Positions 1-64,000 of a stretch of DNA of 64,000 nucleotides are shown here, in pieces; the first letter of the stretch is position 1, and each line of letters opens with the position of its first letter. Both the position numbers and the translations under genes were made by a program. Source of the stretch: Alphaproteobacteria bacterium (GTDB lineage Bacteria > Pseudomonadota > Alphaproteobacteria > Reyranellales > Reyranellaceae); the NCBI GenBank assembly GCA_016869975.1, contig VGCZ01000005.1, forward strand, positions 1 to 64,000, read 5' to 3'. Under the pieces are notes generated by a model, which saw only the letters and a list, made by a program, of their open reading frames with translations, searched no databases and had not been told where the DNA came from.

Positions 1-1
1 G

Positions 2-106
2 ATGTCGGGTGGTATCGAATACTGGTTCGCGTATGTGCTGGCGCTCGCCTTCCTGCTGTTCCGGCCGCAGGGCCTGTTCGGCGAGCGCATCATCGAGCGG
101 GTCTGA
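2..106 (+). CDS. livH: LivH-type branched-chain amino acid ABC permease, C-terminal end (partial)
   Basis: Only the last 34 residues and the TGA stop lie in the window; the gene begins to the left. The peptide contains a hydrophobic stretch (YWFAYVLALAFLLFRPQGLF) followed by GERIIERV. The FRPQGLFG ending is typical of the LivH inner-membrane permease of high-affinity branched-chain amino acid ABC transporters. The stop is 14 bases before livM, as expected in a liv operon. The family call rests on this short tail and on the neighbours. Confidence 0.75.
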   Translation: MSGGIEYWFAYVLALAFLLFRPQGLFGERIIERV

Positions 107-120
107 GGAGGGCGCCGACG

Positions 121-1197
121 ATGTTCTACCGCGAGGCCGGCCAGTACAAGACGAGCTACCGCGCCGATATGGCGGTGTTCCCGATCGCGCAGGACCGGCT
201 GGCGGTCGGCGCCATCCTGGTGATCGCCTTCTTCGTGCTGCCGTTCATCGGCACCGAGTACTTTTTCAGCTCGATCATGGTGCCGACGCTGATCCTGGCG
301 CTGGCGGCGATCGGGTTGAACATCCTCGTCGGCTATTGCGGGCAGGTGTCGCTGGGTTCCGGCGCCTTCATGGCGATCGGCGCCTACGCCGCCTACAACT
401 TCGCGATCCGGGTACCGGAGCTGCCGCTGCTGCTGGTCATGCTGCTGGGCGGCGGCGTGTCGGCGATGGTCGGCATCGTCTTCGGTATTCCATCGCTGCG
501 CATCAAGGGCTTCTATCTCGCGGTCGCCACCTTGGCGGCGCAGTTCTTCTTCGACTGGCTGTTCGCGCGCGTCGGCTGGTTCACCAACTACACACCCTCC
601 GGTGCCGTCTTCGCGCCCAAACTCGATATCTTCGGCTGGACGGCCGACAAGCCTGTCGAGCGTTACCTCCTCGTCCTCGCCATCGTCTCGCTGTTCGCGC
701 TGCTGGCCAAGAACCTCGTGCGCGGCCATGTCGGCCGACAGTGGATGGCGATCCGCGACATGGACATCGCCGCCGAGATCATCGGCATCCGGCCGATGTA
801 CGCCAAGCTGACGGCATTCGCCGTGTCCTCCTTCATCATCGGTGTCGCCGGCGTGCTGTGGGCCTTTGTCCATCTCGGCTCGTGGGAGCCGCTGGCCTTC
901 AACATCGACCGCAGCTTCCAGCTGCTGTTCGCCATCATCATCGGCGGGCTGGGTTCGATCGCCGGCTGCTTCCTCGGCGCCGCCTTCATGTGGATCCTGC
1001 CGATCTTCCTCGACATCGCCCTGCCGCCGCTGGGGCAATTGGTGGGCTGGACCATCGACAAGGCGACCGTGGCGCATTTCGCGCTGATGATCTTCGGCGC
1101 GCTGATCGTCTTCTTCCTGATCGTCGAGCCGCACGGGCTGGCACGGTTGTGGAGCATCGCCAAGGAGAAGCTGCGGCTATGGCCGTTTCCGCACTGA
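121..1197 (+). CDS. livM: Branched-chain amino acid ABC transporter permease LivM
   Basis: Inner-membrane permease of 358 residues that would pair with LivH to form the channel for branched-chain amino acids or related amides. About nine hydrophobic segments are visible. The family motif GQVSLGSGAFMAIGAY lies at roughly residues 75-90, and a cytoplasmic coupling region with RDMDIAAEIIGI follows at about residue 215. GGAGGG lies eight bases upstream of the ATG. It follows livH and precedes the binding protein, so the substrate is probably shared. The ligand cannot be read from the permease: many Rhodospirillales carry several such operons for amino acids, amides or aromatic acids. Confidence 0.92.
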   Translation: MFYREAGQYKTSYRADMAVFPIAQDRLAVGAILVIAFFVLPFIGTEYFFSSIMVPTLILALAAIGLNILVGYCGQVSLGSGAFMAIGAYAAYNFAIRVPELPLLLVMLLGGGVSAMVGIVFGIPSLRIKGFYLAVATLAAQFFFDWLFARVGWFTNYTPSGAVFAPKLDIFGWTADKPVERYLLVLAIVSLFALLAKNLVRGHVGRQWMAIRDMDIAAEIIGIRPMYAKLTAFAVSSFIIGVAGVLWAFVHLGSWEPLAFNIDRSFQLLFAIIIGGLGSIAGCFLGAAFMWILPIFLDIALPPLGQLVGWTIDKATVAHFALMIFGALIVFFLIVEPHGLARLWSIAKEKLRLWPFPH

Positions 1198-1350
1198 GCG
1201 GGGATCGGCGCGACCACCGCCGCGATGTTGCGGCGCAACAAGAAAATACTTCCGCTCCGGAACGCTCGCGTACTGGTTCCGGCGACGGGGGCTTCATAGA
1301 TTGACACCAAGCCGGCGAACCCGCCGGGAGGAACCACAGGAGGCGAAGCC

Positions 1351-2676
1351 ATGGGTGTGATGGGTAGATGGGCTGCGGCGGCGCTGGCCGCGGCGGTGGG
1401 CGGCGCGGCGGCCTTGCCGGCGCTGGCACAGAACGAGCAGTTCATTCCGATGCTGAGCTACCGTACCGGCGCCTACGCGCCGAACGGCATTCCGTTCGCC
1501 AACGGCATGGGCGACTACTACCGCATGATCAACGCCCGCGACGGCGGCATCAACGGCGTGAAGATCGTGTTCGAGGAATGCGAGACGGGCTACGCGACGG
1601 ACAAGGGCGTGGAGTGCTATGAGCGGCTGAAGGCCAAGGGCCCGACCGGCGCGGCGTTCTTCAATCCGCTGTCGACGGGCATCACCTTTGCGCTGACCGA
1701 GAAGGCGCCGGTCGACAAGATCCCGATCATCACCATGGGCTACGGAAGGTCGGAGTCGCGCAACGGCGCGGTCTTCACCTGGAACTTCCCGCTGCTCGGC
1801 ACCTACTGGTCGGCGGCCAACATCGCCATGCAGCACATCGCCAAGGAGATGGGCGGCCTGGACAACCTCAAGGGCAAGAAGATCGCCCTGGTGTTCCACG
1901 ACTCGCCCTACGGCAAGGAGCCGATCCCGGTGCTGGTCGAGATGGCCAAGCGCCACGGCTTCGAGTTCATCCAGCTGCCTGTCACCCATCCCGGCGTCGA
2001 GCAGAAGTCGCAGTGGCTGCAGATCCGCCAGCAGCGGCCAGACTATGTGCTGCTGTGGGGCTGGGGCGTGATGAACTCGACCTCGGTCAAGGAGGCCGCG
2101 GCTGTCAACTTCCCGCGCGACAAGATGCTGGGCGTGTGGTGGTCGGGCGCCGAGCCCGACGTGCTGCCGGCTGGCGACCAGTCCAAGGGCTACAAGGCGC
2201 TGATGCTGCAGCACGGCTCCGGCAAGTTCCCGGTGCACGCCGACGTCCTCAAGCATGCCGTCGGCAAGGACGGCTCGCAGTCGAAGCCCGAGGACATCGG
2301 CGACGTTCTGTACAACCGCGGCCTGGTCAACGCGATGCTCGGCGTCGAGGCGATCCGCACGGCGATGGCCAAGTTCGGCAACAAGCCGCTGACCGGCGAG
2401 CAGGTGCGTTGGGGTCTCGAGAACCTCAACCTCACCGAGGAACGGCTGAAGGCGCTGGGCTTCGAGGGCGCGCTCAAGCCGCTCAAGATCACCTGCGCCG
2501 ACCACGAAGGCGCCCGCTCCGCGCGCGTCCATCAGTGGGACGGCGCGAAGTGGAACGTGATCTCCGACTGGTACACCTCCGACGACGCGCTGATCGGCCC
2601 GATGGTGCGCGATACCTCGGACAAGTACGCCAAGGAGAAGAACATCGCGCCGCGCGATTGCTCCAAGGAGAGCTGA
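1351..2676 (+). CDS. Liv-type periplasmic substrate-binding protein
   Basis: Periplasmic binding protein (Peripla_BP_6/LivK family) of 441 residues that captures the ligand for the LivHM/LivF transporter around it. A signal peptide is clear: a short basic start, a hydrophobic Ala-rich core, and cleavage expected after ALPALAQ near residue 27. The mature part has the two-lobed binding-protein pattern (for example IALVFHDSPYGKEPIPVL near residue 175 and DYVLLWGWGVMNSTSV near residue 232). AGGAGG precedes the ATG. The 153-base gap after livM may hold its own promoter, since binding proteins are usually needed in excess, but I cannot assign one. Ligand unknown; a neighbouring aryl-CoA ligase makes aromatic acids possible. 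Confidence 0.9.
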   Translation: MGVMGRWAAAALAAAVGGAAALPALAQNEQFIPMLSYRTGAYAPNGIPFANGMGDYYRMINARDGGINGVKIVFEECETGYATDKGVECYERLKAKGPTGAAFFNPLSTGITFALTEKAPVDKIPIITMGYGRSESRNGAVFTWNFPLLGTYWSAANIAMQHIAKEMGGLDNLKGKKIALVFHDSPYGKEPIPVLVEMAKRHGFEFIQLPVTHPGVEQKSQWLQIRQQRPDYVLLWGWGVMNSTSVKEAAAVNFPRDKMLGVWWSGAEPDVLPAGDQSKGYKALMLQHGSGKFPVHADVLKHAVGKDGSQSKPEDIGDVLYNRGLVNAMLGVEAIRTAMAKFGNKPLTGEQVRWGLENLNLTEERLKALGFEGALKPLKITCADHEGARSARVHQWDGAKWNVISDWYTSDDALIGPMVRDTSDKYAKEKNIAPRDCSKES

Positions 2677-2745
2677 GCGCAGCATAGTGTCCGGCCCCGC
2701 GCCCTCAGGGCGTGGGGCTCCTTCTTTTCGCGATCGGATGCCGAT

Positions 2746-3573
2746 ATGACTGCCGCTCCGGCACCAGCCGCCGCCTCGCCGATCCTCGCCGTCAGCAACG
2801 TCGAGGTGATCTACAATCACGTCATCCTTGTGCTGAAGGGTGTGTCGCTGGCGCTGCCCGAAAAGGGCATCGTCGCCCTGCTGGGCGCCAATGGTGCTGG
2901 CAAATCGACGACCTTGAAGACGATCTCCTGCCTGCTGCGCACCGAGCGCGGCGAGGTCACGAAGGGTACTGTCACCTATCGCGGCGAACGCGTCGATCAG
3001 ATGACGTCCAACGAGCTGGTGCGTCGCGGCGTCATCCAGGTGATGGAGGGCCGCCATTGTTTCGGCCACCTCACCATCGAGGAGAATCTGCTGACCGGCG
3101 CCTTCATTCATGGCGGCAAGAAAAAGCAGATCGCCGAAGACCTTGAGAAGGTCTACCACTACTTCCCGCGCCTGAAGACGCGCCGCTCGAGCCAGGCAGG
3201 CTACACCTCCGGCGGCGAGCAGCAGATGACCGCGATCGGCCGCGCCCTGATGAGCCGGCCCAACACCATTCTGCTCGACGAGCCGTCGATGGGCCTGGCG
3301 CCGCAGCTGGTCGAGGAGATCTTCGAGATCGTGCGCCGGCTCAACGAGGAGCAGGGCGTGTCGATCCTGCTCGCCGAGCAGAACACCAACATCGCCCTGC
3401 GCTACGCCCACTATGGCTACATCCTCGAGAACGGCCGGGTCGTACTCGACGGTGACGCGGCAAGCTTGCGCGAGAACGAGGACGTGAAGGAATTCTACCT
3501 CGGCATGTCGGGCGAGGGCCGCAAGAGCTTCCGCGACATCAAGCACTACCGCCGACGCAAGCGCTGGCTCTAG
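2746..3573 (+). CDS. livF: Branched-chain amino acid ABC transporter ATP-binding protein LivF
   Basis: Cytoplasmic ATPase of the Liv transporter, 275 residues. Walker A GANGAGKST is at residues 47-55, the ABC signature SGGEQQM begins near residue 155, and Walker B TILLDEPSMGLAP begins at residue 175. The order and spacing are those of LivF rather than LivG: it is short and carries the MGLAPQLVEEIF segment. The C-terminal tail is basic (KHYRRRKRWL), a feature seen in one subgroup of these ATPases. The partner ATPase LivG is not in the window and would be expected upstream of livH. It lies 69 bases after the binding-protein gene, same strand. Confidence 0.93.
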   Translation: MTAAPAPAAASPILAVSNVEVIYNHVILVLKGVSLALPEKGIVALLGANGAGKSTTLKTISCLLRTERGEVTKGTVTYRGERVDQMTSNELVRRGVIQVMEGRHCFGHLTIEENLLTGAFIHGGKKKQIAEDLEKVYHYFPRLKTRRSSQAGYTSGGEQQMTAIGRALMSRPNTILLDEPSMGLAPQLVEEIFEIVRRLNEEQGVSILLAEQNTNIALRYAHYGYILENGRVVLDGDAASLRENEDVKEFYLGMSGEGRKSFRDIKHYRRRKRWL

Positions 3574-3684
3574 GCGCGCCGCCGCTCGCGATTTCGTGTC
3601 CGTCATCCCGCTGGAATAGGTCGCAGCGCCCGCTGTACTTCCTTGAGTCGGTCGCCGAAGCGGCCGCATTGGGAGGGACAACTC

Positions 3685-4167
3685 ATGACAGTCCGATCGA
3701 TGGCGACGGCCGTGCTGGCCGCCGCCCTGGCTTTCGCGCTGGCCTTGCCGGCGTCCGCTCAGCTTGCTGATCGCAAGGCGCTGACCCTTGAGGCAGCCAA
3801 GAAGATCATGGCGGCGGCCGAGGCCGAGGCGATGAAGAACAAATGGACGGTGGCGATCGCCATTGTCGACGAGGCCGGCGAGCTGCTGATGATGGCCAAG
3901 CTCGATGGCACGCAGCCCGCCAGCATCGACATCGCCATCGGCAAGGCGCGCACCGCCGCCCGGCTGAAGCGCGAGACCAAGCTGCTGGAGGAAGCTGTGA
4001 CCAAGACCGGTCGCACGGTGATCCTCGCCTTGCCGGGCGTCACGCCGCTGGAAGGCGGCGTGCCGATCAAGGTCGGCGACCAGGTGGTCGGCGCGGTCGG
4101 CGTCAGCGGCGTGACCTCGGCGCAGGACGCCCAGGTGGCCATGGCCGGTATTGCCGTCATCAAGTAG
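3685..4167 (+). CDS. Secreted GlcG/HbpS-like heme-binding family protein
   Basis: A 160-residue protein of the GlcG/HbpS (DUF336) family, whose members bind heme or corrin-like ligands or act as small accessory proteins; the role here is not known. The ATG at 3685 is chosen because GGGAGG lies just upstream and a signal peptide follows at once (hydrophobic core ending in ALPASAQ). The mature part has the family pattern: LTLEAAKKIMAAAEAEA, then WTVAIAIVDEAGELLMMAKLDG, and the Gly-rich end PIKVGDQVVGAVGVSG. Such genes often sit beside transport or catabolic genes. An upstream in-frame ATG at 3643 would only add residues before the signal peptide. Confidence 0.85.
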   Translation: MTVRSMATAVLAAALAFALALPASAQLADRKALTLEAAKKIMAAAEAEAMKNKWTVAIAIVDEAGELLMMAKLDGTQPASIDIAIGKARTAARLKRETKLLEEAVTKTGRTVILALPGVTPLEGGVPIKVGDQVVGAVGVSGVTSAQDAQVAMAGIAVIK

Positions 4168-4283
4168 CGTGAGGCAAGCGCCGGCCGCCTGTTGGGGCGC
4201 GGCCGGTGGCTTGGATCAATACCGACGTATCAAGCCGGGAACGACGCATTCACGTCGGGCGCCGCCACGATTAGAGTCGGCGC

Positions 4284-4964
4284 ATGATCTTTGTCGTCCT
4301 CGGCCTGCTGCTGGTTCTGCTGATCGTGGCGCCGCAATGGTGGGTCCGCTACACCCTGCGCCGCCATGGCGACGAGCGCGCCGATTTTCCCGGCACCGGC
4401 GGCGAGCTGGCGCGCCATCTGCTGGATCGCGCCGGGCTGAACGACGTGACGGTCGAGGTCACGCCGGAAGGCGACCACTACGACGGCGCGGCGCGCGCCG
4501 TGCGCCTGACACCGGGTGTGCATGACGGCCGGTCGGTCACCGCCGTGGCGGTGGCGGTGCACGAGGTCGGCCACGCGTTGCAGCACGCCGAGGACATGCC
4601 GATCTTCCATTGGCGCACGCGGCTGGCGCGCGTCGGTCTGGTGGTCGAGAAGGTGGGCAGTGTGGTTCTGTTGCTGACACCGGTGCTGGGCCTGGTTACC
4701 CGCGCGCCGGTTGTGATCTTTCTCGAGATCGGCATCGGGCTGGCGCTGCTGGGCAGTCGCGTCGTGGTGCACCTGGTCACCTTGCCGGTCGAGCTCGACG
4801 CCAGCTTCCGCCGCGCCCTGCCGATGATCCGTGACGAGGGCTATCTGCCGGCGGCCGACGTGCCGGCGGCCGCCTCGGTGCTCAAGGCCGCCGCCTGGAC
4901 CTATGTCGCCGGCGCGATGATCAGCCTGATCGACATCACGCGCTGGATTCGCGTGCTGCGCTGA
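4284..4964 (+). CDS. Membrane zinc metallopeptidase, YugP-like
   Basis: A 226-residue protein matching the YugP-type neutral zinc peptidase family (Zn_peptidase_2). The zinc motif HEVGHALQH starts at His93 (HEXXH: His93, Glu94, His97). It is preceded by the typical DHYDGAARAVRL segment. An N-terminal membrane helix (residues 1-18) and two or three further hydrophobic segments after residue 115 anchor it in the inner membrane. The family is widespread but its physiological substrate is unknown. The start lacks a strong ribosome-binding site, but the ATG begins directly with the membrane helix. It stands alone between the heme-binding-family gene and the CoA-ligase gene. Confidence 0.88.
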   Translation: MIFVVLGLLLVLLIVAPQWWVRYTLRRHGDERADFPGTGGELARHLLDRAGLNDVTVEVTPEGDHYDGAARAVRLTPGVHDGRSVTAVAVAVHEVGHALQHAEDMPIFHWRTRLARVGLVVEKVGSVVLLLTPVLGLVTRAPVVIFLEIGIGLALLGSRVVVHLVTLPVELDASFRRALPMIRDEGYLPAADVPAAASVLKAAAWTYVAGAMISLIDITRWIRVLR

Positions 4965-5017
4965 GCGGCTGAGGCGGTAGTATCTGGCCAACGCAGGAAA
5001 GGCCCCGAGGAACGACC

Positions 5018-6256
5018 ATGTCGAAGTACTACGACGCCCTGGAAACCCGCGACCCGACCGAGCGCGAACGGGCGCAGATGGCCGCCCTGCCGGCGCAGAT
5101 CGCGCACGCCAAGGCCAACGCGCCGTTCTTCGCCGAGAGTCTCAAGGACGTCGATCCGTCAGGCGTCACCAGCCGCGCGGCGCTCGCCAAGCTGCCGGTG
5201 CTGCGCAAGTCGACCCTGGGCGCCTTGCAGAAGGCCAAGCCGCCGATGGGCGGGCTGCTGGGCGTGCCGATGAGCCAGATCCGCCACATCTTCATGTCGC
5301 CCGGTCCGATCTTCGAGGTCGACACCGACGAGAAGGATTTCTTCCGTGGCGCGCGCGGCATGTACGCCGCCGGCTTCCGCGCCGGCGACATCGTACACAA
5401 CACCTACTCCTATCACCTCACGCCGGCCGGCATGATGATGGAGTCCTCGATCCGCGCCGTCGGCTGCGCCGTGATCCCGGCCGGCATCGGCAACACCGAG
5501 CTGCAGCTCGACGCCATCGAGCTGATCAAGCCCACCGCCTATGTCGGCACGCCCTCGTTCCTGCGCATCCTCCTGGAGAAGGCAAAGGAGCTGGGCCGCG
5601 ACGTGTCATCGATCAAGAAGGCGGTGGTCGGCGCCGAGGCCTTCCCGCCGGCCCTGCGCAAGGAGTTCAACGAGCGCGGCATCTTCGCGCTGCAGGGCTA
5701 CGGCACCGCCGATCTCGGCAGCATCGCCTACGAGAGCGAGGCGATCGAGGGCATGATCCTGGACGAAGGCGTGATCGTCGAGATCGTGCGCCCGGGCACG
5801 GGCGACCCCGTTCCCGAGGGCGAGGTCGGCGAGGTCGTGGTGACCACGTTCAACAAGGCCTACCCGCTGGTGCGCTTCGGCACGGGCGATCTGTCGGCGG
5901 TGCTGCCCGGCATCAGCCCCTGCGGGCGCACCAACATCAGGATCAAGGGCTGGATGGGCCGCGCCGACCAGCGCACCAAGGTCAAGGGCATGTTCGTCGG
6001 CCCCGAGCAGGTGATCGCCGTGCAGAAGCGTCACCCCGAGCTGGCCAAGGTGCGGCTGGTGGTCGACTGGGTCGACAAGCAGGACGTCATGACCCTGCAC
6101 GCCGAGATCGCCGGCGGCGGCTCGGCCGACCTGGCGATGGCGGTCGAGGCCAGTATCCAGACCCTGTGCAAGGTGCGCGGCGGCGTCAGCTTCGTGGCAC
6201 CGGCGAGCCTGCCGAACGATGGCAAGGTGATCGCCGACGTCCGCAAGTACGATTGA
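5018..6256 (+). CDS. Phenylacetate-CoA ligase-like AMP-forming enzyme
   Basis: A 412-residue member of the adenylate-forming PaaK-like family, which activates an aryl or acyl acid with ATP and joins it to CoA. Supporting segments are VGTPSFLRILLEKA near residue 178, FALQGYGTADLGSIAYE near 227 (the adenine-binding/acid region), FGTGDLSAVLPG near 288, and GRADQRTKVKGMFVGPEQV near 316, the hinge before the C-terminal subdomain. GAGGAA precedes the ATG. Genes of this type are commonly found next to Liv-type ABC operons, as here, which hints that the transporter imports its substrate. The true acid is unknown, so I give no symbol. Confidence 0.85.
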   Translation: MSKYYDALETRDPTERERAQMAALPAQIAHAKANAPFFAESLKDVDPSGVTSRAALAKLPVLRKSTLGALQKAKPPMGGLLGVPMSQIRHIFMSPGPIFEVDTDEKDFFRGARGMYAAGFRAGDIVHNTYSYHLTPAGMMMESSIRAVGCAVIPAGIGNTELQLDAIELIKPTAYVGTPSFLRILLEKAKELGRDVSSIKKAVVGAEAFPPALRKEFNERGIFALQGYGTADLGSIAYESEAIEGMILDEGVIVEIVRPGTGDPVPEGEVGEVVVTTFNKAYPLVRFGTGDLSAVLPGISPCGRTNIRIKGWMGRADQRTKVKGMFVGPEQVIAVQKRHPELAKVRLVVDWVDKQDVMTLHAEIAGGGSADLAMAVEASIQTLCKVRGGVSFVAPASLPNDGKVIADVRKYD

Positions 6257-6278
6257 GGTCAAACACGCCGACTGGCCA

Positions 6279-6367
6279 GGGGTGAGGGATTGTGACCCTT
6301 TGTCGGGTTATCAACGTCACGCGCGCGGACTGTCGATAACGGAAAATCCCTCACAATCCCCTACCCC
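6279..6367. other. Structured intergenic palindrome between convergent genes
   Basis: Two 17-base arms (6279-6295 and 6351-6367) are complementary at 15 positions: GGGGTGAGGGATTGTGA faces TCACAATCCCCTACCCC. Inside the loop GTTATC (6307-6312) faces GATAAC (6335-6340). It lies between the ends of the convergent ligase and Bug genes, so a bidirectional terminator or mRNA-stabilising structure is the plain reading. No U-run is present. Confidence 0.5.
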
Positions 6368-6381
6368 CCTCGGGGGCCGGG

Positions 6382-7380
6382 TCAGTTGACGTCGAGCTGT
6401 AGACCCTCCTTCTCGATCACGCCCTTCCAGCGCACGATCTGCTGCTCGACGAAGGTGGCGAACTGCTCGGGCGGGCTCCAGGCAGCGTAGCCGGCCATCT
6501 GGGCGAAGCGCTCCTTGGTGACCGGCAGCTCGATCCATTCCTTGATCGCTGCGTTGAGCGCGTCGACCGCCGCCCGGGGCACGCCGGCCGGGTAGAACAC
6601 GCCGAACCAGGCCGAGACGTCGAAGCTGGCCAGCTCGGGCATGGTCTCGCGGATCGGCGGCAGGTCGGGGACCATGGGGTTGCGCTGCGCCGAGCTCAGC
6701 GCCAGGGCGCGCAGCTTGCCGGCGCGCACGAACTCGATCGCCGTGGTGAGATTGTCGAAGAAATACTGGGTCTGGCCGGCGACCAGGTCCTGCAGCGCCG
6801 GGGCGGCGCCGCGATAGGGCACGTGGGTGGCCTTGGCGCCGGTGAGCTGGAGGAACAGGGCGCCCGAGAGGTGCGGTGACTGGCCGGTGCCGGAGGAGGC
6901 GTAGGACACCTTGCCGTCCTGCGCCTTCAGCCAGGCGACGAACTCCGGCACGGTCTTGGCCGGCACCGAGGGGTGGACCACCAGCGCGTTAGGCGTCGCC
7001 AGCACGTTGGTGACCGGGACCAGGCTGGAGGGCTTGTACTGGAGATTGCGGTACAGCGAGTAGGCGATCGACTGCGGGCCGATATTGCCCATGAGAAAGG
7101 TGTGGCCATCCGGCGCGGCGCGTACGACTTCCATCGTGCCCAGGACGCCGCCTGCACCCGATTTGTTGTCGATCACCACCGATACGCCCCATTTCTGTTG
7201 AAGATGGTTGCCGATCAGGCGCGCCAGGACGTCGGTGGTGCCGCCCGGCGCCGCCGGCACGACGATGCGCATTGCCTGGGTCGGCTTCCACGCCACTTGG
7301 GCGTGGGCGATGCCCGGCAGGGCGAGCAAGGGCGCCGCGGCCAGCAGGTGGCGCCGGTTGAGAGGCAAACGACTGGGCAT
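6382..7380 (-). CDS. Tripartite tricarboxylate transporter (Bug family) periplasmic binding protein
   Basis: A 332-residue Bug/TctC-type solute-binding protein. The ATG at 7380 follows GGGAGA and starts a Tat-like signal peptide (NRRHLLAAAPLLALPGIAHA, cleaved near residue 28). The mature protein begins with the family pattern MRIVVPAAPGGTTDVLARLI and continues with VVIDNKSGAGG, which in known Bug proteins surrounds the carboxylate ligand. No TctA or TctB membrane genes are near, so this is an orphan binding protein, as is common in Burkholderiales and Rhodospirillales. Ligands in the family are dicarboxylates, amino acids or aromatic acids; nothing here decides which. Confidence 0.9.
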   Translation of the reverse strand: MPSRLPLNRRHLLAAAPLLALPGIAHAQVAWKPTQAMRIVVPAAPGGTTDVLARLIGNHLQQKWGVSVVIDNKSGAGGVLGTMEVVRAAPDGHTFLMGNIGPQSIAYSLYRNLQYKPSSLVPVTNVLATPNALVVHPSVPAKTVPEFVAWLKAQDGKVSYASSGTGQSPHLSGALFLQLTGAKATHVPYRGAAPALQDLVAGQTQYFFDNLTTAIEFVRAGKLRALALSSAQRNPMVPDLPPIRETMPELASFDVSAWFGVFYPAGVPRAAVDALNAAIKEWIELPVTKERFAQMAGYAAWSPPEQFATFVEQQIVRWKGVIEKEGLQLDVN

Positions 7381-7618
7381 GATGACGATCTCCCGAGAAC
7401 TCCAGGCCGGCCGGTTATACGGGGCGGCGCTGTCGAATGACGACGATGTCCAGGGCATCGGTGCCCGGCACTCAAATCATGGCTGTGCGACTGCAAATCC
7501 GCTGGCGGATCGGCCGCATCTGTCTTACATCGTCAATCGCTGGCGGGTCGCGATCGGCGATGCAATCGTACGGTCGGTCCGCCGGTCACTCCTCGTTCCC
7601 CAACAGGAGCCTCGGCCC

Positions 7619-8494
7619 ATGTGGCGCTCCCTCAAGACAGTCGCGGTGGCGCTGGTCGCGCTCACCGTTTCCGGCGCCGCCATGGCGCAGCAGATCAAGC
7701 CGATCACCCCGGCGCAGATGCCGAACCCCGATACGCTGAACCGCCAGAGCTACATCGACTGGATGAAGGCGAATCGCGGCGAGAGCGAGAAGTGGCTCGG
7801 CCAGCGCTGGGACCGCTACGTTGCGGCAGTGCGTGTCGGCGATATCAAGACCGAGAAGGTCAAGCGCGCCTTCCTGATGACGCCGCGCGAAATCTTCGCC
7901 GCCGGCAACCCGCCGGTTAAGGAGCGCGGCTACGAGCACGCCTTCCTCGACATGGGCTACGGCGTGACCATGTCCGGCCCGCATCTGCAGAGCCGCATGA
8001 CCGACGTGCTCGACGTCAAGCCGGGCGAGAAGGTGCTGGAGATCGGCACCGGCTCGGGCACCCAGGCCGGCTACCTGGCCTATCTCACCGACAAGGTGTT
8101 CTCGATCGAGATCATCGCGCCGCTGGCGACGCGCACCCAGGGCGTCTACGACCGCGCCGTCGCGCAGGGCTATGTCGAGTTCAAGAACATCAAGGTCAAG
8201 CAGGCCGACGGCTACTACGGCTGGCAGGAGAACGGTCCGTTCGACAAGATCATCGTCACCTGCGGCATCGACCACGTGCCGCCGCCGTTGCTCAACCAGC
8301 TCAAGCCGGGCGGCATCATCGTCATCCCGGTCGGTCCGCCGGGCGCCCAGCGCGTGATCAAGATGATCAAGCAGCAGGCGCAGGACGGCACCACGACGAT
8401 GACCCGCGAAGACATCTACGGCGGCAAGATCGTGCCCTTCGTGCCGTTCACCAAGCTGGTCGACGGCCAGATCAAGGGCTCGCACAACCGCTGA
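7619..8494 (+). CDS. Predicted exported protein-L-isoaspartate O-methyltransferase-like protein
   Basis: A 291-residue protein with a class I SAM-methyltransferase fold of the PCMT (isoaspartyl repair) family. The SAM loop VLEIGTGSGTQAGYL lies near residues 138-152, preceded by GVTMSGPHLQSRMTDVL, the counterpart of the PCMT substrate/SAM segment. A later FDKIIVTCGIDHVPPPLLNQL corresponds to motifs II-III. The odd point is the N-terminus: the ATG at 7619 (AGGAGC upstream) starts a clear signal peptide (basic start, hydrophobic core, cleavage near AAMAQ). SAM is normally absent from the periplasm, so export of an active methyltransferase would be surprising. It precedes a membrane protein with a SAM-fold core. 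Function uncertain. Confidence 0.82.
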   Translation: MWRSLKTVAVALVALTVSGAAMAQQIKPITPAQMPNPDTLNRQSYIDWMKANRGESEKWLGQRWDRYVAAVRVGDIKTEKVKRAFLMTPREIFAAGNPPVKERGYEHAFLDMGYGVTMSGPHLQSRMTDVLDVKPGEKVLEIGTGSGTQAGYLAYLTDKVFSIEIIAPLATRTQGVYDRAVAQGYVEFKNIKVKQADGYYGWQENGPFDKIIVTCGIDHVPPPLLNQLKPGGIIVIPVGPPGAQRVIKMIKQQAQDGTTTMTREDIYGGKIVPFVPFTKLVDGQIKGSHNR

Positions 8495-8617
8495 CGCCCG
8501 ACGTGATATCGCGAGCCCCCGCGCCGTTCCCGACGGTCGCGGGGGCTTTCGCGTTGTAGTCCCCCCCTCCGAGCCGGCGACCAACGCCGGCCAACCAAGA
8601 CACTGGATCCACTACCG

Positions 8618-11236
8618 ATGGCCAGCGCCGCCCGTTCGTATGCCGAGGTCGATTTCGACAACCGGCCCACGCTCAGCTTCTATCTCTCGGTCGGCCTGGT
8701 CGCCGGCGCGATCATCGCGCTGCAGATCGGCATCATGCGGCTGTTCTCGGTGGGCAGCTGGGCGCATTTCGGCTCGCTGGTGGTCAGCCTGGCGATGTTC
8801 GGCTTCGGCCTCACCAGCGCCATCATGTGCGTCGGCAAGACCTGGTTCGAGCGCCACTGGCGCGGCACGGTGAAGATCGCGCTGCTGCTGTTCGGGCCGA
8901 TGATGGTGGCCTCGAGCCTGATCGCGCAGCAGGTGCCGTTCAACGCCATCTTCCTGGTCTCCGATCCGATGCAGAAGTGGCGGTTGTTCGCCAACTTCAT
9001 GCTCTACTTCCTGCCGTTCCTGTGCGGCGCCTTCTATCTCGGCGTGGTGTTCCTCAAGGCGCAGAAAACCTTCAGCCGCGTGTACTTCGCCGACCTCGCC
9101 GGCTCCGGCGGCTGCGGCCTGATGTTCCTGCTGGCGATGTATGTCTTCACGCCCGAGGACCTCGTCATGGTGCCGCTGGCGCTGTGGCTGGTGGGCACCG
9201 TGCTGTGGTTCGTCGCCGTCGGCGACCGCCGAGGCGTCGTGCAGTCGCTGGTCGCCGCCGTGTTGGCGGTCGGCGCGCATTTCCTGCTGCCGGGCGCGCT
9301 GGGCATCCCCAAGCTGTTCGTGTCCGAGTACAAGGGCGTGTCCTACGCGCGCAACTTCCCCGACGCGCAGCGTGTCTACAAGACGACGTCGCCCTTCGGC
9401 TTCATGGAGGTCTATTCCTCCTCGTACCTGCACTTCGCACCGGGGCTCAGCGACAACGCCGGCTTCAACCTGCCGAAGATGCCGTCCAACGCCTATCTCG
9501 GCCTCTACCTCGATAGCGAGGGGCCGATCGGCGTGATGAAGGATCTGCCGGCCGACGAGATCGGCTATTTCCGCTTCCTGCCGATGTACTACCCCTATGT
9601 GCTGAAGAAGGACCCCGACGTCTTCGTCGTGCAGTTCGGTGGCGGCATCTCGACCAAGGTGGCGCTGCGCTCCGGCGCCAAGCGCGTGACGGTGGCCGAG
9701 GGCAATCCGATGCTGCTCAGGGCCTTCCTCGGCGACACGCCGTTGCGCTCCTTCACCAGCGACATCCTGCGCGAGAAGGGCGTCGAGGTGATCGACTATG
9801 ATGGTCGCCTCTACGCCGCCGGCACGACGCAGCGCTTCGACGTCGTCGACCTCAGCCTCGCCGATTCGGCTGGCCTGTCCTCGCCCGGCGGCTTCCCGAT
9901 CATCGAGAAGTTCGGCTACACGCGCGAGGCGATGCGCAACTACATGCGCGTGCTGAAGCCCGGTGGGCTGCTCTCGGTTACGCTGTGGAACAAGGAGGAG
10001 CCGCCGAAATCGGTGCTCAAGCTCTACGCCACCATGGTGGCGGCGGCCAAGGACATCGACGGCGGCGAGATCAAGGGTCGCTTCTTCGCGACCTCGACCT
10101 ATCTGTCGACCGCGACCGTGCTATACAAGCGCGGCGACTTCACGCCGGACGAGATCGACGCGCTGCGCAAGCACTCGCGCCTGATGTCGTTCGACGAGAT
10201 CTACTACCCCGGCATCGCCTACGACGACGGCCCGCGCGCCGAGACCCTGAAGGGTTACCGCGAGCAGTTCTTCGGCGACGGCACGCAGGACCCCGCCGGC
10301 AAGGAGCCGGATCCCGCGACGGCGGCGCCCGCCGCCGATGGCGCGGTACCCGTCGTGCCGGCGACGATCATGGGCCGCATCGCCTGGCAGCACCTGATCC
10401 ATGGCGGCTGGGACAAGATCGCCGACGCCTATGTCTTCGACACCCGCGTGCTGACCAACCACCAGCCGTACTTCGCCGCCTACATCAAGGTGAAGGATCT
10501 CTGGGCCTTCACCGACCGCCTCGAGACGGTGCAGGACGAGTGGGGCTACCTGCTGCTGTGGGCGACACTCGGCATCGCCGCGATCGCGGCGCTGTCGCTG
10601 GTGCTGTTTCCCGTCGTGTTCGGCTGGCGCACCATCTTCAGCCGATATCCCGGCAAGTTCGGCACGATGATCTACTTCCTGTGCCTGGGGCTGGGCTACA
10701 TCATCGTCGAAGTCGGCATGATCAGCCACTTCATCCTGGCGCTCAGCAACCCGACGGTCTCCGCCTCGGTGCTGATCACCGGCATGCTGGTGTTCTCCGG
10801 CCTCGGCAGTTTCGTGTCTGAACGCTACCTCGACCGCGCCCGGTCGGTGATGCCCAAGGTGTTTCTCACCATCGGCGTGATGCTGACGGGCTACGCCTTC
10901 CTGCTCGATCCGGTGCTCGATGTCATCGGCACGTGGCCATATCCGCTGCGCATCGTCGCCTGCCTGGCGCTGATCTTCCCGCCAGCGTTCCTGATGGGCT
11001 TCCCGATGCCGATGGCGATGACCACGCTGGGCCGGCTCGGCAAGGATCACATGTTCCTGTGGGCCTGGGGCATCAACGGCAGCTTCTCGGTGCTGGGCGC
11101 GGCCCTGGTGCCGATCGTCTCGACCTCGTTCGGCCTGCCGGCCGTCGTGCTGGTCGGCGCCGCCGCCTATGTCGTGGCGTGGCCGGCGTTCTACCGCGTG
11201 CTGCTGCCGCTGCCTGGGCGGCCGGCGGCCGCGTGA
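8618..11236 (+). CDS. Polytopic membrane protein with spermidine-synthase-like (SAM-fold) central domain
   Basis: A large protein of 872 residues in three parts. The first 230 residues hold about six membrane helices, and the middle (roughly 330-530) is a Rossmann/SAM-fold domain resembling spermidine synthases. That domain shows VFVVQFGGGISTKVAL near residue 333, then VTVAEGNPMLLRAF, FDVVDLSLADSAGL and the late YMRVLKPGGLLSVTLWN. The last 240 residues again form several membrane helices (LGLGYIIVEVGMISHFI, FPPAFLMGFPMPMAMTTLG). Similar membrane SpeE-like proteins are common but uncharacterised; the aminopropyl-transfer role is not assured and the acceptor site cannot be verified. It follows the exported PCMT-like gene by 123 bases and is 4 bases from the next gene. 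Confidence 0.75.
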   Translation: MASAARSYAEVDFDNRPTLSFYLSVGLVAGAIIALQIGIMRLFSVGSWAHFGSLVVSLAMFGFGLTSAIMCVGKTWFERHWRGTVKIALLLFGPMMVASSLIAQQVPFNAIFLVSDPMQKWRLFANFMLYFLPFLCGAFYLGVVFLKAQKTFSRVYFADLAGSGGCGLMFLLAMYVFTPEDLVMVPLALWLVGTVLWFVAVGDRRGVVQSLVAAVLAVGAHFLLPGALGIPKLFVSEYKGVSYARNFPDAQRVYKTTSPFGFMEVYSSSYLHFAPGLSDNAGFNLPKMPSNAYLGLYLDSEGPIGVMKDLPADEIGYFRFLPMYYPYVLKKDPDVFVVQFGGGISTKVALRSGAKRVTVAEGNPMLLRAFLGDTPLRSFTSDILREKGVEVIDYDGRLYAAGTTQRFDVVDLSLADSAGLSSPGGFPIIEKFGYTREAMRNYMRVLKPGGLLSVTLWNKEEPPKSVLKLYATMVAAAKDIDGGEIKGRFFATSTYLSTATVLYKRGDFTPDEIDALRKHSRLMSFDEIYYPGIAYDDGPRAETLKGYREQFFGDGTQDPAGKEPDPATAAPAADGAVPVVPATIMGRIAWQHLIHGGWDKIADAYVFDTRVLTNHQPYFAAYIKVKDLWAFTDRLETVQDEWGYLLLWATLGIAAIAALSLVLFPVVFGWRTIFSRYPGKFGTMIYFLCLGLGYIIVEVGMISHFILALSNPTVSASVLITGMLVFSGLGSFVSERYLDRARSVMPKVFLTIGVMLTGYAFLLDPVLDVIGTWPYPLRIVACLALIFPPAFLMGFPMPMAMTTLGRLGKDHMFLWAWGINGSFSVLGAALVPIVSTSFGLPAVVLVGAAAYVVAWPAFYRVLLPLPGRPAAA

Positions 11237-11240
11237 CGCC

Positions 11241-12356
11241 ATGGCGGCGCGCAAGCGACGCGCGCTGATCGCGGCCACCGCCGGCCTGCTCGCCAGTGGG
11301 CTGGCCGGGCGCGCGTTCGCGCAATACCTTACGCCGCCCCCCGCCAAGCCGCCCGCCCCCGCGCCGATGAAACCACCCGCAAAAACGCCTCCGGCCGATC
11401 CCCTGGCGATCGTCAGGTCGGCGGTGGTGCGCATGCAGTCCTTCAGCCACGGGCCGTTCCCCTACACGGGGCCGGCCGAGGACGGACGCACGCCGTTCTT
11501 CGACGTGGTCGACCCGCTGAAACGGCGCGGCCGTCGCACGGCCTCGGGCGACGTGCTGCTGGAGGGCGTCACCTACAGCGACGATCGCGCGCTGATGTAC
11601 GTGCCGGCGGGCTTCGATCCGCGCCGACCGGCGCTGATCGTGCTGTTCTTCCACGGTCACGGCTCGATCATCGAGCGCACGGTGATGACCGATACCGACT
11701 TGCCGCGCCAGCTTACCGAGTCGGGCGCCAACGCGGTGCTGGTGGCGCCGCAATTCGCCTACGACGCCGCCGATTCAAGCCCGGGTAAGTTCCTGCGACC
11801 CGGTGCTTTCGCCCGCTTTGTCGACGAGTCGGCGACCAAGCTGGCGCGCCTGCTGACGCCGCAAGGCGCCGACCTCAGGCGCCTGTCCGGCGTCTTCAAC
11901 CAGGCGCCCGTGCTGCTGGTGGCGTTCAGCGGCGGCTACAAGCCGGCGGCCTACGCGCTGGCGCGCGGTGGCGCCGCGCATCGCATCCACGGTGTGGCGC
12001 TGCTCGACGCGCTGTACGACGAGGAGGACAAGTTCGCGACGTGGTTCGCCGACGCGCGGAAGAGCGGCTTCCTCATCAGCCTGTTCACCGAATCGACGGC
12101 GGCCAACCAGACGAAACTGCGCGACCTGCTGGCAAAGCGTCGCATCGCCAGCAGCTCATCGCTGCCGGCGAGCCTGTCGCGCGGCACCGCGGCTTTCGTC
12201 GCCGCCGGTGGCATCGATCGTCACGCGCGTTTCGTGCTCGAAGGCCCACCGCGCGATCCGGTCAAGGCGATCCTGGCGGCGATCCCGGGCTATCGCATGA
12301 AGCCCGAGCTGCCGCCGGCGAAGCCGCCCGCCGGCAAGCCGACGGCCAGGCGTTAG
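11241..12356 (+). CDS. Secreted alpha/beta-hydrolase-like protein, function unknown
   Basis: A 371-residue protein beginning at the ATG 4 bases after the membrane SpeE-like gene. The N-terminus is a signal peptide ([18 protein letters not shown], cleavage near GRAFAQ), followed by a Pro-rich linker ([15 protein letters not shown]) and a folded domain. Segment [11 protein letters not shown] near residue 133 resembles an alpha/beta hydrolase oxyanion region, and [17 protein letters not shown] near residue 222 resembles a Ser nucleophile elbow (SGG rather than a full G-x-S-x-G). The C-terminus is again Pro/Lys rich ([14 protein letters not shown]). Catalysis is unproved. Its stop overlaps the stop of the convergent helicase gene by four bases. 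Confidence 0.65.
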
Positions 12357-13891
12357 CGCGGGCGACCGCTGTCGCGGCGGCGCTCGTCGCCGCGCATGAA
12401 GCCCATGCCGCCCAACGGATGGCCGCCCTCGCGACGCGGCGGGTGATTGCCGTCGCGGTGGTGATGGGTCCGCTCGCCTTGGGCGTGCTCGCCACGCTCG
12501 TGGCGCTCCGGGCGACCATGCTTGTGGCCATGCTGGTGCGGATGGCCGTGCTTGGCGTGGCTATTGCCGTCGCGGTGGTGATGCGCCCGCTCGCCCTGGG
12601 CGTGCTCGCCGCGCGGCGCGTCGGCACGCTCGTGCCGCTCCGGCCGGCCATGCCGGTGGCCTTGCTGGGTATGGCCGTTGTGGGGACGCTGATGCTGCGG
12701 ACGCTTCTTCTGCGGCGGGCGGTGACCCTGCTCGCGCGCGCCCGGCTCGGGCGCCGGCACCGGGGCGCCGTCGCGGTCGGTACGCGCGATGGTCATGCGG
12801 ATTGTGCGCTCGATGTCACGCAGATAGGCGCGCTCCTCGTGGTCGCAGAACGAGATCGCGATGCCGGCGGCACCGGCGCGCGCCGTGCGGCCGATGCGAT
12901 GCACGTAGCTCTCGGGGATGTTCGGCAGGTCGAAATTGACGACGTGCGTGACGCCATCGACGTCGATGCCGCGGGCGGCGATGTCGGTGGCGATCAGGGC
13001 GCGGCAGTCGCCGTCGCGGAAGCCGCGCAGCGCGCGCTCGCGCTGGCCCTGGCTCTTGTTGCCGTGGATCGCGGCCGATTCGATGCCGGCGCCGGCGAGG
13101 TAGCGCACGACCTTGTCGGCGCCGTGCTTGGTGCGGGTGAAGACCAGCACGCGTCGCATCGACTCGTCGCGCAGCAGCTCGACCAGCATCTCGCGCTTCT
13201 GCGCCGTCTCCAGCAGGATCACGCGCTGCTCGACCTTCTCGACGGTCGTGGCGACCGGCGTGACGGCGACGCGCGCCGGATCGGTCAGCAGGTCGTCGGC
13301 CAGCGCCCCGATCTCCGTCGGCATGGTGGCCGAGAAAAACAGGTTCTGGCGCTTGGCCGGCAGGGCCTTCACCAGTCGGCGGATCGGCACGATGAAGCCG
13401 AGGTCGAGCATCTGGTCGGCCTCGTCGAGGACGAAGATCTCGACCAGGTCGAGCCGCGCCGTGCGCTGCTCCAGGTGGTCGATCAGGCGGCCCGGCGTGG
13501 CGACGAGGATGTCGACGCCGCCCTGCAGGGCGCGGGTCTGCGGCCCGTAGCTGACGCCGCCGAAGACCGTCGCCACCGACAGGCGCAGGAAACGGCCGTA
13601 GACGCGGAAGCTCTCGGCGATCTGACTCGCCAGCTCGCGCGTCGGGCTGAGGATCAGGGCGCGGCAGCCGCCACGCGGCGCGCGCTTCGGATCGGCGGCG
13701 AGACGCTGCAGGATCGGCAGCGCGAAGGCCGCGGTCTTGCCGGTGCCGGTCTGGGCGATGCCCAGCAGGTCGCGGCCGGCGGCGACGTGTGGGATGGCCT
13801 GCGCCTGGATCGGCGTGGGCGTGGTGTAGCCCTCGGCCGCCAACGCGCGCAACAGCGGCTCGGCGAGACCAAGGTCGGTGAAGTTCGTCAC
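12353..13891 (-). CDS. DEAD-box ATP-dependent RNA helicase (RhlE-like) with His-rich tail
   Basis: ATP-dependent RNA helicase of 512 residues. All core motifs are visible: Q motif around Gln29 ([11 protein letters not shown]), Walker A AQTGTGKT (46-53), [20 protein letters not shown] at 156-159, [23 protein letters not shown] and [10 protein letters not shown]. The start is taken at the GTG at 13891 because [17 protein letters not shown] is the usual N-terminus of this family and GAGAAAG lies eight bases upstream; a second GTG at 13918 would add nine residues. After about residue 389 the protein turns into a His/Arg/Gly-rich tail with an internal duplication. Likely roles are RNA remodelling in ribosome assembly or decay. 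It converges with the preceding hydrolase-like gene. Confidence 0.94.
12446..12652 (-). repeat. In-gene duplication encoding the His-rich helicase tail
   Basis: Two copies of a coding repeat. The first covers 12563-12652 (residues 414-443, HGRPERHER...HHHRDGN) and the second 12446-12520 (residues 458-482), which lacks five residues (ADAPR) present in the first. Their 3' halves are 117 bases apart and nearly identical, for example GCCGTCGCGGTGGTGATG in both on the plus strand. The spacer encodes [14 protein letters not shown]. This looks like a local tandem duplication of a disordered tail. Confidence 0.85.
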
Positions 13892-14161
13892 TAGATATAC
13901 TTTCTCAAACGCGACCACCGGCCCACGCGACCGATTCGGTCGGCGCGGATCGTTCCGGTGGAACTTTCGATAGACGCCCTGCGTGTCAGGCGGCTGGCTT
14001 CTTGATTGTTTGTACCCAGCTGGACGGCCGATAAACGTCGGCGCTCACGCGGCTGAATGCTCAAGGCTGCTGAGGCAGCGGCGTGCTTCTCTCACGTCGC
14101 GTGTGTCGGGTCAAGCGACCCGCCGTCGCGGGCCTGGCCGCGAGCGGCTATCATGTCGGGC

Positions 14162-15472
14162 ATGAACGCGCTCCATGTCTCCGCGCCGTGGTGGAAGCCC
14201 GATAGCGGCCGCACGCTCTCGATCCGCGGCGGTCGACCGCTCGGCGGTACATACCCGGTCAGCGGCGCCAAGAACGCCGCGCTGCCGCTGATGGTCTCGG
14301 CCCTGCTGACGCCCCACCTCGTGACCCTGCACAACCTGCCGGCCAATCTCGACGTCGCCGTGCTATCGGCGCTGCTGCAGCGACTGGGCGCCGGGCTGAG
14401 CTGGTCAACGGGCGCGTCGGGCTTGTCACTGACCGTCTGCGCCGATCGCGTGCACGCCGAGAAGATCGATCGCGAGCTGGTGGCGCGCATGCGCGCCTCG
14501 GTGCTGCTGCTGGGTGCCGTGCTGGCGCGCTGCGGCGAGGCCAGCCTGCCGCTGCCCGGCGGCGACGCCATCGGCCTGCGCGGCATCGACTTCCACATCG
14601 CCGGGCTGCGCGCCATGGGCGCCGCCATCGAGCTCGAGGGTGGCATGATCCACGCCCGCGCGCCGCGTGGCCTGCGCGGCGCCGAGATCGCGTTGCCGCT
14701 GCCGTCGGTGGGCGCGACCGAGAATCTGCTGTTGGCCGCCGTGCTGGCGCGGGGCCGCACGGTGATCCGCAACGCCGCACGCGAGCCGGAGGTCACAGAC
14801 CTCGCGACCTGCCTGATCGCCATGGGCGCGCGCATTGACGGCCTCGACACGCATGTGCTGACCGTCGAGGGCGGCGCGCCGCTCGCAGGCGCGGTGCACA
14901 CGGTGATGCCCGACCGCATCGAGATTGGCACGCTCGCCTGCGCTGCGGCGATCACCGATGGCGCGCTGACTTTGGCGAACGCGCGTCTTGATCTGCTGGG
15001 CGCCGCCGGGCCGCTGCTGCGGGCGGCCGGCGTCGAGCTGGAGACGATCGAGGGCGGCGCGGTCGCGCGCCGCGCGGCTGGTGGCCTCGTCGGTGTCGAT
15101 TTCACCACGCAGCCCTATCCCGGCTTCGCCACCGACCTTCAGGCGCCGGTCATGGCGCTGATGACCACGGCGCGCGGCGCCAGCGCCATCACCGAGACGA
15201 TTTTCGAGCAGCGCTTCCGTCACGTCGACGAGCTGCGACGCATGGGCGCCAACATCATCGTCCGTGGGCGTACCGCGCTGGTGCGCGGCGTGCCTGGCCT
15301 GGGAGGCGCCGCCGTCACCGGCGGCGACGTGCGCGCCGCCGCCGCGCTGGTGATCGCCGGCCTGGGCGCGCGCGGCGAGACTGTGCTCGACGGTCTCGAC
15401 CATCTCGACCGTGGTTACGACGGCATAACCGCCAAGCTCAAGGCCTGCGGCGCCGACATCACGCGCGCCTAA
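14162..15472 (+). CDS. murA: UDP-N-acetylglucosamine 1-carboxyvinyltransferase (MurA), Asp-type
   Basis: First committed enzyme of peptidoglycan synthesis, transferring enolpyruvate from PEP to UDP-GlcNAc in the cytoplasm; 436 residues from the ATG at 14162 (an ATG at 14153 is the alternative). Family landmarks are present: SGAKNAALP with the catalytic Lys-Asn pair, VGATENLLLAAVLA, MPDRIEIGTLACAAAI, the YPGFATDLQAP Asp region, GGDVRAAAALVIAG and LDHLDRGYDGI. The active-site loop reads LPGGDAIGLRGID, where the usual catalytic Cys (Cys115 in E. coli) is Asp, codon 14564-14566. Asp-type MurA enzymes are active but not alkylated by fosfomycin. Whether this is the only MurA of the genome cannot be told from the window. 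Confidence 0.93.
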   Translation: MNALHVSAPWWKPDSGRTLSIRGGRPLGGTYPVSGAKNAALPLMVSALLTPHLVTLHNLPANLDVAVLSALLQRLGAGLSWSTGASGLSLTVCADRVHAEKIDRELVARMRASVLLLGAVLARCGEASLPLPGGDAIGLRGIDFHIAGLRAMGAAIELEGGMIHARAPRGLRGAEIALPLPSVGATENLLLAAVLARGRTVIRNAAREPEVTDLATCLIAMGARIDGLDTHVLTVEGGAPLAGAVHTVMPDRIEIGTLACAAAITDGALTLANARLDLLGAAGPLLRAAGVELETIEGGAVARRAAGGLVGVDFTTQPYPGFATDLQAPVMALMTTARGASAITETIFEQRFRHVDELRRMGANIIVRGRTALVRGVPGLGGAAVTGGDVRAAAALVIAGLGARGETVLDGLDHLDRGYDGITAKLKACGADITRA

Positions 15473-15490
15473 CGCACGGTCAGACGCATC

Positions 15491-15556
15491 TGTCATCCCG
15501 AGCGCAGCGAGGGATCCAAGCATGCCACTAGATCCCTCGCTGCGCTCAGGATGACA
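15491..15556. repeat. Palindromic dispersed repeat, family 1, full copy
   Basis: Arms at 15491-15516 and 15531-15556 are complementary at 25 of 26 positions around a 14-base loop. The core AGCGCAGCGAGGGATC is shared with the copies at 29000, 46412 and 62970. It lies between the convergent murA and DinB-like genes and could form a strong hairpin in either transcript, so it may also serve as a bidirectional terminator. Confidence 0.85.
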
Positions 15557-15569
15557 GGGAGGTGTCGCC

Positions 15570-16112
15570 CTAGCGCTCCGGTAGCCCGAGCGCGCGCAAC
15601 TCGTCGCGGCGCAGCGCCAGCTCGTCGCGCATGAAGAACTCGTCGAGCTGTGGCGGCTTCACCGAGGTGCCCGACAGCATCGCGTGCGCCTGGCCACGAT
15701 GGTGGATCTGGTGGACGAAGAGGTGGGTCAGCACGTCCTCGACGCGCTCGACCGGTGCCTCGCGGCCGCGCCGCTTCATCACCACGGGAATCGCCAATCT
15801 GTCATCGGTCAGGCCGTCGCAGAAGGCCAGCAGACGTCGGTCGCTGGCGCGCTGCGCGGCGTCTAGCGCGGCGAAGTCCTCATGTGGCACGAAGGCATAG
15901 GCGCGCTCGACGGCCGCCTCCCGCAAATCCTCCAGCGAGTCGATGTAATAGCCGTCGACCATCAGGATGTGGTTCAGCGTGGCGCGGATCGAGGGGAAGA
16001 AGCTCGTGCGCTCCGCCGCGTACTCGGCCGGGCTCAGCCTGGCGCAGGCGTTCAGCAGCCGGTGGTTCGACCAGGCGTTGTTGCGGGCCATGGCGCGCAA
16101 GTGCTCGATCAC
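15570..16112 (-). CDS. DinB-family putative metal-dependent hydrolase
   Basis: A 180-residue member of the DinB/YfiT-like four-helix-bundle superfamily. It begins with MIEHLRAMARNNAWSNHRLL, typical of the family. The His residues that would bind a divalent metal are visible: His in LNHILMVDGYY near residue 48 and two in LFVHQIHHRGQAHAML near residues 132-136. Some family members act as thiol-dependent transferases or detoxification enzymes; many are DNA-damage induced, but the reaction here is unknown. Its ATG overlaps the stop of the upstream ogt gene by four bases (ATGA), so the two are translationally coupled and may share a role in repair or detoxification. Confidence 0.88.
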   Translation of the reverse strand: MIEHLRAMARNNAWSNHRLLNACARLSPAEYAAERTSFFPSIRATLNHILMVDGYYIDSLEDLREAAVERAYAFVPHEDFAALDAAQRASDRRLLAFCDGLTDDRLAIPVVMKRRGREAPVERVEDVLTHLFVHQIHHRGQAHAMLSGTSVKPPQLDEFFMRDELALRRDELRALGLPER

Positions 16113-16588
16113 AACAGCAACGCTCCCTCGAAGGCCAGCAGCTTGCGCTTGGTCTCCGTGCCGCCCCGCCCGCTATAGCCGCCCATCTTGCCGCCGGCCG
16201 CCATTACCCTGTGGCACGGGATGATCACCGGTATGGGGTTGGCGCCGCAGGCCTTGCCGATGTCGCGGGCGTCACCTTGGCGGGGGTCTTTGCCCACCGC
16301 TGCGGTCATTTCGCCATAGGTCATGGTCCCGCCATAGGGGATCTTGCACATGACCTGCCATATCTGCTTCTCTGCCGGCGTACCTTTGGGCAGCAGGGGC
16401 AGGTCGAAGACCTTCAGCTTGCGGTCGAAATAGGCGCGCAGCTGGCGCCGCGCCTCCTCGACGATGGGATCGCCATCGGGGATCAGCGGGTCGCCGGTAT
16501 TTGGCGCGATCCACCGGACCTTGGTGATGGCGCCGCCATCGCCCTCGACCGACAGCCGGCCAACGGGGGTATCGAGATAGGCCGTCAT
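16109..16588 (-). CDS. ogt: Methylated-DNA-protein cysteine methyltransferase (Ogt type)
   Basis: Suicide repair protein of 159 residues that moves methyl groups from O6-methylguanine in DNA to its own cysteine. The active-site motif is IPVIIPCHRVMAAGG with acceptor Cys125. IWQVMCKIPYGGTMTYGEMTAAVG is the helix-turn-helix DNA-binding part and GGYSGRGGTETKRKLLAFEG the conserved C-terminus. The length fits the short Ogt type without the Ada N-terminal regulatory domain. It is the first gene of a two-gene unit with the DinB-like gene, overlapping by four bases, and is transcribed away from the lipase-like gene 37 bases upstream. Confidence 0.92.
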   Translation of the reverse strand: MTAYLDTPVGRLSVEGDGGAITKVRWIAPNTGDPLIPDGDPIVEEARRQLRAYFDRKLKVFDLPLLPKGTPAEKQIWQVMCKIPYGGTMTYGEMTAAVGKDPRQGDARDIGKACGANPIPVIIPCHRVMAAGGKMGGYSGRGGTETKRKLLAFEGALLL

Positions 16589-16625
16589 GGGGTCACGCTA
16601 GCCCCGGCGACCGCGATTTGCCAAC

Positions 16626-18044
16626 ATGGGCGACATCATGGCTTCGACCTCACGTCCGATGCTGATCCCTCGCCGTGCCGCCCTTTTGGGCGGCGCGTCG
16701 CTTTTGCTCGGGCCTGCGGCGCTGGCCCAGCAGCAACAGCAACAGCCTGCCGCGCGCCAGGCGCCGCGCCTGCGTATCGATCGCATCCCGCCGATCATCT
16801 TCGTGCACGGCAACGGCGATACGGCGGCGCTGTGGCACACGACCATCTGGCGCTTCGAGTCCAACGGCTACCCGCGCAATATGCTGGCGGCGATCGACCT
16901 CAGCTATCCGTCGGCGCGCGGCGATGACTCCAAGCCGCAGCCCTTCCGGTCCTCGACCACGGACCAGCGTGAGGAGCTGGCGGCCTATGTCCGCGCGGTC
17001 ATGACGATCACCCGCCGCCGCAAGGTGGCGCTGGTCGGCTCCTCGCGCGGCTGCAACACCATCCGCAACTTTGTGAAGAACGGCGGCGGCGCCGACGTGG
17101 TTTCGCACGTCGTGCTGTGCGGCGGCACCAACCATGGCGTGATCGTGTCCGACACCGTGCTGGTCGGTAGCGAGTTCAACGGCGCCTCGCCCTTCCTCAA
17201 GCAGCTCAACGACGGCGAGAACGAGATCGTGCCGGGACCGGCCTTCATGACCTTGCGCAGCGACAAGTTCGACAAGTTCGCCCAGCCCGAGGGTCAGTTC
17301 ATCGGCCAGGCCGGCAAGCCGACGGGCGTCAGCTACGAAGGGCCCGAGCTGAAAGGCGCCACCAACGTCGTGCTGCCCGGCCTCGATCATCGCGAAGTGG
17401 CGTTCCACAAGCTGGCCTTCGCCAGGATCTTCGAGTTCATCGTCGGCCAGCCGCCGACCAGCACCTTCATCGCCGCCGAGCGCGAGGTCGTGCTCAACGG
17501 CCGGGTCACTGGCGTCGCGGACGGCACCTACACCAACCTGCCGGTGAGCGGCGCGCAGGTCGAGATCTTCGAGGTCGATCCGATGACCGGTGTACGGCGC
17601 AATCGCCTGGCCGCGCATCGCAAGGTCACCGGCGCCGATGGCTGGTGGGGACCGTTCAAGACCAACGCCGAGACCTTCCTGGAGTTCGTGATCGCCGTGT
17701 CGGGCAGCCCGACTACGCACATCTATCGCTCGCCCTTCACGCGCTCGACGGATATCGTGCATCTGCGGCCCGGTCAGTTCGGGCGCGACGACGAGAAGGC
17801 CGGCGCGGTGGTCTATATGAGCCGGCCGCGCGGCTATTTCGGCCACGGCCGCGACAAGTTCACGCTCGACGGCAAGGTGCCGCCCGGCATCAACGAGGGC
17901 GTGCCCGGCGTGTCGATCGGCCGCTTGGCCTTCGACGCGGCGCCCGAGCGCACGATCAGGGCGGTGTTCAACAACGAGGAGATCGCCGCGCGTACCTGGC
18001 CGGTGAAGGATGGTCATCTGGTGATCGCGGAGTTCCACAACTGA
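16626..18044 (+). CDS. Secreted alpha/beta hydrolase, lipase-like
   Basis: A 472-residue exported protein. The N-terminus holds a twin-arginine-like signal (IPRRAALLGGASLLLGPAALA) followed by a Gln-rich run (QQQQQQ). The hydrolase domain has IIFVHGNGDTAALWHTTIW near residue 58 (oxyanion region) and VALVGSSRGCNTIRNFV with the nucleophile elbow GSSRG, Ser140. A likely catalytic His is in LPGLDHREVAFHK near residue 255. From about residue 280 a second beta-rich domain follows (EVVLNGRVTGVADGTYTNLPVSGAQVEI), resembling a carboxypeptidase-regulatory-like domain. The substrate is unknown; poly-ester or lipid cleavage outside the cytoplasm is plausible. Start may be the ATG at 16638. Nineteen bases separate it from the dioxygenase gene. 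Confidence 0.83.
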   Translation: MGDIMASTSRPMLIPRRAALLGGASLLLGPAALAQQQQQQPAARQAPRLRIDRIPPIIFVHGNGDTAALWHTTIWRFESNGYPRNMLAAIDLSYPSARGDDSKPQPFRSSTTDQREELAAYVRAVMTITRRRKVALVGSSRGCNTIRNFVKNGGGADVVSHVVLCGGTNHGVIVSDTVLVGSEFNGASPFLKQLNDGENEIVPGPAFMTLRSDKFDKFAQPEGQFIGQAGKPTGVSYEGPELKGATNVVLPGLDHREVAFHKLAFARIFEFIVGQPPTSTFIAAEREVVLNGRVTGVADGTYTNLPVSGAQVEIFEVDPMTGVRRNRLAAHRKVTGADGWWGPFKTNAETFLEFVIAVSGSPTTHIYRSPFTRSTDIVHLRPGQFGRDDEKAGAVVYMSRPRGYFGHGRDKFTLDGKVPPGINEGVPGVSIGRLAFDAAPERTIRAVFNNEEIAARTWPVKDGHLVIAEFHN

Positions 18045-18062
18045 GCAGTCGAGGAGGCGGAC

Positions 18063-18944
18063 ATGGACCAGTATGACGGTCATGGCGTTGCCAGCGCGAT
18101 TCGCGTGGTGCCGACGGGCGCGGCGCTCGGCGCCGACATCGAGGGCCTCGACATCTCCAGGCCGCTCGATGCCGCGACGCTCGCCACCATCCGCCAGGCC
18201 TGGGCCGATCACCTGGTGCTGCGCTTCCGCGGCCAGCGGCTCGACGACGAGCAGCTGAAGTCGTTCAGCGCCCAGTTCGGCACGCTCGATCTCGCGCCGC
18301 TGGCGGCCGCCAAGGACGGCCATCGCCAGGAACCCAGCTATATCTCGGTGATCTCCAACATCGTGCGCGACGGCAAGCCGATCGGCGGCCTGGGCGCCTA
18401 CGAATCGCTGTGGCACACCGACATGTCCTATGTCGACAAGCCGCCGATGGCGAGCGCGCTGTACGCCATCGAAGTGCCGCCTTCGGGCGGCGACACCGGC
18501 TTCTCCAACCAGTACCTCGCCTACGAATCGCTGCCGGCCGACACGCGGCGCCGTCTCGACGGGCTGAAGCTGCGCCACGATTCGAGCCTCAACAGCGTCG
18601 GCGAGCTGCGCCGCGGCTTTACCGAGGTCACCGATCCGCGCCAGACGCCCGGCGCCCTGCATCCGCTGGTGCGCACGCATCCCACGACCGGTCGCAAGGC
18701 GCTCTATCTCGGTCGCCGGCGCAACGCCTACATCGAAGGCCTCGATCTGGCCGACAGCGAGGCGCTGCTCGACACGCTCTGGGACAGCGCCTCCGACGCG
18801 CGCTTCACCTGGTACCAGCAATGGCGCGTCGGCGATCTGGTGATGTGGGACAATCGCTGCACCTTGCATCGCCGCGACGCGTTCGACCCGACGACCCGCC
18901 GCCTGATGCACCGCACCCAGTTCGCCGGCGAAGCGGTCATGTGA
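18063..18944 (+). CDS. TauD/TfdA-family Fe(II)/2-oxoglutarate dioxygenase
   Basis: Cytoplasmic non-heme iron dioxygenase of 293 residues. The iron ligands are visible as the His118-x-Asp120 pair in LWHTDMSY and the distal His269 in WDNRCTLHRRDAF. The Arg that binds 2-oxoglutarate is in the following RRLMHRTQF segment. The N-terminal part GAALGADIEGLDISRPLD and ADHLVLRFRGQ are typical of the TauD/TfdA group. Members hydroxylate taurine, alkyl sulfates, phenoxyacetates or similar compounds, with no clue here which. GAGGAGG precedes the ATG. It is probably co-transcribed with the upstream lipase-like gene and ends at a strong hairpin. Confidence 0.9.
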   Translation: MDQYDGHGVASAIRVVPTGAALGADIEGLDISRPLDAATLATIRQAWADHLVLRFRGQRLDDEQLKSFSAQFGTLDLAPLAAAKDGHRQEPSYISVISNIVRDGKPIGGLGAYESLWHTDMSYVDKPPMASALYAIEVPPSGGDTGFSNQYLAYESLPADTRRRLDGLKLRHDSSLNSVGELRRGFTEVTDPRQTPGALHPLVRTHPTTGRKALYLGRRRNAYIEGLDLADSEALLDTLWDSASDARFTWYQQWRVGDLVMWDNRCTLHRRDAFDPTTRRLMHRTQFAGEAVM

Positions 18945-18952
18945 CTCTTCCT

Positions 18953-18981
18953 GGGACCGCCGGCGTCTCGCCGGCGGTCCC
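18953..18981. terminator. Bidirectional hairpin terminator
   Basis: A perfect 13-base inverted repeat, GGGACCGCCGGCG (18953-18965) and CGCCGGCGGTCCC (18969-18981), with a three-base loop TCT. Outside the stem, ACTCTT on the left faces AAGAGT on the right, extending the pairing. It sits between the ends of the convergent dioxygenase and MscS genes. Confidence 0.8.
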
Positions 18982-18987
18982 AAAGAG

Positions 18988-21099
18988 TTAAGTCGCCGGA
19001 GCGGCCTTCTCCGCCTGTGCCTGGCGCGCGGCCGCCGCCGCGGCCGGATCCATGCCGGCGCCTTCAGCGAGCATCGCCATCGGCCGTGCGAACTTGATGC
19101 CGGCTTCGTCGAAGGCCTTCTTGATCATGGCGTAGGCGCGGCGGCGGATGGAGAACTGCTCGCCGGGCTTGGTCATCATCTTGAGCCGGATCTCGATCGC
19201 CGAATCGCTGAACTTCTCGACGCCCTGCATCTTGAGCGGCTGCAGGATGTGCGGCTTGAAGTCGGGAATCTCTGCCAGCTCCTTGCCGATGCGCTTGATG
19301 ATCTTCTTCGCCGCGTCGATGTCGCTGTCGTAGGTGATGCCGATCGTCATCTTGTCGATCACCCAGTCGCGGCTGCCGTTCTGCACCGCGCCCAGCACGC
19401 CGAACGGCACGGTGTAGAGCGTGCCCCGGTGATGGCGCAGCTTGATCGAGCGCAGGCTGAAGGATTCGACTGTGCCCTTGTAGGTGCCGGCCTGGATGTA
19501 CTCGCCGATGCGGAAGGCGTCGTCGAGCAGGAAGAACATGCCGCTGATGATGTCGCGCACCAGCGTCTGCGCGCCGAAGCCCAAGGCCACGCCGACGACG
19601 CCGGCGCCGGCGATCAACGGGCCGATCTCGACGCCCAGCGCCGACAACGCCATCATGATCGCCACGGCGAAGACCACGATGCCGAGGATGTTGCGGAAGA
19701 TCGGCAGCAGCGTGTTGAGCCGCGCGCGCCGGCGCTGCTCCTCCTCGTCGAGCGCATCGCCGGTGACCCGCGCTTCCGCCAGCCGGCGGTCGATGATGGC
19801 GCGCAGCACGTGCCACAGCAGATCGGCGACCAGCGCGATGACGACGGCGTTGGCGAGGCCGTGCACCAGGCGCGTCCAGGTCGAATGGCCGGCGGTGAAG
19901 TCGTCGACGCCGACGCCCCAGATGCGCGCCAGCAGCGCCACGGCGCCGATCACGATCAGCACGCGCAGGCCGCGTTCCAGCACGACGGTCGCGACGCCGG
20001 GAAGCTCGCCGGCGGCGTGTTCCGTGCCGGCCGGACGCAGCAGGTGCGTCACGGCGAGGCTGGTGCCGCGCATGACCAGGGGCGTGAACACCACCAGCAG
20101 CAGCGTGCGGAACACCGGCATGGCGTCACCCACCCGCAGCAGCCACAGCGCGACGACGAAGAAGGTCAGCCCCCAGGTCGCGACCGCGCGGCCACGGTGG
20201 TGCGCCGGGTCGCCGCCGGGACGGCGCCAGATCGCCTCCAAAGCGATCGCCACGTTGACCAGAGCGGTGGCGGCGCCGATCAGCCGGCGCGCTTCCGACG
20301 ACAGGCCCAGGGTCTTGAGCAGCGACAGCGTGACGGCGACGAACGCCGTCCAGCCGACGAACACGATCAGCCGGCGATGCCAGAACGCCGCCGTCGGTGT
20401 GTCTATCGGCAGGATGCGGAACCGCTCCGCGCCTGCTGCTAGAAAGAAACGCCCGGCGACGACGGCGATGCGCGTGACGAGAAACGCCATCAGATAGCCG
20501 AGCACGATCTCGCGCAGCAGTGGCGGCCAGCTGAAGACAAGGAAGGCGCCGACGCTGCCGGCGCCGAACGACGCCACCCAGCTCAGCCCGAATCCCAGAC
20601 GAGCCAGCATCGCGCCCAGTCGCGCCCGCACGCTGTCCAGCGGCAGGGCCGTGATCCAGGCGCGCAGCCCTTTGCTGCGCCACCAGAACAGCCACTCCGC
20701 GCCGTAGCCCAGCGCGACAAAGGCCCCGATCAGCAGCAGCAGCGGCAGGGCCCCGTGCTGATCGAACTCGAGGCCGAGGATCTCCACCACCTTGCCCAAC
20801 TCGCCCGGCAGGCGTGGCGCGGCCGTCACCAGGCGCCTGATGTGGTCGCGGGCATGGCCAAGTTGGCTGGTGATCACGCTCGACAGGCTGGCGTCGGCGG
20901 CTGGCGTCGGCGGCTTGGGCTTGTCGGCCGCGCGCTTCTCCAGCCACGTCCGCACCTCGGGGTCTGCCAGCAGATCCAGCAGCAGGCGCACGCGCGGCGA
21001 GGCGTCGTCGGCGGCCTTGCCGCTCTGCGCCAGCGCGGGCGCGCCGAACGCGATCAGCAACGCCAGCACGCCCAAAGCGCGCGCGAGAATCGGCGGCAT
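18988..21099 (-). CDS. Large MscS-family mechanosensitive ion channel
   Basis: Inner-membrane channel protein of 703 residues from the ATG at 21099 (AGGGG five bases upstream). A signal peptide (RALGVLALLIAFGAPALA) is followed by a periplasmic region and about ten membrane helices. The MscS core is near residues 460-660: the pore helix VVGVALGFGAQTLVRDIISGMFFLLDD, then FRIGEYIQAGTYKGTVESFSLRSIKLRHHRG, and the cytoplasmic vestibule with VIDKMTIGITYDSDID. It would release solutes on membrane tension after osmotic downshock. Its size resembles the extended YbdG/MscK-type channels rather than the 286-residue MscS. The tail is Ala-rich (DPAAAAAARQAQAEKAAPAT). Confidence 0.9.
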   Translation of the reverse strand: MPPILARALGVLALLIAFGAPALAQSGKAADDASPRVRLLLDLLADPEVRTWLEKRAADKPKPPTPAADASLSSVITSQLGHARDHIRRLVTAAPRLPGELGKVVEILGLEFDQHGALPLLLLIGAFVALGYGAEWLFWWRSKGLRAWITALPLDSVRARLGAMLARLGFGLSWVASFGAGSVGAFLVFSWPPLLREIVLGYLMAFLVTRIAVVAGRFFLAAGAERFRILPIDTPTAAFWHRRLIVFVGWTAFVAVTLSLLKTLGLSSEARRLIGAATALVNVAIALEAIWRRPGGDPAHHRGRAVATWGLTFFVVALWLLRVGDAMPVFRTLLLVVFTPLVMRGTSLAVTHLLRPAGTEHAAGELPGVATVVLERGLRVLIVIGAVALLARIWGVGVDDFTAGHSTWTRLVHGLANAVVIALVADLLWHVLRAIIDRRLAEARVTGDALDEEEQRRRARLNTLLPIFRNILGIVVFAVAIMMALSALGVEIGPLIAGAGVVGVALGFGAQTLVRDIISGMFFLLDDAFRIGEYIQAGTYKGTVESFSLRSIKLRHHRGTLYTVPFGVLGAVQNGSRDWVIDKMTIGITYDSDIDAAKKIIKRIGKELAEIPDFKPHILQPLKMQGVEKFSDSAIEIRLKMMTKPGEQFSIRRRAYAMIKKAFDEAGIKFARPMAMLAEGAGMDPAAAAAARQAQAEKAAPAT

Positions 21100-21379
21100 G
21101 AACACCCCTGTGTCTGGTCCGATGCGGACGGCCGATTCTTCCTCGCGGCGGCCCGCGACTCAAGCACGCTCAGGCGGCGGTGACGCCTTCGATCTCACCC
21201 GCGACAAGGCGCGTCTCGCTGGCAAGCGGCCCCAGCGCGTCCTAGCAGCCGGTGGCTGCCAGCGTTCGCGCGCCGCCCGACCCCTACCAAAGTCGTGCGG
21301 CGCGGGACCCGCTTGAACGCCTATCTTGGCCGTGTAACGTGCGCCAGCGACCGTGCGAGACGATCCAGGGGAGGGGACC

Positions 21380-23317
21380 ATGTCGGACCAGCTTTTGCCC
21401 GTGCCGAAGGACTGGGCGGCGAAGGCCTATGTCGATCCGGCGAAGTACCAGGCCCTGTACCAGGCCTCGATCGACGACCCGGTGAAATTCTGGGGCGAGC
21501 ACGGCAAGCGCGTCGATTGGATCAAGCCGTATACGCAGGTGAAGGACGTCGACTACACCGGCGACGTGCGCATCCGCTGGTATTACGACGGCGTGCTCAA
21601 CGTCTCGGCCAATTGCGTCGATCGCCACCTGGCCAAACGCGGCGACCAGACCGCGATCATCTGGGAAGGCGACGATCCGGCCGACAGCAAGCGCATCACC
21701 TACCGGGAAATGCACGAGCAGGTCTGTCGCCTCGCCAACGTGCTGAAGGCGCGCGGCGTGAAGAAGGGCGATCGCGTCACGATCTACATGCCGATGATCC
21801 CCGAGGCGGCCTACGCCATGCTGGCCTGCGCACGCGTCGGCGCGATCCACTCGGTCGTGTTCGGCGGCTTCTCCCCCGACTCGCTCGTCAACCGCATCCA
21901 GGATTGCGACTCCAACGTCGTCATCACGGCCGACGAGGGCCTGCGCGGCGGCCGCAAGGTGCCGCTGAAGGCGAACGCCGACGCGGCGCTGAAATCCTGC
22001 CCGAGCGTGAAGACCATGATCGTGGTCAAGCGCACCGGCGGCGCCGTCGCCATGAGCCCGGGCCGCGACGTCTGGTACCACGAGGAATGCGCCAAGGTGT
22101 CGGCCGACTGCCCGCCCGAGCCGATGAGCGCCGAGGATCCGCTGTTCATCCTCTACACGTCGGGCTCGACCGGTAAGCCGAAAGGCGTGCTGCACACCAC
22201 CGGCGGCTACATCGTCTATGCCTCGATGACGCATCAATACGTCTTCGACTATCACGATGGCGACATCTACTGGTGCACGGCCGATGTCGGCTGGGTCACC
22301 GGCCACAGCTACATCGTCTATGGCCCGCTGGCCAACGGCGCCACCACGCTGATGTTCGAGGGCGTGCCGAACTATCCCGACTCCAGCCGCTTTTGGCAGG
22401 TCGTCGACAAGCACAAGGTCAACATCTTCTACACCGCGCCCACGGCGATCCGCGCGCTGATGCGCGAGGGCGAGGCGCCGGTGAAGAAGACCTCGCGTGG
22501 CTCACTCAGGCTGCTCGGGTCCGTCGGCGAGCCGATCAATCCCGAGGCGTGGCTGTGGTACCACCGCGTGGTGGGCGACTCGCGCTGCCCGATCGTCGAC
22601 ACGTGGTGGCAGACCGAGACCGGTGGCATCCTCATCACGCCGCTGCCCGGCGCGACCGATCTGAAGCCCGGCTCGGCGACCAAGCCGTTCTTCGGCATCA
22701 GGCCGGCCGTGGTCGACGCCGACGGCAAGGTGCTGACGGGCGAGGCGCAGGGCAACCTGATCCTCACCGATTCCTGGCCGGGCCAGATGCGCACGGTCTA
22801 CGGCGACCACAAGCGCTTCGTCGAGACCTACTTCTCGACCTACAAGGGCAGCTACTTCACCGGCGACGGCTGCCGGCGCGACGCCGAGGGCTACTACTGG
22901 ATCACCGGCCGCGTCGACGACGTGATCAACGTCTCGGGCCACCGCATGGGCACGGCCGAGGTCGAAAGCGCCCTGGTGGCGCACCAGAAGGTCGCCGAGG
23001 CCGCTGTCGTCGGCTATCCGCACGACATCAAGGGCCAGGGCATCTACGCCTACGTCACGCTGAAGGTCGGCGTCGAGCCCAGTGAGGAGCTGCGCAAGGA
23101 GCTGGTCGGCTGGGTGCGCAAGGAGATCGGCCCAATCGCGCAGCCCGACCTGATCCAGTGGGCGCCCGGCCTGCCCAAGACGCGCTCCGGCAAGATCATG
23201 CGCCGCATCCTGCGCAAGATCGCCGAGGACGAGTTCGGCAATCTCGGCGACACCTCCACGCTCGCCGACCCGGCGGTCGTCGACGACCTGGTCGGCAACC
23301 GCATGAACCGGCGGTAG
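21380..23317 (+). CDS. acs: Acetyl-coenzyme A synthetase
   Basis: AMP-forming acetyl-CoA synthetase of 645 residues, converting acetate, ATP and CoA to acetyl-CoA. The ATG at 21380 follows GGGGAGGGG. Motifs are the phosphate loop [19 protein letters not shown] near residue 260, [16 protein letters not shown] near residue 410, the hinge region [20 protein letters not shown] near residue 515, and [10 protein letters not shown] with the conserved catalytic Lys605, the residue that is acetylated to switch the enzyme off in other bacteria. Length and N-terminus (Y-x-x-L-Y-x-x-S-I-x-D-P) are typical. It stands alone and lies 274 bases from the divergent channel gene. Confidence 0.96.
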
Positions 23318-23411
23318 AGCGAGAGGGCTGGAGTTCCGCCAGTCCCCGGCCGCCCCGCTGTTCTGCAGTGGGTGATGTGATCCGGGGTATCGCGCGCGTC
23401 GTAAGCCCTGC

Positions 23412-23834
23412 ATGAGGAGCGTGCTCGCGACCATCGCGTTGTGGACGGGATTGATTCCCGCCGCGCGCGCCGGCGATCTGACGATCACCGTCGAGCGTCT
23501 GCGCAGCGCTTTTGGCGCCATGTTGGTCGCGGTGCACGACGATCCGGCGCGCTTCCCGTCGGATTGGAACGGTGCGGTCGCGCTGGCACGCATCGCCGCC
23601 ATCCCGGGGTCCGTGCGCGTCGTGCTGCCCGGGCTTGCGCCCGGACGCTACGCCGTGATCGCCGTGCACGACGAGGATGACAACGGCGAGATGTCCAAGG
23701 GGGCTTTCGGATTTCCGCGCGAGGGATTCGGAACGTCCAACAATCCCGTTTTCGTGGGCCCGCCGCGCTTCGGCCCGGCACTGATCACCGTCACCGGCGA
23801 CGCGTCGATCTCGATCAGGATGGCCTACTTCTGA
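23412..23834 (+). CDS. Secreted DUF2141 family protein
   Basis: A 140-residue exported protein of the DUF2141 family, unknown function. A signal peptide (SVLATIALWTGLIPAARAG) is followed by a single beta-sandwich-like domain: GDLTITVERLRSAFGAMLVAVHDD, then LPGLAPGRYAVIAVHDEDDNGEMSKG and FGFPREGFGTSNNP, all close to the DUF2141 consensus. Its stop codon overlaps the ATG of the next gene by one base (TGATG), so it is the first gene of a three-gene operon that ends with an ABA4-like membrane protein. DUF2141 proteins are often found near carotenoid or membrane-lipid genes; here that is only a hint. Confidence 0.83.
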   Translation: MRSVLATIALWTGLIPAARAGDLTITVERLRSAFGAMLVAVHDDPARFPSDWNGAVALARIAAIPGSVRVVLPGLAPGRYAVIAVHDEDDNGEMSKGAFGFPREGFGTSNNPVFVGPPRFGPALITVTGDASISIRMAYF

Positions 23835-24586
23835 TGCGGCGAGCGGATGTTCTATTCGCCGCCTGCGCCGTCGTCCTTGGCGCTTCGGCGATCTTCGATT
23901 CGCGCGTGCTGCCGAACGGTGAGAACACCTGGCTGAAGCCACTGCGGTTCGCGATCGCTTTCGCGGTGCACGCGTTTACGCTCGACGTCCTGCGGCGCCT
24001 GTGCAGACGCGACGAGGCTCGCGATCTTTGGTTCGCGCTGGGACGTCGCGGGCAGATCTGGGCGATGGTGGTCGAACTAGCTTGCATTGCGATGCAGGGC
24101 GCGCGTGGCGTGCCGAGCCATTTCAACACGTCGACGGCTTTCGACGCCGCGATTTTCACCGTCATGGGACTGGGGACGCTGGCCTTCTTCGCCGGCTACG
24201 CCGCCATGGCCTGGAGCTTGATCCGTCGTCCCGGCCCGTCGCGCCTGATCGATGTCGCGACCATAGCGGGCCTCGTGCTGTCGATCGCCGGCGGCCTGGT
24301 CGGTGTGGCGATGGTGTCCGTTTTTGGCGGACACGGCATCGGCGAGGGCGGCGGATCGCTGCCGCTTTTCGGCTGGCGGGTCGCGGGCGGCGACCTGCGT
24401 GTTCCGCATTTCGTCGGCATCCATGCCTTGCAGGCGTTGCCGGCCTTGGCGTGGCTGGCCGAGCGATACCTGCGGCGTGGTCGTGGCGCCGTGCTGGCGG
24501 TCGGATCCGCTGCTTACCTGCTGCTGTTCGCGGGCGTCGTCCATCTGACGCTCGCCGGCCGCTCTCTCTCGGATGTGTTCGCATGA
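23834..24586 (+). CDS. Hypothetical polytopic membrane protein
   Basis: A 250-residue protein that I cannot place in a named family. About six hydrophobic segments are visible: residues 5-25, 33-52, 73-88, 100-125, 140-160 and 210-235. Conserved-looking polar features between helices are NTWLKPLRFAIAFAVHAFTLD and ARGVPSHFNTSTAFD. His residues inside or near membrane segments (AFAVHAF, FVGIHALQALP, GVVHLTLAG) could bind heme or metal, but this is speculation. It is joined by one base to the DUF2141 gene upstream and by four bases (ATGA) to the ABA4-like gene downstream, so the three proteins likely act together in or near the membrane. Confidence 0.78.
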   Translation: MRRADVLFAACAVVLGASAIFDSRVLPNGENTWLKPLRFAIAFAVHAFTLDVLRRLCRRDEARDLWFALGRRGQIWAMVVELACIAMQGARGVPSHFNTSTAFDAAIFTVMGLGTLAFFAGYAAMAWSLIRRPGPSRLIDVATIAGLVLSIAGGLVGVAMVSVFGGHGIGEGGGSLPLFGWRVAGGDLRVPHFVGIHALQALPALAWLAERYLRRGRGAVLAVGSAAYLLLFAGVVHLTLAGRSLSDVFA

Positions 24587-25017
24587 GCGCCGACGTCATC
24601 TTCGCGATCGCCAACGGGCTGGCGTTGTGTGGCTGGCTGTTGCTTCTGCTGGCGCCGGGCTGGCGGACGGGTCGGCGATGGATCGCCGGATTCGCACTGC
24701 CGGCGGTGTTCTCGCTCACTTACCTGATCGTTTTCGTGCCGCAGCTCTTCACTTCGCGCGGCGGCTTCGGATCGCTCGAGGCTTTGACGACGCTTCTCAA
24801 CGACGATCCACGCGTGATGCTGGGCGCATGGCTGCACTATCTGGCTTTCGACCTTCTGGTCGGCGCGTGGATGTCCGAAGAGGCGGATCGGCGCGGTATC
24901 GCCCACGCCGCGATGGTGCCCGCGTTGATCCTGACATTCCTCGCCGGGCCGGTTGGCTGGCTGCTGTTCCTCGTGGTGCGCGCGCGATACCCGTCGTCGA
25001 TCCGTGGCGCGCCATGA
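24583..25017 (+). CDS. ABA4-like family membrane protein
   Basis: A 144-residue membrane protein with four hydrophobic segments matching the ABA4-like (DUF4281) family, named after the plant protein needed for neoxanthin synthesis. Family traits are the N-terminal helix ANGLALCGWLLLLLAP, the FGSLEALTTLLNDDPRVMLGAWLHYLAFDLLVGAW segment with its His and Asp residues, and a C-terminal LTFLAGPVGWLLFLVVR helix. Bacterial members are uncharacterised and no carotenoid enzyme gene is in the window. The ATG overlaps the preceding stop (ATGA). It is the last gene of the three-gene operon and ends 20 bases before the convergent glycosylase gene. Confidence 0.82.
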   Translation: MSADVIFAIANGLALCGWLLLLLAPGWRTGRRWIAGFALPAVFSLTYLIVFVPQLFTSRGGFGSLEALTTLLNDDPRVMLGAWLHYLAFDLLVGAWMSEEADRRGIAHAAMVPALILTFLAGPVGWLLFLVVRARYPSSIRGAP

Positions 25018-25037
25018 ATGGCCCCGGGCCTGCCAAA

Positions 25038-26249
25038 TTACTTTGCCAGCGCGCGCCCCAGCGAACCGGCACGTGTGATCTTGACGGTTTCGAGGCCCAG
25101 CCAGTCGGCCATCAGGCGTAGTTCGGCGCGCAGGGGCTCGGCGATCTTGGCCGGCTTGGTGCCGGCCTCGGCGTGGGCGGCGTGCACCAGCAGGCGGCTG
25201 TTGGCGCGGTCGGCCTTGAGGTCGACGCGCGCGACCAGGCGGTCGCCGAGCAGGAAGGGCAGCACGTAATAGCCGAACTGGCGCTTCTCGACCGGCGTGT
25301 AGATCTCGATGCGATAGCGGAAGCCGAACAGGCGTTCGGCGCGGTCGCGCTCCCAGACCAGCGGATCGAAGGGCACGAGCAGGGCGCGCGCCTCGATCGC
25401 GCGCGCGAAATGCGCCCGCGGATCGAGATAGGCGGCGCGATCCCAGCCCTCGACCGTCACCGGCAGCAGCTCGCCGGCCTCGACCAGCTCGGCGAGGCGC
25501 GCCTTGGTGTCCTGGGGGCCGAGGCGAAAATAGTCGCGCAGGTCGTATTCGGTGGCGACGCCCAGGGCCTGGGCCGCCCTGAGCAAGAGCGCGCGCTGCG
25601 CGGAGCCCTCGTCGGGCGTGGGCCGCGCCAGCACATCCGCCGGGATCACACGCTCGGTCAGATCGTAGACGCGCTCGAAGGCGCCACGCCGGCCCGAGGT
25701 CGTCACGTCGCCGGCGACGAACAGCCATTCCAGCGCCTGCTTGCCCTCGCTCCAGCCCCACCATTTTCCGGCGCTCTTGCCGCCATCGGTGAGGTCGGCG
25801 GCGGAAAGCGGGCCGCGATCCTCGATCTGCCGACGCACCGCCTCGATGAAGGCGCGGCGCTCCCGGCCATAGCGCATCAGATAGTTCTTGAAGCCGACAT
25901 TTCCGGCGGCTGCGCGCCCCATTCGCCAGCGCAGCAGGGGCTGCGCGTCGAGCGGCAGCAACGAGGCTTCGTGCCCCCAATACTCAAACAGCGTGCGCTT
26001 GCGCCCGCCCCAGGCCTGCCGGTCGAGCAGCGCCGTGTCGTACGGCCCCAGCCGCGAGAACAGCGGCAGATAATGGGCGCGTACCAACACATTGACTGAA
26101 TCGATCTGCAGCAAGCCCAGGCGATCGATCATGCGCCGGAGCTGGCGCACGCCGACCGGGCCATCGGGCCGATCCTCCGCGAATCCCTGCGCCGCCAGGG
26201 CGATGCGACGCGCGGTCGCCGCGGACAGGTTTTCGCGTCTGCGTGCCAT
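25038..26249 (-). CDS. YcaQ/AlkX-type DNA glycosylase family protein
   Basis: A 403-residue winged-helix protein of the HTH_42 family, whose studied members (AlkZ and YcaQ/AlkX) are DNA glycosylases that unhook interstrand crosslinks or bulky alkyl adducts. The catalytic region reads GLLQIDSVNVL with Gln48-Ile-Asp50, which fits the Q-x-D form of the AlkX branch rather than the Q-x-Q form of AlkZ. Further family segments are LFEYWGHEASLLPLD near residue 90, FDPLVWERDRAERLFGFRYRIEIY near residue 310 and FGYYVLPFLLGDRLVARVDLKADR. The ATG at 26249 is preferred over an upstream in-frame codon since the family starts with LSAATARRIAL. It may protect against alkylating damage like ogt further left. 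Confidence 0.87.
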   Translation of the reverse strand: MARRRENLSAATARRIALAAQGFAEDRPDGPVGVRQLRRMIDRLGLLQIDSVNVLVRAHYLPLFSRLGPYDTALLDRQAWGGRKRTLFEYWGHEASLLPLDAQPLLRWRMGRAAAGNVGFKNYLMRYGRERRAFIEAVRRQIEDRGPLSAADLTDGGKSAGKWWGWSEGKQALEWLFVAGDVTTSGRRGAFERVYDLTERVIPADVLARPTPDEGSAQRALLLRAAQALGVATEYDLRDYFRLGPQDTKARLAELVEAGELLPVTVEGWDRAAYLDPRAHFARAIEARALLVPFDPLVWERDRAERLFGFRYRIEIYTPVEKRQFGYYVLPFLLGDRLVARVDLKADRANSRLLVHAAHAEAGTKPAKIAEPLRAELRLMADWLGLETVKITRAGSLGRALAK

Positions 26250-26337
26250 GGCACGGCGCTCCCACGATCCCGGCCGTGCTGTCAATCGTATTGCGGGGCG
26301 ACCGTTCACTTGCCGGATCGATAGCGCTCAGGGCACC

Positions 26338-27387
26338 ATGCCGGGCTTGGAGCACGGCGACGTCGCTGGGGGGAGAATGTTCAGGACCGACCTGTCGCGC
26401 GCGAACAGCCTCGTGCAGCTGGCCGGCCGCGCTCGTCGTGTCACGCCGTGGTACATCGCCCCGTTCGTCGCCGTCCTGGTCTTCGGCGGGCTCGCGCAGT
26501 TCACCGATCTGTTCGGCTACAAGCCACCAAAGGACATGCCGGGCGCCACGCTGTGGGGTGGCCTGGTGCAGTTCCTCGCGCCGCACGCGGCCAGGCCGGT
26601 CGTCGTCTGGCTCAAGGGCATCTCCGATCGAACCTATACGATGTGGATCGGGCCGTTCTTCATGCTGATCGGCTTCGGCATCGCCTGGCTGCTGCTCTAC
26701 CTCTGGGTCCGCCTGGTCGAGTGGCGGCCGTTCCATACCATCGGTCTGGGCCTGCATCGCGCCGGCGTGTCGTTGCTGATCGGCGTTCTGCTGGCGTTGT
26801 TCATGACCTCCGCGGTGATGGTCGGGCTGATGATCGGCGGCCAGCTGCAGCCGCGTATCGCCGCGCCGGGCACCACCGGCGCCGTCGCGATGGCCGGCAT
26901 CACGTTCATGCTGGTGGCCTTCACCGTGCAGGCCTCGAGCGAGGAGGCGCTCTATCGCGGCTTCCTGATGAGTGTGATGTCGTATCGCGCCGGCTTGGCC
27001 GCGGGCATCGGCGTCAGCACCCTGCTCTTCGCGCTGGCGCATTCGCGCAACCATGGCTTCGACGCGCTGGCGGGGTTCAACCTCGTGCTGTTTGCGTTGT
27101 TCGCGGCGCTCTTGTCGCTGCGCACCGGCTCGATCTGGGCCGCCTGCGCCTGGCATACGGTGTGGAACTGGTCGATCGCCAATCTCTGGGGCCTGGCGAT
27201 CAGCGGTCATCCGCCCGATGGCGGCTCGATCATGGCCTGGGATTCCAAGGGCCTGAATCTGTGGACCGGCGGCGACTGGGGACCCGAAGGCGGGCTGGCG
27301 GCCACCATCGTGCTGGCGATCGGCACGCTGGCGTTGTTCTTCTGGCGCGGTCTGGGCGAGCCTGTGGCGAAAGGGGTCCACGCATAG
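26338..27387 (+). CDS. CPBP-family intramembrane glutamic protease
   Basis: An integral membrane protein of 349 residues from the ATG at 26338 (an ATG at 26377 is a possible alternative). The CPBP (CAAX prenyl protease-like, formerly Abi) motifs are all present: Glu202-Glu203 with Arg207 in SSEEALYRGFLM, His235 in LAHSRNHGFD, and His273 with Asn277 in WHTVWNWSI. Eight or so hydrophobic segments surround them. Members cleave substrates inside the membrane or act in bacteriocin self-immunity; the substrate here is unknown. It lies divergently from the glycosylase gene, with 88 bases between the chosen starts. Confidence 0.88.
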   Translation: MPGLEHGDVAGGRMFRTDLSRANSLVQLAGRARRVTPWYIAPFVAVLVFGGLAQFTDLFGYKPPKDMPGATLWGGLVQFLAPHAARPVVVWLKGISDRTYTMWIGPFFMLIGFGIAWLLLYLWVRLVEWRPFHTIGLGLHRAGVSLLIGVLLALFMTSAVMVGLMIGGQLQPRIAAPGTTGAVAMAGITFMLVAFTVQASSEEALYRGFLMSVMSYRAGLAAGIGVSTLLFALAHSRNHGFDALAGFNLVLFALFAALLSLRTGSIWAACAWHTVWNWSIANLWGLAISGHPPDGGSIMAWDSKGLNLWTGGDWGPEGGLAATIVLAIGTLALFFWRGLGEPVAKGVHA

Positions 27388-27441
27388 CGGCCGCGCTCTG
27401 CTATAGTGCGATCACCCTCTTTCAAACAACGGTACGCCACG

Positions 27442-28095
27442 ATGCGTTCCCTCATGTTTCCGCTCGTCGCCGTAACTCTGCTGGCCAGCGCGGCCTTCGC
27501 GCAGACCACGCCTCCCGCCGCCCCGACACCTGCCAATCCGCCACCGGCCACTCCGGCACCCGCCGCGCCGCCCGTCGCGGCGGTACCGCCCGCGCCCGCC
27601 ACGGTTCCGGCCAAGACCGAGATCCTGTGGGACGAGGAAGCCGAGTTGGTGCGCGGCGATCATCCCCTCATCTGGCGTCGGCTGAAGGGCAAGCGCGGGT
27701 CGCTGAAGATCGTCGACGAAGGTGGCCTCTGGAAGATCAGCGGCCGCCATCAGGGACAGACTCCCGAGACCAAGGACGACTATGTCACCATCAAGGGCGT
27801 CATCACCTCGATCACGTCGGGCACCTTCGTGGTCAACGGCGAGATCGAGTTCTTCGCCGCCAAGATGAACAAGGGTGCCGCCTGCCGCATCGCCGGTGAG
27901 TCGCGCTTCTATCGCCGCGGCAACGAGCAGATCTGGCGCCTGCAGGACGGCAACAATCCCTGCAGCGGGCCCAAGGAGGCGCTGGACGTCGCGTTCCGAC
28001 CCGACCAGGTCGCGGCCCGCCCCAAGCCGACCAAGACCGCGCCGACGCCGGTGCCGCCCAAGGTCGCGCCTGTGTCGCCGACGGTGAAGGAGTAG
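27442..28095 (+). CDS. Secreted Pro-rich hypothetical protein
   Basis: A 217-residue exported protein of unknown family. It has a signal peptide (SLMFPLVAVTLLASAAFAQ) and a long Pro/Ala linker (residues 20-55). A compact domain follows with the pattern ILWDEEAELVRGDHPLIWRRLKG, then YVTIKGVITSITSGTFVVNGEIEF and CRIAGESRFYRRGNEQIWRLQ. The two Cys (in GAACRIAG and NNPCSGPK) may form a disulfide bond in the periplasm. The C-terminus is again Pro/Lys rich (KPTKTAPTPVPPKV). The start is the ATG at 27442, immediately before the signal peptide. A TATAGT box 40 bases upstream (27402) may belong to its promoter, but no -35 is visible. Confidence 0.7.
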   Translation: MRSLMFPLVAVTLLASAAFAQTTPPAAPTPANPPPATPAPAAPPVAAVPPAPATVPAKTEILWDEEAELVRGDHPLIWRRLKGKRGSLKIVDEGGLWKISGRHQGQTPETKDDYVTIKGVITSITSGTFVVNGEIEFFAAKMNKGAACRIAGESRFYRRGNEQIWRLQDGNNPCSGPKEALDVAFRPDQVAARPKPTKTAPTPVPPKVAPVSPTVKE

Positions 28096-28102
28096 CGCCG
28101 CG

Positions 28103-28972
28103 GTGGCCGGCGGATCCGCCCGCGATTGGCACGACGCGCAGGTCGCCTACTGGGCCGGCGCCGGTGGCCAAAGCTGGCTGAAGGGCGCGGTGCGCACCGA
28201 AGCGGCGCTCGCGCCGCTGGGCGATCGCGCGCTCGCCGCGGCGGCGGCACGACCAGGCGACCACGTCATCGATATCGGCTGCGGCACCGGTCCAACGAGC
28301 TTGGCTCTGGCGCTCGCCGTGGCGCCTGGCGGCGGGGTGCTGGGATGTGATCTATCACCGATTCTGACCGACGAGGCACGGCGCCGCGCTTTGGCGGCCG
28401 GTGTGAGCAATGTCCGCTTCGCAGCCGGCGACGCCTCGACTTATGCCTTCCAGCCGGCGGCCGCCGACCTGCTGTTCTCGCGCTTCGGCGTGATGTTCTT
28501 CGGCGATCCGGTGGCGGCCTTCCGCCATCTGCGCGGCGCGCTCAAGCCGCGTGGTCGGCTGGTGTTCCTGGTCTGGCGGCCGTTCAAGGAGAATGGCTGG
28601 GCCTTCGTGCCCTTCGCCGCCGCCGGCCCGCTGCTGCCGCAGATGCCGCGCCCGGCGCCCGACGAGCCGGGGCCGTTCTCCTTCGGCGATCCCGAACGGC
28701 CGCGCGCCCTGCTCACCCAGGCGGGCTTCGCGGATATCCGTATCGATCCGATCGACGCGACCATCGCGCTGTCGCGCGGCGGCCTCGACGAGGCGGTCGA
28801 GTCGGCCGTCGAGATCGGTCCATTGTCGCGCCTGCTGAAGGAGGCGCCTGAAGATGTGCGCGACCGCGCCGTCGCCGCCGTGCGCGCGGCGCTCGCCCGT
28901 CACGTGACGACCGAGGGCGTCGTTCTGCCCGCCGCCTGCTGGCTGATCACCGCGCGCAACAGCGCCGCGTAG
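28103..28972 (+). CDS. Class I SAM-dependent methyltransferase
   Basis: A 289-residue cytoplasmic methyltransferase of the UbiE/Methyltransf_11 type, starting at GTG seven bases after the preceding stop. The SAM loop VIDIGCGTGPTSLALAL begins near residue 55, with the acidic ribose-binding Asp in GGVLGCDLS near residue 80. Motif II is DLLFSRFGVMFFGDP near residue 125 and motif III ALKPRGRLVFLVWRPF near residue 150. The pattern SRFGVMFF followed by LVWRP is common in methyltransferases of small molecules; the acceptor is unknown. It may be co-transcribed with the secreted protein upstream and ends 27 bases before a dispersed repeat. Confidence 0.85.
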   Translation: MAGGSARDWHDAQVAYWAGAGGQSWLKGAVRTEAALAPLGDRALAAAAARPGDHVIDIGCGTGPTSLALALAVAPGGGVLGCDLSPILTDEARRRALAAGVSNVRFAAGDASTYAFQPAAADLLFSRFGVMFFGDPVAAFRHLRGALKPRGRLVFLVWRPFKENGWAFVPFAAAGPLLPQMPRPAPDEPGPFSFGDPERPRALLTQAGFADIRIDPIDATIALSRGGLDEAVESAVEIGPLSRLLKEAPEDVRDRAVAAVRAALARHVTTEGVVLPAACWLITARNSAA

Positions 28973-28999
28973 CGCATCGAGCGTTAAGTCGGACGCACC

Positions 29000-29028
29000 T
29001 GTCATCCCGAACGCAGCGAAGGATGACA
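29000..29028. repeat. Dispersed repeat, family 1, short copy
   Basis: TGTCATCC (29000-29007) and GGATGACA (29021-29028) are inverted around CGAACGCAGCGAA. It looks like the 15491 element after loss of its centre: the flank GACGCA before TGTCATCCCGA is shared with the copy near 15485. It lies between a convergent methyltransferase gene and the response-regulator gene. Confidence 0.75.
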
Positions 29029-29056
29029 GGGCGATGCCGATTTGCGACCCGCTTCG

Positions 29057-29746
29057 CTACGGCTGCAGGCGATAGCCACCCTTGTCGGTCAACAGGATCT
29101 GCGCCTGCGTCGGATCCTTCTCGATCTTCTGGCGCAAGCGGTAGATGTGCGTCTCCAAGGTATGCGTGGTGACGCCGGCGTTGTATCCCCACACCTCGCC
29201 CAGCAGTTGGTCGCGGCCGACCGAGCGCGGGCCGGCGCGGTAGAGGTATTTCAGGATCGAGGTTTCCTTCTCGGTCAATCTGACCTTCTTCTTGCCGCCG
29301 TTCTCGACCAGCATCTTGTTCGCGGGCTGGAACTCGTAGGGACCGATCTGCAGGATCGCGTCCTCGCTGCGCTCGTGCTGGCGCAGGTGGGCGCGCAGCC
29401 GCGCCAACAGCACGTTGATGCGGAACGGCTTGGTGACGTAGTCGTTGGCGCCCGAATCGAGACCCAGGATGGCGTCGGCGTCGGTATCGGCGCCGGTGAG
29501 CATGATGATTGGCGCGCGCACACCTTGGCGGCGCATCAGCTTGCAGATATCGCGGCCGTCGGCGTCTGGCAGGGCGACATCGAGCAGGACGGCGTCGTAG
29601 AGCGCGCCCTTGGCCTTCTCCAGGCCCTCGGCGCCCGTCGCCGCCGCCGTGGTGACGAAACCGTCGTACAGATCGAGCTGCTCCGCGAGCACGGCGCGCA
29701 GAGCGGCGTCGTCGTCGACCAGCAGGATCTTCTTGCCTTTGGTCAT
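29057..29746 (-). CDS. OmpR-family response regulator
   Basis: Two-component transcription factor of 229 residues. The receiver domain has the acidic pocket VDDDAAL (residues 10-16), the phosphoacceptor Asp56 in AVLLDVALPDADG, the Thr in IIMLTGAD and the Lys in DYVTKPFRIN near residue 107. The C-terminal winged-helix domain includes LTEKETSILKYLYRAGP, VGRDQLLGEVWGYNAGVTTHTLETHIYRLRQKIE and LLTDKGGYRLQP. No histidine kinase gene is adjacent, so its sensor is elsewhere. The ATG at 29746 is chosen since the receiver begins KILLVDDD at once; an upstream codon at 29803 would add 19 unlikely residues. Confidence 0.93.
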   Translation of the reverse strand: MTKGKKILLVDDDAALRAVLAEQLDLYDGFVTTAAATGAEGLEKAKGALYDAVLLDVALPDADGRDICKLMRRQGVRAPIIMLTGADTDADAILGLDSGANDYVTKPFRINVLLARLRAHLRQHERSEDAILQIGPYEFQPANKMLVENGGKKKVRLTEKETSILKYLYRAGPRSVGRDQLLGEVWGYNAGVTTHTLETHIYRLRQKIEKDPTQAQILLTDKGGYRLQP

Positions 29747-29884
29747 GACACCATCGAGTACGGGTTCAAGGGGTGAAACGGATGCGAGGCGATGCGACGA
29801 CATGCTTATACCATCCTGGGACGCGACCCGGCCATGGTGCGCCAGGTATCGTGGAAATACGCGTCACGTCGCATCACGGATTGG

Positions 29885-30757
29885 TCACGGCACGATCAGC
29901 CCCCGCAGTTCCTCCCAGACCGGCCCGTGCGGGTCGAACAGCCGGTCGAGCACGGAGAAATGATTGTCGCCTGGTGTCTCGATCACCTGGGCCGGCGCCA
30001 CACCCGCTCTGGTCAGGGCCTGGGCATAGTCGCGCGTCTGGCGCACGAGCTCCGGCAGCTCGGCCGCGCCCACGACGAGCACCATCGGCGGTGCCAGCCG
30101 GCCGATGTGGTGGATCGGGCTCAGCCGCCGCGCTTCGGCCGCGTCCATGCGGCAGGCGTCGTTGAGGTAGCACAGGCGGATCGGCTCGAGATCGAACAGG
30201 CCCGATAGCGGCAGGGCGCCGGCCAGCGCGGCGGCGGGCAGGCCGTAGCTGGTCCAGTCGGTATGCGCGAGGGTGGCGGCGATGTGGCCGCCGGCGGAGT
30301 GGCCCGCCACGACGAGCCGCCTGGGGTCGAGGCCGATACTGGCGGCGTTGCCGTGCAGCCAGACCACCACTGTGCGAACCTGCTCGACCAGCTCGCTCAT
30401 GGTCACATCAGGGCACAGGTCATAGGTCGCCGCGATGTAGAGCGCCCCGCTGCCCGTCACCAGCGGCGCGGGGAAGCTGTAGCCGTCCTTGTGATTGCCC
30501 TGCCAATAGCCGCCATGGAAGTAGAGCAGCGCCGGCCGGCCACCGGCCGGGGCCGGCCCGGCCGGACTGAACACATCGAGCCGCTGACGCGGCGAGGGGC
30601 CATAGGCGAGGTCAAGCCGGCAGGGCACGGCTTGCCGCGCCGCCACGCTGGCGGCCTGCCAGCGATCGACGTAGCGCTGGAAATCCGGCGTATGGGCGCG
30701 GTTGTTGTAGGCGGCGTCGAGCCCGGCGCGGTCGAAGGAACGGTAGATCGCGGTCAT
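29885..30757 (-). CDS. Alpha/beta hydrolase, kynurenine formamidase-like
   Basis: A 290-residue serine hydrolase of the esterase/arylformamidase group. The HGG oxyanion motif starts at His81 (LLYFHGGYWQG) and the nucleophile elbow is AGHSAGGHIAA with Ser154. The acid and His of the triad are likely in PPMVLVVGAAELPELVRQT near residue 220 and ETPGDNHFSVLDRL near residue 263. The N-terminal YRSFDRAGLDAAYNNRAHTPDF, a dinuclear-looking start, is common in proteins annotated as KynB-like formamidases, which open N-formylkynurenine in Trp degradation. No other kyn gene is near, so the substrate is not established. It lies divergently from ribA. Confidence 0.85.
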   Translation of the reverse strand: MTAIYRSFDRAGLDAAYNNRAHTPDFQRYVDRWQAASVAARQAVPCRLDLAYGPSPRQRLDVFSPAGPAPAGGRPALLYFHGGYWQGNHKDGYSFPAPLVTGSGALYIAATYDLCPDVTMSELVEQVRTVVVWLHGNAASIGLDPRRLVVAGHSAGGHIAATLAHTDWTSYGLPAAALAGALPLSGLFDLEPIRLCYLNDACRMDAAEARRLSPIHHIGRLAPPMVLVVGAAELPELVRQTRDYAQALTRAGVAPAQVIETPGDNHFSVLDRLFDPHGPVWEELRGLIVP

Positions 30758-30869
30758 GATAACCCCTTGATGGCACTGGCTGTTTCGGCCGGGAAACAGT
30801 CTCGCTGGGCGAGTGTCCTGTTGCGCCGACCCCGTGACTTGGGCGCCTCCTTCGCCTACATATCACGCC

Positions 30870-32042
30870 ATGTCCGTCGCCTCGCTTGCCACGCCTGACG
30901 CCACCACCGTCGCTGCCGCCATCGCGGCGGTCGAGCGGGCGATGGCCGAGCTGCGGCGCGGCGGCATCGTCGTGCTGCGCGACAGTCAGGGCCATGTCGC
31001 GCTGGTCGCCGCCGCCGAAGCGATCAGCGGTGCCACGTTCGAGCGGCTGCAGGCGCTGGGCCGCGACGCGCCCGTGCTGGTGACGACACGTCGCCGGGCC
31101 GAAGCGGTCGGCATCGACATTCCACCGCATATCGCCGGCGGTCTGGGCGACGCCAACGGGCCGATCACGCTCGAGCTGCCCGGCGGCGTGCCGCCCGACA
31201 TCATCCTGAAACCCAACGAGCCGGAGAGCGGCGGCCACGCCGCGCGCCGGCATCTGTCGCGGCCAGTGGCGAGCCATGCGCCCAAGATCGCGCGCGCGGC
31301 GATCGAGCTCGCCAAGCTGGCGCGCCTCTTGCCGGCGGTGGTGATCGGGCCGATGCCGCGCGACGCGCAGGCCAAGCGCCGCGCCTGGGCGGTCGAGCAG
31401 GATCTGATCTACGTCGCCGCGCGCGACGTGCTCGACTACGAGGAGCATTCCGCGCGTGAGCTGCGCGCCGTGGCCGAGGCGCGCGTGCCGCTGGAGAACG
31501 CCGAGAACACCCGCATCCTCGCCTGGCGTCCGAGCGACGGCGGCAAGGAGCATCTCGCCATCGTCATCGGCGAGATCGACGCGATGGAGCCGGTGCTGAT
31601 CCGCCTGCATTCGGAGTGCTACACCGGCGACTTGCTGGGCAGCCTGCGCTGTGATTGCGGCGAGCAACTGCGCGGCGCTATCGCCGAGATCGCGCGCCAC
31701 GGCTCGGGCGTGCTGCTCTATCTCGCGCAGGAAGGCCGCGGCATCGGCCTGGTCAACAAATTGCGCGCCTACCAATTGCAGGACGCCGGCTTCGACACCG
31801 TCGACGCCAACGAGCAGCTCGGCTTCGACGCTGACGAGCGCGTCTACCGGCCGGCGGCGACGATGCTCGCGCGCATGGGCATCAAGCGCGTGCGGCTGAT
31901 GACCAACAATCCACTCAAGATCGGCCAGCTCGAGCAATACGGCATCGAAGTCGCCGAGCGTGTGCCGCACATCTTTCCGGCCAACGGCCACAACGAGAAA
32001 TACCTGCGCACCAAGGCCGAGAAGAGCGGGCATCTGCTCTGA
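30870..32042 (+). CDS. ribA: GTP cyclohydrolase II with degenerate RibB-like N-terminal domain
   Basis: First enzyme of riboflavin synthesis, opening GTP; 390 residues. The C-terminal half is a full RibA: zinc ligands Cys250, Cys261 and Cys263 in ECYTGDLLGSLRCDCGE, the catalytic loop LAQEGRGIGLVNKLRAYQLQD, and LMTNNPLKIGQLEQYGIEV. The N-terminal 190 residues resemble 3,4-dihydroxy-2-butanone-4-phosphate synthase (RibB) in outline: AMAELRRGGIVVLRD at the start and SHAPKIARAAIELAKLARLLPAVVIGPM at the GHTEA region. The acidic RibB motif (DDE-x-R-E) is replaced by DSQGHVALV, so RibB activity is probably lost. A separate RibB would then be needed. Starts at the ATG 30870, divergent from the formamidase-like gene. 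Confidence 0.9.
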   Translation: MSVASLATPDATTVAAAIAAVERAMAELRRGGIVVLRDSQGHVALVAAAEAISGATFERLQALGRDAPVLVTTRRRAEAVGIDIPPHIAGGLGDANGPITLELPGGVPPDIILKPNEPESGGHAARRHLSRPVASHAPKIARAAIELAKLARLLPAVVIGPMPRDAQAKRRAWAVEQDLIYVAARDVLDYEEHSARELRAVAEARVPLENAENTRILAWRPSDGGKEHLAIVIGEIDAMEPVLIRLHSECYTGDLLGSLRCDCGEQLRGAIAEIARHGSGVLLYLAQEGRGIGLVNKLRAYQLQDAGFDTVDANEQLGFDADERVYRPAATMLARMGIKRVRLMTNNPLKIGQLEQYGIEVAERVPHIFPANGHNEKYLRTKAEKSGHLL

Positions 32043-32078
32043 CAAGACGTCCCGCGCCGACCAGCCGCGGCGCGATCC

Positions 32079-32103
32079 GGGCGGCGCATCAGGCGCCGCC
32101 CGC
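32079..32103. terminator. Bidirectional hairpin between convergent ribA and icd
   Basis: A perfect 10-base stem, CGGGCGGCGC (32079-32088) and GCGCCGCCCG (32094-32103), with loop ATCAG. It lies in the 68-base gap between the two stop codons. A U-rich tail is missing on both sides, so efficiency as an intrinsic terminator is uncertain. Confidence 0.7.
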
Positions 32104-32110
32104 GCTCAGA

Positions 32111-33616
32111 CTATTGTCCCTGGCCGAGCGAGAAGCCGGGCTCGCCGTCGAAGGTGTAGAGGTGCTCGGTCTTGACGAAGCCCACCCCGGCGGTCGCGAG
32201 CTGGCGCAGCAGGTCGGCGACCATGTGGCCATTCACTGTCATGCCGGCGTTGACCATGAAGCGGCAGCGCCAGTGGTCGGTGCGGAAGGTCTCGGGCAGG
32301 CCGGCTGGCCAGACCTTCACGCCGCGGTTGGTGATCATGGTCAGGCCGAAGCCCGGTGTCGTCGCGCCCTTGAGACCGGCGGCCAGCACGTCTGCGTCGG
32401 ATCCGGACCAGTCGACGAAGACGTCGATGCCGACCATGGCCTTCTTGGCCGGCTTGGGCCTGATGTAAGGCGCGACCTGAACCGCGCCGGCCGGCGTCGA
32501 GGAGGGCGCGATGGCGGCCAGGGTCCGCGGCGTCTGGCCGAGTCGCTCGATCACCGCGGCCGTGAAACCCTTGGTGCCGACGAGCGCGCCCGAAACTCCT
32601 TGGGCGAAGACGTCGGCGGTGTGGATGCCGTCTTCGAGGGTGCGTAGCCAGGCGTTGTGGATGCGCGCTGCGACTTCGGGTTGCCCGATGTGGTCGAGCA
32701 TCATGACGCTGGCCAGCAGCAGACCGGACGGGTTGGCGACGTCCGTGCCGGCGATCGTCGGCGCGCTGCCGTGGATCGCCTCGAACATCGCGCCATGGGC
32801 GCCGATATTGGCCGAGCCCGCGAGCCCGACCGAGCCCGCGATCTGCGCGGCGATGTCCGAGATGATGTCGCCATAGAGGTTGGAAGTGACGATGACGTCG
32901 AAGTCCTCGGGCGTGTCGGCGAGCCGCGCCGCGCCGATGTCGACGATCAGATGCTCCCGCGCGATCGACGGATACTGCGCGCCGATCTCGTCGAACACCT
33001 TGTGGAAGAGACCATCGGTCATCTTCATGATGTTGTCCTTGGTGAAGCACGTCACCTTCTTGCGGCCATGCGCCTTGGCGTACTCGAAGGCGTAGCGCAC
33101 GATGCGCTCGCAGCCCGGCCGCGAGACCAGCTTCAGGCACTGGTAGACCTCGTCGGTCTGCCGGTGCTCGATGCCGGCGTAGAGGTCCTCCTCGTTCTCG
33201 CGCACGATCACCACGTCCATGGTCGGATGCTTCGTCGCCACGAACGGGTGGTACGACACGCAGGGCCGCACGTTGGCGAACAGGCCGAGCGACTTGCGCA
33301 GGGTCACGTTCAGGCTCTTGTAGCCGCCACCCTGTGGCGTGGTGATCGGCGCCTTGAGGAGGACCCGGGTGCGCCGCACGCTGTCCCACGCGTCGGCGCC
33401 GATGCCGGCGGAGTTGCCCGCGCGGTAGACGCCCTCACCGATGTCGATGGCCTCGATCGCGAGCCGCGCGCCCGCGGCTTGCATGATCTCGAGGCAAGCG
33501 ACCATGATCTCGGGTCCGATGCCGTCGCCCATGGCGACGGTGATCGGCACCGGCGCGCTCTGCGACAGGGCGGTGGATTCGAGGTGCAGCGGCTTGAGGG
33601 CGGTCAGCGTGTTCAT
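32111..33616 (-). CDS. icd: NADP-type isocitrate dehydrogenase, long form
   Basis: Oxidatively decarboxylates isocitrate to 2-oxoglutarate in the TCA cycle; 501 residues. The isocitrate/isopropylmalate dehydrogenase fold is clear: TVAMGDGIGPEIMVACLEI near residue 27, LRKSLGLFANVRPCVSYHP, VIVRENEEDLYAGIEHR and the metal-binding signature NLYGDIISDIAAQIAGSVGL near residue 260. About 150 extra residues follow the core (from AIAPSSTPAGAVQ), matching the C-terminal domain of the long Rickettsia/Thermus-like enzymes and not the eukaryote-like 400-residue enzyme common in alphaproteobacteria. A related 3-carboxylate dehydrogenase function cannot be fully excluded. It is divergent from a LysR gene, which may regulate it. 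Confidence 0.85.
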   Translation of the reverse strand: MNTLTALKPLHLESTALSQSAPVPITVAMGDGIGPEIMVACLEIMQAAGARLAIEAIDIGEGVYRAGNSAGIGADAWDSVRRTRVLLKAPITTPQGGGYKSLNVTLRKSLGLFANVRPCVSYHPFVATKHPTMDVVIVRENEEDLYAGIEHRQTDEVYQCLKLVSRPGCERIVRYAFEYAKAHGRKKVTCFTKDNIMKMTDGLFHKVFDEIGAQYPSIAREHLIVDIGAARLADTPEDFDVIVTSNLYGDIISDIAAQIAGSVGLAGSANIGAHGAMFEAIHGSAPTIAGTDVANPSGLLLASVMMLDHIGQPEVAARIHNAWLRTLEDGIHTADVFAQGVSGALVGTKGFTAAVIERLGQTPRTLAAIAPSSTPAGAVQVAPYIRPKPAKKAMVGIDVFVDWSGSDADVLAAGLKGATTPGFGLTMITNRGVKVWPAGLPETFRTDHWRCRFMVNAGMTVNGHMVADLLRQLATAGVGFVKTEHLYTFDGEPGFSLGQGQ

Positions 33617-33691
33617 GACGATCTCCCGGATGGCGTGGTAGCCGGGAGATAGGCTATCGACGGCATTGACAGAAATTGATAGTAAGCCGGT

Positions 33692-33704
33692 CAGTCATTG
33701 ACTG
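33692..33704. promoter_or_regulatory. Candidate LysR operator palindrome
   Basis: CAGTCA-T-TGACTG is a perfect 13-base palindrome in the 104-base gap between divergent icd and the LysR-type gene, 17 bases before the LysR start. LysR proteins commonly bind interrupted palindromes at such positions. The loose T-N11-A rule is not clearly met, so this is only a candidate. Confidence 0.3.
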
Positions 33705-33720
33705 CACAAATGATTCACCG

Positions 33721-34584
33721 ATGGCCACGCCGCGCAATCTCGATCTCGACCTGGTGCGCGCCTTCGTCGGCGTGGCCGACTCCGGCAGCTTCACGCGCAC
33801 CGCCGAGCGCCTGCTGCGCACGCAGTCCACGCTCAGCCTGCAGATCAAGCGGCTGGAGACACTGCTCGGTCGGCGCCTGCTGGAACGCACGCCGCGCATG
33901 GTGCGGCTCACGCCGGAGGGTGAGGCGGCGCTGCCCTGGGCCCGCCAGCTGCTGGAGATCAACGACAAGGTCCTCGCGACCATCGGCGAGCCGGCGCTGG
34001 CCGGCGTGGTGCGACTGGGTACGCCGGAGGACTTCGCCACGACGCACCTGCCCGACGTGCTGGCGCGCTTCGCGCGCGCCTATCCGCAGGTCCAACTCGA
34101 GGTCACCTGTGACCTGACGCTGACGCTGCTCGACAGGTTCCGCCACAAGGCGTTCGATCTGGTCCTGATCAAGCGCGAGCCCGGCCGCGACCGCGGCGGC
34201 GAGCGCGTCTGGCATGAGCCACTGGTCTGGGTCGCCGCCGGGCGTACCGCCCTCGACGCGCGGGCGGCTCTGCCCCTGGTCGTCTCGCCGCCGCCTTGTG
34301 TCTATCGCAAGCGCGGCATCAGCGCGCTCGACGCGGCGCGTCGGCGGTGGCGCGTCGCCTATGCCTGCGCGTCGCTTGCCGGGCAGCAGGCGGCGGTGAA
34401 GGCCGGTCTTGGCGTCACCGTGCTACCCAAGGAGATGGTGCCGGTCGGGTTGACGATTCTCGGCGACGATTCCGGGTTGCCCGATCTCATGGACACGGAG
34501 ATCGCGCTGCTCGCGGCGCGCACGCTGTCGGCGCCGGCACGGCGCCTGCGGGAGCATATCGTGCGCTCCCTGGAGGTACGGTAG
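33721..34584 (+). CDS. LysR-family transcriptional regulator
   Basis: A 287-residue DNA-binding regulator. The N-terminal winged helix is LDLDLVRAFVGVADSGSFTRTAERL followed by TQSTLSLQIKRLETLLGRRLLERTPR, a textbook LysR pattern. The effector domain runs from about residue 90 (GVVRLGTPEDFATTHLPDVLARFARAYPQVQLEV). The ATG at 33721 directly precedes the conserved start; an earlier in-frame codon at 33676 would add 15 unsupported residues. It is divergent from icd with a palindrome in the gap, so autoregulation and control of icd are plausible. The effector is unknown. Confidence 0.93.
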   Translation: MATPRNLDLDLVRAFVGVADSGSFTRTAERLLRTQSTLSLQIKRLETLLGRRLLERTPRMVRLTPEGEAALPWARQLLEINDKVLATIGEPALAGVVRLGTPEDFATTHLPDVLARFARAYPQVQLEVTCDLTLTLLDRFRHKAFDLVLIKREPGRDRGGERVWHEPLVWVAAGRTALDARAALPLVVSPPPCVYRKRGISALDAARRRWRVAYACASLAGQQAAVKAGLGVTVLPKEMVPVGLTILGDDSGLPDLMDTEIALLAARTLSAPARRLREHIVRSLEVR

Positions 34585-34606
34585 ACATCGGCGCGGGGGG
34601 GCGGAC

Positions 34607-34855
34607 ATGGCGCAGGTTCTGGATCTGGTGGGGTTGGTGTCGGCGGCCGCGGCGGCCTGGCTGTGGTTCCGCGCCAGCCAAAGGCGGTTGCGGCGCTTGA
34701 CGCGGGAGGAGGAGCTCGACGCCGCCGACATCAACCGGATCGTTGTGGCGTTCAATCGCTCGAACATCCTCAACGGCCGCGCCGCGTTGGCGACGGCCCT
34801 ATCGGCGCTCGCCATCGCCGTGCGATTCGCCGCCAACCTGGCGGGACTGGCGTGA
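34607..34855 (+). CDS. Small hypothetical membrane protein
   Basis: An 82-residue protein with two hydrophobic segments (residues 5-22 and 59-79) joined by a charged loop (RASQRRLRRLTREEELDAADINR). A basic patch follows the first helix, suggesting both ends face the periplasm. I recognise no family. It starts 22 bases after the LysR stop on the same strand with a GGGGGG run just upstream of the ATG. It ends 82 bases before the amidase gene. Confidence 0.6.
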   Translation: MAQVLDLVGLVSAAAAAWLWFRASQRRLRRLTREEELDAADINRIVVAFNRSNILNGRAALATALSALAIAVRFAANLAGLA

Positions 34856-34937
34856 GGCCCCGCAGCTTTGTGTGGCGTCTGTCACCCGAAGCGGGTTAAT
34901 CCAACGGCCGTCAGATCCTTCGCGCGTCGGTGATCCC

Positions 34938-36275
34938 ATGCCTCTGCCCACCATCGCCCAGATCTCGGCCGATCTCGCCGCCGGCCGCACATCCAGCCGT
35001 GCGCTGACCGAGGCGGCGCTGGCGCGCATCGAGGATCCCAAAGGCGAGGGCGGCCGCGCCTTCATCAAGGTCTACCGCGCGCAGGCCATGGCCGCCGCCG
35101 ATGCCAGCGACGCGCTGCGTAAGGCCGGCGTGGCGCAGGGACCGCTCGCCGGCATCCCGGTGTCGATCAAGAATCTCTGCGACGTCGCCGGCGAGACCAC
35201 GCTGTCCGGTTCGAAGGCGCTCGCGGGCGCGCCGCCGGCCAAGGCCGACGCGCCGGTGGTCGAGCGCCTGCGCCGCGCCGGCGCGGTGATTGTCGGCAGC
35301 ACCAACATGAGCGAGTTCGCCTTCTCCGGCATCGGGTTCAACCCGCATTACGGCACCCCGGGCAATCCCGCCGACCGCCAGCGCGTGCCCGGCGGTTCGT
35401 CCTCGGGCGCCGCCGTGTCGGTGGCCGACGGCATGGCCGTCGCCGCGCTGGGCACCGACACCGGCGGCTCGGTGCGCATTCCCTCGGCGCTCTGCGGCAT
35501 CACCGGCTTCAAGCCCACGGCACGGCGTGTGCCGATCGACGGCGTCGTGCCGCTGTCGACCTCGCTCGACTCGATCGGCCCGCTCGCCGCCTCGGTCGCA
35601 TGCTGCGCCGTCGTCGACGCGGTCTTCGCCGACGAGCCGGTCGACGTGCCGGCGCCGGCGCGCCTCGACGCGCTGAGCGTCGCGGTACCCAAGCACTACG
35701 TGCTCAACGACATGGACGCCATGGTGTCGAAGGCCTTCGACCGCGCGCTCAAAGCGCTGTCGGCCAAGGGCGTGCGCATTGCCGAGATCGACCTGCCGAT
35801 GCTCGACGAGCTGCCGGCGATCAACGCCAAGGGCGGCCTCGCCGCAGCCGAGGCCTATGCCTGGCATCGCGATCTGATCGCGCGCAAGAGCGACGTGTAT
35901 GACCAGTTGGTCGCCGTGCGTATCCAGCGCGGTGCGCAGATCTCGGCGGCCGATTACATCGAGCTGCTGGCCCGGCGCGCCGATCTGCAGCGCCGCGTGG
36001 CGGCGATCACGCGCGACTTCGACGCCGTGGTCATGCCGACCTGCCCGATCGTCGCGCCGACGCTCGCCGACATCGCCACGCCCGAGGGCTTCACCACCAA
36101 GAACCTGCTGGTGCTGCGCAACTGCACCGTCGGCAACTTCCTCGACCGCTGCGGCACGTCGATTCCCTGCCACCAGGCCGGCGAGCTGCCGGTGGGCTTC
36201 ATGGTGATGGGCGAGACGATGAGCGATCGTCGCACGTTGGCGATCAGCCGCGCGGTCGAACAGGTTTTGCGCTAA
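34938..36275 (+). CDS. Amidase signature-family hydrolase
   Basis: A 445-residue amidase. The catalytic triad of the amidase signature family is complete: Lys78 in PVSIKNLCD, cis-Ser154 in PGGSSSGAAVSVA and nucleophile Ser178 in GTDTGGSVRIP, with the standard 24-residue spacing. The family includes GatA-like, fatty amide, indoleacetamide, malonamide and aryl amide hydrolases; the GatA partner genes are absent here, so a catabolic amidase is likelier. The ATG at 34938 is chosen by the start of the family homology (TIAQISADLAAGRTSSRALTEAALARI). It is followed after 12 bases by a glutathione-dependent isomerase gene. Confidence 0.93.
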   Translation: MPLPTIAQISADLAAGRTSSRALTEAALARIEDPKGEGGRAFIKVYRAQAMAAADASDALRKAGVAQGPLAGIPVSIKNLCDVAGETTLSGSKALAGAPPAKADAPVVERLRRAGAVIVGSTNMSEFAFSGIGFNPHYGTPGNPADRQRVPGGSSSGAAVSVADGMAVAALGTDTGGSVRIPSALCGITGFKPTARRVPIDGVVPLSTSLDSIGPLAASVACCAVVDAVFADEPVDVPAPARLDALSVAVPKHYVLNDMDAMVSKAFDRALKALSAKGVRIAEIDLPMLDELPAINAKGGLAAAEAYAWHRDLIARKSDVYDQLVAVRIQRGAQISAADYIELLARRADLQRRVAAITRDFDAVVMPTCPIVAPTLADIATPEGFTTKNLLVLRNCTVGNFLDRCGTSIPCHQAGELPVGFMVMGETMSDRRTLAISRAVEQVLR

Positions 36276-36287
36276 GGGAAAGAGACG

Positions 36288-36890
36288 ATGGCCAAGACCG
36301 TGGAGTTCCACTTCGACTTCGGCAGCCCCAACGCCTATCTCAGCCACAAGCTGATCCCCGATATCGAGAAGCGCACGGGTGCGACGTTCACCTACGTGCC
36401 GGTGCTGCTGGGCGGCGTGTTCAAGCTCACCAACAACGCCTCGCCGATGGTCCAGTTCAAGGACGTGCAGCACAAGCTCGCCTATCAGCGGCGCGAGATG
36501 CAGCGCTTCATCGCCAAGCACGGGCTGACCAAGTTCCGCATGAATCCGCACTTCCCGGTCAACACCGTGCAGATCATGCGCGGCGCCGTCGCCGCCCAGA
36601 TGGACGGCAAGCTCGCGCCCTATGTCGAGGCGGTCTATCGCGCGATGTGGGAGGACGGGCTGAAGATGGACGACGCCGATGTGATCAAGGCCGCGCTCGA
36701 TTCCGGCGGCATCGACGGCGCGCGCATCCTGGCGCGCGTCCAGGACCAGGACGTCAAGGACGCGCTGCTCAAGAACACCGAAGCCTCGGTGGCGCGCGGC
36801 ACCTTCGGCAGCCCGATGTTCTATGTCGGCGACGAGCCGTTCTTCGGCAAGGACCGCCTGCGCGAGGTCGAGGAGGAGATCGTGGCATGA
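36288..36890 (+). CDS. 2-hydroxychromene-2-carboxylate isomerase-like (DsbA-fold, kappa GST)
   Basis: A 200-residue protein of the HCCA isomerase/kappa glutathione transferase family, which uses glutathione to isomerise 2-hydroxychromene-2-carboxylate in naphthalene degradation; many members have unknown substrates. The thioredoxin-like start VEFHFDFGSPNAYLSHKLIP carries Ser12 at the catalytic site, and the C-terminal ARGTFGSPMFYVGDEPFFGKDRL is diagnostic. Its stop overlaps the start of the enoyl-CoA hydratase gene by four bases (ATGA), so the two are coupled. With the amidase upstream, a small aromatic or amide catabolic unit is possible. Confidence 0.9.
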   Translation: MAKTVEFHFDFGSPNAYLSHKLIPDIEKRTGATFTYVPVLLGGVFKLTNNASPMVQFKDVQHKLAYQRREMQRFIAKHGLTKFRMNPHFPVNTVQIMRGAVAAQMDGKLAPYVEAVYRAMWEDGLKMDDADVIKAALDSGGIDGARILARVQDQDVKDALLKNTEASVARGTFGSPMFYVGDEPFFGKDRLREVEEEIVA

Positions 36891-37675
36891 GCGAGCAGGC
36901 CAAAACCGGCGCGGTGCGGAGCTTCGACGAGGGCCGCGTCCGCCGGATCGTCATCGACAACGCGGCCAAGCGCAACGCGTTCTCGCCCGACATGATGCTG
37001 CAGCTGTCCGACGCGCTGACGCGCTTCGACGCCGACGCCTCGTCGTGGGTTGCGGTGCTCAGTGCCGAGGGCGATCACTTCACCGCCGGCCTCGATATGC
37101 CCAAGTTTTTCGGGCCGGGCGCCACCTACAAGGGCGCGCCCGAGGGCAACATCGATCCGTTCGCGCTCAAGCGCCGCACGAACAAGCCGGTGATCACCGC
37201 GGTGCAGGGCATCACCTACACCATCGGCATCGAGATGATGCTGGCCGGCGACATCGTCGTCGCCGCCGACACCGCGCGCTTCTGCCAGATGGAGTCCAAG
37301 CGCGGCATCGCGCCGCTGGGCGGCGCGCATTTCCGCTTCCTCAGCCGCACTGGCTGGGGCAACGCGATGTACCATCTGATGCTGTGCGACGAGTTCGACG
37401 CCGCCGAGGCGCTGCGCATCGGCCTGGTGCAGGAGGTCGTGCCGGCCGGCCAGCAAGTCGAGCGCGCGCTGAAGCTCGCCGCGACCATCGCCGCCAACGC
37501 GCCGCTGGGTATCCAGGTCATGAAGGAATCGGCGCTGAAGTACATCGCGGCGGCCGAGGCCGCCGCGATCGCCATGCTGCCGACGATTCGCGAGCGGGTG
37601 CTGGGTACCGAGGACGCCAAGGAGGGCATCCGCTCCTTCGTTGAACGCCGCGCCGCGAACTTCCAGGGCCGCTGA
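36887..37675 (+). CDS. Enoyl-CoA hydratase/isomerase family protein
   Basis: A 262-residue crotonase-fold enzyme. The crotonase segments are visible: RIVIDNAAKRNAFSPDMMLQL near residue 20, GDHFTAGLDMPKFF near residue 63 (the oxyanion and acyl-CoA loop) and KPVITAVQGITYTIGIEMMLAGDIVVAAD near residue 101. The Glu residues of classical hydratases are not clearly placed, so another crotonase reaction is possible. The start is the ATG at 36887, preceded by GAGGAGGAG, inside the end of the isomerase gene. Its TGA and the TGA of the convergent leuD form the hexamer TGATCA with no gap. Confidence 0.9.
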   Translation: MSEQAKTGAVRSFDEGRVRRIVIDNAAKRNAFSPDMMLQLSDALTRFDADASSWVAVLSAEGDHFTAGLDMPKFFGPGATYKGAPEGNIDPFALKRRTNKPVITAVQGITYTIGIEMMLAGDIVVAADTARFCQMESKRGIAPLGGAHFRFLSRTGWGNAMYHLMLCDEFDAAEALRIGLVQEVVPAGQQVERALKLAATIAANAPLGIQVMKESALKYIAAAEAAAIAMLPTIRERVLGTEDAKEGIRSFVERRAANFQGR

Positions 37676-38296
37676 TCACGCCTTGAGCCACACCCAGGGC
37701 CGCGCGGCGCGGTCCTTGGCCTGCCAGGCCGCGATCGCGTCTCGATGCGTGAGCGTCACGCCGATGTCGTCGAGGCCCTGCAGCAGCGCGTCGCGGCGGT
37801 TGGCTTCGACCTTGAACGGCAGCTCGCGGCCGCGCGGCGAGACCACGATCTGGCGCTCGAGATCGACGGTGACACGCGCGTTGCCCGGCGAGGCGCGCAT
37901 CTCCTCGGCCAGTTCCTCGATCGCCGCGATCGGCAGCTCGACCGGCAGCATGCCGTTCTGGAAGCAGTTGTTGTAGAAGATGTCGCCGAAGCTGGGCGCG
38001 ATCACGACGCGGATGCCCATGCCGGCCAGCGCCCAGACCGCCGCCTCGCGCGAGGAGCCGCAGCCGAAATTGTCGCCCGCCAGCAGGATCGGCGCGCCCT
38101 TCCAGACCGGCTGGTTGAGCACGAAGTCGGGGTTCTCGGTGCCGTCGCCATTGAAGCGGAACAGCGCGAAGCCGGAGGCCTCGATGTCGGCGCGGCTCGT
38201 GCCGACCAGCCGCGTCATGGGGATGATCATGTCGGTGTCGACGTTGGCGCGCAGGAACGGGGCCGCGACGCCTTCCAGCTTCGTGAATCTATTCAT
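37676..38296 (-). CDS. leuD: 3-isopropylmalate dehydratase small subunit
   Basis: Small (swivel) subunit of isopropylmalate isomerase in leucine synthesis; 206 residues. It starts MNRFTKLEGVAAPFLRANVDTDMIIP, the typical LeuD N-terminus, and carries ILLAGDNFGCGSSREAAVWAL near residue 71 and APSFGDIFYNNCFQNGMLPV near residue 100. It follows leuC by 12 bases, so the two subunits are made together. leuB and leuA are not in the window. Its stop abuts the stop of the convergent crotonase gene with no spacer, so no terminator is possible between them. Confidence 0.96.
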   Translation of the reverse strand: MNRFTKLEGVAAPFLRANVDTDMIIPMTRLVGTSRADIEASGFALFRFNGDGTENPDFVLNQPVWKGAPILLAGDNFGCGSSREAAVWALAGMGIRVVIAPSFGDIFYNNCFQNGMLPVELPIAAIEELAEEMRASPGNARVTVDLERQIVVSPRGRELPFKVEANRRDALLQGLDDIGVTLTHRDAIAAWQAKDRAARPWVWLKA

Positions 38297-38308
38297 CGGA
38301 TGCCCCCG

Positions 38309-39709
38309 TCAGATCCGCCGCACGTCGGTGATGGCGCCGGCGATCGCGGCCGCCGCCGCCATCGCTGGCGAGGCGAGATGGGTGCGCGCGTCGGGGCCCT
38401 GGCGCGAGGCGAAGTTGCGGTTGGACGTCGACACCGAGCGCTGACCCGGCGGCACGGTCTCGCCGTTCGACGCCACGCACATCGAGCAGCCCGGCTCGCG
38501 CCAGTGGAAGCCGGCGGCGAGGAAGACCTTGTCGAGGCCCTCGGCCTCGGCCTGCTCCTTCACGCGCCGTGAGCCCGGCACAACCCAGGCCGTGACATGC
38601 GCTGCGGTCCTGCGGCCCTTGGCGATCGTCGCCGCCGCGCGCAGGTCGGAGATGCGGCTGTTGGTGCAGGAGCCGATGAACACCCAGTCGACCCTGGTGC
38701 CGGCGATCGGCCGGCCGGGCTCCAGCCCCTGATACTTCAGCGCGCTCTCCCACGCCGCCTTGCGGTTGGCGTCGGGCGCGCGCGCCGGGTCGGGGATCGC
38801 CTGGTCGACGGCGATGACGTGCTCCGGGCTGGTGCCCCAGGTGATCTGCGGCGCCACCTCCTTCATGTCGATGACGTGCTCGGCGTCGAAGCGCGCGTCG
38901 GCATCGGAGGGCAAGGTGCGCCAATGGGCGATGGCGGCCTCGAGCGCGGCGCCCCGGGGCGCGAAGTCGCGGCCGTCGATATACTGGTAGGTGGTGTCGT
39001 CGGGTGCCACCATGCCGATCTTGTTGCCCATCTCGATCGACAGGTTGCACAGCGTGAAGCGCGCCTCCATCGGCAGGCCGCGCACCGCCGAGCCGGCGTA
39101 CTCGACGGCGTAGCCCGTGCCGCCGGCGGTGCCCAGCCGGCCGATGGCGTGCAGGATCATGTCCTTGGCGGTGACGCCCGCGGGCAGCGCACCCTCGAAG
39201 CGCAGGCGCATGGTCTTGGGCGTGCGCTGCGCCAGGGTCTGGGTGGCCAGCGCATGCACCAGCTCGCTGGAGCCGATGCCGAAGGCCAGCGCCCCCATGC
39301 CGCCATGGGTGCAGGTATGGCTATCGCCGCAGACAAGGGTCACGCCGGGCAGGGTGATGCCGAGCTCCGGGCCGATGACATGGACGATGCCGGTGCCGTC
39401 CTGGTCGAGGTCGAACAACCGGATACCGTGCTGCGCGGTGCGCCGGCGCATGGCGCGCAGCATCCGGCCGCCAACGGGGAACGTGTCCTCGGTGCGACCA
39501 GGCTGCGTCGACACCGCGTGGTCGGGCGTGGCGAAGACAAGCTCCGGCCGCGCGACGCGATGGCCCTTCTCCTCGACCTCCTCGAGCGCGCGGGCGCCGG
39601 ACAGATCGTGCACGAGGATGCGGTCCAGGTGCAGCAGGGCGAAGCCGCCGCCGAGGTCGGCGATGACGTGCGGTCGCCAGATCTTGTCGAACAGGGTCAA
39701 GCCGGCCAC
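38309..39709 (-). CDS. leuC: 3-isopropylmalate dehydratase large subunit
   Basis: Catalytic iron-sulfur subunit of isopropylmalate isomerase; 466 residues. The 4Fe-4S ligands lie in FIGSCTNSRI and CSMCVASNGET, and other aconitase-family segments include VCGDSHTCTHGGMGALAFGIG and TQTLAQRTPKTM. The start is the GTG at 39709, chosen because AGGAGG lies five bases upstream and AGLTLFDKIW is the normal LeuC beginning; the longer ATG frame at 39787 would add 26 unlikely residues. It is divergent from the GntR-type gene, whose product could regulate it. Confidence 0.96.
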   Translation of the reverse strand: MAGLTLFDKIWRPHVIADLGGGFALLHLDRILVHDLSGARALEEVEEKGHRVARPELVFATPDHAVSTQPGRTEDTFPVGGRMLRAMRRRTAQHGIRLFDLDQDGTGIVHVIGPELGITLPGVTLVCGDSHTCTHGGMGALAFGIGSSELVHALATQTLAQRTPKTMRLRFEGALPAGVTAKDMILHAIGRLGTAGGTGYAVEYAGSAVRGLPMEARFTLCNLSIEMGNKIGMVAPDDTTYQYIDGRDFAPRGAALEAAIAHWRTLPSDADARFDAEHVIDMKEVAPQITWGTSPEHVIAVDQAIPDPARAPDANRKAAWESALKYQGLEPGRPIAGTRVDWVFIGSCTNSRISDLRAAATIAKGRRTAAHVTAWVVPGSRRVKEQAEAEGLDKVFLAAGFHWREPGCSMCVASNGETVPPGQRSVSTSNRNFASRQGPDARTHLASPAMAAAAAIAGAITDVRRI

Positions 39710-39891
39710 GCGGTCCTCCTTCTCGTCGGGCGGACGATGGTGCGGCACGCGGCCGCTTGCAACGGCCGGGTTCGGGCTTCGTCGCACCGGATGCGCAATT
39801 AAGAGTTGAAGTCGGCTGACGAGGGCGCTAGGACACGAATATACTCTTGGTTGTATCCGGCACCCGTGGCTCGTCGGTTCGGGAGTGAAGT

Positions 39892-40680
39892 TTGGCCGTC
39901 CGTCGCGAACTTGGTGCGCCGCTGTATCAGCAGATCTTCCTGGTGCTGCGCGAGGCGATCCAGGAAGGCAAGTACCCGGTCGATACCGCGCTGCCCAGCG
40001 AGGCGGCGCTGTGCCGCCAATACCGTGTCTCGCGCATCACCCTGCGGCGCGCGTTGGCGCACCTTCAGCAGGCGGGGCTGATCGAGCGCCGCCAGGGCAG
40101 CGGCACCTTCGTGCTCCGCTCCGCGCCGCTGCAGATTGGCTTCGAGATGGGCGGCGTGATCCGCGATTTCACCGAGTTCACTTTCGGCACCCGGCCGAAG
40201 ACGCTGGAGTTCGAGTATCGGGCGCCGCCGGTGCGCATCCGCGCGCTGTTCGACACCGATGTCGGCGAGCGCATGCAGCGCGTCGTGCGCTTGCGCTCGC
40301 GCGGCCGCGTGCCGCTGGCGCAGATCGAAACCTGGGTGCCGGTATCCGTCGGCGAGCGCTACACCGTCGACGAAACCGACAAGGCGCCGTTGACCCAGCT
40401 CATGGAGCGCGCCGGCACCATCCTGACCAGCGGGCGGTTCACCGTCAGCACGACACTCGCCGATCCGATGATGGCCGACCGGCTGCACATCGAGGTGGGC
40501 GCGCCGCTCCTGAAGTTCTCGCGCGTGATGTACGACCAGAACGGCCGCGTGGCGCAGTACGCCGAAATGCTGTTGCGGCCCGATCACATACAGATCGTCT
40601 TCCCGGTCCATGGCGAGGATCTGCCGCGACGAACCTGGGCTACCGACGCTCCAGAAGCTCCCGCACCGCGGCGTCGATGA
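39892..40680 (+). CDS. GntR-family (HutC/UTRA) transcriptional regulator
   Basis: A 262-residue regulator starting at TTG with GGGAG seven bases upstream. The N-terminal winged helix has the GntR pattern APLYQQIFLVLREAIQEGKY, then LPSEAALCRQYRVSRITLRRALAHLQQAGLIERRQGSGTFV. The C-terminal UTRA ligand-binding domain begins near residue 90 and ends with RVMYDQNGRVAQYAEMLLRPDHIQIVF. The ligand is unknown; UTRA domains bind small molecules such as urocanate or sugars. It is divergent from leuCD across 182 bases. Its last 41 bases overlap the end of the convergent MetX-like gene. Confidence 0.92.
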   Translation: MAVRRELGAPLYQQIFLVLREAIQEGKYPVDTALPSEAALCRQYRVSRITLRRALAHLQQAGLIERRQGSGTFVLRSAPLQIGFEMGGVIRDFTEFTFGTRPKTLEFEYRAPPVRIRALFDTDVGERMQRVVRLRSRGRVPLAQIETWVPVSVGERYTVDETDKAPLTQLMERAGTILTSGRFTVSTTLADPMMADRLHIEVGAPLLKFSRVMYDQNGRVAQYAEMLLRPDHIQIVFPVHGEDLPRRTWATDAPEAPAPRRR

Positions 40681-41668
40681 AGGCGATGTCGACCGGATTG
40701 CCGCGCGGATTGCCGGCGCGATGGCCCCACATCGAGGGAATCTCCAGGAGGCGGCCGCGCTTGAGGTGCGGCAGCTCCAGCCGGTTGTCCTGGGTCTGGA
40801 AGTAGAGATCGGTCGCCGACGGCATCAGCAAGGTGTCGGCCTCGATGGCGCCGAGCGCGGCCGTGAGGTCACCGCCGAAGCGTTCGTCTTCGGCGATATC
40901 GCCATTCTGCCACGTCCAGAGCTGGCACAGCAGATCGTTGGCGTCGCGCCTCAGGAAATTGCCCTCCCACGAGCCGACGAGGAAATCCTCCAGGCTGGCG
41001 AAGCCCAGTTGCCGCCACATGCGCTCGCGATAGAAGGTTTGGCTGAGCGCCCAGCCGGCGTAGACGCGGCCCATGGCGCGCAGGCTGCGCTCGGGCTTGG
41101 CGGTGAAATGATCGCCGGTCCAGTGGGGATCGGCGGTCAGCGTCGCCTTCACGCCCTCGAGGAAGACCACATTGTGCGGCGATGTGCGCGCCGAGCCGCA
41201 ATTGACCACGATGCGCTCGACATCGGCGCCGAACAGCGCACCCCAGTGATAGGCCTGCTGCGCGCCCATCGACCAGCCGTAGACCATCGCCACGCGCTCG
41301 ACGCCGAACACCTCGCGCAGCAGGCGGCGCTGCTGGCCGACATTGTCGTGCGTGGTGATGCGCGGAAAGCGGCCCTTGTCGTAGGGCGGCGTGGCGAGGC
41401 TGGGCGAGGTCGACAGCCCGTTGCCGAACATGTTGGGGATGACGATGAAGTACTTCGTCGGATCGAGCGCGCGGCCCGGCCCGATCATCCACTCGATGTC
41501 GGTGTGCTGTGCGCTGTAGCTCGTCGGATAGACGATGACGTTGTCGCGCGCGGCCGACAGCGTGCCGAAGGTCTTGTAGACGATCTTCGCGCCCGGCAGG
41601 GTCATCCCGCGCTTGAGCGTGATGTCGCCGCAGTCGAACGTCGCGACCTGGGTGGGATAGTCGGTCAT
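40640..41668 (-). CDS. Homoserine acetyltransferase-like alpha/beta hydrolase
   Basis: A 342-residue protein of the MetX-like branch of alpha/beta hydrolases. It starts DITLKRGMTLPGAKIVYKTFG and has VIVYPTSYSAQHTDIEWMIG, the nucleophile elbow YGWSMGAQQ with Ser133, the acid in MPSATDLYFQTQDN and the His in PSMWGHRAGNP. True MetX transfers acetyl or succinyl to homoserine for methionine synthesis. This copy is shorter and I would expect the genuine metX elsewhere, so it may act on another acyl ester. Its 3' end overlaps the convergent GntR gene by 41 bases, and its start lies 81 bases from the desaturase gene. Confidence 0.85.
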   Translation of the reverse strand: MTDYPTQVATFDCGDITLKRGMTLPGAKIVYKTFGTLSAARDNVIVYPTSYSAQHTDIEWMIGPGRALDPTKYFIVIPNMFGNGLSTSPSLATPPYDKGRFPRITTHDNVGQQRRLLREVFGVERVAMVYGWSMGAQQAYHWGALFGADVERIVVNCGSARTSPHNVVFLEGVKATLTADPHWTGDHFTAKPERSLRAMGRVYAGWALSQTFYRERMWRQLGFASLEDFLVGSWEGNFLRRDANDLLCQLWTWQNGDIAEDERFGGDLTAALGAIEADTLLMPSATDLYFQTQDNRLELPHLKRGRLLEIPSMWGHRAGNPRGNPVDIAFIDAAVRELLERR

Positions 41669-41680
41669 GTCGTTGGGACC

Positions 41681-41734
41681 GCGCCGCTCCAGCGGCGCCT
41701 CATGGCATGGATGGAAGAGCGCCGCTGGAGCGGC
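41681..41734. repeat. Nested palindrome pair (cloverleaf-like element)
   Basis: Arms at 41683-41698 (GCCGCTCCAGCGGCGC) and 41719-41734 (GCGCCGCTGGAGCGGC) are perfectly complementary over 16 bases with a 20-base loop. Each arm is itself a palindrome (GCCGCT-CC-AGCGGC; GCCGCT-GG-AGCGGC), so one long or two short hairpins can form. It fills the gap between the two minus-strand genes desaturase and MetX-like. Confidence 0.8.
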
Positions 41735-41750
41735 ACGGCCCGAAGACGGC

Positions 41751-42680
41751 TCAACTCAGCCCCGCAAGCACCTCGCGGTTGGCCCGGACGTAGCCCGGCG
41801 TCACTACCTGCATGTGCGCGCGCAACGCCTGGTGCGCGTCGGGCAGGCGGTGGAAGGGGATGTTTGGTAGTAGATGATGCTCGGCGTGGAACGGCATGTT
41901 CCACATGATCAGCCGCACCAGGGGGTTGGTCAGGGTCGTGCGGGTGTTGGTGAAGCCGTTGTCGTCGTGCGTGCAGCCATTGTGCTCGACCACGAGATAC
42001 GCACGCAGCAGCGGCGCACCGAAGAACGCGGGGATGATCCAGCAGGTGACGGCGATCCAGCTGCCCGTGGCGACGCTGGTCGCGGCGATGGCGGCATAGA
42101 ACAGCGCTTGCAGGCGCGCCGAGCGCACGATCTCCGGCCAGGCCGAGGGATGGATGAAATCGAGGCCCGCGACCTTGCCAAAGGGGAAACGCGCGATCTG
42201 ATAGACCCGCGTCGCCCAGAACGGGATGGCCGAGATCCGCCAGAGGTAGTCGCCAATCGTCTTCGGCTCGGGCTGCGCGATCAGCTCGGGATCGCGCGCC
42301 GGATCCTGGGTGTAGCGGTGATGGGCGAGATGGAAATGGCGGTAGTAGGTGCCGATGTTGAAGATCGCCGCCGCCGACAGGAAGGCCGCGACGTCGTTGA
42401 GCCAGCGGCTCTTGAACGCCGTGTAGTGCGCGCTCTCGTGCATCGGCGCGAACAGCGCCATCACCAGCATGCCTTGCAGCAGCCAGGCCGGCGCCAGCCA
42501 CCATGTGCCCCAGGCGAGGTGGATCAGCCAGCCACCGGCCGCCAGCAGCGCGACATGGATCGTCCAGCGCAGCAGGCCGGCCGCGTCGGAACGCCGGTAC
42601 AGAGCCTTCAGCGTCTCGGTCGGCAGCACGCGCATCTGCCTGGCGCGTTCACCGGTTGCTCTATAGCTCACGTCGCTCAT
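41751..42680 (-). CDS. Membrane fatty acid desaturase family protein
   Basis: A 309-residue diiron membrane enzyme of the FA_desaturase family. The three His boxes are visible: His81-x3-His85 in PMHESAHYTAF, His117-x2-His120-His121 in HFHLAHHRYTQDP, and the late HAEHHLLPNIPFHRLP near residue 270. Four hydrophobic segments are placed as expected. The family desaturates or hydroxylates acyl lipids, carotenoids or alkanes. The start at 42680 is supported by MSDVSYRATGERARQ directly before the conserved part. Its exact substrate is unknown. It lies 26 bases downstream of the PPOX gene, likely in the same transcript. Confidence 0.9.
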   Translation of the reverse strand: MSDVSYRATGERARQMRVLPTETLKALYRRSDAAGLLRWTIHVALLAAGGWLIHLAWGTWWLAPAWLLQGMLVMALFAPMHESAHYTAFKSRWLNDVAAFLSAAAIFNIGTYYRHFHLAHHRYTQDPARDPELIAQPEPKTIGDYLWRISAIPFWATRVYQIARFPFGKVAGLDFIHPSAWPEIVRSARLQALFYAAIAATSVATGSWIAVTCWIIPAFFGAPLLRAYLVVEHNGCTHDDNGFTNTRTTLTNPLVRLIMWNMPFHAEHHLLPNIPFHRLPDAHQALRAHMQVVTPGYVRANREVLAGLS

Positions 42681-42706
42681 GACGCCCGGCGATGCAAATG
42701 CCGGGC

Positions 42707-43372
42707 CTACTTGATCGGTTCCCAGAGCCCGTCGCGATAAGCGCGCGCGGAGCGCTCCTCGGCGGCGTCGCGTGTTGGCTGATCGAGGCCGACCTGGTCG
42801 CCGATCATGCAGATCAGCGTGGGGAAAACCTTGCGATCGATCCGCGCGGCGGGATCCCACAGCTTGGAACGCATGAAGGCCTTTGGGCAATGCATGTAGG
42901 CCTGACGCACCTCGACGACGATCGCCGAGCGCGGCGGCTTGCCTTGCACCGCCATCGACGCCAGCAGTTCCGGATCGGTGCTCAGCCGTGCCACGCCGTT
43001 GACCCGCGTGGTCTCGTTCATACCGGGGATCATGAACAAGAGGCCGATATTGGGGTTGACCAGCAGGTTGCGCAGCGTGTCCAGCCGGTTGTTGCCCGGC
43101 CGGTCGGCGAAGGCGATGGTCTTCTCGTCGAGCACCTTGAACGAACCCGGCGGGTCGCCACGCGGCGTGACGTCCTGGCGGCCCTCCGCGTCGGCCGTGG
43201 AGACGGCGCAGAACGGCGACATCTCGATGAAGCGCTTCATGTGCGCGTCGATGCGGCCGATATCCTTCTTCGCCGCTACCGGGGAGACCTGGCCGTAGCC
43301 TTCGACCAGGGCGCGCGCGGCGGCGTCGTCGAGCAGGGCGGGGCGCGCGCTGGGCGCAAGGCTGTCGGGCAT
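42707..43372 (-). CDS. PPOX-class FMN-dependent flavoprotein
   Basis: A 221-residue protein of the pyridoxamine 5'-phosphate oxidase-like split-barrel group. The flavin-binding core is SPFCAVSTADAEGRQDVTPRGDPPG near residue 52, then TIAFADRPGNNRLDTLRNLLVNPNIGLLFMIPG and the later RQAYMHCPKAFMRSKLWDP. These fit the MSMEG_1061-like subfamily, whose members may bind F420 or FMN and reduce small quinones or nitro compounds. It is the first gene of a likely transcript with the desaturase gene (26 bases apart). The substrate cannot be assigned. Confidence 0.85.
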   Translation of the reverse strand: MPDSLAPSARPALLDDAAARALVEGYGQVSPVAAKKDIGRIDAHMKRFIEMSPFCAVSTADAEGRQDVTPRGDPPGSFKVLDEKTIAFADRPGNNRLDTLRNLLVNPNIGLLFMIPGMNETTRVNGVARLSTDPELLASMAVQGKPPRSAIVVEVRQAYMHCPKAFMRSKLWDPAARIDRKVFPTLICMIGDQVGLDQPTRDAAEERSARAYRDGLWEPIK

Positions 43373-43482
43373 CGTGGGCTCCGCGGCGGGAAAGGCGGCA
43401 TCCTATCGCCTTTACCCGTTCCGACCTATCGAGAATCGCCTACACTGGCCGGGCAAAGCGAATGCACAGGAGGAAACGACAG

Positions 43483-44472
43483 ATGATCAGGACGAACAGG
43501 CGCGCGCTGATGCGCATGATGGCCGGCGGCACGGCGGTGCTGGCGAGTCCGGGCATCCTACGCGCCCAGGCGTCGTGGCCCGCCAAGCCGATCACCATCG
43601 TCGTCAATTTCGCCCCGGGCGGCCTGACCGACGGCATCGCCCGCGTCTTCGGCAACGAGGTGATGAAGAAGACCGGCCAGCAGGTGATCATCGACAACAA
43701 GCCCGGCGCCGGCGGCAATATCGGCGCCGGCATGGTCGCGCGCGCGCCGGCCGACGGCCACACCTTCCTGCATACGGTGTCGGGCACGATCGTGCAGAAC
43801 CGCGTGCTCTACGATCAGCTGGGCTTCGACCCCGACAAGGATTTCGTGCCGGTCTCCGCCACGTCCTCGGGCGAGCTGCCGATCGCCGTGCACAAGTCGG
43901 TTCCCGCCAGCAACATCAAGGAGCTGATCGAGTACGCCAAGACCAACCGCGTGAGCTTCGGCTCCTGGGCGCCTGGCTCGGCCGCCCATATCGTCTGCAC
44001 CAAGCTCAACGAGATCTACGGCGTGAAGATGGAGATCGTCCACTACCGCGGCGAGGGGCCGATGTGGATCGACATGGGCTCGGGCTCGCTGCAAGCGGCG
44101 ATGGGCAGCTACCAGGCGCTGCAGCCGCTGCTGGCCAAGGGCGACATCAAGGTCATCGCCTTGCCGGCCCGGCGCCGCAATCCCAAATTCCCCGACCTGC
44201 CCACGATGACCGAGCAGGGCTATACCCACATGGCATTCAGCCTGTTCGGCTGGCTGGGTCTGTTCGCGCCGGCGGGCACCTCGATGGATATCGTCAAGAA
44301 GATGTCGGCGATGTGGGTCGAGGCCGCCGACTCCGAGGGCGGCCGCAAGATGTACGAGAGCTTCGGCCTGCACGAGAAGCCGCTGAATCACGAGGAGATG
44401 GCCAAGGACCTCGAGGTCCTGAAGGGACGCATGATCCCGCTGGTCAAGGAACTCGGCGTCAAGCTGGGCTGA
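43483..44472 (+). CDS. Tripartite tricarboxylate transporter (Bug family) periplasmic binding protein
   Basis: A second Bug-type solute-binding protein, 329 residues. The ATG at 43483 follows AGGAGG by nine bases and starts a Tat-like signal peptide (TNRRALMRMMAGGTAVLASPG, cleaved near RAQA). The mature part shows ITIVVNFAPGGLTDGIARVFG and VIIDNKPGAGGNIGAG, the family ligand loops. As with the copy at 6382 there are no TctA/TctB genes beside it. The two proteins differ widely in sequence, so this is not a recent duplication. The ligand is unknown. Confidence 0.9.
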   Translation: MIRTNRRALMRMMAGGTAVLASPGILRAQASWPAKPITIVVNFAPGGLTDGIARVFGNEVMKKTGQQVIIDNKPGAGGNIGAGMVARAPADGHTFLHTVSGTIVQNRVLYDQLGFDPDKDFVPVSATSSGELPIAVHKSVPASNIKELIEYAKTNRVSFGSWAPGSAAHIVCTKLNEIYGVKMEIVHYRGEGPMWIDMGSGSLQAAMGSYQALQPLLAKGDIKVIALPARRRNPKFPDLPTMTEQGYTHMAFSLFGWLGLFAPAGTSMDIVKKMSAMWVEAADSEGGRKMYESFGLHEKPLNHEEMAKDLEVLKGRMIPLVKELGVKLG

Positions 44473-44493
44473 CGAAATGGGCCATCGGTATTC

Positions 44494-44520
44494 TACCTTC
44501 CCCCCTTCCGGGGGAAGGTA
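44494..44520. terminator. Bidirectional hairpin after Bug gene and ccm operon
   Basis: Perfect 11-base stem: TACCTTCCCCC (44494-44504) and GGGGGAAGGTA (44510-44520) around a C-TTCC loop. It lies between the stops of the convergent Bug and ccmI genes. The TACCTTCC / GGAAGGTA ends recur in the element at 49083, so it may be a small repeat family used as terminator. Confidence 0.7.
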
Positions 44521-44548
44521 GTGCTCGACGGCTCTTGGGACGCTTTGA

Positions 44549-45949
44549 CTACTTCTTCTCCTCCAGAGCCTGGATCCGTCGCTCGACCGCCGCGCGCGCC
44601 GGTGCGCTCGCGGGCATCATGTCGCGCAGCTTGCGCAGGCGACTGATCGCGCCGTCGCGGTCGCCCGCTCTCTCCGCCGCCTCGGCGAGATAGAACAGCG
44701 CCAATCCGCTGTTCGGGTTGGCCTTCTCCAGCCGGCGCAACACCACCAGTGTTGGCTCGGGCAGCTCTGTCGTCGGGCCGGCGCCGCGCAGCAGCGCCTC
44801 GGCCCAGGTCGCCAGGATCTCCGGATCGTCGGGCTTCAGGCGATCGGCCTGCTTCCACGCCTCCGCTGCGCCGGCGTGGTCGTTGAGCACGCCGCGCGCG
44901 CGACCCAGGCGGCGCCAGCCGTCGAGATCGTCGGGCGAGTCTTTCAGCCGGTCGGCCAGGCGATCGACCATGCCCTTGATCGCCGCTTCGCGCTCCTGTG
45001 GCGAGAGCTTCTCCATGCGCGCGATGTCGTCGGCGCCCGGCTGCGGCATCGCCGGATCGGCCGTCTTCGGCGCCTTGCGGTCGGGGCGGATGGTCTTGGG
45101 ATCGATGCCGGCCTGCTTGGACACGCGCTCGATCTCGGCCGCCAGGGTGGCGAGCCACGGCGCGTCGGCGGGCGAATCGGCTTCGAGATCGAGCCAGCGC
45201 GCGAGCGCGGCCTTGGCGTCGCCGGCCTGCAGCTCGGCCAGCCCGATGTAGTAGCGCGGGCCGGCGAGCTTGGGGTCCTTGGTCAGCGCCCGCTCGAACA
45301 GCGCCCGCGCCGCCGGCGTGACGCTGCCCTGCGCCTCGAAGGTCAGCGCCTCGGCCAGCGCCATCAGCACCTCGACATTGTCGGGCGCGAGCCGCTCGGC
45401 CTCGCGCAACGCGGCCGCCGCCTCGCTCGACTGGCCAACACCCAGCCGCAACCGGCCCAGCGCCAGCCAGGCCGCGACGTCCTTGGGATCGCTCTCCAGC
45501 CGCTGCCGCAGCTGCTCCAGCGCGGCGCGCACGCGCGCCTCTGTGTCGCCGGTCATCACGGGCGTCGGCCTGACGCGCGACGCCAGCGGTTGCGCCGGCA
45601 GTTGCGGATTGCCGATCTCGACATAGAGACCCAGCGCCAGCAGCGGCAGGCCCACGCCGATGATCGCCGGCAGGAAGCGGCGCGGCTTGATCTCGGCGAT
45701 GCGCGCGGCGGCGCCTTCGGCGTCGGCGGCGAGGATGCGGCGCTCGATCTCGATGCGCGCGGCCTTCTCGGCATCGGCGCCGATCGCGCCCGAGGCGGCC
45801 TCGCGCTTCAGCTCCGCGAGCTGGTCCTTGTAGATTGCCAGGTCGTGCGCCGCGCGCGATTCGACGCGGTAGCGCCGACGCAGCAGCGGCGTCAGCAGCG
45901 CCAGCAGCGCAAAGGCGGTGAGCAGGGCGAGCGATAGCGGCAGGATCAT
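44549..45949 (-). CDS. ccmI: Cytochrome c maturation protein CcmI (heme-lyase subunit)
   Basis: Apocytochrome c chaperone of the heme ligation complex; 466 residues. It begins with two membrane helices (LSLALLTAFALLALLTPLL at the start and FLPAIIGVGLPLLALGLYV near residue 95) with a leucine/charged cytoplasmic loop between them (YKDQLAELKREAASGAI). The periplasmic part from about residue 120 consists of TPR repeats (for example DVAAWLALGRLRLGVGQSSEAAAAL near residue 155), which hold the C-terminal helix of apocytochrome c. It is the last gene of the ccm operon, its ATG overlapping the stop of ccmH by four bases, and ends at a hairpin. Confidence 0.92.
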   Translation of the reverse strand: MILPLSLALLTAFALLALLTPLLRRRYRVESRAAHDLAIYKDQLAELKREAASGAIGADAEKAARIEIERRILAADAEGAAARIAEIKPRRFLPAIIGVGLPLLALGLYVEIGNPQLPAQPLASRVRPTPVMTGDTEARVRAALEQLRQRLESDPKDVAAWLALGRLRLGVGQSSEAAAALREAERLAPDNVEVLMALAEALTFEAQGSVTPAARALFERALTKDPKLAGPRYYIGLAELQAGDAKAALARWLDLEADSPADAPWLATLAAEIERVSKQAGIDPKTIRPDRKAPKTADPAMPQPGADDIARMEKLSPQEREAAIKGMVDRLADRLKDSPDDLDGWRRLGRARGVLNDHAGAAEAWKQADRLKPDDPEILATWAEALLRGAGPTTELPEPTLVVLRRLEKANPNSGLALFYLAEAAERAGDRDGAISRLRKLRDMMPASAPARAAVERRIQALEEKK

Positions 45950-46416
45950 CGCCGTCCAGCCTCGTCGTCGCGCAGCAGCGCGTCGAGACGCCGGCGCTCG
46001 GCGGCCGAGAGGTCGACCGGCGGGGCCTTGACCTGCGCGGCGCGCCGCTTGGCGCCGCGGTAGAGCAGCCGCGCGGCCAGCAGCAGCAGCAGCGGTCCGC
46101 CTAGCCACAATAGCCAGGTGCGCGGATCAAAAGGTGGGCGCAGCAGCACGTAGTCGCCGTAGCGCGCGCGCAGGAAGGCCACGACGGCGGCGTCGCTGTC
46201 GCCCTTGGTCAGGCGATCGCGGATGGCGCGGCGCATGTCGCGCGCGATCTCGGCGTTGGAATCGTCGATCGACTGGTTCTGGCAGACGACGCAGCGGATC
46301 TCCGCCGAGATCGCGCGCGCCCGCAGCTCCAGCGCCTTGTCGGCCAACACCTCGTCCGGCTCGACGGCGAAGGCGGGTGCCGCGAGCAGGGCGAGGAGAA
46401 GGAGAATCAGCGTCAT
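45946..46416 (-). CDS. ccmH: Cytochrome c maturation protein CcmH
   Basis: Membrane-anchored thiol-disulfide protein of 156 residues that reduces or holds apocytochrome c for heme attachment. A signal peptide (TLILLLLALLAAPAFA) is followed by the redox motif RCVVCQNQSI with Cys42 and Cys45, typical for CcmH/CycL. One membrane helix lies at WLLWLGGPLLLLLAARLLY near residue 115. The start ATG (46414-46416) lies inside one arm of a dispersed repeat, which also supplies CAGG just before it as the only ribosome-binding match. It overlaps ccmI by four bases. Confidence 0.94.
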   Translation of the reverse strand: MTLILLLLALLAAPAFAVEPDEVLADKALELRARAISAEIRCVVCQNQSIDDSNAEIARDMRRAIRDRLTKGDSDAAVVAFLRARYGDYVLLRPPFDPRTWLLWLGGPLLLLLAARLLYRGAKRRAAQVKAPPVDLSAAERRRLDALLRDDEAGRR

Positions 46417-46504
46417 CCTGAGCGCAGCGAAGGACCTTGCGGTATTGTGGCCAGACGCGTGTGGTCGCCCCACCGCGAGGTCCTTCGCTGCGCTCAGGAC
46501 GACA
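46412..46504. repeat. Palindromic dispersed repeat, family 1, inside the ccm operon
   Basis: Arms at 46412-46443 and 46473-46504 pair at 30 of 32 positions and carry the core CTGAGCGCAGCGAAGGA. The 29-base centre includes CAGACGCGTGTGGTCG. It fills the ccmG-ccmH gap and its left arm includes the ccmH start codon, so it shapes translation of ccmH. Nearest relatives in the window are at 15491, 29000 and 62970. Confidence 0.88.
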
Positions 46505-46511
46505 CCGAGCG

Positions 46512-47045
46512 TCACTTCGCCAGCTCCTTCACCAGCGCGCGGATGCGCTGGGCGTCGTCGGGCGTGAGCGGGCGGCGCAGGTGCAGGCGCACGACGCCTG
46601 ATTTGTCGATAACGAAGGTCTCGGGCACGCCGCTCAGGCCGAACTCGACGCCGGCCTTGCCGTCGGCGTCGACGCCGATGCGCTCGTAGGGATCGCCCAG
46701 CCGCGCCAGCCACGGCTTGGCATCCTCCGGCTTGTTCTTGTAGTTCACGCCTTGCACGCGCAGGCCATCGCGCGCCATGCGTACCAGCAGGGGATGCTCG
46801 ACCTGGCAAGGCGCGCACCACGAGGCGAAGAAGTTGACGACGCTGACCTGACCTTTCCAGTCGGCCGCCGTCAGCCGCTTTCCGCCCTCGTGCAGCGGCG
46901 CCAGGTCGATCGCCGGCGCCGTCTTGCCGACCAGCGGCGAGCCGATGTCGTCGGGGCTGCGCCCGGCGAGCAGCGCGTAGCCGAAGAATCCGCCCAGCAA
47001 CAGCGCCATCAGCAGGGGCAGCGCGAACAGCCAGCGATTGGACAC
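46512..47045 (-). CDS. ccmG: Thiol-disulfide oxidoreductase CcmG (DsbE)
   Basis: Membrane-anchored thioredoxin-like protein of 177 residues that keeps apocytochrome c (or CcmH) reduced in the periplasm. The start is a GTG at 47045, five bases after the ccmF stop, giving MSNRWLFALPLLMALLLGG as the membrane anchor. The redox motif WCAPC (Cys77, Cys80) is within VVNFFASWCAPCQVEHPLL, and the acidic GVPETFVIDKSGVV near residue 140 contains the cis-Pro loop of the DsbE family. It lies between ccmF and ccmH. Confidence 0.95.
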   Translation of the reverse strand: MSNRWLFALPLLMALLLGGFFGYALLAGRSPDDIGSPLVGKTAPAIDLAPLHEGGKRLTAADWKGQVSVVNFFASWCAPCQVEHPLLVRMARDGLRVQGVNYKNKPEDAKPWLARLGDPYERIGVDADGKAGVEFGLSGVPETFVIDKSGVVRLHLRRPLTPDDAQRIRALVKELAK

Positions 47046-47050
47046 GAGCG

Positions 47051-49030
47051 CTACTCCGCCGGCTGCGCCGCAGGACGGCGCGCGCGCAACGGCGCGCCAA
47101 CGCGCAGACGGCGGTCGGTCAGCGACACGAAGCCGCCCAGGGCGCAGAACGCCGCGCCCAGCCAGATCCACGGCGCCAGCGGGTTGTGGTAGAGGCGCAC
47201 CGTCCAGCCGCCCTTGCCGTCGCTCTCGCCCAAGGTGGCGTAGATGTCGGCCAGCAACGTGGTCTTGATCGCCGCCTCGGTGGTCTGCCGGCGCGTGGTC
47301 TTGAAAATGCGCCGCTCCGGCTCGAGCACGGCGGCGACCTGGCCATCACGTTTGAAGGTGATCCGGCCGCGCTCGGCGACGAAGTTGGGGCCGTCGATCT
47401 CGCGCGGCGTTTCCATCGACACCTCGAAGCCGGCATGACGCAGCGTGTCGCCCGGCTTGAGCAAGGCGATGGTCTCGACCTGCCACACCGAGACGCCGAT
47501 GATGCCGGCCGTGCAGATGCCAAGCGAGGCGTGGGCGATAGTCATGCCGATCGAGGCGCGCGGCAGGCCAACGAGGCGCCGCAGCGAATCGCCGACGGGG
47601 ATCTCGAACAGCTTGATGCGGCGCGCCAGCTCGTAGATCGCGCCGAGGATCAACCAGGCCGACAGCCCGCAGCCGATCGCCGCCAGCGTGACGTGGCGCT
47701 GGGCGACGAAGCTGATCAGCACGCCGACGGCGATCGCGACGGCGCCGACGGCGGCGAGCTGACGCGACGCGCCGAGGATGTCGCCGCGCTTCCACGCCAG
47801 CAGCGGCCCGAAGACGACGGCGGCGAGCAGCGGGAAGGAGAGCGGAATGAAGGTCGCGGCGTAGAAGGGTGGGCCGACCGAGACCTTGTCGCCGCCCAGC
47901 GCGTCGAGCAGCAGCGGATAGAGCGTGCCGAGGAAGACGACGACGGTCAGCACCGCCAGCAGCAGGTTGTTGAAGATCAGCCCGCCCTCGCGGCTGATCG
48001 GCGCGAACAGACCGCCGCCCGCCAGCTTCGGCGCGCGCCAGGCGTAGAGCGTGAGCCCGCCGCCGGCGACCAGCACGATGAAGCCCAGGATATAGAGGCC
48101 GCGCGCCGGATCCTGCGCGAAGGCGTGCACCGAGGTCAGCACGCCGGAGCGGACCAGGAAGGTGCCGAGCAGCGCCAGCGAGAAAGCGAGGATCGCCAGC
48201 AGCACCGTCCAGCTCTTCAGCGCGTCGCGTTTCTCGGTGACGATGGCCGAATGCAGCAGCGCGGTCGCCAGCAGCCAGGGCATCAGCGAGGCGTTCTCGA
48301 CCGGATCCCAGAACCAGAAGCCGCCCCAGCCCAGCTCGTAGTAGGCCCACCAGCTACCCAGCGCGATGCCCAACGTGAGGAAGCACCACGCCGCCAAGGT
48401 CCAGGGCCGCACCCAGCGCGCCCACGCGGCATCGACGCGGCCTTCGATCAGGGCGGCGACGGCGAAGCTGAACGACACCGACAGCCCGACATAGCCGAGA
48501 TAGAGCAGGGGTGGATGGAAGGCGAGGCCGGGGTCTTGCAGGATCGGGTTGAGGTCGTTGCCATCGAACGGCGCCGGGTCGAGCCGATCGAAGGGGTTCG
48601 ACGTGAAGAGGATGAAGGCGTGGAAGCCCAGGCCGATCAGGCCCTGCACCGCCAGCACGCGCGCGCGCAGGGTGGTTGGCAGGTTGGCGCCAAAGGCAGC
48701 GACCGCGGCGCCGAACAGCGCCAGAATCAGCACCCACAGCAGCATCGAGCCTTCGTGGTTCCCCCACACGCCGGTGATCTTGTAGAGCAGCGGCTTGCTC
48801 GAATGACTGTTGGCCACGACGTTGAGCAGCGAGAAGTCGGAAACGACATAGGCCCAGGTCAGCGCCAGGAACGACAGCAGGGTCAAGGCCGCCTGCGCCA
48901 GCGCCGCCGTGCGCCCGAGCTCCATCAGGCCGGGATCGCCCTTGGCCGCGCCGGCCAGCGGCAACGTGCCCTGCGCCAGTGCCAAGACCATCGCCAGCAC
49001 CAGCGCGTAATGGCCAACCTCGGGGATCAT
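47051..49030 (-). CDS. ccmF: Cytochrome c heme lyase CcmF
   Basis: Large polytopic membrane protein of 659 residues, the heme-ligating subunit of the System I complex. About 14 membrane helices are visible. The tryptophan-rich heme-handling signature is WGGFWFWDPVENASLMPWL near residue 235, and other family segments are WGNHEGSMLLWVLILALFG near residue 90 and DPGLAFHPPLLYLGYVGLSVSF near residue 166. The C-terminal periplasmic part includes FVAERGRITFKRDGQ and YHNPLAPWIWLGAAFCALGGFVSL. It follows ccmE across 135 bases holding a palindromic repeat, and precedes ccmG by five bases. Confidence 0.97.
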   Translation of the reverse strand: MIPEVGHYALVLAMVLALAQGTLPLAGAAKGDPGLMELGRTAALAQAALTLLSFLALTWAYVVSDFSLLNVVANSHSSKPLLYKITGVWGNHEGSMLLWVLILALFGAAVAAFGANLPTTLRARVLAVQGLIGLGFHAFILFTSNPFDRLDPAPFDGNDLNPILQDPGLAFHPPLLYLGYVGLSVSFSFAVAALIEGRVDAAWARWVRPWTLAAWCFLTLGIALGSWWAYYELGWGGFWFWDPVENASLMPWLLATALLHSAIVTEKRDALKSWTVLLAILAFSLALLGTFLVRSGVLTSVHAFAQDPARGLYILGFIVLVAGGGLTLYAWRAPKLAGGGLFAPISREGGLIFNNLLLAVLTVVVFLGTLYPLLLDALGGDKVSVGPPFYAATFIPLSFPLLAAVVFGPLLAWKRGDILGASRQLAAVGAVAIAVGVLISFVAQRHVTLAAIGCGLSAWLILGAIYELARRIKLFEIPVGDSLRRLVGLPRASIGMTIAHASLGICTAGIIGVSVWQVETIALLKPGDTLRHAGFEVSMETPREIDGPNFVAERGRITFKRDGQVAAVLEPERRIFKTTRRQTTEAAIKTTLLADIYATLGESDGKGGWTVRLYHNPLAPWIWLGAAFCALGGFVSLTDRRLRVGAPLRARRPAAQPAE

Positions 49031-49082
49031 GGCCCGCCTACCTTCCCGCGAAGGGCAGGGCTATCGCCCATGAGCTCTCCTC

Positions 49083-49153
49083 TACCTTCCCCCGGAGGGG
49101 GAAAGTGGGGCGAAGCGCCGGATGGGCGCACCTTCCCCCTCCGATGGAAGGTA
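49083..49153. repeat. Palindromic element between ccmE and ccmF
   Basis: Outer arms TACCTTCC (49083-49090) and GGAAGGTA (49146-49153) are exact complements. Inner hairpins TTCCCCC/GGGGGAA (49087-49103) and ACCTTCC/GGAAGGT (49130-49152) are alternatives. It shares TACCTTCC-CCC with the hairpin at 44494. It interrupts the otherwise tight ccm operon and may tune message stability. Confidence 0.6.
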
Positions 49154-49165
49154 TGAGCGGCGGCG

Positions 49166-49612
49166 TCACTTCCCGGCGTCCTTCTTCCAGTGGCCGGCGT
49201 CCTTGAGCGCCTTGGCCACCTCGGGCGGCATGTAGGTCTCGTCGTGCTTGGCGAGGATCTCGCGCGCGAGGAAGACGCCGTCGGTGCCCAGCGTGCCTTC
49301 GGCGACCACGCCCTGGCCCTCGCGGAAGAGATCGGGCAGCTGGCCGCGATAGCTCACCTTCAGATTGGCGCGGGTGTCGGTGACGACGAAGGTCGTGGTC
49401 AATCCGTCGCTGCCTTTCTCCACGCTGCCCGGCGCGACCAGGCCGCCGACGCGCAGGCGCTGGGTCGGCGGCGGCTTCTTGTCGGCGATCTGCGTCGGCG
49501 AATGGAAGAAGACGAGATTGTCGTCGAGCGCCACCAGCACCAGCGTCACGGCCAGCGCGAACGCGCCCATCGAGCCCAGCAGCAGCCACAGGCGTTTGCG
49601 TTTGGGCTTCAC
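49166..49612 (-). CDS. ccmE: Periplasmic heme chaperone CcmE
   Basis: Membrane-anchored heme chaperone, 148 residues. The signal anchor is LWLLLGSMGAFALAVTLVLVAL. Heme is bound covalently in known CcmE by the His of the motif found here as AKHDETY (His123, with Tyr127 as axial ligand). The oligonucleotide-binding-fold segments VGGLVAPGSV and LPDLFREGQGVVAEG precede it. Its ATG overlaps the ccmD stop by four bases, and the stop is 135 bases before ccmF. Confidence 0.96.
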   Translation of the reverse strand: MKPKRKRLWLLLGSMGAFALAVTLVLVALDDNLVFFHSPTQIADKKPPPTQRLRVGGLVAPGSVEKGSDGLTTTFVVTDTRANLKVSYRGQLPDLFREGQGVVAEGTLGTDGVFLAREILAKHDETYMPPEVAKALKDAGHWKKDAGK

Positions 49613-49776
49613 GACTTCGCTCCACGTCGATCGAGGCCACGCGCGCGCAGTTCGCGGCGCACGCGCGCTCGGGCGAAGAGCGACATCAGGGTCACCCCGC
49701 CCAGCGCGATCAGCGCTGCGGCGTAGGCCGGCCAGACATAGGCGGCGTAGCCGCCCATCGCGAAAAAGCCGCTCAC
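49609..49776 (-). CDS. ccmD: Heme exporter accessory protein CcmD
   Basis: A very small membrane protein of 55 residues that helps release heme-loaded CcmE from the CcmABC complex. The start is a GTG at 49776 with CAGGAA upstream. The sequence shows the CcmD pattern FFAMGGYAAYVWPAYAAALI, one membrane helix, and a basic tail with RARVRRELRARGL. It overlaps the ccmE start by four bases. It lies 86 bases after ccmC, a position that fits only CcmD in this operon type. Confidence 0.9.
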   Translation of the reverse strand: MSGFFAMGGYAAYVWPAYAAALIALGGVTLMSLFARARVRRELRARGLDRRGAKS

Positions 49777-49862
49777 GGAGTTTCCTGCCTGTCCCTGGGG
49801 CGGCCGGAATATAGGGTGGCCGCCCGCCGATGTCGCGTGTGAGGCCGCCGCGACATACCCGC

Positions 49863-50585
49863 TCACTCCGCTGCCAGCGCGGCCATCTCCAGGCGGCGTC
49901 GGCCGATCTCGGTCTCGGTGCGCATCAGCACCAGGGTGACGAACAGCATGAAGAAGGCCACCGCCATCACCAGCAGCGGGATCAGGATGCTGGAATGGAT
50001 GGTCGTGCCGCCGAGCTTCATGACAGAGGCCGGCTGATGCAGCGTGTTCCACCAATCGACCGAGAACTTGATGATCGGCAGGTTGATCACGCCGACCAGC
50101 GCCAGGATCGCCGCCGCCTTGTCGCCGCGCTCGGGTGAATCGAAGGCGCGGCTGAGCGCGATATGGCCGAGGAACAGGAAGAACAGGACCAGCATCGAGG
50201 TCAGGCGCGCGTCCCACACCCACCAGGTGCCCCACATCGGCCGGCCCCAGAACGAGCCGGTGATCAGACAGGTGGCGGCGAAGGCGGCGCCGACTGGTGC
50301 CGCGGCACGCGCCATCAGCGCGGCCAGCGGATGCTTCCAGACCAGGAGCGCGGCGCCCAGCCCGGCGAGAAAGGCGTAGCCGGCCATCGACCACCACGCC
50401 GCCGGCACGTGCACGAACATGATGCGCACGGTCTCCTTCTGCTGGTAATCGGGCGGCGCCACGAAGAACGCCATGTACAACCCGACCAGCAGCAGGATCG
50501 CCGTCAGCCCGGCGCTCCACGGCAGAGCGCGGGCGCTGAAGCGCTGGAACCGCGCTGGATTGGCCAATGCGTGCATGCCCGCCAT
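49863..50585 (-). CDS. ccmC: Heme transporter subunit CcmC
   Basis: Six-helix inner-membrane protein of 240 residues that loads heme onto CcmE. The tryptophan-rich signature is PMWGTWWVWDARLTSMLVLFFLFLG near residue 120, and the periplasmic His ligands are expected around MFVHVPAAWWSMAGY (near residue 58) and VDWWNTLHQPASV (near residue 178). Length and motifs are standard. It follows ccmB by 33 bases. Confidence 0.97.
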   Translation of the reverse strand: MAGMHALANPARFQRFSARALPWSAGLTAILLLVGLYMAFFVAPPDYQQKETVRIMFVHVPAAWWSMAGYAFLAGLGAALLVWKHPLAALMARAAAPVGAAFAATCLITGSFWGRPMWGTWWVWDARLTSMLVLFFLFLGHIALSRAFDSPERGDKAAAILALVGVINLPIIKFSVDWWNTLHQPASVMKLGGTTIHSSILIPLLVMAVAFFMLFVTLVLMRTETEIGRRRLEMAALAAE

Positions 50586-50618
50586 GAACGCGATCCTCCG
50601 CCGCCTATTCCGTCCTGT

Positions 50619-51284
50619 CTACTCGACCGCCTGCCGCAGCGCCGCCGCGATCGCCCAGGGCGTGCTGGCCAGCGCCACCAGGAAGAAGGCCGCCAGCAGC
50701 ACCAGCGCGTTGGACGAGCCCGCGCCGCCGGCCAGCGCCTCGACCGCGCCGACGCCGAAGATCAGCACCGGCACCGCCAGCGGCAACACCAAGAGCGACA
50801 TCAACGCGCCGCCGCGCCGCGCACCCAGGGTCAACGCCGCGCCCAGCCCGCCCAGCAAGGACAGGCTGGGTGTGCCCAGCAGCAGTGATACGGCCAGCAC
50901 GGCGATTTGCGATCCATCCAGCCCGAACAGCAAGCCCAGTGCGGGTGACATCAGCGTGAGCGGCAGGCCGCCGGTCAACCAATGCGCCAGGCATTTGGCC
51001 AGCGCCGCCAGCTCCAGCGGCAGCGGCGCCAGCACCAGATGCTCCAGCGAGCCGTCGACGAGGTCTTCGGCGAACAACCGGTCGAGCGACAGCATGGCGG
51101 CGAACAGGGCGGCGACCCACAGCACGCCCGGGCCGATGCGCTGGAGAATCTGCGGCTCCGGCCCGACGCCCAGCGGAAAAAGGCTGGCGGCCAGCAGGAA
51201 GAACGCCAGCACCAGCAACACATCGCCCGGCCGCCGCCAGGCCGTCAGCAGGTCGCGCGCGACCAAGTGGCGGAACCGGGTCAT
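50619..51284 (-). CDS. ccmB: Heme exporter permease CcmB
   Basis: Polytopic permease of 221 residues, partner of the CcmA ATPase in the complex that releases heme-loaded CcmE from CcmC. The N-terminus RDLLTAWRRPGDVLLVLAFFLLA and the segment FAEDLVDGSLEHLVLAPLPLELAALAKCLAHWL near residue 70 are typical of CcmB, as is the Gly-rich GTPSLSLLGGLGAALTLGARRGGAL near residue 135. Six hydrophobic segments are present. It follows ccmA by 52 bases. Confidence 0.95.
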   Translation of the reverse strand: MTRFRHLVARDLLTAWRRPGDVLLVLAFFLLAASLFPLGVGPEPQILQRIGPGVLWVAALFAAMLSLDRLFAEDLVDGSLEHLVLAPLPLELAALAKCLAHWLTGGLPLTLMSPALGLLFGLDGSQIAVLAVSLLLGTPSLSLLGGLGAALTLGARRGGALMSLLVLPLAVPVLIFGVGAVEALAGGAGSSNALVLLAAFFLVALASTPWAIAAALRQAVE

Positions 51285-51336
51285 GACTCGCTACTCCCTG
51301 CCCCCGCCAGCGGGGCAAGGGAACGGCACAACGCCC

Positions 51337-51987
51337 TCACGACCAGTCCTCCGCCAAGGCGTCTGCCGACGGTGCGAATTCCCCGAGGTCGATCGGTCGT
51401 GCGCTGGGCAGGTGAATGTCGCCGTGGGTGGAGATCACCGCCAGGCCGCCGCTTTTCATGTGCTCGCGCAGCGTCAGATGCAGGGCGCCGCGCGAGGGCT
51501 CGTCGAGACCGGCGGCGGGCTCGTCGAGCAGCCAGATCGGCGCGCCGCTCAGCATCACCCGCGCCAAAGCCGCGCGGCGGCGTTGGCCGGCGGAGAGATA
51601 ACGGCCGGGCCGGTCGGCGATGGCGGTTAGATCGAAGCGGCCGAGCGCGTGGTCGAGGCTGTCCAACCGGCCTTTGCGCAGAAGCTGGGCACCGGCGAGA
51701 GACTCACGCACCGTGAGGTCGGGCTTGATCGCGTCGGCATGGCCCAGCCAGGCCAGCGCCAGCCGCCAGGCCTCGGGCTGCTCGGCGACCTCGATTCCCG
51801 TCCAGGTCAGGCTGCCGCGCAGGCGCGGCGTCATCAGCGCCAGCAGGCGCAGCAGGCTGGACTTGCCCGACCCGTTGCGGCCGGTCAGCAGCAGCGCCTC
51901 GCCCTGCTCCAGGCCGAAGCCGAGGCCGGTGAAGACCAGTCGCCCGCCGCGGCGGCAGGCGAGGTTTTCAGCGTTAAGGGCGGGCAT
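51337..51987 (-). CDS. ccmA: Heme exporter ATP-binding protein CcmA
   Basis: ABC ATPase of 216 residues driving release of heme-loaded CcmE from CcmC. Walker A GRNGSGKSS is at residues 36-44, the ABC signature YLSAGQRRRAALARVML near residue 140, and Walker B IWLLDEPAAGLDEPS near residue 160, with the switch His in AVISTHGDIHL. The start at 51987 gives MPALNAENLACRRGGRLVF, the usual CcmA beginning; longer forms upstream lack support. It is the first gene of the nine-gene operon and lies 205 bases from the divergent dnaN. Confidence 0.95.
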   Translation of the reverse strand: MPALNAENLACRRGGRLVFTGLGFGLEQGEALLLTGRNGSGKSSLLRLLALMTPRLRGSLTWTGIEVAEQPEAWRLALAWLGHADAIKPDLTVRESLAGAQLLRKGRLDSLDHALGRFDLTAIADRPGRYLSAGQRRRAALARVMLSGAPIWLLDEPAAGLDEPSRGALHLTLREHMKSGGLAVISTHGDIHLPSARPIDLGEFAPSADALAEDWS

Positions 51988-52063
51988 GCGGCGGGGCGGC
52001 TCGGGGCATGGGTCGAAGGCTGTTTCTAGCACGCCATTCCTGTCGCCAAGCGCCCGAAAAAGC

Positions 52064-52091
52064 TTCGGAAATCGGACCCGCATGGTATAGT
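52064..52091 (+). promoter_or_regulatory. Possible dnaN promoter
   Basis: TATAGT (52086-52091) resembles a -10 box, with TTCGGA (52064-52069) 16 bases upstream as a weak -35 match (3 of 6). It lies about 100 bases before dnaN in the gap to divergent ccmA. I saw no DnaA box there. Tentative. Confidence 0.25.
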
Positions 52092-52192
52092 TCCAGACCG
52101 TTTCCAGCGGCGGCACTCGGCCTCGTGACGAAGCGGTTCCGACCCCTCCCCTGGGGGTCCTCAACGACGTCAGACGGGCGGTCATTTCGACC

Positions 52193-53304
52193 ATGAAACT
52201 CACGATTGAACGGGCTGCTTTGCTGAAGGCTCTGGCCCATGTGCAGAGTGTCGTCGAACGGCGCAACACCATCCCCATCCTCTCCAACGTCCTGCTCAAC
52301 GCCCAGAAGGGCAAGCTGACGCTGTCGGCCACGGATATGGATCTGGCGGTGACGGAAGCGGTCGAGGCCACCGCCGGCAAGACCGGCTCGGTCACGGCGC
52401 CGGCGCACACCATGTACGAGATCGTGCGCAAGCTGCCCGACGGCTCGCAGGTCGAGATCGAGACCGGCGCCAACAGCGACCTCACCATCCGCGCCGGCCG
52501 CTCGCGCTTCACCCTGCAGTGCCTGCCGGTGAGCGATTTCCCCGTCATGAATGAAGGCGACCTACCGCACAAATTCCAGCTCGCCGCCACCGACCTCAAG
52601 CGCGTCGTCGACCGCACGCGCTTCGCGATCTCCACCGAGGAGACGCGGTACTACCTCAACGGCATCTATTTCCACGCCGCCAAGTCGAACCAGACCGACG
52701 TGCTGCGCGGCGTCGCGACCGATGGTCATCGCCTGGCGCGTGTCGAGCTGCCGCTGCCCAAGGGCGCCAGCGAGATGCCCGGCGTGATCGTGCCGCGCAA
52801 GACGGTGGGCGAGCTGCGCAAGCTGATCGAGGAGTCCGACGCGCTGGTCGATATCGAGCTGTCGGAGACCAAGATCCGCTTCGCCTGCGGCCAGATCGTG
52901 CTGACCTCGAAGCTGATCGACGGGACCTTCCCCGACTACGAACGGGTGATCCCGGCCGGCAACGACAAGGAGCTCACGGTTCCCTGCAAGGAGTTCGAGT
53001 CGGCGGTTGATCGTGTCTCGACGATCTCCACCGAGAAGTCGCGCGCCATCAAGCTGGTGCTGGGCAAGAACGGCCTGACCTTGTCGGCCACCAGCCCGGA
53101 CGCCGGCAGCGCCACCGAGGAGCTCGAGGTCGTCTACGACAACGCGCCGATCGAGATCGGATTCAATTCCCGCTATCTGCTGGACATCACCCAGCAGATC
53201 GGCGGCGGTGACGCGCGCTTCCTGATGTCCGACGCCGGCTCGCCCACCATCGTGCGCGACGCCGCCGACGACAGCGCGCTCTACGTGCTCATGCCGATGC
53301 GGGT

Positions 53305-53308
<4 letters not shown>
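52193..53308 (+). CDS. dnaN: DNA polymerase III subunit beta (sliding clamp)
   Basis: Ring-shaped processivity clamp of replication, 371 residues as usual. The three repeated clamp domains are visible: MKLTIERAALLKALAHVQSVVERRNTIPIL at the start, the middle KFQLAATDLKRVVDRTRFAIS near residue 125, and the third with ELTVPCKEFESAVDRVSTISTEKSRAIKLVL near residue 260. The C-terminal YVLMPMRV is the conserved clamp ending that contacts partners. In many bacteria dnaA lies directly upstream; here the neighbour is divergent ccmA. Its stop overlaps the first possible recF start by four bases. Confidence 0.98.
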
Positions 53309-57010
<3,702 letters not shown>

Positions 57011-57016
57011 GGCGTG

Positions 57017-57625
57017 ATGCGGACCTGGCTGGTCGCGGCGCTGATCCTGGCCCTGGCGTCCACCGGGCCCGCGCGGGCGCTCGATCCGCCGGCGCCCGGC
57101 GATCAAACCGTCTCGGCACCGGTGACGCACGCGCCGACCGGATTGAGATTTCCGCCGGCGATCGCCGGTGTCCCTTTCATCCGCTCGATCGACTACGCCC
57201 GCTCGGGCGACGATCCCGGCCTGGGCGTCGGCTACACCTACGGCGTGCCCGGTCGGCTGCTGGTCACCATCTACGTATACGACCTCGGCCGCCGCGCGCC
57301 GGACGGGCATGACTCGGCGATCGTCGCCGCGGCGTTCGAGCAGTCGCTGTCCAGCATCCGGATCGCCGCGACCCGGATCGGTAAGTATCACGACCTGCAG
57401 ATCGAGCCACCGGGCGCTTGCGGCTATGGCGCCGTCACCTTCCGCTGCGTGACTTTCACGGCGATCTCCGCCGATGGGAGCCAGCCGCTGTTCGGCAAGC
57501 TGCTGCTGACGGGATATCGGGGATACTTCCTCAAGCTGCGCGCCGACTGGCGCCGCGACGCGCCCGACGACACCGACGCGGTGGAACGCGTGGTGCAGAC
57601 CTTCGTCGGCACGGCGTTGCGGTGA
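57017..57625 (+). CDS. Secreted hypothetical protein
   Basis: A 202-residue exported protein with no family I recognise. The signal peptide is RTWLVAALILALASTGPARA, cleaved near ALDPP. The mature part includes PFIRSIDYARSGDDPGLGVGYTYG, then VTIYVYDLGRRAPDGHDSA, and CGYGAVTFRCVTFTAIS with two Cys that could form a disulfide. The C-terminus FLKLRADWRRDAPDDTDAVERVV suggests a compact beta-rich fold. The start at 57017 follows GAGG in the gap after gyrB; a GTG three bases earlier is also possible. It may be read through from gyrB. Confidence 0.7.
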   Translation: MRTWLVAALILALASTGPARALDPPAPGDQTVSAPVTHAPTGLRFPPAIAGVPFIRSIDYARSGDDPGLGVGYTYGVPGRLLVTIYVYDLGRRAPDGHDSAIVAAAFEQSLSSIRIAATRIGKYHDLQIEPPGACGYGAVTFRCVTFTAISADGSQPLFGKLLLTGYRGYFLKLRADWRRDAPDDTDAVERVVQTFVGTALR

Positions 57626-57627
57626 TT

Positions 57628-57653
57628 CTCCCCCTGCCCGCGCGCAGGGAGAG
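57628..57653. repeat. G-rich small hairpin, family 2 member
   Basis: CTCCCCCTGC (57628-57637) and GCAGGGAGAG (57644-57653) pair at nine of ten positions around CCGCGC. Related in composition to the hairpins at 59563 and 61547. It lies between the secreted-protein gene and the acetyltransferase gene. Confidence 0.5.
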
Positions 57654-57670
57654 GGAAGTAAGTTGAGCAC

Positions 57671-58447
57671 ATGACAAGTCCCGCCGACATCGCCACCCTC
57701 GAACATCTCGGCTTCAACGCCTGGCCGGCGTTGCGCGTCGTCGTGCAGGGCAACTGGCTGCTGCGCTTCGCCAACGGCTACACCAAGCGCGCCAACTCGG
57801 TGAACGCGCTGGGCCTCGAGCGCGGCGTGCCGGCCCCGGAGCTGGAGCGCCGCGTCGACGCGGCCGAGGCGCTCTACAGGCGGCAGGGCATTGCTTCCAC
57901 CTTCAAGCTCTCACCGCTGATGGATCGCGGGCTCGACGCCGTGCTGGCGGCGCGCGGCTACACCTATCTCGACGATACGCTGATGATGGTCGCCGACCTG
58001 ACGCGGGGGCCGGGCGCGGTGGCGATGCCATCAGGTGTCGATGTCGCCATCGAGCGCGGCGCCGTCTGGTCGCGCACCTACAGCGGCTTCAACAACGTCC
58101 CCGCCGCGCGGCAGTCGATCCACGATCGCATGCTCGACAGCCTCGTGCCGGTGGGCGGCTTCGCGCTGGCGACGGACGATGGCGCGCCGGTCGCCGCCGG
58201 GCTGGGCGTGCTCGAGGGCGAGCATGTCGGGCTGTTCGACATCGTCGCCGACCCGGCGCGCCGCCGCGCCGGGCACGGGCGGCGCGTGGTCGAGGGCATC
58301 ATGGCCTGGGGCAGGGCCTTGGGGGCGACCAAGGCCTATCTCATGGTGGTCGCGGCCAACGCGCCGGCGATCGCGCTCTACGAGCGGTTGGGCTATCGCG
58401 AGGTCTATCGCAGCCACTACCGTATTCCACCGGCGCGACAGAGTTAG
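57671..58447 (+). CDS. GNAT-family N-acetyltransferase
   Basis: A 258-residue acetyl-CoA-dependent acetyltransferase. The acetyl-CoA loop is FDIVADPARRRAGHGRRVVEGIM near residue 195, where the family consensus is R/Q-x-x-G-x-G/A, followed by KAYLMVVAANAPAIALYERLGYREV near residue 223, the typical GNAT C-terminal motif. The N-terminal half (WLLRFANGYTKRANSVNAL) shows that it is the larger two-domain type in which the first half resembles a second, non-catalytic GNAT fold. The acceptor is unknown. It is a single gene between two hairpin elements. Confidence 0.9.
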   Translation: MTSPADIATLEHLGFNAWPALRVVVQGNWLLRFANGYTKRANSVNALGLERGVPAPELERRVDAAEALYRRQGIASTFKLSPLMDRGLDAVLAARGYTYLDDTLMMVADLTRGPGAVAMPSGVDVAIERGAVWSRTYSGFNNVPAARQSIHDRMLDSLVPVGGFALATDDGAPVAAGLGVLEGEHVGLFDIVADPARRRAGHGRRVVEGIMAWGRALGATKAYLMVVAANAPAIALYERLGYREVYRSHYRIPPARQS

Positions 58448-58559
58448 TTGAACCCCGATCACAGGTGAGAATCGCCGCCCGCGCGATTCAATGCCATAGT
58501 TCGCCTCCGCGATGCGGACCGTGAGAGAAGCCGGCATCGCCCCAGGAGGAGACGAACCC

Positions 58560-59549
58560 ATGAAACGCAGGACGCTGATCCATGGCCTTGCCGGTGCGAC
58601 GATCGCCGCGCCGCTGGTGGCGCGCGCCCAGGCGCCGATGACGCTCAACGGCGCGGTGCAGTTCAACGACGACCACGCCTTCACCAAGGCGCTGATGAAG
58701 TTCGAGGAGCTGGTCAAGAAGTACTACGGCAAGCCGATCAACTTCGTCCTGCACAAAAACTCCGCGCTCGGCCTGGAGAAGCAGTATTTCGAGTACATGG
58801 CGCAGGGCAAGGCCGTCGACTACGGCATCGTCTCGCCGGCGCATATGTCGACCTTCTCCAAGGCGGCGCCCTTCATCGACGCGCCCTTCCTGTTCCGCGA
58901 CCTCGCGCACTGGAACAAGGTGCTCGACGCCGACATCCTCAAGCCGGTGGCCGACGAGATCGCGCAGAAGGCCGACGTCATGCTGATCGGCTACGCCGGC
59001 GGCGGCGTGCGCAACATCTTCATCAACAAGCCGATGTCGACCCTGGCCGAAATCAAAGGCCTGAAAGTGCGCGTGCAGGGCGCGCCGATCTGGAGCAGGA
59101 CCTTCGCCGCCGCCGGCATGTCGCCGACGGTGATCGCCTACAATGAAGTCTACAACGCCATCCAGAACAACGTGATCTCCGCCGGCGAGAACGAGGCGGC
59201 GGGCGTCGAGACGATGAAGTTCTTCGAAGTCGCGCCCAACCTGGCGATGACCGAACACGCCATCACCATCCGGCCGATCTGCTTCGCCGGCAAGACCTTC
59301 AAGGCGATGCCCAAGGACCTGCAGGAGGCGGTGCTGAAGGCCGGCAAGGAGGCCGGCAAGCACGGCCGCGACATCGAGAGCTCGGAGGACGCGCAGAAGC
59401 TGGAGGCGATGGAGAAGGCCGGCAAGCTCAAGCGCATCCCGTTCAAGGATCGCGCGCAGATGAAGAAGCTGGTCGATCCGGTCATGGAGGCCTACGCCAA
59501 AGAGATCGGCGCCGACGCCATCTTCGCCAAGATCGTCGCGCTGAACTGA
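58560..59549 (+). CDS. dctP: TRAP transporter periplasmic binding protein (DctP family)
   Basis: Extracytoplasmic solute receptor of 329 residues. The ATG at 58560 follows AGGAGGA and starts a Tat-like signal peptide (KRRTLIHGLAGATIAAPLVARA). The mature sequence shows the DctP fold: LMKFEELVKKYYGKPINFVL, AVDYGIVSPAHMSTFSKAAPFIDAPFLFRD, and IKGLKVRVQGAPIW with the conserved Arg near residue 177 that binds the carboxylate of the ligand in known TRAP receptors. It heads a three-gene operon with the two membrane subunits, separated from them by a hairpin. The ligand is a carboxylate, not further known. Confidence 0.93.
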   Translation: MKRRTLIHGLAGATIAAPLVARAQAPMTLNGAVQFNDDHAFTKALMKFEELVKKYYGKPINFVLHKNSALGLEKQYFEYMAQGKAVDYGIVSPAHMSTFSKAAPFIDAPFLFRDLAHWNKVLDADILKPVADEIAQKADVMLIGYAGGGVRNIFINKPMSTLAEIKGLKVRVQGAPIWSRTFAAAGMSPTVIAYNEVYNAIQNNVISAGENEAAGVETMKFFEVAPNLAMTEHAITIRPICFAGKTFKAMPKDLQEAVLKAGKEAGKHGRDIESSEDAQKLEAMEKAGKLKRIPFKDRAQMKKLVDPVMEAYAKEIGADAIFAKIVALN

Positions 59550-59562
59550 GGCGCGCCCGCGG

Positions 59563-59592
59563 CTCCCTCTCCCCGCAAGCGGGGAGAGGGAG
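59563..59592. repeat. Perfect hairpin in TRAP operon, family 2
   Basis: CTCCCTCTCCCCGC (59563-59576) and GCGGGGAGAGGGAG (59579-59592) form a perfect 14-base stem with loop AA. It lies between dctP and dctQ. Its position after the receptor gene suggests a message-stabilising or attenuating role that makes more receptor than permease. Same family as 61547-61572. Confidence 0.8.
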
Positions 59593-59617
59593 GAAGTGCC
59601 CTCCTGCTGGAATATCG

Positions 59618-60133
59618 ATGTCCCTTCCCGATGCCGCGCCGCGCGGCCTGTGGCGCCGCTTCACCGCCGTCTATGCCCGGTCGCTGACCGTGCTGCTGGC
59701 GCTGTCGGTGGCGATCCTGGTCATCCCCGTCACCCTGCAGATGGTGTCGCGCTACACCGCGCTCATTCCGTCCTACATCTGGACCGAGGAGATGGCGCGC
59801 TTCCTGTTCATCTGGCTGATCCTGATCGGCTCGATGGTGGGCGTGCGCGAGGCCTCGCATTTCGAGGTCGATGTCTGGCCGACCCTGGGTCGGCGCGGCG
59901 AGGCCGCGGTGCGCATCGTGGCGCGGCTGGGCGTGCTGGCGATGGCGCTGGTCTTCGTCGTCGGCGGCTACGCCTTCACCAAGTTCGCCTGGCATCGCAC
60001 GTCGGAGCTGGCCGAACTGCCGCTGTGGCTGATCCATATCGCCTGGCCGATCGCCGGCGTGACCTGGATCGTCTTCCTCGGCGAGCAGTTTCTCGACGAG
60101 CTTGCGGTGCTGTTCGGAGCGCGCCAGCCATGA
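59618..60133 (+). CDS. dctQ: TRAP transporter small permease (DctQ)
   Basis: Small membrane subunit of 171 residues with four membrane helices, as in all DctQ proteins. The segment ALIPSYIWTEEMARFLFIWLILIGSMVGVREASHFEVDVWP near residues 48-88 holds the conserved WTEEMARFLF-WL and the charged EASHFEVD motif. The last helix is PLWLIHIAWPIAGVTWIVFLG. The ATG follows the dctP operon hairpin by 25 bases, and the stop overlaps dctM by four bases (ATGA). Confidence 0.93.
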   Translation: MSLPDAAPRGLWRRFTAVYARSLTVLLALSVAILVIPVTLQMVSRYTALIPSYIWTEEMARFLFIWLILIGSMVGVREASHFEVDVWPTLGRRGEAAVRIVARLGVLAMALVFVVGGYAFTKFAWHRTSELAELPLWLIHIAWPIAGVTWIVFLGEQFLDELAVLFGARQP

Positions 60134-61449
60134 CCGGCAATGTCTTCACGGCGGGCGAGGCGGCGTCGATCCTGTTCGGCGTCTTCTTCGTCCTTCTGAT
60201 CCTGCGCGTGCCGGTGGCCTTCGCGCTCGGCCTGGCCTGCCTGCCGCTGTTCTACTTCGAGCCGCGGCTGTCGGTGATGGCGCTCGCGCAGGAGACTTTC
60301 AACGCTTACAACTCCTTCATCCTGCTGGCGGTGCCGTTCTTCCTGCTGACCGCCAATCTGATGAGCGTCGGCGGCATCACCAACCGCCTGGTGGCGCTGT
60401 CGCGCTCGCTGGTGGGCTGGATGCCGGGCTCGCTAGCGCAGATCAACGTCATGCTCTCGGTGTTCTTCGCCGGCATCTCCGGCTCCTCGACCGCCGACGC
60501 CGCTAGCCAGAGCAAGATCTTCATCGACGCGCAGACCCGCGAGGGCTACGACCTTTCCTTCTCGATCGCCATCACCGCCGTCTCGGCGGTACTCGCCGTG
60601 GTGATGCCGCCCTCGATTCTGATGATCGTCTGGGGCGGGCTGATCTCGACCTCGATCGGCGCGCTTTATCTCGCCGGCGTAATTCCCGCGCTGCTGATCG
60701 CCGGCGCGCAGATGGCGACGGTGCATGTCTACGCGGTGAAGCGCGGATATCCGACCTATCCCTGGGAAGGCTTCCGCGCCCTCTTGTGTGCGCTGTGGAT
60801 CTCGCTGCCGGCGTTGTTCACGCCCTTCATCATCGTCGGCGGCATCCTGCTGGGCTGGTTCACCGCCACCGAATCGGCCTGCGTCGCGGTGCTCTACTCG
60901 GCGCTGCTGTCGATCATCGTCTATCGCGAGATGGGCGCCAAGGAGGTCTATGGCGCGCTGCTTGAGACCGGCAAGCTGGCCTCGGTGGCGCTGTTCTGCA
61001 TCGGCACCGCCTCGGCTTTCGGCTGGCTGCTGGCCTATTACAAGATCCCGCAGGTGCTGCTGGCCGACGTCACGAGCTGGGGCCTGGGCGCGATCGGGGT
61101 GGGCTTCTTCATCGCCTTCGTCTTTCTCATCGTCGGCTGTTTCCTCGACGCCATCCCCGCCATCATCATCGTCGGCACGGTGCTGGAGCCATTGGCCAAG
61201 TCGGCGTCGCTGCACCCCGTGCACTTCGCCATCATCGCGATCGTCTCCCTGGCCTTCGGCTTGGTGACGCCGCCCTACGGGCTCTGCCTGATGGTGTCCT
61301 GCGCCGTGGCCGGCGTGCGGCTGCGATTCGCGCTGAAAGACACGTTGATCATGCTGGTGCCGATGGTCCTGGTGCTGGTGGCGATGATCATCTTCCCCGA
61401 CATCGCGCTCTTCCTGCCCAAGCTCATCGTGCCGCATCTGATGAAGTAA
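60130..61449 (+). CDS. dctM: TRAP transporter large permease (DctM)
   Basis: Main membrane subunit of 439 residues with about 12 helices, carrying out Na+ or H+ coupled uptake. DctM family signatures are present: LRVPVAFALGLACLPLFYFEP near residue 24, SFILLAVPFFLLTANLMSVGGIT near residue 59, and FFAGISGSSTADAASQSKIF near residue 113 (the Gly/Ser-rich membrane hairpin of the family). The later LAFGLVTPPYGLCLMVSCAVAGV near residue 375 is the second such hairpin. The start is the ATG 60130 inside the dctQ stop. It completes a canonical P-Q-M operon. Confidence 0.96.
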   Translation: MTGNVFTAGEAASILFGVFFVLLILRVPVAFALGLACLPLFYFEPRLSVMALAQETFNAYNSFILLAVPFFLLTANLMSVGGITNRLVALSRSLVGWMPGSLAQINVMLSVFFAGISGSSTADAASQSKIFIDAQTREGYDLSFSIAITAVSAVLAVVMPPSILMIVWGGLISTSIGALYLAGVIPALLIAGAQMATVHVYAVKRGYPTYPWEGFRALLCALWISLPALFTPFIIVGGILLGWFTATESACVAVLYSALLSIIVYREMGAKEVYGALLETGKLASVALFCIGTASAFGWLLAYYKIPQVLLADVTSWGLGAIGVGFFIAFVFLIVGCFLDAIPAIIIVGTVLEPLAKSASLHPVHFAIIAIVSLAFGLVTPPYGLCLMVSCAVAGVRLRFALKDTLIMLVPMVLVLVAMIIFPDIALFLPKLIVPHLMK

Positions 61450-61465
61450 CGCCCTTTCCCCCCGC

Positions 61466-61572
61466 GCGGGGAGAGGGTCGGGGTGAGGGGGAGTCTCAGG
61501 TTGGGCAGAGAGGTGGTGCGCCACTCGACTCAGCCCCTCACCCTAACCCTCTCCCCGCTTGCGGGGAGAGGG
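61466..61572. repeat. Compound palindrome between TRAP operon and membrane-protein gene, family 2
   Basis: Arms at 61466-61490 and 61534-61558 pair at 23 of 25 positions (GCGGGGAGAGGGT... against ...CCCTCTCCCCGC). A second perfect hairpin, CCCTCTCCCCGC-TT-GCGGGGAGAGGG (61547-61572), competes for the right arm. It lies between two convergent stops. Confidence 0.78.
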
Positions 61573-61574
61573 AA

Positions 61575-62000
61575 CTACGCCGCCAGCCGGCGCAGCCCCA
61601 GCCACTCGAAGATGGCGAGGTCGGCGACCACGAGCGCCAGGCCGATGATCAGGGCGAAGCCCCAGCCGGTCAGCGTCGGCGCGGCGAGCGCGAGCAGCAG
61701 CGCGCTGCCGGCGACCCAGCCGATATCGGCCCACAGGATCATGCGCGCGAGCGCCAGCGGCATCCGCCCGCGGCTGGCGATGAACCAGCAGATCGCGCCG
61801 AAGCCGATCACGCCGATGCCCAGCAGCAGGATGGCCGTGCCGAGCGGCAGGCCCAGCAATGTGGCCGGGCCGACGACGGTAGCCTGAGCCAGGGAGCCGG
61901 CGAAGAGCGCCAGCGCGGCGCCACTCAGAACGGAGAACGCGGCGTTGCCGTAGAGCGTGCGACGCAGCAGCTGGTCGGGGGATCGCGAAACTTCGGACAT
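61575..62000 (-). CDS. Small membrane protein with four helices, function unknown
   Basis: A 141-residue protein with four hydrophobic segments (about residues 20-40, 50-68, 80-100 and 108-130) and no family I can name with certainty; the layout recalls small DoxX- or DUF-type membrane proteins. The start at 62000 follows GGAGG by five bases, and that ribosome-binding site lies in a longer reading frame beginning ATGGAGG. It is divergent from a helix-turn-helix regulator across 133 bases, and such pairs are often regulator-target couples. It ends two bases from the compound palindrome. Confidence 0.72.
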   Translation of the reverse strand: MSEVSRSPDQLLRRTLYGNAAFSVLSGAALALFAGSLAQATVVGPATLLGLPLGTAILLLGIGVIGFGAICWFIASRGRMPLALARMILWADIGWVAGSALLLALAAPTLTGWGFALIIGLALVVADLAIFEWLGLRRLAA

Positions 62001-62133
62001 CTCAACCTCCATGCGCCTTCCGTTAGGCGTAACCCCAAACTGGGCCGTCGGCGTCGGCATCTCAAATACGTGGGAGGTAATCGCCAGCGCGATGCCACGG
62101 TGCTACCTGATGGACGATCTGGAGGAGTGTCCC

Positions 62134-62958
62134 ATGCGAGAGACCTCGGTCGCCGAGCGCACGGAGTCCGGCTTCGGGCCCATGCTGCGCGAATGGCGCC
62201 GTCGCCGCGGTGCCAGCCAGCTCGAGCTGGCGCTGCGCTCGGGCGTGTCGCAGCGCCACGTCTCGTTCCTCGAATCCGGCCGCGCGCGGCCCAGCCGCGA
62301 GATGGTCGGCCAGCTCGCTGGCGCGCTCGACGTGCCGCTGCGCCAGCAGAACGCGCTGATGCTGGCCGCCGGCTTCGCGCCCGTCTACCGCGAGCGCGAT
62401 CTCGGCGCGCCGGAGCTGGGCGTGGTGCGCCAGGCGATCGACCACATGCTGAAGCAGCAGGAGCCCTATCCGGCGGTGGTCGTCGATCGCCTGTGGAACC
62501 TGATCAACGCCAACGAGCCGGCCAACCGCATGACCGCCTTCCTGCTCGACGGCGTGCCCGGCGCGGCCAAGCGAACCGGGCGGCCCAATCTGTTGCGCTC
62601 GATCCTCTCGCGTGACCTGCTGCGCACGCGCATCGACAATTGGGAGGACGTCGCGCGCCATCTCGTGCGCTCGACCTATGCCGAGATCCTGGCCGATGGC
62701 GGCGACGAGGAGGCGCTGCGCTTCATCGACGAAGTGATGACGCTGCCCGACGTACCGCGCGCCTGGCGCCATCAACGCTTCGACGAGACGCCGACGCCGA
62801 TGCTCTCGGTCGATTTCCGCAAGGGCGATACCAGGCTGCGCCTGTTCACCACCATCGCCACCCTGGGGACCCCGCAGGACATCACGCTGCAGGAAGTGCG
62901 TGTCGAATGCTTCTTCCCCGCCGACGAGGCCACCGAGCGCTTCTTCCGCCGGTCGTAG
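62134..62958 (+). CDS. XRE-type HTH regulator with MmyB-like ligand domain
   Basis: A 274-residue transcription regulator. The N-terminal HTH is FGPMLREWRRRRGASQLELALRSGVSQRHVSFLESGRARPSREMV, the classical XRE pattern. The C-terminal domain (from about residue 95) matches the MmyB-like ligand-binding domain: PYPAVVVDRLWNLINANEPANRM and FDETPTPMLSVDFRKGDTRLRLFTTIATLGTPQDITLQEVRVECFFPAD, a PAS-like fold thought to bind a fatty acid or small effector. The ATG at 62134 follows GGAGGAG. It is divergent from the small membrane-protein gene, its likely target. Confidence 0.9.
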   Translation: MRETSVAERTESGFGPMLREWRRRRGASQLELALRSGVSQRHVSFLESGRARPSREMVGQLAGALDVPLRQQNALMLAAGFAPVYRERDLGAPELGVVRQAIDHMLKQQEPYPAVVVDRLWNLINANEPANRMTAFLLDGVPGAAKRTGRPNLLRSILSRDLLRTRIDNWEDVARHLVRSTYAEILADGGDEEALRFIDEVMTLPDVPRAWRHQRFDETPTPMLSVDFRKGDTRLRLFTTIATLGTPQDITLQEVRVECFFPADEATERFFRRS

Positions 62959-62969
62959 GGGGCGGCGAT

Positions 62970-63002
62970 ACCGCGAGGTCCTTCGCTACGCTCAGGACGA
63001 CA
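62970..63002. repeat. Dispersed repeat, family 1, single arm
   Basis: ACCGCGAGGTCCTTCGCT at 62970 and onward repeats the right arm of the element at 46472-46504 over 33 bases with one change (TACG for TGCG). Only one arm is present, so no hairpin forms here. It lies between the regulator gene and the convergent nitronate-monooxygenase-like gene. Confidence 0.8.
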
Positions 63003-63021
63003 GAGTGGTTCGGAGCACGCG

Positions 63022-63957
63022 TCAGAACGCCCCGGCTCGCGAGCGTTCGGCTTGCTTCAGGCGGATAGCGTGGAAGCCCTCGACGGTACGCTGGATGATC
63101 TCGGCCACCGGCAGCACCTCGTGGATCAGGCCGGCGGTCTGGCCGGCGAGCGCGATGGAGCATTCCATGTCGCCGCCGAAATACAGGTCCTTCACGCTGC
63201 CCAAGGTCGAGCGGTCCATCACGCCCGCCTTGTAGATCGCCTTCGACGTTTCGGTCTTCAGCGCTCGCACGCAGGGCGTGCCGGAGCGGTTGAGCATCAC
63301 CGTGCCGGTATCGGCGGAGTCGAGGATCGCGCGCTTGTAATTCGCGTGCACCGGGCTTTCGGCCGCGCTGACGAAGCGCGTGCCCATCTGGATGCCCTCG
63401 GCACCCAACGCAAACGCCGCCGCCATACCGCGGCCGTCGCAGATGCCGCCGGCGGCGATCAGCGGCAGGTCGACCTTCTCGCGCACCGCCTGGAGCAGCA
63501 CGAGCGTCGAGACATCGTCGGGATTCTTGAAGCCGCCACCTTCGCCGCCCTCGCAGATCAAGCCGTCGACGCCGGCCTCGGCCGCCTTCAGTGCCGCCGA
63601 GAGCGTCGGCACGACGTGGTAGACGATCTTGCCGGCGGCCTTCAGCGGCCCCAGCAGCTTGCCCGGCGAGCCGGCCGAGGTGCTGACGAAGCGCACGTCG
63701 CTCTCGCACACCATGTCGATCATCCTGGCGTCGCGCAGGAAGAGCAGCGGCAGGTTGACGCCGAAGGGCTTGTCGGTGAGATCCTTCATGCGGCGGATCT
63801 CCTGGAGGCAGGCCTCGGTCTCGCCGCTCGAGGTCTCGATGATGCCGACGCCACCGGCATTGCTGACGGCGCTGGCGAGCTGGCTGCGCGCGATCCAACC
63901 CATCGGCGCCTGGACAATGGGATAGGTTGCGCCGGTATGGGCGAGAACGCGGTTCAT
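63022..63957 (-). CDS. Nitronate monooxygenase-like flavin oxidoreductase
   Basis: A 311-residue FMN-dependent TIM-barrel enzyme of the NMO/2-nitropropane dioxygenase family. Family segments are YPIVQAPMGWIARSQLASAVSNAGGVGII at the start, VDGLICEGGEGGGFKNPDDVSTLVLLQAV near residue 134, and LPLIAAGGICDGRGMAAAFALGAEGIQMGTRFV near residue 168. These form the FMN phosphate site, and the His of classical NMOs is replaced by Glu in CEGGEGGG. Substrates could be nitronates, or the enzyme may be an enoyl or quinone reductase. The window ends 43 bases upstream of its start. Confidence 0.9.
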   Translation of the reverse strand: MNRVLAHTGATYPIVQAPMGWIARSQLASAVSNAGGVGIIETSSGETEACLQEIRRMKDLTDKPFGVNLPLLFLRDARMIDMVCESDVRFVSTSAGSPGKLLGPLKAAGKIVYHVVPTLSAALKAAEAGVDGLICEGGEGGGFKNPDDVSTLVLLQAVREKVDLPLIAAGGICDGRGMAAAFALGAEGIQMGTRFVSAAESPVHANYKRAILDSADTGTVMLNRSGTPCVRALKTETSKAIYKAGVMDRSTLGSVKDLYFGGDMECSIALAGQTAGLIHEVLPVAEIIQRTVEGFHAIRLKQAERSRAGAF

Positions 63958-64000
63958 CGGCAGGGTCCGTTGTTCGACAGGACTTGGAGTCTGCCATATC

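Follow-up and report, generated by a model that had tools for sequence, protein, structure and literature searches.

Fosfomycin alkylates Cys115 of MurA, and Asp at this position keeps activity and prevents inactivation in several natural or engineered MurAs (PMC4790336, PMC5652432). The window, the whole 64,000-nucleotide stretch of alphaproteobacterial (Reyranellaceae) DNA that we analyzed, contains a murA gene with an Asp codon at that site. The original prediction called the organism resistant unless a second, Cys-type MurA is its main enzyme, which raises the question of whether the Asp enzyme is the only MurA of this bacterium or one of two. The best reading, to which we give a probability of roughly three in four, is that the gene encodes a functional, fosfomycin-insensitive MurA isoenzyme beside a Cys-type MurA that was not assembled.

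The Asp-type murA gene and its surroundings

The gene occupies positions 14162..15472 of the forward strand within an enclosing ORF of 14057..15472 (+) in the ORF listing of the window, and its likely start is the ATG at 14162 or the in-frame ATG at 14153. The encoded protein scored 478 bits against the TIGR01072 murA equivalog profile (cut-off 392.7). Its alignment to E. coli MurA, with the same register in PDB alignments, placed the Asp codon GAC (14564..14566, +) at the Cys115 position, as originally predicted. The codon lies in the active-site loop LPGGDAIGLRGID (14552..14590, +), where E. coli Arg120 is retained and Pro121 is replaced by Gly. K22, N23, R91, R120, S162, G164, D231, R232, D305, R331, D369, R371, and R397 are all kept, and only C115D and L370V differ among the catalytic and substrate residues. 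The claim that the other catalytic positions are intact was correct for the aligned catalytic residues, but it missed Leu370Val, which is found in the Asp-Val-Arg triplet (15326..15334, +) corresponding to E. coli D369-L370-R371. An N-terminal PWWKP motif (14186..14200, +) directly precedes the MurA domain. We found no clade-specific Cys elsewhere that could fill the role of Cys115: a Cys at protein position 120, nearly invariant among the Asp-type relatives, is also present in the canonical Cys-type copy of the sister genome G003.

The predicted fold of the protein (pLDDT 90.5) most closely resembled solved MurAs, at a TM of about 0.9, among them the C115D/C116D mutants 3v4t and 6q0a. NikO, 27% identical to the window protein, ranked below the MurA chains, and AroA ranked lower still. 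As modeled, the EPT fold of the protein is thus nearest to MurA, not to AroA or NikO.

The gene is flanked by a DEAD-box RNA helicase (12353..13918, −) and a DinB-like protein (15570..16112, −), both named from sequence and both also neighbors in the sister genome. It is not linked to other mur genes, and neither conserved neighbors nor a phosphonate or fos cluster were evident from the neighbor translations. Just past the murA stop, at 15492-15555, there is a near-perfect inverted repeat with GTCATCCCGAGCGCAGCGAGGGATC arms, whose RNA fold reached −62.7 kcal/mol (z −8.5). Additional degenerate copies occur both within the window and in other parts of the genome, and the repeat may be a terminator or a dispersed palindromic repeat. 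A different dispersed repeat of ~130 bp was observed in contigs C3, C5, C7, C9, C19, C45, C57, C60, and others of the same assembly (e.g., L075-L081). It is shared with the sister genome at 80-93% identity in both orientations and resembles a small family of mobile repeats.

A second-copy lineage with Asp at the Cys115 site

In the phylogenetic tree, the Asp-type sequences formed a clade of 36 members (support 100/100) from Reyranellaceae-type bacteria, Stella/Allostella, and Acetobacterales, on a long stem branch of 1.2 changes per column. This clade was placed outside the family's own Cys clade, which leaves an origin of the Asp copy by duplication within the family unsupported. Of 37 genomes from the same family, 11 (the window's own counted) had an intact Asp-lineage copy, one had a copy cut by a contig end, and another had a copy broken by a frameshift. 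Further homologues, 66-77% identical and without exception carrying Asp, came from a scan of named genomes: Stella (Allostella) vacuolata, Acidisoma, Acidisphaera, Limobrevibacterium, Roseomonas-type genera, and others. All family copies with a readable loop had Asp as well. Because every clade homologue with a readable loop agrees, Asp at the Cys115 site is no chance or sequencing error. Plasmid-borne spread was also considered and rejected, as no plasmid match to the Asp MurA exceeded 60% identity and all seven alphaproteobacterial plasmid MurAs checked were Cys-type.

The original prediction overlooked that the gene belongs to a paralogous clade with co-varying active-site residues of its own, Leu370Val among them. 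Eleven positions were nearly fixed differently between the Asp clade and canonical alphaproteobacterial enzymes, including S110P, C115D, P121G, Q309P, L370V, S373A, S375A, and R391G, and eight of the eleven are close in sequence to the catalytic loop, D305, D369, or R397. The PWWxP motif ahead of the MurA domain was invariant in the aligned Asp paralogues. The dN/dS of the Asp copy was 0.08-0.24 versus 0.03-0.09 for the Cys copy, or 2-4 times the canonical value in two matched genome pairs, and the Asp copy is under purifying selection.

Another MurA was present in 12 of the 13 family genomes and 21 of the 22 named genomes with an Asp copy (two sets that overlap partly), and every second MurA whose loop was sampled was Cys-type. 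The two types were about 50-56% identical. The Asp gene thus belongs to a separate lineage of second copies, which the majority of relatives maintain beside a normal MurA. For this reason, the organism cannot be called resistant on the Asp gene alone, and the original claim of resistance is unsupported as stated.

Three observations concern the fate and origin of such genes. In Vineibacter terrae (G009/G077), a frameshift interrupts the Asp-type murA (L123, 8925-10215), so the second copy appears dispensable in that species. In Acidisphaera sp. S103, hisD was present, the Asp copy was found, and a second MurA was not, which makes real loss of the Cys copy possible within the clade. Two small-genome alphaproteobacteria carry Asp MurAs outside the clade, with the loops GGDAIGNR (L041, G056) and GGDDIGPR (L052, G043), and no other full-length MurA match was found in these two genomes. 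Asp at this site is thus likely to have had more than one origin within the Alphaproteobacteria.

The expected Cys-type murA locus in the genome assembly

The genome assembly to which the window belongs (G000; 4.84 Mb, 96 contigs) is rated 100% complete. The search for a second murA returned none in this assembly, whether by protein, by family, or with the canonical MurA of the sister genome, leaving the Asp copy as its only MurA; what the search did reveal is that the expected Cys-type locus is missing together with hisD. The other two PF00275 matches, G000:C29:11137-12327 and G000:C16:57878-59143, look like two AroA-type EPSP synthases, apparently of different classes, and not like a second MurA.

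In the sister genome, the Cys-type murA lies between dcd and DUF2948-hisG-hisD (gene names from translations), and this dcd-murA-DUF2948-hisG-hisD block was conserved in the relatives compared. HisD was absent from the G000 assembly, and the same query matched in all seven other genomes searched; HisA and HisF were present in G000. Contig C3 of the assembly runs colinear with the left flank of the sister's block as far as G003 C10:75570 and stops 2 kb past this point within a truncated gene, and the block, which starts at about 80245 in the sister, would be expected just beyond the contig end. The right-hand flank was sought in G000 and not located. As the histidine pathway lacks only this block, an assembly gap is a better explanation than a deletion, and judging from these sequence comparisons the Cys-type murA block is probably missing through such a gap. 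We consider it very probable that this organism has a Cys-type MurA copy, and the caveat of a second enzyme in the original prediction probably applies. Separately, the sole infA found in the assembly (G000:C32:25368-25574, L083) is divergent and shares 52-57% identity with the infA that belongs to the missing hisD/murA block.

Alternative readings and comparison with known systems

Were the Asp enzyme the sole MurA, with the Cys gene truly lost and replaced, the organism would have intrinsic fosfomycin insensitivity at the target level. The single MurA in an assembly rated complete, the Asp-only Acidisphaera genome, and an infA present only as a divergent copy elsewhere, which suggests that the block might be dispensable, are all in line with this. 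Against it, HisD has disappeared as well yet HisA and HisF are still there, the colinear contig breaks off within a gene where the block would be expected, and none of the relatives compared at this locus lacks the block, so that we regard true loss as unlikely. Slightly less improbable, though still doubtful, is that the paralogue diverged to another role, acting on a different UDP-sugar or conditionally outside bulk peptidoglycan, with Asp as part of that change. The long stem, the clustering of diagnostic changes near active-site positions, the added PWW motif, the raised dN/dS, and the separation from other mur genes would fit such a shift; set against them are the retention of the presumed UDP-GlcNAc- and PEP-binding residues and a murA equivalog score above the cut-off, unlike NikO-type enzymes. 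That the copy is non-functional and decaying, as the Vineibacter frameshift and an internal stop in one MAG copy could suggest, is highly improbable given that the reading frame is unbroken here and in most relatives, that all catalytic residues are retained, and that dN/dS is 0.08-0.24.

Under the favored reading of an active second isoenzyme, the Asp-type MurA would move the enolpyruvyl group of PEP onto UDP-GlcNAc; the loop Asp would stand in for Cys115, and no thioether adduct with fosfomycin could form. The enzyme belongs to an old paralogous clade that normally coexists with a housekeeping Cys-type MurA, the gene for which was probably lost from the assembly here. The most likely benefit would be wall-precursor synthesis while fosfomycin or another thiol-reactive compound blocks the Cys enzyme. 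By analogy with characterized enzymes, the window's Asp MurA is likely active and fosfomycin-insensitive. Whole-cell resistance would hinge on expression of the Asp copy, drug uptake, and whether this copy can support wall synthesis by itself. More tentatively, the clade may represent an undescribed second MurA family of Reyranellaceae, Allostella, and Acetobacterales that acts as a built-in bypass under thiol-directed inhibitors or oxidants and has replaced the Cys enzyme in a few lineages.

The experimental literature agrees with the original statement that natural Asp-type MurAs are fosfomycin-insensitive (PMC4790336, PMC5652432). The Asp MurAs of M. tuberculosis, B. burgdorferi, and Chlamydia are resistant, and an Asp-to-Cys change makes the first two sensitive again (PMC4790336). 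In E. coli isolates, Leu370Ile is linked to lowered susceptibility to fosfomycin (PMC4790336), which makes L370V of interest. C115D was missing from an E. coli saturation-editing library grown in vivo, for which the authors allowed incomplete saturation as a possible reason (PMC9842644); its absence suggests that some MurA contexts may not tolerate Asp. The Wolbachia MurA carries Cys (PMC4062475). Roseomonas mucosa is reported to be fosfomycin-resistant (PMC5471672, PMC10712127), which we did not count as evidence for the Asp clade. The open-licence literature searched contained no description of paired Cys- and Asp-type MurAs in Alphaproteobacteria or any Gram-negative, and nothing pertinent on Reyranella with MurA or fosfomycin was found at title and abstract level.

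A Gram-negative lineage that pairs Cys-type and Asp-type MurAs in one cell offers a natural experiment on the purpose of Cys115. The substitutions that accompany C115D, namely S110P, P121G, Q309P, L370V, S373A, S375A, and R391G, may account for the tolerance of Asp here and its apparent failure in E. coli in vivo. The case is also a warning that one murA in a draft genome is not enough to deduce resistance.

Asp-type MurA, paired MurAs, and the underlying chemistry are already known, and the present lineage is a modest new variant. It shares the natural Asp at Cys115 with the active, fosfomycin-insensitive MurAs of M. tuberculosis, B. burgdorferi, and Chlamydia trachomatis (PMC4790336), but those are cited as the MurA of their species, whereas the alphaproteobacterial clade coexists with a Cys-type enzyme and has its own co-varying residues, a comparison made with the M. 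tuberculosis, Borrelia, and Chlamydia enzymes by description only. Two MurA isoenzymes per cell resemble the MurAA/MurAB (MurA/MurZ) pairs, described as a Gram-positive trait (PMC4062475), while here the pair occurs in Gram-negatives and includes an Asp-type enzyme. The same substitution, Cys119Asp, gave Enterococcus faecium high-level resistance with little activity loss, the enzyme staying active and turning insensitive (PMC5652432), but that was a clinical point mutation of an existing enzyme and not an old paralogue. Compared to the canonical alphaproteobacterial MurA (GGCAIG), the Asp enzyme belongs to the same family and has the same remaining catalytic set, while the canonical enzyme differs in Cys115, Leu370, slower evolution, and, in most relatives compared, its dcd-murA-hisG-hisD neighborhood.
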